Assembly: GCA_028377625.1 (NCBI GenBank)
Contig: JAONKT010000004.1
Span: 1 to 37,506, forward strand
Reading direction: 5' to 3'
DNA length: 37,506 nt
DNA from: Candidatus Nitrosopumilus sp.
GTDB lineage: Archaea; Thermoproteota; Nitrososphaeria; Nitrososphaerales; Nitrosopumilaceae
In this document: positions 1 through 37,506 of the stretch, one piece after another
How positions within the stretch are numbered: the stretch's first letter is position 1
Layout of the letters: each line of letters opens with the position of its first letter
Translations under genes and position numbers: made by a program
The notes under the pieces: generated by a model
Told to the model about the DNA's origin: nothing
Database searches by the model: none
Seen by the model: the letters and a program-made list of their open reading frames with translations, nothing else

Positions 1-153
1 ATGTGATTTTGTTCCATATGGGTAATTTTTTTGATCAGCAAAATACACAATGTCTGTTTTTGTAATTTTTTGAATTTCTTTAATTATTGAAAGTGAGCCT
101 AAACCTGAATCAAAAACAACAATTTTTGCCAATAAACTATTTTCTTTAATCAT
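1..153 (-). CDS. Asp/Glu racemase-like protein, N-terminal part (gene leaves the window)
   Basis: Only the first 51 codons are present; the gene continues past position 1. The fragment carries FDSGLGSLSI (residues 14-23) and YFADQKNYPYGTK (37-49). These match the first catalytic Asp-Ser-Gly region and the PYGxK motif of glutamate racemase (MurI) and related aspartate/glutamate racemases. MurI-type enzymes interconvert L- and D-glutamate. Most archaea have no peptidoglycan, so the substrate here is uncertain and a general Asp/Glu racemase is the safer name. ATG at 151-153 is the chosen start; an in-frame TTG lies one codon upstream and a stop codon follows shortly beyond it. It is divergent from cdvB and the two share about 85 bp of control region. 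Confidence 0.75.
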   Translation of the reverse strand, partial: MIKENSLLAKIVVFDSGLGSLSIIKEIQKITKTDIVYFADQKNYPYGTKSH

Positions 154-238
154 CAATAATAGTTTGTTAGCTAAATTTAGTCAAAAGCTGATCTAAATTT
201 ACACCGCTCATTAAGACTAAATTTCTAAATCCATTATC

Positions 239-892
239 ATGCCAAACTTCGACAGTACATGGGCTCGACAAGAGACCCAAAGTGTAACTGGCAAACTACG
301 AGATGCAGTAAAGCCTCAAGGTGCATTAAAACCACGTATTCAAACTGCAGTAAACAAACTACAAGTCCAAATTTCGAAAATGGACTCAATGTTAGGTAAA
401 CTGCAAGAAAGAGATGCGCAACTCTTTCAACGAGTCGTGACTGCAATGCAGCAACATGATACTAGCACAAGTAGAGTTTTGTCTAACGAATTAGCTGAAA
501 TTCGTAAAGTTACAAAGATGCTCGGCAACGCAAGAATGTCATTAGAACAAGTTCAACTAAGACTGACAACTATTCATGATCTTGGTGATGCTATGGTAGC
601 AATTGGACCAGCTATGTCTACAATGAAGGGATTGAAGTCATCGCTCGGAAGATTCATGCCAGAAGCTGATTCAGAATTGAATAGTATGACCCAGACACTT
701 AATGGACTTATGATGGATTCACTTGCAGGAGACTCATTCAATATGGAGTCTGATGTTTCAAATGAAGAAACAGATAAGATTCTTCAAGAAGCATCTGCAG
801 TAGCTGAGCAACAGATAGGAGACAAATTCCCATCTGTACCATCTTCAACAGGACTTTCGTCACAAACCTCTTCTACTTCTTCCTTTGAGTAG
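239..892 (+). CDS. cdvB: CdvB-type ESCRT-III cell-division protein
   Basis: This 217-residue protein has the Snf7/ESCRT-III layout: a basic, helix-rich core (about residues 17-70 and 75-115), further amphipathic helices to about 190, and a Ser/Thr-rich tail. The tail contains FPSVP (197-201), which resembles the proline-containing MIM2 motif that binds the MIT domain of the CdvC/Vps4 ATPase. CdvB proteins polymerise at mid-cell and constrict the membrane in Crenarchaeota and Thaumarchaeota. Thaumarchaea usually carry several CdvB paralogues, and I cannot say which this is. cdvA and cdvC are not in the window. Its codons are richer in G and C than those of its neighbours, as often seen in highly expressed genes. 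The ATG lies about 25 bp after an AT-rich TATA-like stretch. Confidence 0.82.
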   Translation: MPNFDSTWARQETQSVTGKLRDAVKPQGALKPRIQTAVNKLQVQISKMDSMLGKLQERDAQLFQRVVTAMQQHDTSTSRVLSNELAEIRKVTKMLGNARMSLEQVQLRLTTIHDLGDAMVAIGPAMSTMKGLKSSLGRFMPEADSELNSMTQTLNGLMMDSLAGDSFNMESDVSNEETDKILQEASAVAEQQIGDKFPSVPSSTGLSSQTSSTSSFE

Positions 893-907
893 CTAGTTGA
901 GCTTAGA

Positions 908-940
908 CGATAGTTTACTATTTTTATTTTATTTTTAAAA
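908..940. terminator. T-rich terminator region after cdvB
   Basis: A run of T-rich sequence with almost no other bases (about 916-938) follows the cdvB stop. Archaeal RNA polymerase terminates at such tracts. TTGAGCT at 897-903 can pair with AGCTCAA around 949-955, but the loop is long, so the T tract is the stronger evidence. On the other strand the PII operon also ends in this gap. Confidence 0.4.
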
Positions 941-976
941 AGTTACTTAGCTCAAACAAAACAATTATTCTTAGAA

Positions 977-1096
977 TTAGATGTAATCTGCAAATAAGTA
1001 TAATCCAATTAAAGTCATACCTAATGCTGCAAAACCTAATTTCACAAGAAATACTTTTGATTTACTTAACTGAGGAATTATTTTTTCAATTTTCAT
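977..1096 (-). CDS. 39-residue single-span membrane peptide, last gene of the PII operon
   Basis: The peptide has a basic N-terminus (MKIEKIIPQLSKSK) followed by one hydrophobic segment (about residues 15-37), so it is probably one membrane span with the N-terminus inside. Its ATG overlaps the TGA stop of the preceding gene in the classic ATGA arrangement, which argues for a real, translationally coupled gene. I recognise no family. It has the same size and plan (basic head, one span, short tail) as the 40-residue peptide directly after the PII gene, so the two may be distant copies. A role at the membrane with the Amt transporter is inference from context only. Confidence 0.6.
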   Translation of the reverse strand: MKIEKIIPQLSKSKVFLVKLGFAALGMTLIGLYLFADYI

Positions 1097-1362
1097 TTTA
1101 AATCTACAAGTATTCTTTTTGTTCCTCTATTAACAGTAATGTAAGCTTGTTTTGGTTTTTCTACTATTTCTTCAGATTTTTCTAAATATTTTCTTTGAGT
1201 TCCTCTAGTAGATGAAATAATTGTTCTTTTTCTTTTGAATAAAATTTTGGTTTTTCTATCTTCTTGGAAATTTTTAAACTCATTTCCTGCCCAATTATAA
1301 TTAATTTCTTCATCTACTACTTTTTTCCCAGTTCCTCTTTTTGTGATTAATAATAAACTCAT
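1093..1362 (-). CDS. Basic 89-residue protein with three RGT repeats
   Basis: I do not recognise a family. The protein is rich in Lys and Arg and shows three spaced copies of a short pattern: a hydrophobic strand, then Thr/Asn-x-Arg-Gly-Thr, then basic residues. The RGT triplets are at residues 9-11, 53-55 and 79-81. Each is preceded by an alternating hydrophobic run (LLLIT, TIISST, AYITVN) and followed by Lys/Arg and Val, Leu or Tyr. This suggests three related beta-hairpins. There is no signal peptide or membrane span. It is the third gene of the leftward PII operon, 13 bp after the 40-residue membrane peptide, and its stop overlaps the start of the 39-residue peptide. Confidence 0.6.
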   Translation of the reverse strand: MSLLLITKRGTGKKVVDEEINYNWAGNEFKNFQEDRKTKILFKRKRTIISSTRGTQRKYLEKSEEIVEKPKQAYITVNRGTKRILVDLK

Positions 1363-1375
1363 TTTATTGACACAT

Positions 1376-1498
1376 CTACATTGACCAATAAGTCATAATT
1401 ACTGGTGGAATTGTAATGATCCCTGCAATAATTGGAATTTTTAAGTAGTCTTTTTTAGTTAATTTTGATGATTTAATTTTCTCAAATGATACTTTCAT
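1376..1498 (-). CDS. 40-residue single-span membrane peptide abutting the PII gene
   Basis: The peptide begins with a basic head (MKVSFEKIKSSKLTKKDYLK), then a hydrophobic span (about residues 21-38, IPIIAGIITIPPVIMTYW). Its ATG follows the TAA stop of the PII gene with no base between them, so it is almost certainly translated from the PII message. It belongs to no family I recognise. The span contains a Pro-Pro pair, which would kink a helix. Its position between a PII protein and further small genes suggests a membrane-anchored partner, but nothing in the sequence proves this. Confidence 0.6.
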   Translation of the reverse strand: MKVSFEKIKSSKLTKKDYLKIPIIAGIITIPPVIMTYWSM

Positions 1499-1828
1499 TT
1501 AGATTACCTCTTCACCCTCATTACCTGAACCAATATCTATTGCACGTAACATTTGTGAAATGAAGATTTTACCTCCTCTAGAATTTTTCTTGACTATTTC
1601 AACTGTTTTCTCTTCTTTTGATTCTGGTATTACAACCATTACTCTATATTTATCTGCAAAATGAGGAACAAAAATTTCCATTCCTTTTGAAGAATGGATT
1701 TCAGCTGCGGTCTTTGCACCTCTTCCTCTAACTTTGATAACTGTTAATCCGCCAATTCCTATTTCTTTTAATCCTTCACTAATATTCATTACATCGTTTT
1801 CTGCAAGTATGATTTCAAGTTTTAACAT
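1499..1828 (-). CDS. glnK: Divergent nitrogen-regulatory PII protein (GlnK-like)
   Basis: The length (109 residues) and pattern fit PII: N-terminal strand MLKLEIILAEN, helix, then GGLTVIKVRGRG (26-37), the T-loop (about 37-57), VMVVIP (64-69), a B-loop region and the C-terminal GSGNEGEEVI. PII trimers sense ATP/ADP and 2-oxoglutarate and block Amt channels with their T-loops. Two departures are clear. The T-loop (AKTAAEIHSSKGMEIFVPH) has no tyrosine at the usual modification site. The B-loop reads NSRGGKIF, about three residues shorter than the usual TGxxGDGKIF. Ligand binding may therefore differ. The gene is divergent from amt, with a TATA-like TATTATTT (reverse strand of about 1851-1858) 27 bp upstream of the ATG. 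Confidence 0.8.
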   Translation of the reverse strand: MLKLEIILAENDVMNISEGLKEIGIGGLTVIKVRGRGAKTAAEIHSSKGMEIFVPHFADKYRVMVVIPESKEEKTVEIVKKNSRGGKIFISQMLRAIDIGSGNEGEEVI

Positions 1829-1850
1829 GATTATTTTTTTCTGTCAAAGT

Positions 1851-1858
1851 AAATAATA
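1851..1858 (-). promoter_or_regulatory. TATA-like box of the PII operon
   Basis: On the reverse strand the sequence reads ATTATTT and is centred about 27 bp before the PII start codon. That spacing fits a leaderless archaeal message. Confidence 0.4.
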
Positions 1859-1870
1859 ATTTAGAAATTG

Positions 1871-1888
1871 TATATCTTTTGATAATCA
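1871..1888. promoter_or_regulatory. Putative operator shared with the PII-extension gene
   Basis: TATATCTTTTGATAATCA matches the left part of the palindrome at 4511-4528 (TATATCATTTGATAATCA) at 17 of 18 positions. It lies between the divergent PII and amt promoters, just upstream of the PII TATA-like box and about 25 bp upstream of the amt one. A protein bound here could act on both. The core TTTGATAATCA is itself nearly palindromic. Confidence 0.5.
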
Positions 1889-1942
1889 TTGTAAATCAAA
1901 TTGGAAAACTGTTAAATGCAAAAACTCGATTTCATTATAATT

Positions 1943-3238
1943 ATGATTGATACTGGAGATACAGCATGGATGTTAATTGCTGGATGTTTAGTATTGTTAA
2001 TGATTCCTGCACTGGGATTATTTGAATCTGGTTTATTGAGAAAGAAAAATGTGGTTTCAATTTTTATGCAAATATTTTTCGGAATGTCATTACTTAGTGT
2101 AATGTGGTTTGTTTTTGGATTTAGTCTCTCTTTTGGTCCTTCTACAACTGGTATCATAGGTAATCTTGATTGGTCATTTTTGAAAGGTATTCCTTGGGAT
2201 GCACCTTTAGAACAATATGCACCTAGTATACCTGGCGTTCTCTTTGTTAAATTCCAATTAATGTTTGCATGTATTACTCCGTTATTACTTACTGGAACAA
2301 TCGCTGAAAGAATGAAATTTAGCTCATTTATTATATTCATATCTGCATGGTCAATGCTAATCTACTATCCAATCGTTCACATGGTCTGGGGTGGTGGATG
2401 GTTAGCACAACTAGGTGTCGTTGACTTTGCTGGTGGTATTGTTATACATACTACTGTTGGAATGGCTGCACTTGCAGCTGCTCTTGTACTTGGAAAAAGA
2501 CGCGGATTTGGTCCAGCAATAAATATTCCACATAGTATTCCTCTTGCTGTATTAGGTTCTTCATTATTATGGCTAGGTTGGTTTGGATTTAATGCCGGTA
2601 GTGCATTAGCATCTGGCGGTGTAGCTGGAAATACCGTTATTGTAACTCACTTAGCTTCTTCAGTTTCCGCTTTAATTTGGGCAGGGTTGTCTTGGATGCG
2701 TACAGGTAAACCATCAATTGTTGCAACCATTAATGGTGCAATTGCTGGACTTGCAGGAATCACACCTGCATCTGGATATGTCAGTGTTGAACATGCATTT
2801 GTTCTTGCAATAGCAATAGGTGTACTATCTTATGGTGGAGTTGTACTAATTCGAGATAAATTAAAAATTGATGATGCACTTGATGTAAGTTCTGTACACG
2901 GCATTGCAGGTATTGTCGGTGCACTTGGAATTGGTATCTTTGCAAGTACTTTGATAAATCCTTCTGGAGTTGATGGATTACTATATGGTAATTATGATCA
3001 AATTTGGATTCAAGGTGTTGGAATTGCAGTAGCTGCTGCAATGGGATTCGGTGGAACCTGGATATTATTACAATTAATTAAACATCTAATTGGAATTCGT
3101 GTTGAACCTGAAGAGGAAGACATTGGTTTAGATATTAGTGAACATGCTGAACAAGCTTACTCTGACGAAGAGGAGTTTAAGTTCACTCCAAATGACTACA
3201 TGCAACCATCTAACAAAGACAAATCAAATAGTTCTTGA
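1943..3238 (+). CDS. amt: Amt-family ammonium transporter
   Basis: This channel passes ammonium into the cell, supplying nitrogen and, in an ammonia oxidiser, possibly substrate. It has about 11 hydrophobic spans. Counting from the longer ATG at 1916, it shows the two pore histidines (H155 in YYPIVHMVWGGG and H328 in VSSVHGIAG), the Asp of VVDFAGG (D170), and the phenylalanines of QLMFACITP (F117) and WFGFNAG (F225). The C-terminal tail is long and acidic, ending in Asn/Ser-rich sequence. The ATG at 1943 (MIDTGDTAW) is preferred over 1916: it removes nine residues that do not fit the family, and GTTAAATG at 1911-1918 is then about 28 bp upstream as a TATA-like box. The divergent PII gene is the expected partner. 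Confidence 0.93.
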   Translation: MIDTGDTAWMLIAGCLVLLMIPALGLFESGLLRKKNVVSIFMQIFFGMSLLSVMWFVFGFSLSFGPSTTGIIGNLDWSFLKGIPWDAPLEQYAPSIPGVLFVKFQLMFACITPLLLTGTIAERMKFSSFIIFISAWSMLIYYPIVHMVWGGGWLAQLGVVDFAGGIVIHTTVGMAALAAALVLGKRRGFGPAINIPHSIPLAVLGSSLLWLGWFGFNAGSALASGGVAGNTVIVTHLASSVSALIWAGLSWMRTGKPSIVATINGAIAGLAGITPASGYVSVEHAFVLAIAIGVLSYGGVVLIRDKLKIDDALDVSSVHGIAGIVGALGIGIFASTLINPSGVDGLLYGNYDQIWIQGVGIAVAAAMGFGGTWILLQLIKHLIGIRVEPEEEDIGLDISEHAEQAYSDEEEFKFTPNDYMQPSNKDKSNSS

Positions 3239-3279
3239 TGTTAGATGGATGATGACAAAGATTATGAAGAGAGACCTGA

Positions 3280-3672
3280 ATGGGAATGGCTGAAGAAATA
3301 ATTACAGAACCAAACTATGAAAAACTTTGTTCCAACATCATAAATTCTAGTGAACATATTCGTTTTGCAGGATTTGTAAATGATAAATCCAAAATATTAC
3401 ACAGTTCAGAAAGAGATAACCTTGATCCTCTTTTATCTGACCATGAAATTGGAATGTCCATTCATTACACTTTGGAGAGATGGAGAAAGGCACAAAATTT
3501 TACATTTCGTTTAGGTAAGGAGAGGTTAACTTTTACTGAATATGATCAGGTAACATTAGTTACAATTCCGTTTAAGGGAAAATTATTACTTGTAAGTACT
3601 GAACCACGAATACATTATGATCCAATTATAGAAAAAATTAATTCTATCTTAACTGACTGGGAGAAATTATAG
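3280..3672 (+). CDS. Small thaumarchaeal protein, DUF6659-like
   Basis: This 130-residue soluble protein starts with a helix and contains a strand-rich core (FAGFVNDKSKILHSSER, then TYxQVTLVTIPFKGKLLLVSTEP). The pattern resembles the profilin- or roadblock-like small domain proteins common in thaumarchaea and grouped, from memory, as DUF6659. Their function is not known. A start at 3286 (second ATG) is equally possible; a stop lies in frame just before 3280. It sits 41 bp after amt and 1 bp before the reductase gene, so the three are probably co-transcribed. Link to nitrogen control is inference from this position. Confidence 0.6.
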   Translation: MGMAEEIITEPNYEKLCSNIINSSEHIRFAGFVNDKSKILHSSERDNLDPLLSDHEIGMSIHYTLERWRKAQNFTFRLGKERLTFTEYDQVTLVTIPFKGKLLLVSTEPRIHYDPIIEKINSILTDWEKL

Positions 3673-3673
3673 C

Positions 3674-4495
3674 GTGGAAAATGGCACCATTTCCTATACT
3701 CAATTATTAAGAGAGGATTTAGGAATTTTTCGTGTTACTCCAGATGATGGGGTTCCTGATTTTAAAGCTGGCCAATTTTTGACGCTTGGATTACCTCTTG
3801 AAAGTAAAATTGTTAATCGTGCATATTCTATTGCGTCCTCTCCTGAGAATAAGAAATTTTTTGAATTTGTGATTAGATGGGTTAGAAGGCCTCTTCCTGG
3901 AAGATTAACCAGTTTGTTGTTTAACGCAAAAGAAGGTGACAAAATTAGTTGGGCAAAACCTGCTGGTAATCTTACAATTAATGATACATTAGCAAATGGT
4001 GAAAAAGATTCAAGAAGAATTGTTTGTATTGGTGGTGGAACTGGTTTAGCACCTTTTGTGAGTTTTGCACAACATCTTCACGATACTAATGATAAAAGAG
4101 AGATTGTTGTTTTACACGGTGCAAGCTACGTTGATGAATTAAGTTACAAACAACTCTTGACTGATTTAGAAAATGAAAGTATTGACAAAGGTAAAGATAA
4201 ATGGAATTTCAAATATAGAGCAGCAATTAGTAGACCTGAAGAATGGACTAATCGTGCATGGCATGGTCATAAGGGTAGAATTGAACAATTTTTAAGATCT
4301 AATGATGCTGGGAAGTCCCCTCTTGAAGAATTGGTTGGTGAGAAAATTACTGCAGAAAATACCATGTTTTACGTTTGTGGATGGCAAGGAACTATTGATG
4401 GAACTATGGATTATTTGAAAAATAAAAATTTTGTAACTGAAAAAAATAAACGTGAAGATGGAAGTTATGAAGTTAAATTCGAATCCTATGGATAA
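3674..4495 (+). CDS. Ferredoxin/flavodoxin-NADP+ reductase-like flavoprotein
   Basis: The 273-residue protein has the FAD-binding RAYSIASSP motif (about residues 49-57) and then an NAD(P)-binding domain with GGGTGLAPFVSF. It ends with YVCGWQGTIDGTMDYL, the usual C-terminal nucleotide-site region. This is the FNR/Fpr layout, so it probably moves electrons between NAD(P)H and ferredoxin or another small carrier in the cytoplasm. The start is GTG at 3674, one base after the stop of the preceding gene; no ATG is available near it. A DUF6659-like gene and amt lie upstream. Reduced ferredoxin feeds nitrite and glutamate metabolism in many organisms, which would fit this block, but the partner cannot be read from the sequence. 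Confidence 0.85.
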   Translation: MENGTISYTQLLREDLGIFRVTPDDGVPDFKAGQFLTLGLPLESKIVNRAYSIASSPENKKFFEFVIRWVRRPLPGRLTSLLFNAKEGDKISWAKPAGNLTINDTLANGEKDSRRIVCIGGGTGLAPFVSFAQHLHDTNDKREIVVLHGASYVDELSYKQLLTDLENESIDKGKDKWNFKYRAAISRPEEWTNRAWHGHKGRIEQFLRSNDAGKSPLEELVGEKITAENTMFYVCGWQGTIDGTMDYLKNKNFVTEKNKREDGSYEVKFESYG

Positions 4496-4511
4496 TTAAA
4501 AATGTATTTTT

Positions 4512-4536
4512 ATATCATTTGATAATCAAATGATAT
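4512..4536. promoter_or_regulatory. Perfect 12+12 bp palindrome, probable operator
   Basis: The arms ATATCATTTGAT (4512-4523) and ATCAAATGATAT (4525-4536) are exact reverse complements around a single A. A one-base loop makes an RNA hairpin unlikely and a dimeric protein site likely. It lies about 45 bp upstream of the TATA-like box of the PII-extension gene. Its left part, with the base before it (4511-4528), recurs between the PII gene and amt at 1871-1888. A looser similar element (TATATCAT then ATTATCATT) follows at 4554-4574. Confidence 0.6.
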
Positions 4537-4578
4537 GCATTTAGTAACAAATTATATCATTATGAAATTATCATTAGC

Positions 4579-4585
4579 TTTAAAA
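4579..4585 (+). promoter_or_regulatory. TATA-like box of the PII-extension gene
   Basis: TTTAAAA is centred 27 bp upstream of the TTG at 4609. This places the transcript start at or next to that codon and supports the TTG start. Confidence 0.5.
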
Positions 4586-4608
4586 CATCAGTAATATGGT
4601 CAAAATTA

Positions 4609-5187
4609 TTGAAAAAGATTGAGGCTATTATTAATCGAAAAAATTACCCCTCAATTCGTGAAAAATTAGATGCTTTAGGCATAGATATTATTGATAAACG
4701 AAATTTAGAAGATAGTAGATTTACCAGTCAGTCAAAAGGATCTAGAGTTGGCGGATCTGCAGTAAGATCTACAATGCTTGCAAAAATCGAATTAGCAATG
4801 TCTGATAAAGTTGCACGAGAAGTAGTTGATATAATTTCTAAAAATTCAGGACTTCCAAAATCTATTCCAAGTAAAATTTTTGTCTTTGACATGCAAGAAA
4901 CAATTGATCTCAATACTCTAAAAGGTGAATCTGAAACAGAAGCAGAATCTGAAGAAGAAGTTTCAGTTACTCCTAGATTTGTTACTAAACGTAATAGACT
5001 AGTCCCACTTCAAAAAAGAACATTATACAAATTAGAACAATATTATGATAAACATAGTGAAGTTCTAGAATCTGATTATAGAATTCGTTCGTTTAGTGAT
5101 TTTGTTAATTACTGCATAATGAAATATTTACCAACACTTGATAAACAATTAAAGAACCAAACAATTCTTTATGAAGATGTTTTATAA
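4609..5187 (+). CDS. PII-like domain with a C-terminal ribbon-helix-helix-like extension
   Basis: Residues 1-101 follow the PII fold: MKKIEAIINRKNY, a helix, a strand, a loop with GSRVGGSAVRST, the strand MLAKIELAM, a helix (DKVAREVVDIISKNSG), then SKIFVFDMQETIDL. The last stretch corresponds to the PII GKIFVxxVEEAIRI region. An acidic linker (about 106-118) leads to a basic 70-residue tail. In the tail, RLVPLQKRTLYKLEQYY and RSFSDFVNYCIMKYLPTLD resemble the strand-helix and second helix of a ribbon-helix-helix DNA-binding domain. That assignment is by eye. The start is TTG at 4609, giving the MKKIEAII start usual in PII; no ATG fits. The gene follows the reductase gene after 113 bp containing the palindrome. 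It could be a nitrogen-responsive regulator. Confidence 0.72.
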   Translation: MKKIEAIINRKNYPSIREKLDALGIDIIDKRNLEDSRFTSQSKGSRVGGSAVRSTMLAKIELAMSDKVAREVVDIISKNSGLPKSIPSKIFVFDMQETIDLNTLKGESETEAESEEEVSVTPRFVTKRNRLVPLQKRTLYKLEQYYDKHSEVLESDYRIRSFSDFVNYCIMKYLPTLDKQLKNQTILYEDVL

Positions 5188-5225
5188 TTAAAAAATTATC
5201 AAAATTATAAAATTATTTTTTAAAG

Positions 5226-6683
5226 TTAAGGAAATCCTACAGATTCCAATAAAATAGAATCAATTTTAGAAATATCTACTCTATTTTGTTCCATCGAGTC
5301 TCTTTTTCTGATTGTTACAGTATTGTCCTCTAATGTTTGATGATCAACTGTTATTGCAAATGGAGCTCCAATTTCATCTAATCTCCTATATCTTCTTCCA
5401 ATCGCACCTGAATGATCTAAAAATGCATCAAATTTTCTTTTAATATTTAAGAAAATTTCATCGGTTTTTTCTTTTAATCCATCTTTTTTAACTAATGATA
5501 ATATTCCAACATGAACTGGGGACAAATATGGTTTTAGTGATAAAACCATTCTTTCATGCTCTTCATCATTTTTTAATGAATGCTCTAAAATTGTGTATAA
5601 ACTTCTATCAATTCCCATTGAAATTTCAAATACATGTGGCAAAACTTTTTCATCATTATCCATGACTTCAAACTTTTCTTTACTCATCTTTGCATGACTA
5701 GATAAATCATAATCTGATCTATAATTACATGCTACAAGCTCAAGCCAACCTATTGTAGTTTCAACTTCAAAATCAAATGCAACCTCTGCATAGAATGCTT
5801 TTTCTTTATCCCCCAATTTTCTAAATCTACTTTTTGAAACATCAATGCCTGTTTTTTCATAAAATTCTGTTAAAATACCCAAATAATATGCTACAAATTT
5901 GTTTGGGACAGTTCCTGACTCTAATGCATCTTTACAGGTCATAGAAATTGGTTCAGCATCTGTTTGAACTCTAATTACAGTATTTTCTATTTCAGCAAAT
6001 TTCTCAACTTCATCTAATCTTCCAGGATTACAAAATACTTCAATTTCTGCTTGATAGAATTCTCTAAGACGTAGTAAACTTTGTCTTGGTGCTATTTCAT
6101 TTCTAAAACTTTTTCCTACTTGAGCTATTCCTAATGGAAGTTTTCCTCTCATAGTTTTAAAAAGTCTAGGAAAATCAACAAATATTGATTGACATGTTTC
6201 AGGTCTGAGATATGCTTCTTCTTCTTGAGGACCAATTCCAACTTTAAACATCATGTTAAATTTTTTTGTTGTTCCAAAATCACCTTTGCATTTTGGACAT
6301 TGTATTTTATTTTCTTTAATTGCATTATCAAATTCTTTTAAATCTGCACTTTCAGGAATTTCAATATTTGCAATTTCTGCAATTGTTCTATCTGCCCTAA
6401 ATGTTGAATTACATTTTGTACATTTTATTATTGGATCTGCAAAATTACCTAAATGACCTGATGCTTCAAAAACTGATTTAGACATAATTTGAGAACCATC
6501 TATTTCCATCATTCCATCTCTTCTGATTAATTCTCTTCTCCATAATTCAAGAAATTTATTTTTTAAACCAACACCTGATGGTCCATATTCCCAAAATCCC
6601 GCATTTGCATCAGAATAAACTTCACAACTAGGAAAATAAAATCCACGCTCAAGTGCTAATTTCATTACTTCCTCATAATTCAT
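5226..6683 (-). CDS. glyS: Glycyl-tRNA synthetase (archaeal alpha2 class II type)
   Basis: This enzyme charges tRNA-Gly with glycine. The 485-residue protein has the N-terminal class II motif 1 region, a zinc-type cysteine set (C88, C91, C129, C132) in the insertion, motif 2 (FRNEIAPRQSLLRLREFYQ, 193-211) and motif 3 (MGIDRSLYTILEHS). The C-terminal anticodon-binding domain includes the LxPYLSPVHVGIL and DHQTLEDNTVTIRKRDS regions. Length and order match archaeal and eukaryotic GlyRS. It converges with the PII-extension gene. The endonuclease IV gene lies 30 bp upstream in the same direction, so co-transcription is likely. Confidence 0.95.
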   Translation of the reverse strand: MNYEEVMKLALERGFYFPSCEVYSDANAGFWEYGPSGVGLKNKFLELWRRELIRRDGMMEIDGSQIMSKSVFEASGHLGNFADPIIKCTKCNSTFRADRTIAEIANIEIPESADLKEFDNAIKENKIQCPKCKGDFGTTKKFNMMFKVGIGPQEEEAYLRPETCQSIFVDFPRLFKTMRGKLPLGIAQVGKSFRNEIAPRQSLLRLREFYQAEIEVFCNPGRLDEVEKFAEIENTVIRVQTDAEPISMTCKDALESGTVPNKFVAYYLGILTEFYEKTGIDVSKSRFRKLGDKEKAFYAEVAFDFEVETTIGWLELVACNYRSDYDLSSHAKMSKEKFEVMDNDEKVLPHVFEISMGIDRSLYTILEHSLKNDEEHERMVLSLKPYLSPVHVGILSLVKKDGLKEKTDEIFLNIKRKFDAFLDHSGAIGRRYRRLDEIGAPFAITVDHQTLEDNTVTIRKRDSMEQNRVDISKIDSILLESVGFP

Positions 6684-6713
6684 TATTTCATTTTCTCCAT
6701 AATTGATACATCT

Positions 6714-7553
6714 TCATGCATATCCTTTTGCTATCTTCACATTTTCAAAATCATCTCTATCATCATCAATAGGAGTTTCCAAAATTATGGGGATTTTTTT
6801 CTTATTTGCAAATTTTACAACAGATGTTATGCCTTCTTCTCCAATTCCACCTAATCCTAAATGGTAATGTCTATCGAGATTACATCCAATTTCTCCCCTT
6901 GCATCATTTAAATGAAGAATTTTCAAATTTTCAATTCCAACATGTTTGTTAAATTGTTTAAAAGTTTCTTTTACTTTATCAGCTGTTCGTAAATCATATC
7001 CTGCAACAAATGCATGACAAGTATCTAGACAAACACCAAACTTTTTTTCAGGTTTCAATTGCTTAAAAATTTCACCTAGTTGTTTAAAATCTGAACCAAC
7101 AGAATTTTTTTGTCCTGCAGTATTTTCTAATAAAATCATTACATCATTTTTTGTTTTACCAGCTTTTGTTAGACCTTCTACCAATTTCTTAATTCCTGCT
7201 TCTTCTCCAGTTCCTAAATGACTACCTAGATGTGTAACTAAATATGGTATTCCTAATTGTGCACATCTTTCAACTTCACTTATCAATGTGTTAACTGATT
7301 TTTCAAATGCATCATCTTTTGGTGTAGCTAAATTTGGTAAATATGGCATATGTGCACAAATTGCAAACCTATCGATTTTACTGTCTTTTAATTTAGACTT
7401 AAAAGAATCAATGACTTCTTTTGTTAGATCTTTTGCATGCCATGATCTTGGACTTCTTGTAAAAATTTGAAATGCAGAACAATCTCTTTCAACTGCATTA
7501 TCTACTGCTTTATCAATTGAACCTGATGCTGAGACATGGCAACCAATTTGCAT
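6714..7553 (-). CDS. nfo: Endonuclease IV (apurinic/apyrimidinic endonuclease)
   Basis: This base-excision-repair enzyme cuts DNA 5' to abasic sites, using three zinc ions in a TIM barrel. The metal-binding motifs are all present: GCHVSASGS at the start, THLGSHLGTG, LLENTAGQ, VCLDTCHAFVAGYD, HLNDARGEIG with DRHYHLGLG, and the final Glu in ILETP. The start MQIGCHVS at 7551-7553 gives 279 residues, close to the usual 280-285. A longer frame opens at 7595 but adds 14 residues outside the family. It is divergent from priL and precedes glyS. Confidence 0.94.
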   Translation of the reverse strand: MQIGCHVSASGSIDKAVDNAVERDCSAFQIFTRSPRSWHAKDLTKEVIDSFKSKLKDSKIDRFAICAHMPYLPNLATPKDDAFEKSVNTLISEVERCAQLGIPYLVTHLGSHLGTGEEAGIKKLVEGLTKAGKTKNDVMILLENTAGQKNSVGSDFKQLGEIFKQLKPEKKFGVCLDTCHAFVAGYDLRTADKVKETFKQFNKHVGIENLKILHLNDARGEIGCNLDRHYHLGLGGIGEEGITSVVKFANKKKIPIILETPIDDDRDDFENVKIAKGYA

Positions 7554-7639
7554 ATATGAATAATTTATTAAAACATAATTTAAACCAGCGTTCAAATCCT
7601 AAGAATCAGATTTTTATGTAAATTACTTGGATAACTATT

Positions 7640-8668
7640 ATGTTAGTTCTTGGACAAGATGAAAAAGCAAAATATCCCTTTTTGGCTGATGCAGGCGAAT
7701 ATTTGAAGGATAAAGGGTTTTCTTTAGCTCAATTTGGTAACGATCCAGTTTTAAAATTATCAGTTGAAAAAGCACTCCATAGAATTAAAGTTGCAGCTGC
7801 AGGTGAAGTTTACAAATCAGATTTGATAGATGGTCAGGCATCAAAGGATTATGTGCTTGAAAGAGAAGTCTTTTCTTTTCTTTTGGCTATAGTTTTGATT
7901 AAATTAACTGGAATGTCTACACTTGTCAAAAGATTTGCTTTAGCTGAAGCTCGAAGAGCAGAAAATTATTTAGAAAAAGATTTAGGAAATGCTTCTAATA
8001 AATCAAAAATTGATTTAGCAACTAGAATTATTTATGATTTATTTAATATTGAAATAATTAAAGAAAATGATTTTTTTATTATACCTGTATCTGATTATTT
8101 GAGACATTCAGTTACTTTTCATGAACGTGAATGGAAATTAATCAATAGACATGTTGAAAATGGAAAAGTATTCCTTACTCCTGATAAAACAGTTAGATTA
8201 ATTCGAAAAGAATTAGGAAATTATATTAGTTCTAAAATTATTAATGCTCCTAAACCATCTATGATTCCTGGACTTGAAAAAATTGTTGATGAATTAATTT
8301 TAATTTCTAAAAAACTTACACCAACTTATACGATTGTTACTGGTGAATATCCTCCATGCATAAAGCATGCAATTGATGTACTTGAAAAAGGTGAAAATCT
8401 TCCACATTCTGGAAGATTTATGCTTGCAACTTTTCTATTATCACGAGGACAAACAGTTCAACAAATTGCACCATTATTTAAAAATGCACCTGATTATAAT
8501 CCTCGTGTAACACTTTACCAACTTAATCATCTTGCTGGAACTTCAGGTAGTAGTACAAAATATGCTTGTCCTTCTTGTGAAAAATTAAAAACACAAGATC
8601 TTTGTTTCATTACAAAAGAATGTGATAATATTATCAATCCCTCACAATTTGGAAAAAAGAGAAAATAA
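7640..8668 (+). CDS. priL: DNA primase large subunit
   Basis: PriL partners PriS in the archaeal primase that makes primers for DNA replication. The 342-residue protein has the helical N-terminal domain and a C-terminal iron-sulfur domain. The four expected cluster ligands are C240 (YPPCIKHA), C313 (PSCEKL), C322 (LCF) and C328 (ECDN); C310 is an extra cysteine. A TATA-like stretch (TTTTTATGTA, about 7611-7620) lies about 25 bp before the ATG. The stop codon overlaps the first base of priS (TAATG), showing tight coupling of the two subunits. Confidence 0.92.
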   Translation: MLVLGQDEKAKYPFLADAGEYLKDKGFSLAQFGNDPVLKLSVEKALHRIKVAAAGEVYKSDLIDGQASKDYVLEREVFSFLLAIVLIKLTGMSTLVKRFALAEARRAENYLEKDLGNASNKSKIDLATRIIYDLFNIEIIKENDFFIIPVSDYLRHSVTFHEREWKLINRHVENGKVFLTPDKTVRLIRKELGNYISSKIINAPKPSMIPGLEKIVDELILISKKLTPTYTIVTGEYPPCIKHAIDVLEKGENLPHSGRFMLATFLLSRGQTVQQIAPLFKNAPDYNPRVTLYQLNHLAGTSGSSTKYACPSCEKLKTQDLCFITKECDNIINPSQFGKKRK

Positions 8669-9792
8669 TGAATGAAATTGATGTTAAATTTTTAGAAGAT
8701 TCATTCAAGAAATATTATTTTAATCATTTTAACCTCATTACTACTCCTGGGCGTACACCTGAAAGGGAATTTGGTTATCAAAAATTTAATTCCAATTTTT
8801 TTAATAGGCATATTTCACTTAAAGATGACAAAGAATTACATCTTCTATTCATGCAAAACATCCCATCAGATGTATATTGTTCAAATGCATATTATGCATT
8901 TCCAAATTCTCCCATGAATGAAAAAGATTGGAAAGAAGCTGATTTGATCTTTGATATTGATGCAAAAGATCTTAATTTATCTTGCAGAAAAAATCACACT
9001 GTATCAATTTGTAATCAATGTAATGAAATTTCAAAAAATAATAATGAATGTATAAAGTGTAATTCAAGTAAATTAGAAAAAAAATCTTTACCTTGTAAAA
9101 TTTGTATTGAGGCATCAAAAATTGAAGTTTCAAAACTATCTAATGTCTTGATAAATGATTTAGGAATTAATCAAGAAGATATTCATGTCTATTTTTCAGG
9201 TAATGAGGGATTTCATGTTTATGTTTATAATTCACAATTCCAACATTTAGGTTCTAAAGAAAGATCAGAACTTGTTGATTATATTATGTTTCACGGTGCT
9301 ATTCCTGAAACATTTGGAATGAAAAAATTTAAGCCTAATAGATCATTATTTCCAGATTTTGATCAAAAAGGCTGGAATGGAAGATTTTCAAAACATGTTT
9401 ATGGTTCAAAATCAAAACGTTCAAAAATTATTTCTGAATTACTTGCTAATGGTTATTCTTCATTTCAAAAAATACTAGATGATATTTCACAACAAATTGG
9501 TGTAAAAATTGATCCTAATGTTACGATGGATATTCATAGAATTTTTAGATTACCTGGTTCAATTAATAGTAAAAGTGGTCTTACCAAAATTCTTTGTACT
9601 AATATAGCAAAATTTGATCCTTATACAGATGCATGTTTTCTTAATGATGATTCTGTTGAAGTTCTAGCTAATTGCCCAATTGAATTTAAATTAAAAAATA
9701 AAAAATTTGGGCCATATGTTAATCAAAAAATATCTGTTCCAACATATGCTGCAGCCTATATGATATGTAAAAAATTAGCAACAATCGCTTAA
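8668..9792 (+). CDS. priS: DNA primase small catalytic subunit
   Basis: This is the polymerising subunit of the archaeal primase. The catalytic Asp pair is in FDIDAKD (D96 and D98). The nucleotide-binding SGNEGFHVYVY and the third metal-site region (KIDPNVTMDIHRIFRLPGS) follow in order. The zinc region is larger than usual: besides C106 and H110 there are two CxxC pairs (C115/C118 and C128/C131) spaced like a separate zinc ribbon, then C143 and C146. The family normally binds one zinc here. Length is 374 residues. The start overlaps the priL stop by one base. Confidence 0.92.
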   Translation: MNEIDVKFLEDSFKKYYFNHFNLITTPGRTPEREFGYQKFNSNFFNRHISLKDDKELHLLFMQNIPSDVYCSNAYYAFPNSPMNEKDWKEADLIFDIDAKDLNLSCRKNHTVSICNQCNEISKNNNECIKCNSSKLEKKSLPCKICIEASKIEVSKLSNVLINDLGINQEDIHVYFSGNEGFHVYVYNSQFQHLGSKERSELVDYIMFHGAIPETFGMKKFKPNRSLFPDFDQKGWNGRFSKHVYGSKSKRSKIISELLANGYSSFQKILDDISQQIGVKIDPNVTMDIHRIFRLPGSINSKSGLTKILCTNIAKFDPYTDACFLNDDSVEVLANCPIEFKLKNKKFGPYVNQKISVPTYAAAYMICKKLATIA

Positions 9793-9833
9793 TTTTGCTG
9801 GTAAGGCTTTAATTTAGTGAATCACGAACAAAT

Positions 9834-12695
9834 GTGATTTTGTATAGCGCATCTACTGATAAGCAGACTCCTCCTCCTGATACTGGAAAATTTATCAGAT
9901 TAGCCATAATTGCCATCATTGGTATTGTAATTTTTGCTATGGTTGGCAATCAAGCAGTAATTTTATCAATGAATTTTACTGAATTTGGAGAACAATTCAC
10001 TAAACCTCTTTACTATACACTTCTTTCAACTCTAATTTTATCTGCAATTACTCTAATTCGTGTAAATATTGCAAGTAGATCTTCAATTTTTTGGTATGGA
10101 ATTAACACTGCAATTGGATTTATTGCCAGAGGTCCTCAACAATCTGTTTCAACAGATATTCAAAGTTTTAGAGATTACAAATTAACTTCTCCACAATTCA
10201 TTCTTTGGCAAATTACTAAGATTCTGTTATTTGGTGCCTTCTTTGCAAATATTATGTTTGGATTTGCAGCAATGTCATTTATTGATGGAAATACTTTAGG
10301 TGTTGAAAATTTACCAACATTATTTTCTTTACCATTTGTAACTCCTGACAGTGATCCAGCATATGCATATGAACAAGTTGTTCCAATGATACCTGCATTA
10401 GTTATACTAATTCCACCAATACTTGCAGCAATTGGTTTACGTTTAGTATTGTATGTGGGTATTCATAGAATTATTGATGTCATTACATCATATCTAAAAG
10501 ACTCTCAAGAAGGAAAACCTCGTTATCTAAATTATGTTTCAACTATTGAAGGAATTTTTGGAATTGCTATATTGTGGGTTGGTGTAAATCTTTTCTTTAC
10601 TGATCAAATTGATTATAATACAAGATATGTAATTGGTGGTACACTTCTAATTGGCTCTGCTTTAATTGCATTTTCTCTAATTGATAGGATTAGGGCACGT
10701 GTTTTAACTCACATGTTTAAACGTGATGTGATTATAAGATTTGCAACAATTCTTGCTATTGCAATTATTATTGGTGGTGTTGTGGCGGTAAACAATAGTA
10801 TTGCTGATGCAAAGAAAATTGAATTTTTAGGACCATATACAGCTCAACAAATTGGTGTTAATAGATATCTTGGAGAATTAAATAATGTTCAAGAAAATAT
10901 TCATGATGTACAATTAACATCAGTTTCTGCAAATAATATTAAAAATTATGTCAATCAAAATAGTGATGTTCTCGATGTTATTCGAGTTTGGGATTGGGAA
11001 GCTGCATTTGCTAAATTAAAACCTGAAATAGGATTAATACCGTATGTTGATTTTGAAGATAACGATATTCTTAGATTTAACAATACATTGTATTGGACTG
11101 CATCGATGAAACCAATTCTACCTTCTTCTGTTAGTCTTGATAATAGATGGTACAACGAACATCTTGTTTACACTCATGTTCCCGAAGGATTTTTGACTTT
11201 AGAAGCAACAGATGGTCAGATTGTTGATAGTGGAGAATTTTTCAAACAAAGAGAAATTTACTATGGTGAAGGTGGATTATTTGAACAAACTTGGTCTGGT
11301 TTTCCAACTGGAAGAGGTGAAACCAGTGCAGAACTCGGAGGTGTAGCTTACTCTGGAATGGGTGGTTTAGATGTTGCACCACCACTAAGTTGGATATTTG
11401 AACCAAATTTCTTACTTTCATTTCCTGGCGAATCTGTTCACATTATGAGATACAAAGATGTTCATGATAGAATGGAAACATTGTATCCATATTTCTTATA
11501 TGACTTATTTGGTAAAGAATTAGATTCATTGCCTGTAACTGATGGAGAAAATTCCTATTGGCTAATTCCATTAATTATTGGATTTGATACACGTGATGTT
11601 CCTTGGTCTGTTGGTAATCCATACTTACGTTTGGTAGGTTATGCACTTGTTGATTCATACAATGGTGATATTCAATTATTGAGAACTGGTGATGATTTCT
11701 TCACTGAAATGTTTGCAAGTCAATATTCTGAACAATTTGAACCAATGCCATCTTGGTTAGAAGAACAAATCAGATACCCGGTGGAATTATTTAACTGGAA
11801 AACAGAGATGTACAATATCTACCATGTAACTAATCCTGAAACATTCATCCAAGCAAATGAATTCTATGAAATTCCTCGCGGTCTTGATACTTACTATGTT
11901 GAAGCAAAACCACCTGGATTTGAACAAACTTCATTTTTGGGATTACTTTCATTGGAATTGAAAGGATCACAAGGAAGAAATCTTGCTGGATATATGGTAG
12001 TTGAAAATGATCTTGCTACTTTAGGTGATTTACAATTTTATGAAGTTCCATTAGATTCTGAAACTAAATTAATTGGACCTACTGCAGTAAGAGAAGCTCT
12101 TGACAGAGATCCTGAATTTTCTAAACTAAAGACATTATTGAGGAATCCAAGAATTGGTGATAATATTTTGTATCGCGTAGGTGATCATGATGTATACTTT
12201 ATTCCAGTTTATACTGCAGGTGCAGGCGGTGTTGTTGCACAATTGGGTACAATTGCAGCTGTAGGTGCAGCCTTTAACGGAGAATACTTCGTTGGATTAG
12301 GCTCCACTCAAGAAGAAGCATTTGAACAATATTTGAAAAAGGTATCTGGTGTGGCATCAACTACAACTACTGCCGATGATGATTATGTTGAATTACTAAA
12401 AAGTGATAGAATAGATATAATCAAATCAATATTTGAAAAAGAACAAATTGTGATTTCTGAACCAACATCAATTCAAATTCCACTATCATTTAATGAAGGG
12501 GAGCTATTCTTCTTTACTGAAGATGATCTTGCTGATACAGAACAATTCTTATCTGAGTTCATTGATGACTTTGTAAAACCACGTAGTGATAGAGTATTCA
12601 TGTGGGAAGAAGATACAATTCTTAACATTGGAACTGTCTATGTAAAAGAAGGATTACCTGAGATACATTATGTATCAATTGAGGTTGGCAACTAA
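9834..12695 (+). CDS. Large UPF0182 family membrane protein
   Basis: This 953-residue protein matches the UPF0182 (COG1615) family of unknown function. About seven membrane spans lie in the first third (roughly 20-37, 58-78, 121-148, 185-210, 239-255, 264-283 and 299-318). They are followed by a single large domain of some 630 residues, probably outside the cell. Diagnostic parts are the conserved FRDYKLTSPQFILWQ and the tail region with VYFIPVYTAG...LGTIAAVG and an acidic stretch. The start codon is GTG at 9834 (an in-frame TTG is at 9840); the first in-frame ATG is too far inside. TTTAATTTA at about 9809-9817 is the TATA-like box. The family is best known from actinobacteria and cyanobacteria. 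The next gene starts directly after its stop. Confidence 0.85.
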   Translation: MILYSASTDKQTPPPDTGKFIRLAIIAIIGIVIFAMVGNQAVILSMNFTEFGEQFTKPLYYTLLSTLILSAITLIRVNIASRSSIFWYGINTAIGFIARGPQQSVSTDIQSFRDYKLTSPQFILWQITKILLFGAFFANIMFGFAAMSFIDGNTLGVENLPTLFSLPFVTPDSDPAYAYEQVVPMIPALVILIPPILAAIGLRLVLYVGIHRIIDVITSYLKDSQEGKPRYLNYVSTIEGIFGIAILWVGVNLFFTDQIDYNTRYVIGGTLLIGSALIAFSLIDRIRARVLTHMFKRDVIIRFATILAIAIIIGGVVAVNNSIADAKKIEFLGPYTAQQIGVNRYLGELNNVQENIHDVQLTSVSANNIKNYVNQNSDVLDVIRVWDWEAAFAKLKPEIGLIPYVDFEDNDILRFNNTLYWTASMKPILPSSVSLDNRWYNEHLVYTHVPEGFLTLEATDGQIVDSGEFFKQREIYYGEGGLFEQTWSGFPTGRGETSAELGGVAYSGMGGLDVAPPLSWIFEPNFLLSFPGESVHIMRYKDVHDRMETLYPYFLYDLFGKELDSLPVTDGENSYWLIPLIIGFDTRDVPWSVGNPYLRLVGYALVDSYNGDIQLLRTGDDFFTEMFASQYSEQFEPMPSWLEEQIRYPVELFNWKTEMYNIYHVTNPETFIQANEFYEIPRGLDTYYVEAKPPGFEQTSFLGLLSLELKGSQGRNLAGYMVVENDLATLGDLQFYEVPLDSETKLIGPTAVREALDRDPEFSKLKTLLRNPRIGDNILYRVGDHDVYFIPVYTAGAGGVVAQLGTIAAVGAAFNGEYFVGLGSTQEEAFEQYLKKVSGVASTTTTADDDYVELLKSDRIDIIKSIFEKEQIVISEPTSIQIPLSFNEGELFFFTEDDLADTEQFLSEFIDDFVKPRSDRVFMWEEDTILNIGTVYVKEGLPEIHYVSIEVGN

Positions 12696-13238
12696 TTGCT
12701 TCTTGTTGTTGATAATGGTTCTATCTATACAAAACAATTAACTGATTTTCTAAGCAAAAAAAATATTGCTTTTGAAAAATATACTCCTTATCTTTTAAAA
12801 TTAAACTCTTTAGAAAAATATGACTGTATTATTTTATCTGGAAGAAGAAAAAATGATAAGAAAATTAATGAAGTAAATTCTAAAATTATCAATTATTCAA
12901 TTAATAACAATAAAAAATTACTTGGAATATGTTACGGTGCAGAAATACTGGCACTAACACTAGGAGGTACAATTAGAAAAACAGAATCTACTCAAAAAGG
13001 GAATGAAACAATTGAAATTTTAAAAGACAATCTGATCATAAAAAATTCAATAACTGTATTTGAAAGTCATGCATTTGAAATTTCTAAATTACCTAATATG
13101 TTAACTACCATTGGAAAATCAAATAATTGTAAGTATGAAATTATTCAACATAAAGAAAAACTAATTTTTGGAACTCAATTTCATCCAGAAATGAGTCTTG
13201 ATGGTAATAATTTAATAGAAACTTTTTGTTCACTCTGA
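12696..13238 (+). CDS. Class I glutamine amidotransferase (GuaA N-terminal-like)
   Basis: This 180-residue stand-alone glutaminase domain releases ammonia from glutamine for a partner synthetase. The nucleophile C79 lies in GICYGAE, and the His-Glu pair is in FHPEMS (H163, E165). The ending resembles the separate GATase subunit of archaeal GMP synthase (GuaAa), though the usual oxyanion loop SGGP reads SGRRKND here. No GMP synthetase ATPase subunit is in the window. Anthranilate-type or other partners cannot be excluded. The start is TTG at 12696, touching the previous stop codon. Confidence 0.8.
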   Translation: MLLVVDNGSIYTKQLTDFLSKKNIAFEKYTPYLLKLNSLEKYDCIILSGRRKNDKKINEVNSKIINYSINNNKKLLGICYGAEILALTLGGTIRKTESTQKGNETIEILKDNLIIKNSITVFESHAFEISKLPNMLTTIGKSNNCKYEIIQHKEKLIFGTQFHPEMSLDGNNLIETFCSL

Positions 13239-13272
13239 TTGATTTTAATAACTCTCAAAAATTCTCTATTTT

Positions 13273-14238
13273 ATGGCTGAAGAACAAGAACATCAATTAC
13301 TTTTACCTCTAGTTGAGGAAGAAAATATTTGTCTTCCTTTACCAATTAATGTTGTATCAAGGTATTGGAATATTGAATTACCTATGGCTGAAGCTGTAGA
13401 ATCTGCTAAAAAATATTCTGATTTTAATGGTAGTATAATTACAGAGGGAATAGAACTTGCAGAAAGACATGGATTATCATGTAAAATTATTCATTCATCT
13501 TTAGATGAATTAAAAAAAATTATTGATTCAGGAATACCTCCAATTGTTATTCTTCCTGGAATTCCTGAAATTACACAACATGCTTCAGTAATTACTGGTT
13601 ACAATGAAGAAGAAAAAACAATTCTTCATTATATTCAAAAAGGTAATCAAGAAGGAGAACAACAAGAAGGTGCAATTCCACAGGGTGTTTTTGACAGAGA
13701 ATGGTCTGAAGAAGGAAATCTCTTAATACTTATCTCACCACCAGATACATTATCAAATATTACATTAGATAATAATTTGCAGGATAAATCTAATCGTTTA
13801 TGTTTTAATTCTGAAAAACTAAATATTTTACAAAATTATCCTGAAGCACTTTCATCATTAAAAGAATCTATAGAACTTGATCCAAATAATTCAACAGCCT
13901 TGCATTTGTATGCAACAATGTTAAATCAACAAAACTCACCAGAATGTGTTTCATTTTATGAAAAAAGTCTAAAAATTAATCCTAGATCTTATTTGACATT
14001 TAACGGACTAGGTAATTTTTATTTAAAAACAAATGAATTTGAGAAGGCAGAAAATTCTTACAGTAAAGCAATTGAAATTAATCCGAAACGTTCTGCTAAA
14101 ATATATAAAAATCGTGCTTATCTGCGAGAAAAATTAAATAAAAATTCTGATGCTAAAGAGGATCTTAAATCATATTTGAAATATTTTCCAAAAGCCCCTG
14201 ATAGAGGAATAATAGAACAAGCAATTAGAGAAATTTAA
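13273..14238 (+). CDS. C39-peptidase-like domain fused to TPR repeats
   Basis: The N-terminal 155 residues resemble a C39-type papain-fold domain. C20 lies in ICLPLPINVVSRYWNI, in place of the usual CGPAALAMVLRYWG. H103 lies in TQHASVITGYNEEEKTILHY, which fits the usual HYVVVxGYxxxxVxxxDP region. The Asp-Cys-Gly signature is not intact, so activity is uncertain. About four tetratricopeptide repeats follow (roughly 172-205, 206-238, 240-272 and 276-306), with EALSSLKESIELDPNNSTAL and EKAENSYSKAIEINPK typical. There is no signal peptide, so it is probably cytoplasmic. Similar C39-TPR fusions exist in bacteria. A possible hairpin follows the stop. Confidence 0.7.
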   Translation: MAEEQEHQLLLPLVEEENICLPLPINVVSRYWNIELPMAEAVESAKKYSDFNGSIITEGIELAERHGLSCKIIHSSLDELKKIIDSGIPPIVILPGIPEITQHASVITGYNEEEKTILHYIQKGNQEGEQQEGAIPQGVFDREWSEEGNLLILISPPDTLSNITLDNNLQDKSNRLCFNSEKLNILQNYPEALSSLKESIELDPNNSTALHLYATMLNQQNSPECVSFYEKSLKINPRSYLTFNGLGNFYLKTNEFEKAENSYSKAIEINPKRSAKIYKNRAYLREKLNKNSDAKEDLKSYLKYFPKAPDRGIIEQAIREI

Positions 14239-14247
14239 TGTGGAATA

Positions 14248-14284
14248 CGGAAGACTAAACTAATTCCGCTTAAGACAATTTTTT
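14248..14284 (+). terminator. Possible hairpin and T tract
   Basis: CGGAA (14248-14252) can pair with TTCCG (14264-14268), and six Ts follow at 14279-14284. The stem is short, so this is a weak call. The T tract could serve as the terminator for the C39-TPR gene. Confidence 0.3.
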
Positions 14285-14312
14285 CAAATATAATTAAATA
14301 TCTTCACTAATT

Positions 14313-14495
14313 ATGTATAATATGGATGCAAAATGTCCCGAATGTGAAAGAGTTGCAGTTTTAGATGATGATGTTACTATTGTGAAATGTCCTCATTGTA
14401 ATTTTGAAGCAGACTATGATACTTATCTTGAAATTATGAAAGATCATGCAATGAATATGGCATCTGATTATATTCCAGATCGACCTGGTATGTAA
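14313..14495 (+). CDS. 60-residue zinc-ribbon protein
   Basis: Two CxxC knuckles (C8/C11 and C26/C29) flank a short acidic strand pair, as in small archaeal zinc ribbons. An amphipathic helix follows (DTYLEIMKDHAMNMAS). The function is unknown; such proteins often bind nucleic acid or act as adaptors. The ATG at 14322 is an alternative start that removes three residues. Its stop codon directly touches that of the opposing zinc-ribbon gene. Confidence 0.7.
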   Translation: MYNMDAKCPECERVAVLDDDVTIVKCPHCNFEADYDTYLEIMKDHAMNMASDYIPDRPGM

Positions 14496-14618
14496 TTACC
14501 AATAATTTCCCTTATCTGAACAATCTAAATGAGCACCACAATTTGGACAAAACATATGACATGCTTGCATATCTACCATTTTATTTTCACATCTTGGACA
14601 TGTGATTTCTTCTGCCAT
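14496..14618 (-). CDS. 40-residue zinc-ribbon protein, convergent with the previous one
   Basis: The ORF starts with ATG at 14616-14618 and reads MAEEITCPRC, then MFCPNCGAHLDC. C7/C10 and C24/C27 form a typical CPxC...CPNCGA ribbon, and C20, H21, H30 and C33 could bind a second metal or give alternative ligands. It ends GNYW. At 40 residues it is below common annotation thresholds but has a compelling motif. Its stop touches the stop of the plus-strand zinc ribbon. The opposite start region carries AT-rich sequence that could serve as promoter for this gene and for rps6e. Confidence 0.65.
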   Translation of the reverse strand: MAEEITCPRCENKMVDMQACHMFCPNCGAHLDCSDKGNYW

Positions 14619-14692
14619 GATTATCCATAGAAATTCTGATTTAAAAATAATGTCCAAAGGTTAATTAGTACTTCAACTTTTTTTTGGAATAC

Positions 14693-15067
14693 TTGGCAAA
14701 CTTCAAGCTTACAATATCTGATATCAAAGGAAAATCTCTATCAAAAGAACTCAAAGATAGTGATGCAAATCCATTGTTAGGATTACAATTAGGAAACGAA
14801 ACAGACGCTACCGTTGTCGGTTTAACTGGAAAACTAAAACTTACTGGAGGTAGTGACAAATCCGGAGTTCCTATGAGAAGTGACATTCATGGTTCTGCAA
14901 GAAAACGAGTTTTACTTTCTAAAGGTGTTGGATTACAAGCTGCAGAACATGGAGATAGAGTTAGAAAATTAACACGTGGAAATATAATTTCAGAAGAAAT
15001 TTATCAAATAAATTGTAAATTTGATGGAGAACTACCAGTTGAAGCACCTGCTGAAGAAGCAGCTTAA
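14693..15067 (+). CDS. rps6e: Small ribosomal subunit protein eS6
   Basis: The start MANFKLTISDIKGKS and the signature GGSDKSGVPMRSDIHGSARKR identify S6e, a protein of the 30S subunit. The length is 124 residues from TTG at 14693. The frame opens at an earlier TTG (14684), but the family starts MAxFKLxISDP, so 14693 is preferred. The C-terminus is Ala/Glu-rich (VEAPAEEAA). The stop codon is followed in frame by AAA ACT GAA GAT AAG AAA GAA and a second stop, which looks like a former charged tail. It lies upstream of aIF2 gamma, as in other archaea. Confidence 0.92.
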   Translation: MANFKLTISDIKGKSLSKELKDSDANPLLGLQLGNETDATVVGLTGKLKLTGGSDKSGVPMRSDIHGSARKRVLLSKGVGLQAAEHGDRVRKLTRGNIISEEIYQINCKFDGELPVEAPAEEAA

Positions 15068-15122
15068 AAAACTGAAGATAAGAAAGAATAACTTAACATA
15101 TACCGATTCTATATTTTGACTC

Positions 15123-16385
15123 ATGCACTGGAGAGATACACTTCCTGATTGGTACATCAAAAAATATGGTTCTCAACCATGTATTAACATTGGAACTGCT
15201 GGTCATGTGGATCATGGAAAAACTAGTCTTATTCAAGCATTAACAGGTTCATGGACAAGTGTACATAGTCAAGAATTAAAACGTGGGATTACAATTCGTG
15301 TTGGTTATTCCGATGCAGCTTTTTACAAATGTAAAAAATGTGAAGTACCTTTAGGATATTCTACTACTCCAAAATGTAATAATTGTGGGGATGAAAGTGA
15401 ATTGTCTAGAGTTGTAAGTTTTGTAGATAGTCCTGGACACGAAAGTTTGATGGCAAATATGCTTTCTGGTTCTGCATTAATGGATGGTGCATTACTATTG
15501 GTTGCAGCAAATGAACAAGTTCCTAAACCACAAACAAAAGAACATCTTTTAGCTCTTCAAACCCTTGGAATTCAACAGATAGTTGTACTTCAAAATAAAG
15601 TTGATTTGCTTTCATATGATGAAGTAATGGGAAATTATAAAGATATTACAAAATTTGTTAAAGGAACTAATGCATCTAAATCTCCTGTTATCCCAATTTC
15701 TGCTCAATCTGGATTAAATCTTGATGCATTAATTGGAGCCATAGAATCTTCAATAAAGACACCTGAACGAGATGAAAAAGCTGATCCTGTAATGCATGTT
15801 TTACGTTCTTTTGATGTAAACAAACCTGGAATTAAATTAAAAGATATGAAAGGAGGTGTAATTGGTGGCAGTTTAACTCAAGGAATTTTTAATGTTGGTG
15901 ATGAAATTGAAATTAAACCCGGCTTGATAAATGAAAAAAAGAAATCTTATGAACCTATTTTCACAGAAATTACTTCATTAGGAACTGCTGCGGGAATTGT
16001 TGAATCTGTAAAACCTGGAGGCTTAGTTGCAATTGGTACAAAATTAGATCCATCAATGACTAGAAGTGATTCATTCATTGGTTCAGTAATTGGAAAACCT
16101 GGGACACTTCCTGATAATTCTACTTTGCTAAAACTTCAAGTTAACTTGTTTGATTCTGCTGTAGGCACTACTGAAGACATCAAAGTTGATCCGATAAAAA
16201 TGGGTGAATTACTTCGATTAAACATTGGAACTGCTCCAGTATTAGGTAAAGTCACTAAAGTCAAATCATCTAAAGTAGAAATTGAACTCAGACGACCTGC
16301 TTGCATCTTTGAAAATGGACATGTAGCAATAAGTAGAAGAATTGCTGAAAGATGGAGATTAATTGGTGCAGGTATAGTTGGTTGA
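15123..16385 (+). CDS. Translation initiation factor aIF2 subunit gamma
   Basis: This GTPase core subunit of aIF2 carries initiator Met-tRNA to the small ribosomal subunit. The G1 loop is GHVDHGKT (27-34), switch/G3 is DSPGH (102-106) and G4 is NKVD (158-161). The zinc knuckle unique to eIF2 gamma is present (C70, C73, C85, C88). The two beta-barrel domains follow. Length is 420 residues. A TATA-like CTTAACATATA lies about 25 bp upstream of the ATG. The downstream PIN gene overlaps its end by 8 bases, so the two are co-translated. Confidence 0.95.
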   Translation: MHWRDTLPDWYIKKYGSQPCINIGTAGHVDHGKTSLIQALTGSWTSVHSQELKRGITIRVGYSDAAFYKCKKCEVPLGYSTTPKCNNCGDESELSRVVSFVDSPGHESLMANMLSGSALMDGALLLVAANEQVPKPQTKEHLLALQTLGIQQIVVLQNKVDLLSYDEVMGNYKDITKFVKGTNASKSPVIPISAQSGLNLDALIGAIESSIKTPERDEKADPVMHVLRSFDVNKPGIKLKDMKGGVIGGSLTQGIFNVGDEIEIKPGLINEKKKSYEPIFTEITSLGTAAGIVESVKPGGLVAIGTKLDPSMTRSDSFIGSVIGKPGTLPDNSTLLKLQVNLFDSAVGTTEDIKVDPIKMGELLRLNIGTAPVLGKVTKVKSSKVEIELRRPACIFENGHVAISRRIAERWRLIGAGIVG

Positions 16386-16746
16386 AGTACTCTGTGACAC
16401 CAATTTTTTAATTCATTTAGCAACTAAACGAATCAAAAATATTGATAATCTAGATATGGAAATAGGCTCAATTTCTTTTGTTATTCCCGAAGTTGTTAAA
16501 AATGAATTAATAAAACTACAACAAATTCCAGAAAAAAATCAAGAAGTAACTATGACATTAAATTTTATTAAAAAATTCAAAACAATTCCAATAAATGGAA
16601 CTTATGCAGATAAAGAATTAATTGATTATGTAAAAAATAATCATAGTATAATAGGTACAATGGATAAAGGACTTAAAAATAAAATCAAGAAACTAGGAAG
16701 TTCTATTTTATCTATACATAATGACAAGATAGTTCTTGAAAGTTAG
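16378..16746 (+). CDS. PIN-domain nuclease (Fcf1/VapC-like)
   Basis: The 122-residue protein has the acidic residues of a PIN nuclease in order: D7 (CDTNFLI), E43 (VVKNELIKL), D78 or D83 (YADKELIDYV) and D96 (GTMDKGLKNK). PIN domains are metal-dependent RNases used in rRNA processing and in toxin-antitoxin pairs. There is no antitoxin beside it. The overlap with aIF2 gamma is a conserved archaeal arrangement and points to a housekeeping role in ribosome biogenesis. The start is TTG at 16378, inside the end of the aIF2 gamma gene. Confidence 0.85.
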   Translation: MVEVLCDTNFLIHLATKRIKNIDNLDMEIGSISFVIPEVVKNELIKLQQIPEKNQEVTMTLNFIKKFKTIPINGTYADKELIDYVKNNHSIIGTMDKGLKNKIKKLGSSILSIHNDKIVLES

Positions 16747-16781
16747 TAAACTTTATTTTAAAAATAATTAATTGTAATTGT

Positions 16782-17225
16782 ATGTCTGAATTTTCTATAA
16801 CTAGTACTGATTTTAAAGAGGGTGAAGAGATTCCAAAGAAATTTGGTTATAAATTTGAAAATAAACAACCAAATATTGAGGTTGATAATGTTCCAGAAAA
16901 TGCTTCTAGTATTGCATTAATTATGGATGATCCTGATGCAATGGCTGCAGTTGGAAAAATTTGGGTTCATTGGTTAGTATTTGGATCAAATGAATCTAAA
17001 AAATTTCCAAATGGAAATTTAAGAAGAGAAGGCAAGACAGATTTTGGTGAACTTGGATATGGAGGACCTGCACCACCTAATGGACGACATACATACATCT
17101 TCAAGGCATATGCTCTTGATATCACACCTGATTTGAAAAAAGGTTACTCTAAACAAGAATTAGAGGATGCAATGAAAGGTCATATCATTACAGAATCTAA
17201 ACTAACTGGAACTTTTACGTCTTAA
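16782..17225 (+). CDS. YbhB/YbcL-type PEBP-family protein
   Basis: The 147-residue protein carries the phosphatidylethanolamine-binding-protein signature: DDPDAMAAVGKIWVHWLVF near residue 50 and GYGGPAPPNGRHTYIFKAYALD near 100. Prokaryotic members (the Raf-kinase-inhibitor-like family) bind small anions, but their role is not settled. It has no signal peptide. It stands alone, 35 bp after the PIN gene, and converges with nop10. Confidence 0.9.
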   Translation: MSEFSITSTDFKEGEEIPKKFGYKFENKQPNIEVDNVPENASSIALIMDDPDAMAAVGKIWVHWLVFGSNESKKFPNGNLRREGKTDFGELGYGGPAPPNGRHTYIFKAYALDITPDLKKGYSKQELEDAMKGHIITESKLTGTFTS

Positions 17226-17229
17226 TTTT

Positions 17230-17385
17230 TTAAGAATATCTTTCTGCTAATCTATATCTCATGTATTTATCATCTGGTGAAAATTTACCTGGATGTACTG
17301 ATTTTGTATCTCCATCACATTTTGGACACTTATCTTTTAATGTATAATGACTGCACTTTGAGCATTTTCGTAATTGAAATTTCAT
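17230..17385 (-). CDS. nop10: H/ACA ribonucleoprotein protein Nop10
   Basis: This 51-residue protein is part of the H/ACA RNP that makes pseudouridine in rRNA, with Cbf5, Gar1 and L7Ae. Four zinc cysteines (C8, C11, C20, C23) make the ribbon, and the conserved tail HPGKFSPDDKYMRYR identifies the family. It is too short for many gene finders. Its ATG is one base after the stop of the aIF2 alpha gene, the arrangement found in many archaea. Confidence 0.93.
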   Translation of the reverse strand: MKFQLRKCSKCSHYTLKDKCPKCDGDTKSVHPGKFSPDDKYMRYRLAERYS

Positions 17386-17386
17386 T

Positions 17387-18178
17387 TTAACTTTCTCTAG
17401 TTTTCTTTGAATCTTCTCTTGTAAATTTAAACAAACCTTTTTTCTTTTCTATGTTAGTTTGAATTTCTTCAATAATTGGTTTTAGTGATTTCTCAGCAGA
17501 TTTAAAATCTTGAGAAGTAATTGATATTCTGTATTTTGGTGCTCCTAAATATGTAATATCCATTGTTGAATCTTTTTTAATTATATCTAATAATGTTTTT
17601 TTAATTATTTCAACTCCATCAGATTTGTTATTTGTTATTTCCATAATTCCTCTAATTTCTACCGATGGTAGTTTAATTTTTGAACAAATTTCTTCAATTG
17701 GTGTTGTAATTTTTTTTGCAAGTTTAAGATCTGAAACTATACTAATTCCATTTCTTGCAATTTCCATGAACCCATCATAAACAGAATCAAATTTTGTATA
17801 GAGTTTATCTTCTAATTTTTCAATTTCATCATCTGTTAATTTTGCTTTTTCTTGAAGATTTTCTAATAATGTTTTACCTTTTTCATATTTTTTAACTTCT
17901 TTTAATTTCTGTTTTTTTTGATCTTTTGAAACTTGTTTTAATGATAAATCAATATCTCCTGCTTTTACTTTTTTCACAAGTAAAACTTTTTTCTCTCCAT
18001 CTTTTACAAATCTATTAACTGATCTAATCCAACCTGGTGCTATTTCTGAAATATGTAAAAATCCCTGAATATCATCATATTCATCTAATGTGACATAGGC
18101 CCCATGATCCATCACTTTAGTTACTGTGGCTAGAATAATTTCCCCCTGTTCAGGCATTTCTTGAATTTCAGTAGACAA
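17387..18178 (-). CDS. Translation initiation factor aIF2 subunit alpha
   Basis: The N-terminal S1 (OB) domain (about 12-85) contains HGAYVTLDEYDDIQGFLHISEI and IDLSLKQV. A helical middle domain and a C-terminal alpha/beta domain (MDITYLGAPKYRISITSQDF) follow. It binds aIF2 gamma and contacts initiator tRNA. The start is TTG at 18178, giving 263 residues; an ATG at 18157 (MPEQGEII) is the alternative. The TAAATTAAT at 18202-18210 (reverse strand ATTAATTTA) is about 28 bp from the TTG and favours it. Co-transcribed with nop10. Confidence 0.92.
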   Translation of the reverse strand: MSTEIQEMPEQGEIILATVTKVMDHGAYVTLDEYDDIQGFLHISEIAPGWIRSVNRFVKDGEKKVLLVKKVKAGDIDLSLKQVSKDQKKQKLKEVKKYEKGKTLLENLQEKAKLTDDEIEKLEDKLYTKFDSVYDGFMEIARNGISIVSDLKLAKKITTPIEEICSKIKLPSVEIRGIMEITNNKSDGVEIIKKTLLDIIKKDSTMDITYLGAPKYRISITSQDFKSAEKSLKPIIEEIQTNIEKKKGLFKFTREDSKKTRES

Positions 18179-18218
18179 TTCTTCTAAAACTTTCCAATCT
18201 GTAAATTAATGTTGCTCG

Positions 18219-18761
18219 TTAGAAATCAATCCCTTTTTTTGCTTTAATACCCTGTTGAAATGGATGCTTAATTTCTTTCATTTCTGTTACTAAATCTGCT
18301 ACTTCAATTACTTGATCTTTTGCATAATTACCTGTTAATACTAAATCTACATTTTGAGGTTTTGAGTAAATTAAATCTAAAACATCTTTAATTTCAATTA
18401 AATTAAGATTAACTGCATAATTTATCTCATCTAATATTACTATGTCGTATTTACCAGATTGGATTTTTTCATTACTTATTCTGATTGCTTCTTTTGCAAC
18501 TTTTTCATGATCTGTTTTTGGACTTTTGTCATCAATAATCCCCACAAATCCTTTACCTATTGCAACCATTTCAAATTCGGGTTCTAATCTCTTTGATGAA
18601 TCCATTTCACCATAGTGCCATGAACCCTTGATAAATTGAATCATACATGTTTTCTTTTTATATCCTGTAGCTCTTAATGCAATCCCTAACGCAGCAGTTG
18701 TTTTCCCTTTACCTTTCCCAGTATATACAATAGTTAACCCTTTTTCTACCATATTACTCAT
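18219..18761 (-). CDS. cobO: Corrinoid adenosyltransferase (CobO/BtuR type)
   Basis: This ATP-dependent enzyme attaches the 5'-deoxyadenosyl group to cob(I)yrinic acid diamide or cobinamide, making the adenosyl form of B12. The P-loop GKGKGKT (15-21) is at the start. The family sequences MIQFIKGSWHYGE, VILDEINYAVNLNLI and VDLVLTGNYAKD follow. Length 180 is typical. The ATG is at 18761; an alternative ATG is three codons in. It is divergent from cbiA across a 74-bp AT-rich gap. The aIF2 alpha gene lies downstream. Confidence 0.93.
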   Translation of the reverse strand: MSNMVEKGLTIVYTGKGKGKTTAALGIALRATGYKKKTCMIQFIKGSWHYGEMDSSKRLEPEFEMVAIGKGFVGIIDDKSPKTDHEKVAKEAIRISNEKIQSGKYDIVILDEINYAVNLNLIEIKDVLDLIYSKPQNVDLVLTGNYAKDQVIEVADLVTEMKEIKHPFQQGIKAKKGIDF

Positions 18762-18835
18762 TAATTTTTATCAGTAAAAACATTCGTTATTTTTCAAGGT
18801 ATCAATTTAAATAAAAAAAAAAATCTACACATACA

Positions 18836-20191
18836 TTGAAAATACCAAGAATTGTTTTAGCAGGAGCAACTAGTGGAGTTGGAAAAACATCGATCACATG
18901 TTCAATTATCTATGCCTTACAAAAAAGAGGTTTTTCTGTACAACCTTTCAAAGTAGGTCCTGACTATATTGATCCCAGTTATTTAACAACTATTTCAAAA
19001 AATAAAACATACAATCTTGATGTATGGTTAATGGGTCAAAAACAAGTTTTAGATAGTTTTGTTTCTCATTCAAATTCTGACATTTCAATTATTGAGGGTG
19101 TGATGGGGTATTATGATGGATTTGAGGGAAATTCTAATCATGCTAGTACTCATCATGTTGCATCTATTACTAAATCACCTGTAATTTTAGTTTTAGATGC
19201 AAGTAAAACTGCTCGTTCTATTGGTGCAACTGCTTTAGGATTTCAAAAATTTCATAGGAATGCAAGAATTGCAGGAATTATTTTGAATAAAATTGGAAGT
19301 AAAAAACATGAGATTCTTTGTAGAGATGCTTTAGTTAAAACAAAACTACCGATAATTGGTGTAATTCCAAAAAATTCTATACTAAATTTAGAATCAAGAC
19401 ACCTTGGTTTAATTTCTACATATGATAATAAAATTTTAAAAAATAAACTTCAAAAAATCTCAAAAATAATTTCAGAATCATTAGATGTTGATAAAATTCT
19501 TAAGATTATCAAAAATCCTATCACTCTTTCAAAAAATAAACCAAATATTACTAAGAAAAATAAAGTAAAAATTGCTATTGCTTTAGATAATTCTTTTAAT
19601 TTTTACTATGACGATAATCTTAATGCATTACGTCGTGAAGGAGCATCGTTAGTTTTTTTCAGTCCAATAAAAGATAAAAAAATTCCAAAATGTGATGGAT
19701 TATACATTGGAGGTGGATTCCCTGAAATTTTAGGAAGTGATCTTTCTAAAAATCAACTTATGAAAAAATCAATAAAAAAATTATCTGAAGATAACTTTCC
19801 TATTTATGCCGAATGTGGTGGATTGATGTATTTGACTAAATCTATTACCAATAATAAAAAAAAATACAAAATGATTGGTTTGTTTGATGCTGAAACAGTA
19901 ATGACAAAGAAAATGAGATTAAATTATACAAAAGGTAAATTTTCTAGTAAAAATATTTTATCCAACACTTTACATGGATTTCGTGGTCATGAATTTCATT
20001 ATTCTCAATTACAATCTGTATCATCCGATTCACAATATGCTTTTGATTTGGATATTGGAGAAGGAATAAAAAATCATCAAGATGGATTAATTCAAAATAA
20101 CACTCTTGCTTCATATGGTCATCTTTATTTTGATAGTTCTAATTATGCTGAAATTTTTGTAAAAAATTGTTTGAATGAATCACGTAGATAG
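18836..20191 (+). CDS. cbiA: Cobyrinic acid a,c-diamide synthase
   Basis: The enzyme amidates the a and c side chains of (cob)yrinic acid, using glutamine and ATP. The N-terminal ATPase domain has AGATSGVGKT (9-18) and the FKVGPDYIDP region. The C-terminal class I-like glutaminase has C327 in AECGGLMYL, and LESRHLGL and GFRGHEFHYS are family marks. Length is 451 residues. The start is TTG at 18836, since the MKIPRIVLAGA beginning fits the family and no ATG is near. It is divergent from cobO and probably shares its control region. Confidence 0.92.
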   Translation: MKIPRIVLAGATSGVGKTSITCSIIYALQKRGFSVQPFKVGPDYIDPSYLTTISKNKTYNLDVWLMGQKQVLDSFVSHSNSDISIIEGVMGYYDGFEGNSNHASTHHVASITKSPVILVLDASKTARSIGATALGFQKFHRNARIAGIILNKIGSKKHEILCRDALVKTKLPIIGVIPKNSILNLESRHLGLISTYDNKILKNKLQKISKIISESLDVDKILKIIKNPITLSKNKPNITKKNKVKIAIALDNSFNFYYDDNLNALRREGASLVFFSPIKDKKIPKCDGLYIGGGFPEILGSDLSKNQLMKKSIKKLSEDNFPIYAECGGLMYLTKSITNNKKKYKMIGLFDAETVMTKKMRLNYTKGKFSSKNILSNTLHGFRGHEFHYSQLQSVSSDSQYAFDLDIGEGIKNHQDGLIQNNTLASYGHLYFDSSNYAEIFVKNCLNESRR

Positions 20192-20224
20192 TAATCTTAC
20201 AAAATTGTATGTTGAATTATTTTT

Positions 20225-20395
20225 TCACAATTTATTGGCTAGTTTTAATTGAATAACTGTAACTAGACCAATTATTATCAATATGCTGCCAATTGCTAAA
20301 GAGTATTCAAACGCTGGATATGCAAAATAAATAATCAATACAGCAATACCCATTAGAAAAAATCCGGCTATTCCACCTATTGCTAAACTTGTCAT
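20225..20395 (-). CDS. 56-residue two-span membrane protein
   Basis: The ORF reads MTSLAIGGIAGFFLMGIAVLIIYFAY, a short polar turn PAFEYS, then LAIGSILIIIGLVTVIQLKLANKL. Two hydrophobic spans form a membrane hairpin. I recognise no family. Codon composition and start fit the genome. It lies leftward between cbiA and the photolyase gene in an otherwise empty stretch. A transport role in corrinoid metabolism is not supported by any motif. Confidence 0.5.
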   Translation of the reverse strand: MTSLAIGGIAGFFLMGIAVLIIYFAYPAFEYSLAIGSILIIIGLVTVIQLKLANKL

Positions 20396-20422
20396 CAATC
20401 TAAATTATAAAACCAACTTATT

Positions 20423-21937
20423 TTAAATTATTTTCATAAATTTTTTAGAATCTTCTTTAATTTGGTTTTTTCTTTCTTTTGACATATTTTTAATATTTGA
20501 AAATACTGTCCAAAGTCTTGGATTCTTTTTCAATTTTTCTTGATTATTTAAAAAAAAGTTCCAATAAAGATAATTAAAAGGACATGCATTTTTTCCATTT
20601 TTTGTTTTTACATCATATTCACAATTTTTACAATAGTCTGACATTTTATTGATATAATTCCCACTTGCAGCATATGGTTTAGAACCAAGAATTCCTCCAT
20701 CTGCGTAAAGAATCATGCCATGCGTGTTAGGTAATTCAACCCATTCAAATGCATCAGCATATACAGACAGATACCAATTGCAAACTTGTTTAGGTTCAAT
20801 TCCTGCAATCAATGCAAAATTTCCAGTAATCATTAATCTTTGAATATGATGTGCATATGCTTCTTGCTTTGTTTGATCAATACAACTTTTCATACAGTTC
20901 ATTTTTGTTTTTCCAGTCCAGTAAAAATCTGGAAGTTTATTTTTTGCATTAAAAAAATTTGTTTGTGAATATTTTGGCATATAATGCCAGTAAACCCCTC
21001 TTACATATTCTCGCCATCCTACAATTTGTCTTACAAATCCTTCAATTGATTCAATTGGCAAATCTTTATTTTGTAAAACCTTTTGAATCACCTCCCGTGG
21101 ATTTAACAATCCTATGTTTAGATAAACAGATAAAACTGAATGGTAGAGAAATTTTTCATTTTCTTTCATTGCATCTTCATATGGACCAAAAAATTCTAAT
21201 CTATTTTTTATAAAATCCTCTAAACTTTTGATTGCATCCTCTTTAGTTGTTGCAAACCAAAATGGTTCCAAATCTCCAAAATGTTTTGTATATTTTTTTT
21301 CTAATTGTGATATTACACGTTTTGTAATTTTATCTGGTTTACAAATCATTGGAGTGGGAATTCTTGAATGATTTTTTGGTAGTCGTTTCCTATTTTTTAT
21401 ATCATAATTCCATTTTCCACCAATTGGTTTACCTTCATCATCGATTAGAATTTTGTACTTCTTTCTCATTTTTTGATAAAATAGTTCCATTTTGAGTTCT
21501 TTTCTTGAATTTGCCCAATCTGAAAACTCATCTATTTTACAAAAAAATCTTGAATCTTCTAAAATAGTCACAGGAATATTCAATACTTTCTTCCATTTTT
21601 TTACCTCGTCTAAAACTCGATATTCACTAGGATGCGTAATTTTGATAGATTTTGGATTAAATTTTTTGCATTGCATTTCTAATTCTTTTGTAAAATTTTC
21701 CTTTGATTTATCAAATTCAACATATGTTACATCAAATTTATTTTTTTTAAGTTCATTTGCAAAATGCCGCATTGCACTAAATATCAACACTAATTTTTTT
21801 TTGTGATGGTTTGCATAATCTATCTCATTTGAAACTTCCATCATCAAAATTTTATCTTCATTTTTTCTAATTTTTTCTAATGACGATATTTCAAGAGATA
21901 ATTGATCTCCTAATATTATTATTAAATTACGGACCAA
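20423..21937 (-). CDS. Iron-sulfur photolyase/cryptochrome-related protein (PhrB/FeS-BCP family)
   Basis: Members of this family bind FAD and repair UV damage, usually (6-4) photoproducts, with light. The 504-residue protein has the family N-terminus (RNLIIILGDQLSLE) and a C-terminal helical FAD domain. Four cysteines match the spacing of the [4Fe-4S] cluster: C348 (NCMK), C436, C439 (YCKNC) and C452 (NACPF). The sequence HHIQRLMITGNFALIAGIEP and WYLSVYADAFEWVELPN mark the FAD site. The start is TTG at 21937, preceded by AATTAAA-type TATA-like sequence near 21955. It is separated from cobH by 68 bp and probably has its own promoter. Confidence 0.9.
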   Translation of the reverse strand: MVRNLIIILGDQLSLEISSLEKIRKNEDKILMMEVSNEIDYANHHKKKLVLIFSAMRHFANELKKNKFDVTYVEFDKSKENFTKELEMQCKKFNPKSIKITHPSEYRVLDEVKKWKKVLNIPVTILEDSRFFCKIDEFSDWANSRKELKMELFYQKMRKKYKILIDDEGKPIGGKWNYDIKNRKRLPKNHSRIPTPMICKPDKITKRVISQLEKKYTKHFGDLEPFWFATTKEDAIKSLEDFIKNRLEFFGPYEDAMKENEKFLYHSVLSVYLNIGLLNPREVIQKVLQNKDLPIESIEGFVRQIVGWREYVRGVYWHYMPKYSQTNFFNAKNKLPDFYWTGKTKMNCMKSCIDQTKQEAYAHHIQRLMITGNFALIAGIEPKQVCNWYLSVYADAFEWVELPNTHGMILYADGGILGSKPYAASGNYINKMSDYCKNCEYDVKTKNGKNACPFNYLYWNFFLNNQEKLKKNPRLWTVFSNIKNMSKERKNQIKEDSKKFMKII

Positions 21938-22005
21938 AGTTAATCATTTTTAATTAAATTTCTTAATTTATTACCCTTGTTCCAAATTACAAAACTTTTT
22001 GATAA

Positions 22006-22647
22006 TTAATTAGATGACTCTGCTCTAATCAATTTGAAAATTGCGTTAATTATTGCTGAAGCTGATGAACTTCCTCCTTTTCTTCCTAAATTAGTAATGA
22101 ATGGAGTTCCTTCCAACTTTGATAACTCTTCTTTTGATTCTGGTGCACAGATGAATCCAACTGGAATTCCTATGATTAACGCTGGTTTTACTATTCCTTC
22201 TTTTACCATTTCAATTACTTCCATTAAAGCAGTTGGTGCATTTCCTATTGCAACTATTCCTCCATCAATGTCATCCTTTGCAACTCTCATTGAAACTTGA
22301 GAACGTGTTTTACCTTCATGTTTAGCTTGTTCCATAATTTCTGGTTTGGATATGTTGCAAACTATGTTATTTCCAAAATCTTTTGGATTTTGTTTATTTA
22401 GACCACCTATCACTCCGTTTACATCTACTACAATACTACATCCATTTTTGAGAGCGTTCATACCACTTTCAATAGCATCTTTTTGAAAAATGAGCCTATT
22501 TTTATCTGCAAAATCAAAATCTGCGGTAGAATGAATAATTCTTCTTACAATTGGCCATTCTTTTTCATTATAATTATGTGAGCCAATTTCATCTTCAATC
22601 ATTTTCATGCTAGCATCTTCAATTGATTGGCCTTTCTTAGTTTGCAT
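22006..22647 (-). CDS. cobH: Precorrin-8X/cobalt-precorrin-8 methylmutase
   Basis: This enzyme moves the C-11 methyl group to C-12 to form (hydrogeno)cobyrinic acid. The catalytic histidine is H39 in RRIIHSTADFDF. The later parts (VDVNGVIGGL, GNAPTALMEVIE, IGIPVGFICAPESKEEL, GRKGGSSSASA) are typical of CobH/CbiC. Length is 213 residues. Its first 11 bases overlap the end of cbiX, so it is the last gene of the leftward cbiD-cbiG-cbiX-cobH operon. Confidence 0.94.
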   Translation of the reverse strand: MQTKKGQSIEDASMKMIEDEIGSHNYNEKEWPIVRRIIHSTADFDFADKNRLIFQKDAIESGMNALKNGCSIVVDVNGVIGGLNKQNPKDFGNNIVCNISKPEIMEQAKHEGKTRSQVSMRVAKDDIDGGIVAIGNAPTALMEVIEMVKEGIVKPALIIGIPVGFICAPESKEELSKLEGTPFITNLGRKGGSSSASAIINAIFKLIRAESSN

Positions 22648-23389
22648 TCTCTACTTCCTCTGCTCTTTCTAATATTAAATCTACCATTTTTTGATCTGTT
22701 CCAATATGTTTTGTAATATAGCTCTTGTCAATTTTAGAATTTTCTAATGCTGGGATTAAGTCATTATTGATATCTGTTTTTACATGTGCTCCTTCATGCA
22801 GAAAATAAAATACATTTACTAGAACATTTGGATTATTTTTTTCACAACTTTTTATTCCTTCAAAAATATCTGGTTGTTCTATTTCTAACCATGATCTACT
22901 TACATTTCTGTAATTATCTTTTAATTCCTTTACAATATAGTCTAGTGATCTTTGTGCATTAGGATCTACACTTCCATGACCAATGACCATAACATCTACA
23001 TCTTTAGACTCAAGAGTAATTTGATTTTCTTTTAATGTTGAGTCTACCCTACTTTGAACTATTTCTACTAAAGTTTTATGCATCATCATTGGTTTAGTAA
23101 CAAGAAATTTTATTTTAGTATCTTTTTGAAATTTCATTACATCTGTTACAGCATTTTTAACTTTTTTCCCTGGATATAGAAAATATGGAACTATTGTAAG
23201 TGTATCAATATCTTGTTTTAGAGATTTCTCAATCCCATCTTCAATATATGGTGGTTCTACTTCTAAAAAGCAATAATCAACAAAATTATAATCTCCTTTA
23301 TCTCTAATTCCTTCACAAATAACTTCTAATTCTTCAGATGCCTCTCTTTGTCTACTTCCTCTATCAATTAGTAATATTCCCCTTTTCAA
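22637..23389 (-). CDS. cbiX: Sirohydrochlorin cobaltochelatase-like, tandem CbiX type
   Basis: CbiX inserts cobalt into sirohydrochlorin. The 250-residue protein is a duplication of the short CbiX domain. The C-terminal half keeps the metal-site histidines: H138 in VIGHGS and H202 in FYFLHEGAHVKTDI. In the N-terminal half the matching positions are R10 (LIDRGS) and K76 (YPGKKV), so only the second half appears catalytic. Its ATG overlaps the cbiG stop by four bases and its end overlaps cobH. The operon neighbours support cobalt chelation. Confidence 0.88.
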   Translation of the reverse strand: MKRGILLIDRGSRQREASEELEVICEGIRDKGDYNFVDYCFLEVEPPYIEDGIEKSLKQDIDTLTIVPYFLYPGKKVKNAVTDVMKFQKDTKIKFLVTKPMMMHKTLVEIVQSRVDSTLKENQITLESKDVDVMVIGHGSVDPNAQRSLDYIVKELKDNYRNVSRSWLEIEQPDIFEGIKSCEKNNPNVLVNVFYFLHEGAHVKTDINNDLIPALENSKIDKSYITKHIGTDQKMVDLILERAEEVENAN

Positions 23390-24444
23390 TTTATTTTCCT
23401 CGCAATTGCTACTGTTAAATTTGGAGGGAATTTCTGCTTTTCTACAATTAATTCTCCTTTTGATACTTTAATTGCAGCAGCTTCAGAAACACTTGCTGTT
23501 CCTTCAAATGCTTTTACTGTGGTAGATGGATTTGGAGTAATAATTTCTGCAAGTTCTTCTCTATCAACATATTCTACAGGTACTTGCATTTCTTTTCCAA
23601 GATCTATTAATCCTTGAACATCTTCAGGTTTTTTTATTGAAACAAGCTTTGCAATGGATTTTGGACTTAAATTGAATTTTTTTAAACAATGATCTATTCC
23701 TTCTTTGATTGTATCCTTTGTTGTATCCCAATGCAATCCGATACCAATCACTAAACTTTGTGGACGATAAATTACAGATTCTTGAGATAATTCATTATCA
23801 ATAACTGTGTCTGAAATTATAAGATGTGCTTTAGAATTTGATTTTTTTAAATCTTCTAAACTATCATAAATTGTAACATTTTTTGGTAATTGTTTATACC
23901 ACTTTTGATCATTTGTTTGTTGAAAAACACCAATAGGTTCTGCATTTACCATATGTGCACTAATTTTAGTTACTGTTGTGTCATTGTCAATCTTCCAACC
24001 AAATTCTCTACCTACTAAATCAACTGCAATTGTTTTGTTTACATCTGCTGCAGTTGTAATTACAGGTAATGCATTTAATTTTTCAGAAATTTCTTGAGTT
24101 AATTCATTTGCTCCACCAATATGGCCAGATAAAACACTAATTACAAAATTTGTCTTATCATCAATTACAATTACTGCAGGATCTGTTTTCTTATCTTTCA
24201 AATGGGGTGCAATTAATCTAATAACTGCGCCTAAAGAAAAAAGGCAAATTAATGCATTGGAATTTTTAAAAAGTTCAATAATTTTATCTGATGTAGGCTC
24301 AGAATACCATGTAATACTATTATTTTGATTTGATAATTTGACTGGGGCAAAAATATCCCAATTTGGAAAAAGTTCTTTTAATTTTTCTCCAATATTAATA
24401 CCATTTTTAGTAATTGCAAGAACTGATACTTTTTCCATAATCAA
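23386..24444 (-). CDS. cbiG: Cobalt-precorrin-5A hydrolase CbiG
   Basis: CbiG opens the delta-lactone ring of cobalt-precorrin-5A and releases a two-carbon fragment. Family features are the N-terminal domain with ALICLFSLGAVIRLIAPHLKDKKTDPAV, the central NFVISVLSGHIGGANELT, and the C-terminal CbiG_C domain with VIGIGLHWDTTK and ASVSEAAAI. Length is 352 residues. The start MIMEKVSVLAI could be the second Met. It follows cbiD by 25 bp and overlaps cbiX by four. Confidence 0.93.
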   Translation of the reverse strand: MIMEKVSVLAITKNGINIGEKLKELFPNWDIFAPVKLSNQNNSITWYSEPTSDKIIELFKNSNALICLFSLGAVIRLIAPHLKDKKTDPAVIVIDDKTNFVISVLSGHIGGANELTQEISEKLNALPVITTAADVNKTIAVDLVGREFGWKIDNDTTVTKISAHMVNAEPIGVFQQTNDQKWYKQLPKNVTIYDSLEDLKKSNSKAHLIISDTVIDNELSQESVIYRPQSLVIGIGLHWDTTKDTIKEGIDHCLKKFNLSPKSIAKLVSIKKPEDVQGLIDLGKEMQVPVEYVDREELAEIITPNPSTTVKAFEGTASVSEAAAIKVSKGELIVEKQKFPPNLTVAIARKIN

Positions 24445-24469
24445 AACTTTTTAACTTTAATAAAATACC

Positions 24470-25573
24470 TTACTCTTGTGATTTTCTAGCAAGTATTTGT
24501 CCTTCAAAATCAAACAATACTACATCTATTGGAACTTTTTCCTCAGAATGTTTTCTCATGTGTTTGTAGGTTTCACTGCAAATTAGTTCAAAAAATCCAG
24601 AAATATTATTTTCTTTAATTATTTCTGAAACATGTCTAGCTGTATTTGCTTTTTTAATACTTGCAATAACTTTTTCATTTGCATTTGCTTTTTTTGCTAA
24701 TTCTGATAAAAAGTTCATATCTACTTTTGATCCTTTGACATGAGTTTGTTTAACACCTGCTGCCATTTTTGCAAGTTTTCCAATAAACCCAACTACGTAT
24801 GCTTTTCTAATATTTTTTCTGCCACACTGTTGTATTGTGTATCCTGAAAAATCTCCCATTTGTACGAAACAATGTATTGGTAAATCTACAATTTTTTTTG
24901 CATACTCCTCACTTCTACCACCAGTTGTTAATACTACGGTTTCATTTCCTGCCGCTATTGCAACATCTAAATTTTGTCTAATTGATGCTGCATATGATGC
25001 TGTAGAAAATGGAATTACAATTCCACTGGTTCCTAAAATTGAAATTCCATCCTTAATACCCAATCTAGGGTTATCTGTTTTTGGTGCTAATTCTTTTCCT
25101 TTTGGAACTGAAACTATAATTTTAATTCCTTTTTTATCAAGAATTTCTTTTCCAACTTCTCTTAAATTTTCATTAATCATTTTTTTAGGTACGGGATTAA
25201 TTGCTGGTTTTCCTATTTCTAAACCCAATCCTTGTTTTGTAACAATTCCTACTCCTTCACCACCACCAATTTCAATTTCATTTACTTTATCTGTAAATGA
25301 TAACTCAACAATTATTTCGGCACCATGAGTTACATCTGGATCGTCACCACCATTTTTTATAACACAACACTTTGCTTTTTCATTTTCAAATTCACAAGAT
25401 TCTACTGGAATTTGGAGAAGTGATCTTCTAGGTAAAATAATATCTACATTTTGAATTTTTTTTTGGTCAATAATTGATAATAATGCAGCTTTTGCAGCAG
25501 CAGTTGCAGAACTTCCAGTCGTATACCCTGTTTTTAATTCCACCTTTTCTTCGACCATGACTGTTAGATTCAT
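24470..25573 (-). CDS. cbiD: Cobalt-precorrin-5B (C1)-methyltransferase CbiD
   Basis: CbiD adds a methyl group from S-adenosylmethionine at C-1 of the corrin precursor. The conserved LKTGYTTGSSATAAAKAAL lies at residues 13-31, and GIKDGISILGTSGIVIPFS, TGGRSEEYAKK and VKQTHVKGSKVDM follow. Length is 367 residues. The start may be the first ATG or the Met six codons in (MVEEKVELKTGYTTG). First gene of the leftward cobalamin operon and divergent from the SDR gene. I see no riboswitch upstream. Confidence 0.93.
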   Translation of the reverse strand: MNLTVMVEEKVELKTGYTTGSSATAAAKAALLSIIDQKKIQNVDIILPRRSLLQIPVESCEFENEKAKCCVIKNGGDDPDVTHGAEIIVELSFTDKVNEIEIGGGEGVGIVTKQGLGLEIGKPAINPVPKKMINENLREVGKEILDKKGIKIIVSVPKGKELAPKTDNPRLGIKDGISILGTSGIVIPFSTASYAASIRQNLDVAIAAGNETVVLTTGGRSEEYAKKIVDLPIHCFVQMGDFSGYTIQQCGRKNIRKAYVVGFIGKLAKMAAGVKQTHVKGSKVDMNFLSELAKKANANEKVIASIKKANTARHVSEIIKENNISGFFELICSETYKHMRKHSEEKVPIDVVLFDFEGQILARKSQE

Positions 25574-25651
25574 TTTCTAGTATTAACTCTTATTTCAAGA
25601 ATTTTGAAATTCTCTGAATAGATTTAAAATTAAAAGTAAATTTAGATAATC

Positions 25652-26521
25652 ATGGTTAAACGTATTCAAGTTGTTATTACTGGAGCAAATGGTTTTGTAG
25701 CAAAAAACCTTAGAAAATATTTATCTAAAAATAATATAGATTTAATTTCAATTTCACGAAGTGATTTTAAAGAATACAAAAATGAGTCTAAAATTATTTC
25801 AAAAAATTATGATGAAAAAATTATTTTGAATAAAATTAAAAATTCTGATGTAATAATTCATCTTGTAGGACTTGGAAAACAATCTGTTGATATTGATTAT
25901 GAAATGATAAATGTTGAATTTACAAAACATATTGTAAATTTGGCTAAAAAAGCTAAAATTAAGAAAATTATCTATAACAGTGGTCTTGGAGTTTCAAGTA
26001 AAACTTCTGTGGGGTATTTTATTTCTAAATATAAAGCAGAAAAAATTATTAAAAATTCTGGTTTAAACTATACTATTTTTAGACCATCATACATTGTTGG
26101 GCAAGATGATTTATTTACAAAATTTTTAAAAAAACAGATTAAAATTAAAACAATTGAAATTCCAGGTTCTGGAAATTATTCTATTCAACCAATTTCTATT
26201 AATGATGTAGTAAAAATTATTTTTCAATCACTTGATGAAATTAAATTTAAAAATAAAATAATTGATCTTGTTGGTCCTGATTATCTTACATTTGAAAAAT
26301 ATGTAAAACTTTTTTCTAAAGGAACTCAAACAAAAATTAAAAAAATTAATTTAGAAAATGTATACTATGATGCAATAAATAATTCAAAATCTAATTTTGG
26401 AATAGATGATCTGAATATTCTAATTGGTGATTTTAAAGGAAATTATAATAAATTACACAAAATCACTCAAATTAAATTTGAATCTATTATAGAATTATTA
26501 AAGTCCGGCAGATTGCTTTAG
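25652..26521 (+). CDS. Atypical SDR/NAD-dependent epimerase-like protein
   Basis: The Rossmann glycine motif is [11 protein letters not shown] (10-20) and the catalytic pair is Y122-x3-K126 ([10 protein letters not shown]). The body [10 protein letters not shown]...[16 protein letters not shown] is typical of the NDUFA9/SDR_a family, which acts on or binds NAD(P) and sugar- or quinone-related substrates. The substrate is not readable. It is very rich in Lys, Ile and Asn, more so than its neighbours. The ATG is 78 bp from the divergent cbiD start. Its 3' end overlaps the 3' end of metK on the other strand by 24 bases. Confidence 0.85.
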
Positions 26522-27664
26522 TGTTTCTGCTTTGTCTGTTTTTTCCCAACTAAATTCAGGTTCATTTCTTCCAAAATGCCCATATGCTGCTGTTTTTTTA
26601 TAAATTGGTCTTTTCAAATCTAATTCTGAAATAATACCTGATGGTTTCATATCAAAATTCTTTCTTACTAATTCTTCAATTTGATTTTCTGGAATTTTAT
26701 TTGTTCCAAAAGTATTGACATATAGTGATACTGGTTCTGCCACACCTATTGCATATGCAAGTTGAACTTCACATCTATCTGCAAATTTAGCTGCTACAAG
26801 GTTTTTTGCAATATATCTGCACATGTAACATGCTGATCTATCTACTTTTGATGGATCCTTTCCTGAAAAAGCTCCCCCTCCATGTCTTCCAAATCCACCA
26901 TAACTATCAACAATAATTTTTCTTCCAGTTAATCCAGCATCTCCATGTGGTCCACCAATTACAAATTTTCCTGTAGGATTAATGTGAATTTTAATTTCAT
27001 CATTCCAAAGATTTCCTAAAACAGGTTTGATTACTTTATCAATAATTTCACTTGAAATTTTTTCTTGAGAAACTTCAGGTGCATGTTGTGTTGAGATAAC
27101 AACTGTTTCAATTTTTGTTGGTTTGTTATCTTCATATTTTACTGAAACTTGAGATTTACCGTCTGGTCTAACCCATGATAATGTTTTATTTCTTCTAACT
27201 TGTGATAATTTTTGAATTAGTTTATGAGCTAATAATATTGGCATAGGCATCAATTCTTCTGTTTCATTTGTTGCATAACCAAACATTAATCCTTGATCTC
27301 CTGCACCTTGTTCTTTTTCTTCCGTAGCTGTAACTCCTTGACTAATATCTGGACTTTGTGAATGTAATCTCAAATCAACTTTACAAGTATCACCATCAAA
27401 CATCAATTCTTTGTCATTATATCCAATATCTCTAATGGTTTTTCTAACTAATTCTTCTTGAGCTTTTTTATCAAAAACTGCTTTTGATGTAACTTCGCCA
27501 GATACTACAACAAAATCTGTAGTTACCATTGTTTCAACTGCCACTCTTGAATTTGGATCTTGTTTTAGATATTCGTCTAAAAATGCATCTGAAATATTAT
27601 CGCATATTTTATCTGGATGACCTTCTGTTACTGATTCTGATGTAAATAGAAAAGTATTGGTCAT
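26498..27664 (-). CDS. metK: S-adenosylmethionine synthetase, bacterial/eukaryotic type
   Basis: The enzyme makes SAM from methionine and ATP. It has [12 protein letters not shown] (11-22), [12 protein letters not shown] (120-131), [23 protein letters not shown], and the loop [16 protein letters not shown]. These belong to the bacterial/eukaryotic MetK family, not to the distinct archaeal MAT family that most archaea use. Length is 388 residues. ATG at 27664 is preceded by a GGTGGT Shine-Dalgarno-like sequence, unusual in this window and consistent with translation from the LSm message, which ends 18 bp upstream. Confidence 0.95.
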
Positions 27665-27667
27665 AAA

Positions 27668-27673
27668 ACCACC
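27668..27673 (-). promoter_or_regulatory. Shine-Dalgarno-like site of metK
   Basis: On the reverse strand GGTGGT lies four bases before the metK ATG, complementary to the 3' end of 16S rRNA. Most genes here appear leaderless; the site suggests metK is a downstream gene of the LSm operon. Confidence 0.55.
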
Positions 27674-27682
27674 GTAATTTAA

Positions 27683-27949
27683 TTAAAGTTCATTTTCTAA
27701 TCTGATAAATAATACATTGTTTCCTCTAACGATTACTCTGCCGTAATTTGCAATAGTCTTACCGTCATGGATTTCTTCTGCATCAGTCATTATCAAATTC
27801 ATATAAGAATCAACATTATCCATTTTACCTTTGTATTCAACTTCATTTTTTAATCTAACTGTAACTTTTTTCTTTGTGCTTTTTTGAAGAATTGTTAATG
27901 GTCTTTTTGCACTGTTTGTTTGGGACACTAAATGTTCACTTATTTTCAA
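27683..27949 (-). CDS. LSm/Sm-like RNA-binding protein
   Basis: Archaeal Sm-like proteins form rings that bind U-rich RNA. The 88 residues contain the Sm1 motif (KKKVTVRLKNEVEYKGKMDNVDSYMNLIM) and the Sm2 motif (NYGRVIVRGNNVLFIRL). The N-terminal 22 residues are a basic, less conserved tail. The start is TTG at 27949, as no ATG precedes the Sm core. It is divergent from the RadB-like gene and is followed by metK. Confidence 0.93.
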   Translation of the reverse strand: MKISEHLVSQTNSAKRPLTILQKSTKKKVTVRLKNEVEYKGKMDNVDSYMNLIMTDAEEIHDGKTIANYGRVIVRGNNVLFIRLENEL

Positions 27950-28036
27950 AACTTCTTGTCTAGAATAAAAGCCTTGCCACGCTTGTAAAAATTGTAATTC
28001 TTTAAATTTTTTCTTTATTATCTATAAATTGTATAA

Positions 28037-28690
28037 ATGATCTCAACAGGTTTACAAAAATTAGATAATTTTTTGTGTGGTGGAATTCCTAATGGAATTA
28101 TTGTAGATATTTTTGGAGGTAATGGAACTGGAAAAACTCAATTACTATTACAATTATCAATTAATTCAATTAAAAATGGTGGCAATGTTTTATTCTTAGA
28201 TACCACAGGTGGATTTAGACCTGAAAGAATATTAGAAATTCAAAAAAAATCTAATCTAGATGTTAATTTACTTGATAAAATCACTGTGTCTAGAATTACA
28301 AATACCTCTGAACAAATTAATACAATTAAAAGTTTAGAAAAGAATGATTTTTCTTTAATTGTAATTGATAATGTAACTGATTTATTTTCTTATGAATATA
28401 AAAATAATTCATCAATTTTTAAGAAAAATTCTTTATTTATGAAATATATGCGTGAATTATCTCTTTATGCAATTACTCATAAAATTCCTATAATAGTTAC
28501 TAATATGATTAGAAACATGAATGATAAAGAAGTAGAAAACATGGCAAGTTCAATTGATCTTTTTACCCATATCAAAATTCATCTTTTTAGAAATTCATCA
28601 GTATTTACTGGAGAAATTTATTCACCCTTCAAAAAAGAATCTTTTTCTTATTTAATTACAACATCTGGTATATCTAGCGAAGATTTCTAA
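28037..28690 (+). CDS. RadB-like RecA-family ATPase
   Basis: The 217-residue protein is a bare RecA core: Walker A GGNGTGKT (27-34) and Walker B SLIVIDNV (106-113). It lacks the N-terminal helix-hairpin-helix domain of RadA, so it is a paralogue of the RadB type. Such proteins modulate RadA recombinase or act in repair. It could also be a KaiC-like single-domain ATPase, but the start MISTGLQKLDNFLCGGIPNG is RadA/RadB-like. It converges with the RPA-like gene, whose end overlaps by four bases. Confidence 0.8.
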   Translation: MISTGLQKLDNFLCGGIPNGIIVDIFGGNGTGKTQLLLQLSINSIKNGGNVLFLDTTGGFRPERILEIQKKSNLDVNLLDKITVSRITNTSEQINTIKSLEKNDFSLIVIDNVTDLFSYEYKNNSSIFKKNSLFMKYMRELSLYAITHKIPIIVTNMIRNMNDKEVENMASSIDLFTHIKIHLFRNSSVFTGEIYSPFKKESFSYLITTSGISSEDF

Positions 28691-30090
28691 TTTTTCTTAA
28701 TAATTTTTGAATGAGCTGTTAAGAATAACTCTATTCTTCCTTCTCCATAATTATTTAATTTAGCATTTAATCCAGTAATGGAAATAATTTCTCCTAATTC
28801 ACATTTATCAATTAATTTTCCTTGATTCCTCCACCCTTTAATCCAAATTTGACCTGAATCATCTTCAACAAACATTTCTGAAAGTGAAATTGATTCACCT
28901 GATTTAGTTTGGATTTCTTTTCTCTCGGGAACTTTAAGGACTATTGATTCAACACAATAAGTTCCATCTGCTTTTACATCACTAATTTTTGTTCTAATTT
29001 TAGATAATGATGGAATTGTTTCATCATTTTCTAATTTTCTTACAAATGAATTTTCATCTAATGTGACTGAATTACCATAAACTTTTGATGGCATACATTC
29101 AATGACATCACCTTCAACACAAATGCTTGTTGAATTTGAAAAATCACTGATATTGTAGATATTTTTTTGATTATCCACTGCTATTATCATATTTTTTCCA
29201 GTTTCTGTAATTGTAACTGATAAAATTCTTGCAACAATAGGTTCTGCTTCTTTTCCACCTTCAATTTCGATAATTGTTGCTTCATTCCCATGAATTTCTA
29301 ATCCTTGGTTACCTGATTTTACTCGAACTCCAAGTAATTTTACATTTGCAGATTGTGAAATCATATTTGGAATTAATGATTCATCTTTACCCCAAAGAAC
29401 TACTCTCATTGCAGATCCATCTTTTCCTTTTAGTCTCATTCTAAGTGCTGTACCAGGCTGACCTCTAGAATTGGTAAATTGCATTCCACTAATTATTCCA
29501 TCAATAGTTCCTGAAATTACAAGATCTTTTTGCCCCTCTTGTAATTCACTAATGTCTTTTGTAATTTTATCAATCATTGGAATTTGACTTTCAGTATCTA
29601 CAGTTTGAATATTTGATCCAGATCCAATGTTGATAGTTGGTGAACCATCTAAATCTGATTTTACATAAGCTTTTATGATTTTTATTAAATCTCCTGGTTT
29701 TAGATTTTCAATACCTGGTAGGCTTGCTTTTTCGTCCCATAACTTCACACTAGCTGTAGAACCAGAGTCATACACTGTCATTGTTCTTAAATCAAATGTT
29801 GATCCATCTTTTCTAGAAAATTGTTTTGTAGGTGAGAGATTCAATACTCTTGTTTCTAAAGAAATTTCTTTTGCTCCTGCATATAGATCCTTTAAGCTAA
29901 TTTCAGCTTTTGAAGATTCTGTTAAAGTAACTCCATAATCCGATGCAATAAGAAATAACGCACCTTGATCTGTTAGATATCCTGCTCCTATTTTCTCTTT
30001 TTTTTCTACAATTTTTTCATCAATAATTTCTTTAGTTAATTCAGATTTTTGCTCTAATAATTTATCTATTAGATTTTGTGATTCTGACAT
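28687..30090 (-). CDS. Single-strand DNA-binding RPA-like protein with several OB folds
   Basis: The 467-residue protein contains repeated OB folds, seen as strand-rich units with AxVKLWDEKASLPGIENLKPGDLIKIIKAYVKS (about 130-165), AMRVVLWGKDESLIPNMI, and IWIKGWRNQGKLIDKCELGEIISITG near the end. The K/R-W-(R/D) pattern is typical of RPA1 DNA-binding domains. No zinc finger is present. The N-terminal 50 residues are helical (MSESQNLIDKLLEQKSELTKEII). It probably coats single-stranded DNA in replication and repair. The next gene upstream is a divergent ABC exporter, across 203 bp. Confidence 0.88.
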   Translation of the reverse strand: MSESQNLIDKLLEQKSELTKEIIDEKIVEKKEKIGAGYLTDQGALFLIASDYGVTLTESSKAEISLKDLYAGAKEISLETRVLNLSPTKQFSRKDGSTFDLRTMTVYDSGSTASVKLWDEKASLPGIENLKPGDLIKIIKAYVKSDLDGSPTINIGSGSNIQTVDTESQIPMIDKITKDISELQEGQKDLVISGTIDGIISGMQFTNSRGQPGTALRMRLKGKDGSAMRVVLWGKDESLIPNMISQSANVKLLGVRVKSGNQGLEIHGNEATIIEIEGGKEAEPIVARILSVTITETGKNMIIAVDNQKNIYNISDFSNSTSICVEGDVIECMPSKVYGNSVTLDENSFVRKLENDETIPSLSKIRTKISDVKADGTYCVESIVLKVPERKEIQTKSGESISLSEMFVEDDSGQIWIKGWRNQGKLIDKCELGEIISITGLNAKLNNYGEGRIELFLTAHSKIIKKN

Positions 30091-30293
30091 TCAGTTTTCA
30101 TAAACATACTGTATTAATAAAAATTTCATTGATTTCTAAATCAATTTTAATAAAATGATCGATTACTCTTGATTTTAAAATTTTAAAATTCATCTTTTCC
30201 AAAATTTTTAGACTATTTTTAATAAATTAATTCAAATCATTGAATAATTATCTCATTATAGCTCATTACCTAAATTAATAGGAAGATCGCAGT
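30091..30293. promoter_or_regulatory. Divergent control region with two AT-rich palindromes
   Basis: This gap holds no ORF. ATTGATTT and AAATCAAT (30128-30145) form 8-bp arms with two bases between. A second perfect palindrome, ATTTTAAAATTTTAAAAT, lies at 30172-30189. CTAAATTAATA near 30269 is a TATA-like box for the ABC gene. The AT-rich sequence makes chance palindromes more likely. Confidence 0.4.
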
Positions 30294-30299
30294 TTGATT

Positions 30300-31238
30300 A
30301 TGTCCTGTATTGATGTTAATCATTTATCCAAATCATATGGGTCAATAAAGGCTGTAAACGATCTAATTTTATCTGTAAAAAAAGGTCAAGTTTTTGGATT
30401 TTTAGGACCTAATGGTGCAGGAAAATCTACAACGATTAAACTACTTACAACTTTGATAAAACCCACATCAGGTTCATTATCTATTTTAGGGATAGATGCA
30501 ATTTCAAATCCATTAAAGATTCGTAGTAAAATTGGTGTTGTTTTACAACAACCTAGCTATGAGCCTACATTATCTGTTGAAAAATCTCTTGATAAATATG
30601 GGATGATGTGGAATATTTCAAAAACTGAGCGTAAAAAACGATTAGAACAACTTTTGAAAGATTTTGATTTAGTTGAAATTCGTAAAAAAAGAAATGAAGA
30701 TCTCTCTATAGGTCAACGAAGGCGTGTACAAGTTGCACGTGAATTCATGCATGATATGGAACTTTTATTTTTAGATGAACCTACCGTTGGATTAGATCCT
30801 GAAGCCCGTAGGAAATTATTAGATTATTTAAAAAATAAAGTCAAAACAGGGTTAACAATTTTTTATACAACTCATATTTTATCTGAAGCTGAATACCTTT
30901 GTGATGAAATAGCTATTATTGATAAAGGAAAAATTATCACTGTTGATTCACCAGATGATTTAAAAAATCAATTTGGAAAAGAAAAAACAATCAAAATTCA
31001 TTTATTAAAAAAACAATCAAACATTTCTTCGTTACTACTTGATATACCAGATTATGAAATTAATTTTGATACTGGAACTACAATTATTATTCATTCAGAA
31101 CAATCTGAATTGATATTACTTAGAGTCTTGAAAATTCTTAATGAAAATAATATAGATATTGAAGACTTGTCTGCAGTACCAACAAATCTTGAAGACATAT
31201 TTTTAAAAATGATGAGGGAAAATGCATCCAATAATTAG
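30300..31238 (+). CDS. ABC transporter ATP-binding protein (DrrA-like)
   Basis: This protein powers the exporter formed with the next gene. Counting from the TTG at 30294, Walker A is GPNGAGKST (38-46), the Q-loop VVLQQP, the signature LSIGQ (137-141), Walker B LLFLDEP (157-163) and the H-loop H194. A C-terminal extension (about 230-312) fits the DUF4162/drug-export ATPase type. ATG at 30300 is preferred, six bases after the first TTG. The substrate is unknown. The downstream permease overlaps its end by 17 bases. Confidence 0.92.
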   Translation: MSCIDVNHLSKSYGSIKAVNDLILSVKKGQVFGFLGPNGAGKSTTIKLLTTLIKPTSGSLSILGIDAISNPLKIRSKIGVVLQQPSYEPTLSVEKSLDKYGMMWNISKTERKKRLEQLLKDFDLVEIRKKRNEDLSIGQRRRVQVAREFMHDMELLFLDEPTVGLDPEARRKLLDYLKNKVKTGLTIFYTTHILSEAEYLCDEIAIIDKGKIITVDSPDDLKNQFGKEKTIKIHLLKKQSNISSLLLDIPDYEINFDTGTTIIIHSEQSELILLRVLKILNENNIDIEDLSAVPTNLEDIFLKMMRENASNN

Positions 31239-31983
31239 ACTTGTTAATAGAAATCTAACGATTTCACTTAATCCAGGATTTTTAATTTGGCAAATCATTT
31301 TTCCTTTAATCTATATTTTTGTAGCAGGTTTTGCATATGGTCCATTAATTAATCAAGTTCCCTTTGGTGGTAAGGATCTTGATTATCCCGCATTTTTAGC
31401 ATCTGGTATGATTGGATTTAATATAATGAATAGTACATTGATTTCTGGAATTTTAATTTGGAATGATAGAAGACATGGAATGTTTGAACAAATTATGTCT
31501 GGTCCATTTACTCGAAGTCACTATATTCTTAGTAATATATGCACTATAGGTATAATCGGACTTGTTAGCGCTTCTTTAATTGCTATTGTTGGATATCCTG
31601 TTATTTTTCAATCAGCTGAATTTTCATTAGTTACAATACCAATCATAATTTTTGGTGCAATTGTAGGTTCGGTTTTATTTGGCTCACTAGCCTCAATTAT
31701 TTCTACTAGATTACGTTCAAGTGAAGGATTTAATGTAATTATTAACACTGTTTTTCTTTTCTTTGCTTTTGTTAGTTCAGCATTTTATCCAGCTGATACT
31801 GCTCCTGAACCATTACGTACGGCATTTTATCTTAACCCTTTAACATACCTTGTTGATATAATTCGAGCTGGTATTTTTGGAACGGTAACAGAATTTGTAA
31901 TTTTAGAAATGATTATTCTTGCTGCACTTGCAACCATTCTTTTTATTATTGCATCAAAATTATTAACAAGATTAGACTTTTAA
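31222..31983 (+). CDS. ABC-2 type export permease
   Basis: The 253-residue protein has about six membrane spans (for example WQIIFPLIYIFVAGFAYG, ILSNICTIGIIGLVSASLIAIVG, IIIFGAIVGSVLFGSLASII and NVIINTVFLFFAFVSSAFYP). The central segment FYPADTAPEPLRTAFYLNPLTYLVDIIRAGIFG is the ABC-2 signature. It pairs with the ATPase before it, by overlap. Likely an exporter of lipid-linked or hydrophobic compounds; nearby surface-sugar genes hint at but do not prove a role in envelope assembly. Confidence 0.9.
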   Translation: MHPIIRLVNRNLTISLNPGFLIWQIIFPLIYIFVAGFAYGPLINQVPFGGKDLDYPAFLASGMIGFNIMNSTLISGILIWNDRRHGMFEQIMSGPFTRSHYILSNICTIGIIGLVSASLIAIVGYPVIFQSAEFSLVTIPIIIFGAIVGSVLFGSLASIISTRLRSSEGFNVIINTVFLFFAFVSSAFYPADTAPEPLRTAFYLNPLTYLVDIIRAGIFGTVTEFVILEMIILAALATILFIIASKLLTRLDF

Positions 31984-31992
31984 AAATTAAAA

Positions 31993-32730
31993 TTATTTTT
32001 TAAATTCTTCGTACATTTCATTAATTTTTTTAATCATATCTAAATTTTCATATTCTATTAAATTTAAATTTGGTATTACACAGTGTCCTCCAATAATACC
32101 TGGAAACATTTTTGGTCTATTTCCTAAATTTTCATGAATCTCGTCAGCGAATTTCCATATTTCATCAAAATCTATATTTTCTTTTTCACAAATCATCTTA
32201 GTAATTTGAGCATAATTAATTAACCATCCATAATATGTTGTATCAACTAATATTTTTGCAAGTTCTGCAGTTTTTGTTGTAGACATCCAATCTACTTTCT
32301 CAAATCTACTTTCTAAATCCTTTTTTATTTTCAAATCTATTTCTTTTCCATCAAATGAAATAAATTTTGTATATTTTTTAATATCAGTTAAAAATCTTTT
32401 ATGCACTCCACGAACAGGTGAAAATAAAATTGGTATTGATGATTTCTGTTGTATAGTTTTTGTAGTTCCTGGTTTTACAGTAGAATGAATTACAACCCCC
32501 TGTAAATTTTTTATTTTATCAATCCAGTTAAGAATAATATCTGAAAATTCTACTAGTTCTCCTGGTATGCATACATGAAGATATTCTGGATTTTTGATAA
32601 CTTCATTTTCAGAAATTTTCTTACATTTTGAATTATCTGAATCGATTCCAACACAATCAAATTTTCTATCTACAAGTAAATCAAATAATGTACTTCCAAC
32701 TTCCCCCATTCCTAAAATAATATCAGTCAT
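31993..32730 (-). CDS. Minimal NDP-sugar dehydrogenase-like protein
   Basis: At 245 residues it covers only the first two domains of the UDP-glucose/GDP-mannose dehydrogenase family. The NAD site ILGMGEVGS (5-13), STVKPGTT (83-90), TAELAKILVDTTYYGW (154-169) and the catalytic region GGHCVIP with C217 are kept. The C-terminal NDP-sugar binding domain is absent. No remnant lies beyond the stop, since the permease gene ends nine bases away. It may bind NAD and a different substrate, or require a partner. The ATG is at 32730; the tRNA-Gln gene lies upstream in the same direction. Confidence 0.75.
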   Translation of the reverse strand: MTDIILGMGEVGSTLFDLLVDRKFDCVGIDSDNSKCKKISENEVIKNPEYLHVCIPGELVEFSDIILNWIDKIKNLQGVVIHSTVKPGTTKTIQQKSSIPILFSPVRGVHKRFLTDIKKYTKFISFDGKEIDLKIKKDLESRFEKVDWMSTTKTAELAKILVDTTYYGWLINYAQITKMICEKENIDFDEIWKFADEIHENLGNRPKMFPGIIGGHCVIPNLNLIEYENLDMIKKINEMYEEFKK

Positions 32731-32796
32731 TATGCCTAACTTGAGTAATTTTGATTATATTATCTTGCTATAGTTGTCATTGATTTTTAAATAAAG

Positions 32797-32869
32797 TAGC
32801 CCGGGCAAGACTCGAACTTGCGTCTCGGGCTTCAAAGGCCCAAATGCTTGACCGCTACACTACCGGGCT
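32797..32869 (-). tRNA. tRNA-Gln (anticodon UUG)
   Basis: The 73-nt molecule folds as a cloverleaf. The 7-bp acceptor stem AGCCCGG/CCGGGCT is perfect with discriminator A. The anticodon stem TGGGC/GCCCG carries the loop CTTTGAA, giving anticodon TTG (plus-strand CAA at 32833-32835). The T arm GCAAG-TTCGAGT-CTTGC is perfect. There is no intron and no encoded CCA. The promoter TATA-like sequence is ATTAAAAAG (reverse strand near 32905). Confidence 0.94.
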
Positions 32870-32939
32870 ACTAAATCGAGCACTGCTATTCCCTTAATGA
32901 ACTTTTTAATCCAATTTGACTCTTAAAAGCAAATTAGAA

Positions 32940-33968
32940 TTAATTTTTGATTATTTTAATTAGTTTTTCGATAGGATCTTCCATTTCTTTAACAATTTTT
33001 TTTGCTATTTTTTGATTAGTATTGTTTTTTCTTTCAAAAATTTTCTTTATATGGTTTGAAATTTTATTTGGATTTGTTTCTCTTTTTACTAGATTTTTTT
33101 TAACTAAGAACTTTTCTACAATATTTGGTACTGCATTATATGATATTGTGGGAATTCCCATTAAAGCAGATTCTGCTGTCATAGTGCCTCCAGATCCTAT
33201 AAAAATATCTGTATTTTTTAGTAAATATTTTCCATCAAATGACATTTTTATAATCTTTATATCATTTCCAATTACATTTTGTAAATTTTTAATTTGTTTA
33301 GTATATCTTCCTAAAACCACAATATTTTCATTTTTGTGATCCTTTACAATTTTTTGAAGTATTGGAATAGTTTTATTTGATTTTGATGTATATGCTGCTT
33401 CCTCTTCTTCCACTCTAATCAGAATATTTTTTTTACCATTTTTTTTAAATGGAGAGTTAATATTTTCATCAATTTTTCTTTGTATTGTTACCATTGCATC
33501 TATTGCTTTGTATTGTAAAATATTTTTTTCATTAATTCCATATTTAGAAAATTCTTTTTTTGCTATTATATCTGGAATTAGTAATTTTTGAATTATGGGC
33601 ACTGTTAATTTCATTACTGCATTTGCATGGGGGGAATCGCAAAACATTATGTGTTTAATTCCTAATCCAAATGAAATTCTTGCTGCCTCAGGTGAGCCAA
33701 AACTAATTACTAATTCAGGTTCAAATTTCTTAATTTTATTTGATAATTTTTTTATTCTGTCAATACTGGCTGTAAGTTTGTTTGTTTTACTTATCCCACC
33801 ATGTTTTCCAATAAAAATTAGGTCAAAATGACGTATTTTTGATAATTTAGAAACTTCATAATATTGCCTTGAAGTACATAAAACATGATGTTTTTCTCTT
33901 AATCTTTCGACTATTGGTTCAGAAAATAATAATTGTTTTGGTGTTAGAATATCAATCCATATTTTCAA
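32940..33968 (-). CDS. DUF354 glycosyltransferase-like protein
   Basis: This is the archaeal COG1817/DUF354 family, predicted to have a GT-B glycosyltransferase fold. Markers are the start KIWIDILTPKQL, the CDSPHANAVM region, EEEEAAYTS, and SGGTMTAESALMGIPTISYN near the C-terminus, which is the sugar-nucleotide-binding type loop. It probably works on cell-surface polysaccharide. The TTG at 33966-33968 is the preferred start (342 residues), because the family begins KIWIDILTP and a TATA-like CTTATT lies about 26 bp upstream. An ATG at 33995 gives nine extra residues. It is divergent from the gene at 34031. Confidence 0.85.
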   Translation of the reverse strand: MKIWIDILTPKQLLFSEPIVERLREKHHVLCTSRQYYEVSKLSKIRHFDLIFIGKHGGISKTNKLTASIDRIKKLSNKIKKFEPELVISFGSPEAARISFGLGIKHIMFCDSPHANAVMKLTVPIIQKLLIPDIIAKKEFSKYGINEKNILQYKAIDAMVTIQRKIDENINSPFKKNGKKNILIRVEEEEAAYTSKSNKTIPILQKIVKDHKNENIVVLGRYTKQIKNLQNVIGNDIKIIKMSFDGKYLLKNTDIFIGSGGTMTAESALMGIPTISYNAVPNIVEKFLVKKNLVKRETNPNKISNHIKKIFERKNNTNQKIAKKIVKEMEDPIEKLIKIIKN

Positions 33969-34030
33969 GTATTCTTGATGATTACTGTACTTCAATAAGT
34001 TTTTCTTAGTCCATTATTACCTCTAATTGT

Positions 34031-35170
34031 ATGTCAGGACCAAAAGTTGTTGTTTATGGACTTAGTACTGAAGGATATGCTCTTGCATCTCAAATGGCCA
34101 TTAAAGGTGCTGATGTTTACATTATAGATGAATCCACTCCATCTGCCATATCTCTCAAAGCTGAAATTGCAAAAACTTACCCAAACGTCTCTTCATTAAA
34201 AGAGGATGAACCGTTATTATCTATGGAACCCATTGATGTTGCTATTTCTAAATCTCAATATCTTTTCTTTACTCCAAGAATTAGAAAAACAGGTCAAGAC
34301 ATTAAAACAGAAATTCATTCTAAGTTTAAAGATGCAGTAACATCATTAAAGAAAAATAGTTCAGTAATTTTTACACTACCCACTGGATTTGGAGGTAATA
34401 ATGAAAATATTTCATTATTAGAACATGTAACGGGATTTCAAACTGGTAAAAATATTTCCTACTTTTATTATCCATTAGAAGATCTAAATCAACAACCAAA
34501 AATTATTGGTTCGTTTAATGGTAAAGAGGATTCAGTTCTTTCTGGTTTACTCACTACTAGTAAAAAGGAAAAATCTTTTGTAGCCCTTTCTTCATCTGAG
34601 CATTTTCATGCTATTGATGTTTTATCAAGATTTTCTAGCTTGTGTAGTGTTTTAGAGGTATGTAAATATGCACAAGATAAAATAACAAAAAATGATCTCT
34701 CCTCAAATGATTTTCAAGAAATATTTTTAGATAATATGATTAATAGTTTGTTTGATTTAAAATCATTAGGTTCATCATTTGAAGGTTCAAATTCATTAAT
34801 GTATTTGATTAATGGAAGTGTAAAAGGTATTGATGGTTACATTAAAAGATTAATTGATGAAATTCGTGCAACATTAAAGAAAAATGATCTAAAAGCAAGT
34901 AGAACAAAAATTGCATTATCTTGGACACTTGATCAACATGCAATGCGTGGTGACAAAATCGAGATGCTTCAAATTTTAATTTCAAAATTGCGCGATTATA
35001 TTGGAGATGTTGAAGCTTATGAAGATCCAGACTTTAATTTATTCCATAGTGATAAAACTACAATTATTGTAGCGTGTTCACAATTTGATTTTGATAATAT
35101 TGTAAAAACTAAACAAGATTCTGATTTAATTATTGTAAAAACTAATCCGATATGCGAAACTATTCAATAA
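34031..35170 (+). CDS. Degenerate NDP-sugar dehydrogenase homologue (probable pseudoenzyme)
   Basis: The 379-residue protein follows the three-domain plan of UDP-glucose dehydrogenases. The N-terminal Rossmann motif VVVYGLSTEGYALASQMAIKGADVYIIDES has lost the GxGxxG pattern (GLSTEG). The middle region TLPTGFGGNNE stands where STVxPGT is expected. The catalytic Cys in the family GFGGSC motif is replaced: SSFEGSN (248-254) has N254. The C-terminal KASRTKIALSWTLDQHAMRGDKIEMLQILISKL and AYEDPDF resemble the NDP-sugar domain. The alignment is by eye. Enzyme activity seems unlikely; NAD binding or a structural role is possible. It lies 35 bp before grpE. Confidence 0.6.
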   Translation: MSGPKVVVYGLSTEGYALASQMAIKGADVYIIDESTPSAISLKAEIAKTYPNVSSLKEDEPLLSMEPIDVAISKSQYLFFTPRIRKTGQDIKTEIHSKFKDAVTSLKKNSSVIFTLPTGFGGNNENISLLEHVTGFQTGKNISYFYYPLEDLNQQPKIIGSFNGKEDSVLSGLLTTSKKEKSFVALSSSEHFHAIDVLSRFSSLCSVLEVCKYAQDKITKNDLSSNDFQEIFLDNMINSLFDLKSLGSSFEGSNSLMYLINGSVKGIDGYIKRLIDEIRATLKKNDLKASRTKIALSWTLDQHAMRGDKIEMLQILISKLRDYIGDVEAYEDPDFNLFHSDKTTIIVACSQFDFDNIVKTKQDSDLIIVKTNPICETIQ

Positions 35171-35173
35171 TAG

Positions 35174-35180
35174 TATAAAT
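35174..35180 (+). promoter_or_regulatory. TATA box of grpE-dnaK
   Basis: TATAAAT is centred 29 bp upstream of the TTG start of grpE, a strong match to the archaeal TATA box. It suggests grpE-dnaK has its own promoter, separate from the gene before it. Confidence 0.6.
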
Positions 35181-35205
35181 TAGCTAAAAAATAATTCTGT
35201 TTACA

Positions 35206-35796
35206 TTGTCCAATGAAAATAATCCAGATGAAATCTCTGTTGATGTTAATTCTGAAGATACAATTGAAACTAAAAATTCTCATGAGGAATCTGAACATAC
35301 AGATGAAATTGAACAATCTTCTGAAGACTCATTAAAATTATTAGAATTAGAAAAACAAAAAACATCTCAATTAGAAGAAAAATTAAAACATGTATTAGCA
35401 GATTTCCAAAATCTTAGTAGAAAAACACAATCTGATATTGAACAAGGCGTTAATTCTAAAATTAATCAATTTATGTTAGATTTTATCAAAATTTATGATG
35501 ACTTTATACGAGCTAAAGAAGTAATATCAGAAAGTAAAATTAATGCAGATGGTTTAAATTCGATTTTAAAAAATATGGAATCATTAATGGAAAAATATAA
35601 TGTTACGCCTATTGAGGCATTGGGTGAAATTTTTGATCCAAACTTTCATGAAGCCATTTCTATAATCTCTGATCCTACATTAGATGATAATACTATCACT
35701 AAAGAGATCAGGAAGGGATATATTTCTCATGAGAGGATCATAAGACCTACGCTAGTAGAAATTTCAAAAAAAGAGGATAATGATAAAAATGACTAA
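35206..35796 (+). CDS. grpE: GrpE nucleotide exchange factor
   Basis: GrpE drives ADP release from DnaK. The 196-residue protein has an acidic N-terminal tail (1-45), a long coiled coil (about 46-85) and the C-terminal beta domain with [20 protein letters not shown] and [19 protein letters not shown]. The start is TTG at 35206, right after the TATA-box spacing. Its stop overlaps the dnaK start by eight bases. Archaeal GrpE/DnaK systems are thought to have come from bacteria. Confidence 0.94.
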
Positions 35797-37506
35797 AATT
35801 ATTGGGATTGACTTAGGAACAAGTAATTCTGCTGCAGCAGTTGTTATGGGTGGAAAACCAACTATTATTCCAGCTGCTGAAGGAGCAACTGTTGGCGGTA
35901 AAGCATTTCCATCTGTTGTTGCATTTAGTAAAGATGGTGAACTTTTAGTTGGTGAGCCTGCTAGAAGACAAGCTGTTACAAATCCAGATAATACTATTGT
36001 TGCTGCTAAAAGAAAAATGGGTTCTGATGAAACTTTTAAAATTTTAGATAAACAATACAAACCTCAACAAATTTCTGCATTTATTCTTCAAAAAATTAAA
36101 AAAGATGCAGAAGCATTTGTTGGAGAGCCAATTGAGAAGGTAGTAATCACTGTTCCTGCATATTTTGATGATAATCAACGTCAAGCTACTAAAGATGCTG
36201 GAACTATTGCTGGTCTTGATGTTGTTAGAATTATTAATGAACCAACTGCAGCATCCTTAGCATTTGGATTAGATAAAGCTAAACAAGATATGAAAATACT
36301 TGTTTTCGATTTTGGTGGCGGTACATTAGATGTTACTATAATGGAAATGGGTGGTGGTGTCTTTGAAGTACTAAGTACATCTGGAGATACTAAATTAGGT
36401 GGCACAGATATGGATAAAGTTCTAATTGATTATGTTGTAGACGAATTCAAGAAAAAGGAAGGTGTTGATCTAACTTCTGATACAACTGCCATGACAAGAA
36501 TTAGAGAAGCTTGTGAAAAAGCTAAAATTGAATTATCAACAGTTATGGAAACTGATATTAATTTACCATTCATTGCACATGATCCTTCAGCAGGTGCTAA
36601 AAATCTTGAATTAAGAATTACACGAGCAAAATTAGATGAATTAATTGGACCAATTGTTGACAGATGTAAGCCTTCAATACTAAAAGCATTAGAAGATGCC
36701 AAGTTATCAAATTCTGACATTAATAAAATTGTCATGGTAGGTGGCCCAACCAGAATTCCTTTAGTCAAAAAATTTGTTAGTGAAGTTATTGGTCAAGAAA
36801 CTGAATCTGGTGTTGATCCAATGGAAGCAGTTGCAATGGGAGCTGCAATTCAGGCTGGAATTATTGCTGGTGATGTTACCAGTGACATAGTTTTACTAGA
36901 TGTAACACCTCTAACATTAGGAATCGAAACCTTAGGTGGTGTAAGAGAACCATTAATTGAAAGAAATACTACTATTCCAACTTCTAAAGGTAAAGTTTTC
37001 ACAACTGCTGCAGATAATCAAACTGCTGTAACCATTCATGTTGTTCAAGGAGAAAGACCTATGGCAACTGACAATGTTTCTCTAGGAAGCTTTAATCTTA
37101 CTGATCTACCGCCTGCTCCAAGAGGAGTTCCACAAATAGAAGTTAAATTTGATATTGATGCAAATGGAATTATTAATGTTACAGCAAAAGATCTTGGTAC
37201 ACAAAAAGAAGCAAAAATTACTATTGAATCAAATTCAAAATTATCTCCAGAAGAAATTGAAAAATTAAAAGAAGATGCTGAAAAGTTTTCTGATGAAGAT
37301 AAAGTAAAGAAAGAAAAAATTGATCTTAAAAATGAAGCAGAGAGTTATATCTATACTACTGAAAAATTAGTAAATCATGATTTAAAAGATAAAATTTCAC
37401 AAGAACAGGGAATTAAAATCACTGATGCCGTAAAAGAAGTAAAAGAAGTTTTAGATAAGGAACCATCTGAATTAAAACCTAAACTCGAAGCACTTCAATC
37501 TCTAGT
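35789..37506 (+). CDS. dnaK: Hsp70 chaperone DnaK, C-terminal end missing (runs off the window)
   Basis: DnaK folds and protects proteins with ATP and with DnaJ and GrpE. The 572 visible codons include the ATPase signatures [42 protein letters not shown] and [16 protein letters not shown]. The substrate-binding domain starts after [16 protein letters not shown]. About 60 residues are missing at the end. The start at 35789 ([10 protein letters not shown]) fits the family; an ATG nine bases earlier is possible. It is translated with grpE. No dnaJ is visible before the window ends. Confidence 0.97.

Follow-up and report, generated by a model that had tools for sequence, protein, structure and literature searches.

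The locus studied here raises the question of whether three very small genes, which follow a PII gene in an archaeon of the family Nitrosopumilaceae, are real genes and whether they take part in the control of ammonium uptake. Marine ammonia-oxidising archaea, which rank among the most abundant microorganisms of the sea, obtain nitrogen as well as energy from ammonia, and few nitrogen switches are as conserved as the control of Amt transporters by PII. To our knowledge, archaea are without GlnD, the enzyme which resets this switch in bacteria. The window, i.e., the whole stretch of 37,506 nucleotides that was analysed, is one contig (JAONKT010000004.1) of a Candidatus Nitrosopumilus genome that is 59% complete (GCA_028377625.1). 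Inspection of its ORFs revealed on the minus strand, in this order, the genes for a GlnK/GlnB-type PII protein of 109 aa (1828-1499), a basic peptide of 40 aa with one predicted C-terminal membrane helix (1498-1376), a basic, putatively soluble protein of 89 aa with three RGT motifs (1362-1093) and a single-span membrane peptide of 39 aa (1096-977). For the last three the names TMa, RGT3 and TMb were coined here. The start codon of TMa begins with the base right after the PII stop codon (spacing of 0 nt), 13 nt separate TMa from RGT3, and RGT3 and TMb share 4 nt in an ATGA overlap. The four ORFs, including the zero spacing and the overlap, are present as first described and are coding. According to the ORF boundaries, an intergenic region of 87 bp (1829-1915) separates PII from the divergent gene of the ammonium transporter Amt1 (440 aa; 1916-3238, plus strand), an arrangement which is also present in relatives. 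The operon is adjoined by a gene for a Snf7-like (ESCRT-III/CdvB-type) coiled-coil protein (239-892), whose Pfam match is sub-threshold. The window also encodes, at 4609-5187, another protein with a PII domain, which is extended at its C-terminus and whose gene is convergent to the TMa/TMb cassette in most relatives.

The identity of the two larger proteins is clear. The PII protein of the window matches Pfam P-II (PF00543) over residues 1-99 (E 1.8e-14), solved PII structures align with it over its full length, and it belongs to the PII family as its P-II domain spans the whole protein of ~110 aa. The T-loop tyrosine (Tyr51 position) is absent, according to both the alignment to solved PII proteins and the family alignment. 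In bacteria Tyr51 of the T-loop is the uridylylation site; a tyrosine-less T-loop is a known archaeal variation and no bar to PII membership. Amt1 is a member of the Amt/Mep/Rh family, with a full-length match to Ammonium_transp (PF00909; E 1.3e-112) and a TIGR00836 match above its cut-off, and its C-terminal tail is acidic (net charge of -7 to -12). A search for co-adaptation yielded no visible sign of it, as the Amt1 tails and the PII T-loops are alike with and without the small membrane peptides. Two contigs labelled Chitinophagaceae and Brocadia (L148, L163) carry an archaeal Amt1-PII pair nearly identical to that of Nitrosopumilaceae and are probably misbinned.

For the question of whether the small ORFs are genes, profiles of TMa, TMb and PII were run against 200 genomes of the family, and 67 organism-named loci were added. 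PII followed by TMa and TMb was found in 86 loci, a count which draws on two collections and includes many near-identical species pairs. The TMa/TMb pair lies immediately behind PII, with Amt1 divergent, in Nitrosopumilus, in Nitrosopelagicus and in some sister lineages, most commonly in the order PII-TMa-TMb without RGT3. All 56 loci that lack RGT3 exhibit an overlap of exactly 4 nt between TMa and TMb. The spacing between PII and TMa ranges across the loci from 0 to 14 nt; as the frame varies with it, a PII-TMa fusion through stop-codon readthrough was ruled out. Median dN/dS values were 0.28-0.41 for TMa, 0.22-0.29 for TMb and 0.36 for RGT3, compared to 0.11-0.12 for PII, and in both TMa and TMb third codon positions take 57-60% of the substitutions. 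Recurrence in 86 loci, third-position bias and low dN/dS argue for more than chance ORFs, and by every sequence measure available TMa and TMb are coding genes under purifying selection. The original prediction that the small ORFs are real genes coupled to PII is in line with these values and with the conserved overlaps, and a look for missing ORFs or broken frames in close relatives did not overturn it. The synteny of all four genes across relatives holds in part only: PII-TMa-TMb is kept, whereas RGT3 is missing in most.

Each of the two peptides contains one hydrophobic stretch, which agrees with the earlier view of them as single-span membrane peptides. The predicted structure of TMa exhibits a helix at residues 15-39, with a pLDDT of ~92 over residues 21-40, and its net charge is ~+5. 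The TMb helix displays a conserved stripe of small residues and the invariant positions K19, A23 and G26. With a wider profile, stand-alone relatives of the TMa core with a length of 32-33 aa, e.g., MGRFKPLEKKDYIKIAVIFGIIAVPLIFAVSIQ, were detected in genomes of two sister genera (g4 and g14); these relatives (L166-L170, L175-L182) lie away from PII and Amt, and most of the genomes in question contain Amt1-PII and are without the cassette. Given these unlinked genes, TMa is, as judged by its sequence relatives, not exclusively a protein of the PII operon. In genomes of a further lineage, g18 (L172-L174), proteins of ~80-95 aa begin with a TMa-like membrane segment, which is followed by an unrelated conserved domain.

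The distribution of the peptides was compared with that of Amt1 and PII by raw counts, in which shared ancestry is ignored. In the window's genus, which is represented by 45 genomes in the sample, the same 30 genomes carry Amt1-type PII and TMa, and all 30 also carry TMb. The 15 genomes without this PII contain neither TMa (0/15) nor an intact TMb (0/15); the G146 match in this genus is weak and lies inside a frame of 415 aa. Amt1 was sought in 13 of these 15 genomes and found in none of them, with twelve containing only the other transporter (44-46% identity) and one having no match. One genome (G185) has lost Amt1, PII, TMa and RGT3 and retains a TMb remnant without a start codon. Losses within the window's own subclade (G185, G187, G189) suggest that several events took place. 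A strong TMa match was obtained in 58 of the 200 genomes; 57 of these also carry Amt1-type PII, and they include 12 of the 13 genomes in which TMa is unlinked. That the presence of TMa tracks Amt1-type PII even when unlinked supports a functional link, although the unlinked relatives also allow a wider membrane role of TMa. As Amt1-PII occurs without the cassette in the lineages g9 and g17 and in most of g18, this pair does not depend on the peptides. Synteny, coupling and co-occurrence thus favour the earlier assignment of the membrane peptides to the PII/Amt1 unit, and their gain and loss with Amt1-PII suggests that they help in the control of ammonium uptake.

The third small gene has a different origin. 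RGT3 belongs to a family of basic triple-RGT proteins of ~81-91 aa, which in a sample of 250 genomes of the phylum was found only in Nitrosopumilaceae. An alignment of 20 sequences contains the invariant positions R9 G10 T11, G26, K30, R53 G54 T55 and R79 G80 T81, and RGT3 shares with the other members the three RGT motifs as well as the central G and K of the NWAGxxFKxFQ segment. It differs from them in its location in the PII operon and in its diverged branch (~30-35% identity); in the cases viewed, family members elsewhere lie away from PII, including one in the window's genome which adjoins a transaldolase gene. Members of this family (L002 1447-1707 and relatives L016-L031), whose three motifs read RGT(G), often occur in at least two copies per genome. 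RGT3 lies between TMa and TMb in 30 of the 86 loci, with a 4-nt overlap at the junction with TMb in 25 of these 30, and is absent from the cassette in the other 56, which rules out the three accessory genes as one ancestral set. The RGT3 loci are monophyletic in both the PII tree and the Amt tree (SH-aLRT 99 in each), and one clade in both trees points to a single insertion of a family member between TMa and TMb. As far as the trees and counts indicate, RGT3 is a paralogue from another family, which entered the operon later and in particular lineages and was not part of the original set, so the accessory genes cannot be treated as the single unit that they had been taken for. Its AlphaFold model, which contains one helix and three hairpins whose turns carry the RGT motifs, is of poor quality (pLDDT 61, pTM 0.26). 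A match to Pfam MBDa was dismissed as sub-threshold (E 0.011), and no relatives turned up when viral contigs were scanned with RGT3 and PII.

The history of the locus appears to differ from that of its hosts. In the RGT3 clade the Nitrosopumilus lineage of the window is united with g19, a group to which Nitrosopelagicus (L113) belongs. This union is rejected by the GlyRS tree (AU p 3e-5), while PII rejects a single clade for the window's genus (AU p 0.02). The simplest reading of this conflict between the locus tree and the GlyRS marker tree would be horizontal exchange of the locus, a reading supported by a single marker gene and a single short protein. Compared to two g19 lineages (L007, L012), the window's Amt1 exhibits 98% protein and 85-86% DNA identity, whereas the neighbouring PII is ~82% and TMa ~55% identical.

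Based on these sequence comparisons, our main reading, for which we estimate a probability of about 0.5, is that TMa and TMb, as small membrane proteins with coupled translation, may be accessory to the switch by which Amt1 and PII govern ammonium uptake in marine Nitrosopumilaceae. According to the positive-inside rule, each peptide would span the membrane with a single helix and keep its basic N-terminus on the cytoplasmic side, and it would sit beside the Amt1 trimer. The positive tail of TMa would then face the cytoplasm, close to PII and to the acidic C-terminal tail of Amt1. There, with a PII that lacks the modifiable T-loop tyrosine, the peptides could recruit PII to Amt1 or stabilise it on Amt1, or they could tune the channel; alternatively, they might be auxiliary Amt1 subunits through which PII acts. 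The original idea of a membrane dock or a channel inhibitor is plausible within this reading. RGT3 would have joined the operon later as a soluble partner, in Nitrosopelagicus and the window lineage, and a binding of RGT3 to PII or Amt1 is a guess. It is rather unlikely, though conceivable, that all of these proteins form one multi-part Amt1 switch: PII would act together with TMa and TMb as membrane micro-subunits, joined in Nitrosopelagicus and the window lineage by RGT3, whose three hairpins would engage the threefold trimer of Amt1 or of PII; if true, this would be a membrane-anchored PII control, which is not known in other organisms.

The co-loss with Amt1 would also be expected if the peptides were structural subunits of Amt1, serving its assembly, stability or lipid packing without a direct part in PII signalling. 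Their single-span form fits with such a role, and the small-residue stripe of TMb with K19, A23 and G26 suggests helix packing. However, in every cassette locus the peptides are coupled to PII and not to the divergent Amt1, and sister lineages possess Amt1 without them, which leaves a purely structural function a possible but doubtful explanation. Against both this role and that of a PII dock stand the Amt1 tails, which do not differ between genomes with and without the peptides, and the lineages that possess only Amt1-PII. The stand-alone TMa-like peptides at an unrelated locus in g4 and g14 point in another direction, namely to a general membrane function unrelated to ammonium (e.g., in stress or protein quality control), with the peptides merely being carried in a constantly expressed operon. 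We regard this as unlikely, since both peptides are absent from genomes of the window's genus without Amt1-PII and unlinked TMa still accompanies Amt1-type PII in 12 of 13 genomes.

Finally, the small ORFs might not be translated at all, their frames being due to chance or to a leader sequence. They are very short, none of TMa, TMb and RGT3 matches a curated Pfam or NCBIfam family, and a Shine-Dalgarno-like site is mostly absent ahead of TMa and TMb. Yet purifying selection, third-position bias and the 4-nt overlap in 56 of 56 loci make this highly improbable, as do the genomes of g22 (L034, L140), in which TMa is inverted between PII and TMb with its frame intact on the opposite strand.

As far as searched, TMa, TMb and RGT3 represent three apparently undescribed protein families, two of them with only 30-45 aa, for which sequence profiles are now at hand. 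In line with the original prediction, which knew of no described case, no description of TMa/TMb was found in the open literature, with subscription papers mostly outside the search, and the open literature likewise contained no published data on small ORFs of cultured strains. In E. coli, PII blocks Amt via its T-loops. The locus resembles the glnK-amtB pair in having PII beside an Amt transporter, but here the two genes diverge, the T-loop of PII has no tyrosine, and PII is followed by genes for two membrane peptides. KdpF, CydX and AcrZ are tiny hydrophobic subunits with a single helix, which are encoded beside the complex they serve. TMa and TMb are of the same kind in being tiny, hydrophobic, single-helix and encoded beside a putative partner complex; unlike them, they are coupled to the gene of the regulator and not to that of the transporter, and no sequence relation to subunits of this type was found. 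Among archaea, an association of PII with AmtB was reported for Haloferax (PMC3831643). The nearest precedent is sP36 of Methanosarcina mazei, which bridges GlnK1 and AmtB1 (PMC10714827) and is, like TMa and TMb, a very small archaeal protein tied to PII-Amt where GlnD-type PII modification is absent. sP36 consists of 61 aa, lacks a transmembrane helix and assembles into soluble hexamers (PMC10714827), whereas TMa and TMb are predicted to be single-span, do not match such a soluble adaptor and are encoded in the PII operon, a distinction which is based on the description of sP36. If TMa and TMb do act on Amt1-PII, they would represent a second archaeal solution, embedded in the membrane, beside the soluble sP36.

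Follow-up and report, generated by a model that had tools for sequence, protein, structure and literature searches.

The promoters of the ammonium transporter gene amt and of its divergent neighbour glnK in Nitrosopumilus are preceded by a tandem array of the 9-bp palindrome TGATWATCA, and a second array of the same kind stands in front of a nearby gene in the window, that is, in the whole stretch of 37,506 nucleotides analysed here. We consider it probable that a single regulator uses both sites as operators, and the best candidate is the product of that nearby gene (4609-5187), a PII domain fused to an RHH-like domain, which we call PII-RHH. As putative operators read from the sequence, the arrays are well supported, and PII-RHH is inherited all-or-none with the module glnK and the Amt1-type Amt.

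Results

Two arrays of short palindromes in the window

The window belongs to a genome of the Nitrosopumilus group (733 kb, 59% complete), and its genes follow the order glnK (minus strand), amt (plus strand), a DUF6659 gene, an oxidoreductase gene and the PII-RHH gene (plus strand). The glnK gene (1499-1828) encodes a canonical PII protein of 109 aa (PF00543, E 1.8e-14), and amt (1943-3238) encodes an ammonium transporter (PF00909, E 1e-112; TIGR00836 above cut-off) of Amt1 type, meaning an Amt that has glnK beside it, according to the typing of PMC9277239 and PMC7490402. The two genes are divergent in those relatives that possess the module. Further downstream on the plus strand are the genes of a DUF6659 protein (3280-3672; PF20364, E 1e-6), which genomes of the window clade carry between amt and PII-RHH, and of an FAD/NAD-binding oxidoreductase (3674-4495; PF00175 and PF00970). 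The PII-RHH gene encodes 192 aa and is identified by PF00543 (E 1.4e-6), by Foldseek matches to PII structures and by its orthologues.

A preliminary description of this DNA had noted a perfect 12+12 palindrome at 4512-4536, which is exact (ATATCATTTGATAATCAAATGATAT, centred on A4524) and moderately unusual, since inverted repeats with arms of at least 12 are expected 0.04 times per window in first-order Markov copies. It is also correct that 1871-1888 and 4511-4528 match at 17 of 18 positions, but the accompanying claim that such a match is unlikely by chance was wrong as stated: counting 18-mers that match at 17 or more positions over the whole window, we saw 74 such pairs, where random copies would give about 26. 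The match alone therefore proves nothing, and the support comes from conservation.

We then scored three copies of TGATWATCA at a period of 10-11, a pattern built from the glnK/amt promoters of relatives. Results showed that this three-box score reaches at least 20 at just two places in the 37.5 kb, and these are the two noted sites. Array 1 (1869-1898, with no strand) consists of the boxes 1869-1877 (TGTATATCT), 1880-1888 (TGATAATCA) and 1890-1898 (TGTAAATCA) and scores 22, a value matched by none of 2000 randomised intergenic regions; orthologous arrays exist in 55 genomes and in other genera. Array 2 (about 4509-4550, likewise with no strand) contains the 12+12 palindrome and is made of the boxes 4509-4517 (TTTATATCA), 4520-4528 (TGATAATCA) and 4531-4539 (TGATATGCA), followed by a decayed box at about 4542-4550; it also scores 22 (P about 0.001), and three-box arrays occupy the corresponding position in most of the clade, as also in Nitrosopelagicus. 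In addition, TGATWATCA-N2-TGATWATCA with at most 3 mismatches gave 3 overlapping matches in the window, solely at the noted sites, where 0.45 are expected. What stands at these sites is in truth a series of 9-bp palindromes in tandem, and the 25-bp palindrome is one genome's version of it.

TATA-like boxes had been placed close to both sites, and we find three such elements, with the arrays lying upstream of them. From their sequence, they would serve the glnK promoter (1851-1862, AAATTATTATTT on the minus strand, 23-34 bp 5' of the glnK start), the amt promoter (1911-1919, plus strand, 24-32 bp 5' of the amt start at 1943) and the PII-RHH gene (TTTAAAA at 4579-4585, plus strand, conserved in the clade, 24-30 bp 5' of the TTG start).

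We also asked whether the 25-bp palindrome could be an RNA hairpin serving the oxidoreductase gene, which ends at 4495, as terminator or 3' end signal, with its likeness to 1871 arising by chance. It lies 16 bp past the oxidoreductase stop codon, folds as RNA at -12.1 kcal/mol (z -2.5), and 17/18 matches are, as said, common by chance in the window. However, no terminator was called at 4512-4536 and no T-run follows, and on these grounds the terminator reading was rejected; moreover, relatives carry a tandem array at this place and not a single long palindrome, and the same array separates glnK from amt, two divergent genes with no transcript end between them. A hairpin is thus a very improbable explanation.

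The glnK/amt array is conserved among relatives

Each of the 55 Nitrosopumilus-group genomes examined has an array in its glnK-amt intergenic region, so that the motif, whose absence from orthologous regions would have spoken against it, is in fact conserved there, with intergenic scores of 20-27. Among 11,000 random copies the commonest three-box score was 17 and 15 copies reached at least 22, while the upstream regions of the Amt paralogue, taken as a control, scored 16-19 (28 cases). Abundance tells the same story, as a search of 95 Nitrosopumilus-group genomes gave 155 matches to the two-box pattern and 14 to its reversed control; each genome has one or two arrays by the two-box search, and no more. 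The preliminary description had looked for conservation in front of amt, glnK and glnA homologues, and this holds for amt and glnK, with no glnA site seen. Recurrent pattern matches such as TAATTCTCAAATGATTATCA were rejected as sites because they lie inside a conserved coding gene.

The operator unit is the palindrome TGATWATCA in up to three copies with a period of 11 bp, or of 11 followed by 10 in the window clade; a clear example is TGATAATCA-AA-TGATAATCA-AA-TGATAATCA in the glnK-amt intergenic regions of L018, L026 and L030. The distance between the glnK start codon and the array is 40-43 bp in 53 of the 55 genomes, and that between its other end and the amt start is 41-44 bp in 52, a spacing that is kept although the box sequences vary from clade to clade. 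In the main clade the best-conserved positions are the box ends, with a variable central W and variable spacers, which is the pattern expected of symmetric recognition. The array is also found in Nitrosopelagicus and Nitrosarchaeum and, in weaker form, in Nitrosocaldus. In a San Francisco Bay genome (L296:4821-4941) it has grown to 11 perfect 11-bp copies of TTTGATAATCA between glnK and amt.

Many of these genomes are congeneric, and the conservation might reflect close kinship alone, the array being an AT-rich repeat with no function. We regard this as highly unlikely, considering that conservation falls on the box positions and not on the spacers or the central base, that the arrangement persists in other genera and between clades with PII-RHH proteins of about 55% identity, and that arrays occur at a second, non-homologous promoter.

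A separate observation concerns the Nitrosotenuis-type genomes (L222, L224, L307, L309, L315), which lack a TGATWATCA array 5' of their glnK-like gene and share there another conserved element, of the CTATATTCCACTATATAG type. The PII-RHH tail is more diverged in these genomes.

Arrays at the PII-RHH and antiporter genes

Three boxes are present 5' of the PII-RHH gene in most of the window clade, L013 and L156 being without them, and the array of L150 is perfect (TGATTATCA-AA-TGATTATCA-TC-TGATAATCA). Nitrosopelagicus-type genomes also have an array 5' of this gene, and in the majority of the remaining Nitrosopumilus there is no more than a single weak box. This distribution suggests that shared control of glnK and amt would be general and that full-array control of PII-RHH's own gene would be lineage-specific. 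The earlier proposal, that one regulator governs amt, PII and the PII-extension gene (here PII-RHH), is therefore supported as a putative regulation, general for the glnK/amt array and restricted to some lineages for the last gene.

A two-box site of the TGATAATCTTTTGATAATCA type was found 5' of a Kef-type antiporter gene in 10 of 10 sampled window-clade genomes with PII-RHH, among them the window's own genome (L168, contig C1), where it reads TGATAACTTTTTGATAATCA, and also in a few main-clade genomes. The site has decayed in G017 and G115 and is kept in G024 and G111, which have no PII-RHH match, making the co-loss test equivocal.

A PII protein with a DNA-binding-like domain

PII-RHH consists of a PII domain (aa 1-101), an acidic linker and, at about aa 127-176, a conserved C-terminal domain with a predicted strand-helix-helix make-up. 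The protein matches PF00543 with 29.0 bits against a cut-off of 25, and Foldseek relates it to GlnZ and GlnK structures with probability 1.00. Of the classical PII residues Q39, K58, K90, R101 and R103, which we take to be the usual ATP/2-oxoglutarate contacts, the K90 equivalent alone is kept in the alignment, the residues aligned with the other four being different.

The C-terminal domain (4987-5138, plus strand) is predicted to comprise a strand with the basic segment KRxRxVPLQK (KRNRLVPLQK in the window) and two helices, with a core pLDDT of about 95 in a single-chain prediction, and in its alignment 10 columns stay invariant all the way from Nitrosopumilus to Nitrosocaldus. Foldseek on this domain gave nothing significant; the re-aligned rows listed with Z of at least 2 were all CdbA, PutA RHH or TCP domains, which are DNA-binding domains of RHH or TCP type, with low Z values of 2.2-3.1. 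At the sequence level, none of 33 members matched a Pfam RHH family, hhalign against RHH_1 proteins of the same phylum scored 8.5, below shuffled controls (up to 14.9), and Pfam, PHROGs, NCBIfam and PDB sequence searches gave the domain no name; no relative of it was found in viral contigs. As sequence profiles fail to place the tail in RHH, 'RHH-like' is our reading and membership is unproven.

Two further observations touch this domain. To our eye, helix B (SFSDFVNYCIMKYL) is similar to the SRSExIRxALxxYL helix of RHH domains. Moreover, a stand-alone 70-aa protein of the PII-RHH tail family is encoded at L036:1477-1689, near what we read as a viral portal protein gene, which hints at a link between the domain and mobile elements.

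PII-RHH is inherited together with glnK and Amt1

PII-RHH is present in one copy per genome in Nitrosopumilaceae and Nitrosocaldaceae, with a fused frame of about 186-243 aa. It co-occurs with the module glnK in 55 Nitrosopumilus-group genomes, and the two discordant genomes (G097, G035) are cut at contig ends. On the other side, 13 near-complete genomes without an intact PII-RHH are also without the module glnK and Amt and keep the Amt paralogue alone. The PII-RHH gene adjoins glnK/amt in most Nitrosopumilaceae; in Nitrosocaldus it is divergent from amt, with a conserved two-box site.

This all-or-none loss of the module agrees with the reported absence of a low-affinity Amt from deep-sea lineages (PMC7490402). 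Other reports on Amt1 come from laboratory evolution of SCM1, in which Amt1 was mutated to near fixation (PMC7490402), and from a bloom lineage in which it decreased (PMC11334935). The decrease in that lineage and the fall of Amt1-type transcripts in SCM1 at low ammonia (PMC9277239) fit nitrogen control of the module Amt.

Two complete genomes have a damaged PII-RHH. A remnant of the module is seen in G083 (L160, G083:C1:1178661 onward), where PII-RHH ends after 88 codons and neither glnK nor the module Amt is present. In G063 (L121, G063:C1:522625 onward), presumably N. maritimus SCM1, an in-frame TGA lies within the RHH-like part and the operator is kept, and relatives of G063 have intact copies. 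In SCM1, Amt1-type transcripts drop at low ammonia (PMC9277239); considering the TGA, either this strain has lost PII-RHH control or the response there needs no PII-RHH.

Such cases bear on the possibility that the arrays are real and bound by another transcription factor, for instance of Lrp/AsnC type or another HTH protein, with PII-RHH using protein contacts or other DNA. Sites are kept despite a broken or missing PII-RHH (G063 at glnK/amt, G024 at the antiporter), and the lack of sequence-profile support for RHH membership of the tail points in the same direction. On the contrary, the all-or-none inheritance of PII-RHH with glnK and Amt1, its conserved adjacency, the arrays that precede the PII-RHH gene in two lineages and boxes repeated at every helical turn, a period common for RHH proteins, all argue for PII-RHH; with one or two arrays per genome, a local, dedicated regulator is also a better fit than a global one. 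We therefore consider a different binder unlikely and PII-RHH the likely one.

Discussion

In the mechanism that we propose, dimers of the RHH-like domain of PII-RHH would bind side by side on up to three TGATWATCA boxes and, as the boxes are one helical turn apart, would share one face of the DNA. PII proteins are trimers and, speculatively, a pair of PII trimers could provide the three RHH dimers that three boxes call for. The glnK/amt array, just 5' of both core promoters, would control both genes; in the window clade the second array would control PII-RHH's own gene, and the two-box site preceding the Kef-type antiporter gene may add a further target. Nitrogen or energy status, sensed by the PII domain, would alter DNA binding, and in this way the levels of Amt1 and GlnK would be set together. 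We infer the RHH fold, the signal and activation in preference to repression, the last being a guess: arrays located upstream of, and not over, the TATA-like elements favour activation, though they may instead act by blocking.

PII-RHH shares with the PII (GlnB/GlnK) and AmtB control system its N-terminal 100 residues, which belong to PF00543, and the location of its gene beside glnK/amt. PII proteins known so far exert their control by touching their target proteins directly (PMC4274968). Unlike them, PII-RHH carries a C-terminal DNA-binding-like domain.

In its design only, PII-RHH resembles NikR, as both join a small ferredoxin-like ligand sensor and an RHH-type DNA-binding domain in one protein. 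NikR has an N-terminal RHH domain and a nickel-binding ferredoxin-like ACT sensor; in PII-RHH the domain order is reversed and the sensor is PII (PF00543) instead of ACT, which places it outside the NikR type, and the NikR operator has two separated half-sites in contrast to the tandem 9-bp palindromes found here. MetJ, Arc, CopG and PutA are RHH repressors whose adjacent dimers bind boxes over the core promoter. The adjacent dimers on repeated or palindromic boxes that we propose would be the same, and PutA RHH is among the structural matches, whereas the PII-RHH tail has no sequence-profile match and a longer first helix, and its sites lie upstream of the core promoter. Finally, NrpR, the 2-oxoglutarate-responsive nitrogen repressor of methanogens, likewise regulates nitrogen genes in archaea, glnK-amt among them, but it is an unrelated protein, and its operator GGAA-N6-TTCC differs from TGATWATCA, so the module does not belong to an NrpR regulon.

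Our literature searches found no PII protein with its own DNA-binding domain, and the papers on ammonia-oxidizing archaea that we found mention PII proteins solely as regulators of assimilation or transport and name no transcription factor for the ammonium-uptake genes. It seems reasonably likely that a PII protein is itself a transcription factor here, coupling nitrogen status directly to Amt1/glnK transcription in Nitrosopumilaceae and Nitrosocaldaceae without an NtrB, PipX/NtcA or TnrA partner. If true, this would be a PII protein touching DNA directly, whereas known PII proteins work through partners. Ammonia-oxidizing archaea are among the commonest cells of the sea, and for the control of their ammonium uptake this analysis offers a candidate regulator, an exact operator and a small regulon.

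Follow-up and report, generated by a model that had tools for sequence, protein, structure and literature searches.

Which protein adjusts ammonium uptake to nitrogen status in the abundant ammonia-oxidising archaea is the question raised by a gene in the stretch of 37,506 nucleotides analysed here (the window), which encodes a PII-type signal protein extended by a possible ribbon-helix-helix (RHH) DNA-binding domain and stands close to glnK and amt1. According to a passage in PMC11334935, Amt1 transcripts of Nitrosopumilus maritimus have been reported to fall at low ammonia, and a literature search for an Amt1 regulator found no named one; the fusion protein is a good candidate for this missing nitrogen regulator. 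The union of a PII domain with a DNA-binding domain would furthermore, if true, be unusual for one of the best-studied families of signal proteins, and a specific protein, a DNA site and genomes in which gains, losses and site expansions have occurred naturally turn the matter into a directly testable question.

A PII protein with a C-terminal extension

The open reading frame occupies positions 4609-5187 of the forward strand, as originally predicted, and encodes 192 residues from a TTG start, a codon that in close relatives is TTG, ATG or GTG at an unchanged position. Its first 101 residues (4609-4911) had been assigned to the PII family by eye, and this is borne out by a match to PF00543 that spans positions 1-98 of 102 and exceeds the gathering score (E=1.4e-6), as well as by Foldseek, in which the AlphaFold2 model retrieves PII crystal structures of the GlnZ/GlnK type (GlnZ on top, E=2.6e-7). 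The expected acidic linker is likewise present, spanning residues 102-126 (4912-4986), and is both weakly constrained and modelled at low confidence (pLDDT <50 at residues 106-132). It leads into the RHH-like domain of residues 127-183 (4987-5157), in which the segment KRNRLVPLQ is followed by helix A and helix B, SFSDFVNYCIMKYL. In three pairwise comparisons dN/dS lay at 0.07-0.13 in the PII domain, at 0.19-0.71 in the linker and at 0.00-0.035 in the tail, which makes the tail the part of the protein under the strongest constraint; for a fourth pair no tail value was obtained on account of saturated synonymous sites. Since the dN/dS values are accompanied by orthologues of the whole fusion in about 100 of the 400 sampled genomes of the class, we conclude that the frame is a real coding sequence.

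While the PII fold is kept, the residues that serve ligands in canonical family members are for the most part lost. Across 39 orthologues of the fusion protein five residues (K60, E62, K90, I91 and F92) never vary, but a leucine stands in place of K58 in all 39, T29, G35, R38, Q39, G87 and R101 are likewise substituted in every one, and D88 and R103 are substituted in 38, each being retained in one. The positions T29, Q39, K58, G87, D88, K90, R101 and R103 have roles in nucleotide or 2-oxoglutarate binding in GlnK (PMC8395244). Within the nucleotide-binding set (T29, G87, D88, K90, R101, R103) K90 alone is kept, the rest being replaced in 38-39 of 39 sequences, and among the 2-oxoglutarate and T-loop positions neither Q39 nor Y51 is found in any orthologue (0/39 each). 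The stand-alone GlnK of the window is likewise unusual at several of these positions. The notion of a self-contained ATP/2-oxoglutarate sensor, which formed part of the original prediction, therefore fares poorly: judged from the residues lost, direct sensing of 2-oxoglutarate by the fusion protein is doubtful, and with the canonical pocket eroded it is more likely that the signal would arrive through the neighbouring stand-alone GlnK or another ligand.

Is the C-terminal domain a ribbon-helix-helix domain?

The structural model of the tail consists of two helices, both at high confidence, that follow a short extended segment; the strand is absent from this monomer model, and in RHH proteins the strand forms only in the dimer. 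A Foldseek search with the tail model gave no match, and the prediction of an RHH fold for this part is hence not clearly borne out, the model showing the two helices and the search no structural relative. Sequence searches gave a similar picture, in that a Pfam scan of the fusion protein returned P-II alone and no RHH family over threshold, that the tail found nothing significant in Pfam, NCBIfam, PHROGs or PDB sequences, and that its direct hhalign score against RHH profiles was equalled by 27 of 150 column shuffles. The link to RHH proteins instead runs through intermediate families. By hhalign the tail is related to stand-alone tail ORFs at 98.9% and to an intermediate archaeal family at 97.7%, and these two sets, which have one sequence in common, each beat all 150 column-shuffled controls when aligned to an RHH_1/NikR/CopG profile. 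That profile was built from Pfam-recognised RHH proteins of these archaea together with NikR and CopG. In the alignments of the two sets to it, strand, helix A and helix B follow one another in this order and some eight residues are inserted in the helix A region, and the stand-alone ORFs, for example L090 (MPAKGFKTVTLREKVIEEIRDYYEKN..SFSDFLNFILDQYL), show the same strand-helix-helix order; Pfam RHH_5 and RHH_1 were matched by stand-alone tail relatives below threshold only. In sum the tail is a separate domain that most probably belongs with the RHH proteins by way of intermediate families rather than by direct match. Since these families provide the link while neither a significant direct match nor a Foldseek hit was obtained, the RHH assignment is likely and not proven.

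Two further groups of proteins were noticed. Four uncharacterised proteins of about 128-139 residues (L107-L110, MPKPGFKTVTLSE...) have an RHH-like N-terminal part and a cysteine-containing C-terminal part and reach no Pfam family over threshold, and three others (L106, L111 and L112) carry a segment YNTITIRSD..W similar to the tail, two of them having been scanned with no Pfam family over threshold.

Distribution and gene neighbourhood

The list of fusion-positive genomes (n=100) also counts matches truncated at the end of a contig, as well as six f2 genomes that entered by tail match, and named carriers include Nitrosopumilus sp. Nsub, Nitrosopumilus sp. PfA and Archaeon HR04. A profile of the tail alone retrieved the fusion-positive set again, together with a stand-alone ORF of 72-75 residues in G272 and G171 and distant RHH-like ORFs. 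One genome, G111, holds a copy split by nature into PII and tail ORFs that overlap by a few bases (L092, 391-988) and in addition a second, divergent fused copy (L091). G081 has a 96-codon fragment of the gene, and the Amt found there is of the longer type only. The viral contigs searched held no relative.

In most genomes the fusion gene is followed by glnK and then by amt, the latter two being divergent. In the window the glnK-type gene (1499-1828, reverse strand; 109 residues) is identified by synteny and by PF00543 (E=1.8e-14), and the divergent ammonium transporter gene (1916-3238, forward strand) by PF00909 (E=1.3e-112); from its length and missing leader we infer that the transporter is Amt1, and its true start is likely the second methionine (MIDTGDTAW). 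In group 1.1a ammonia oxidisers PII genes are often found near a low-affinity amt, and Amt1 has been called low-affinity (PMC4836417). In genus g2 the fusion gene adjoins another PII gene and amt and glnK are located elsewhere, and in G137, the other f2 genomes read and Archaeon HR04 it likewise adjoins a PII gene. Indeed a PII gene is adjacent at all loci read except L091 of G111, with amt usually near too, and from these loci the constant partner of the fusion gene is the PII gene and not amt.

Between amt1 and the fusion gene lie a gene for a DUF6659 protein (3280-3672, forward), which is a frequent but non-universal neighbour of amt1, and an FAD/NAD-binding ferredoxin-reductase-like gene (3674-4495, forward) found at this place in only some relatives. 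A DUF6659 gene follows amt1 in several genomes (L003, L094, L095, L238 and L243). On the other side of glnK the reverse strand encodes a small protein with repeated RGTG motifs (1093-1362), and a similar ORF is present at L167 (6576-6848).

A tandem palindromic array as candidate operator

The palindrome mentioned earlier is present upstream of the fusion gene at 4512-4536 with 12-nucleotide arms, and is the centre of a tandem array at 4509-4539 in which units resembling TGATWATCA begin at 4509, 4520 (exact) and 4531. A second candidate operator lies between glnK and amt at 1869-1898, with an exact unit at 1880-1888 and weaker flanking units, and its place is conserved in relatives. The dominant spacing of the units is 11 bp, with 17 pairs as against 5 for the next spacing. 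By itself the single 9-bp unit is no rarity, with 3 occurrences in the window against 1.4 expected, but the paired pattern at up to three mismatches matches three times in the 37.5 kb, where 0.45 is expected and 3 of 100 shuffles reach three, and all three matches fall in the glnK-amt and fusion-upstream intergenic regions; the reversed paired pattern has none in the window. In the source assembly, which is 59% complete, a search with the clade's variant of the motif at up to three mismatches places three sites in these two regions and a single one outside them. That the motif arises by chance is rejected by the shuffles, the reversed control and the position of the sites.

In relatives the glnK-amt site may be greatly expanded, as in G246, where eleven exact 11-bp units stand head to tail between the two genes (L243, 1568-1686). 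In most lineages the array precedes amt by about 60-105 bp, which fits activation or repression. Upstream of the fusion gene it is clear only in the window's clade and g9 (L062, L068 and L094) and in some f2 and g6 genomes, is weaker in some others, and in many other genomes was not found there. Because of this patchy occurrence, autoregulation would be a local feature and the glnK-amt site the general one.

Co-occurrence of the motif and the fusion gene

At up to one mismatch the paired motif occurs in 61 of the 100 genomes with the fusion gene and in 12 of the 300 without it (Fisher 5e-33, relatedness ignored), and a reversed control pattern in 1 of 400; the association is inflated by shared ancestry, since one family supplies most genomes. 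The 39 fusion-positive genomes that lack a site at this threshold include G083, whose best amt site has four mismatches. Among the 76 sites with listed positions 68 are at amt, glnK or fusion loci: for 62 of them the fusion gene is no more than 3.5 kb away, and the other six stand at amt or glnK. The eight located elsewhere, considered as possible members of a wider regulon, look like background. Of the six, three are in G137 (two separating amt genes that lie in tandem, the third in front of a glnK-type gene) and one each in G003, G028 and G367. In G003, G028 and G137 the fusion gene is unlinked and sites nevertheless remain at amt/glnK; the glnK-type gene of G137 (L158, 4209-4709) is a separate, more canonical one with an exact paired motif upstream. 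G367 is one of the 12 fusion-negative genomes and has its site between glnK and amt, but the contig begins 287 bp from the glnK ORF, and its fusion gene may therefore be missing from the assembly.

A scoring of the region upstream of amt at 30 loci, by best mismatch count per locus, divides them in the same way. At nine loci of fusion-positive genomes (two in G067 and one each in G066, G019, G007, G028, G003, G083 and G137) the best count is 0-4, and at the other 21, which belong to fusion-negative genomes and to G081 with its fragment, it is 5-8. The 21 include nine g8/f3 loci at which amt is 58-74% identical to that of the window and at which the counts are no better than those of shuffles of the same sequence. 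As a separate observation, a TFB-like gene in G028 is preceded at a distance of about 170 bp by a one-mismatch paired motif (L161, 4445), present either by chance or as a second target.

A proposed mechanism and its alternatives

We regard it as probable that the fusion protein is a PII-paralogue transcription regulator that acts on the tandem units at glnK-amt1 and couples these genes to nitrogen status. The PII-fold domain would probably oligomerise and receive the signal, and the RHH-like domain at the C-terminus would be the putative DNA-binding part, placed on palindromic 11-bp units (TGATWATCA plus two) one helical turn apart in the glnK-amt1 interval and, in the window's clade, at a second predicted target upstream of its own gene. 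In this way the genes for the low-affinity ammonium transporter and for GlnK would be transcribed according to nitrogen status, with a signal that most likely comes from contact with the stand-alone GlnK encoded alongside or from another ligand. In this scheme the fusion with its conservation and synteny, the array of motifs and the joint occurrence of motif and fusion gene are computational findings, and the RHH fold, the binding to DNA, the operator's identity and the route through GlnK are interpretation. More tentatively, the fusion protein might be the DNA-binding member of a mixed PII system and lack a ligand pocket of its own, such that the adjacent GlnK would sense nitrogen status and mixed complexes would set binding to the tandem operator; this possible arrangement, if true, would amount to PII-to-DNA signalling that bypasses NtrC, NrpR or any other separate transcription factor.

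That the protein itself senses ATP and 2-oxoglutarate by its own PII domain and acts directly on DNA is in agreement with the retained fold and the five invariant residues, but seems unlikely, since most of the residues replaced in 38 or all of the 39 orthologues, among them K58, are ones that in solved structures of GlnK bind nucleotide or 2-oxoglutarate (PMC8395244). Of the one-protein nitrogen regulator first envisaged, the PII domain, the separate tail and the association with the palindrome stand, while self-contained sensing is not supported. The motif might alternatively be a real operator used by a different regulator, one inherited together with amt1 and glnK, with the fusion protein acting elsewhere, for example as a modified partner of GlnK. 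The tail's non-significant direct similarity to RHH leaves some room for this, DNA binding by the fusion protein being itself an inference, but we hold it to be improbable in view of the absence of the motif in fusion-negative relatives with a 58-74% identical amt and of its persistence at amt-glnK where the fusion gene is unlinked. It is more improbable still that the tail is a helical element for protein interaction or oligomerisation rather than a DNA-binding domain, a notion that stems from the empty Foldseek search and the strand missing from the monomer model; the profile chain to RHH, the strand-helix-helix order of stand-alone ORFs such as L090 and the association with operator-like DNA all argue against it.

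Comparison with known systems

The regulator proposed here shares its PII fold with GlnK and GlnB (PF00543) and its gene is linked to glnK and amt, but it differs from them by the extra linker and C-terminal domain and by the loss of ligand residues in the T-, B- and C-loops. In our literature search, most subscription papers being outside its scope, PII genes near amt were described and neither a PII-DNA-binding fusion nor such an operator was found; the candidate operator array at the glnK-amt and fusion loci is new in this analysis. The presumed role resembles that of the archaeal nitrogen repressor NrpR (PF01995), namely nitrogen-dependent control of assimilation genes, but the domains are unrelated. 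NrpR had been noted as missing from the window, and this extends further, since its domain (NRD, PF01995) was found in 0 of 19 genomes while control methanogens were positive.

The RHH regulators MetJ and omega bind tandem operators of short repeats about one helical turn or less apart, and the short tandem repeats found here would likewise suit cooperative RHH dimers, but the unit is an 11-bp one, TGATWATCA, and the sensor domain differs. By analogy the plan may be that of a NikR-like one-protein regulator with a PII-type core. NikR, a nickel regulator, also joins a small ferredoxin-like sensor to an RHH domain in a single protein, but in the fusion protein the domain order is reversed (PII, then tail), PII takes the place of ACT and a role in nickel control is not indicated. 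NikR-like RHH proteins are in these archaea encoded by separate genes.
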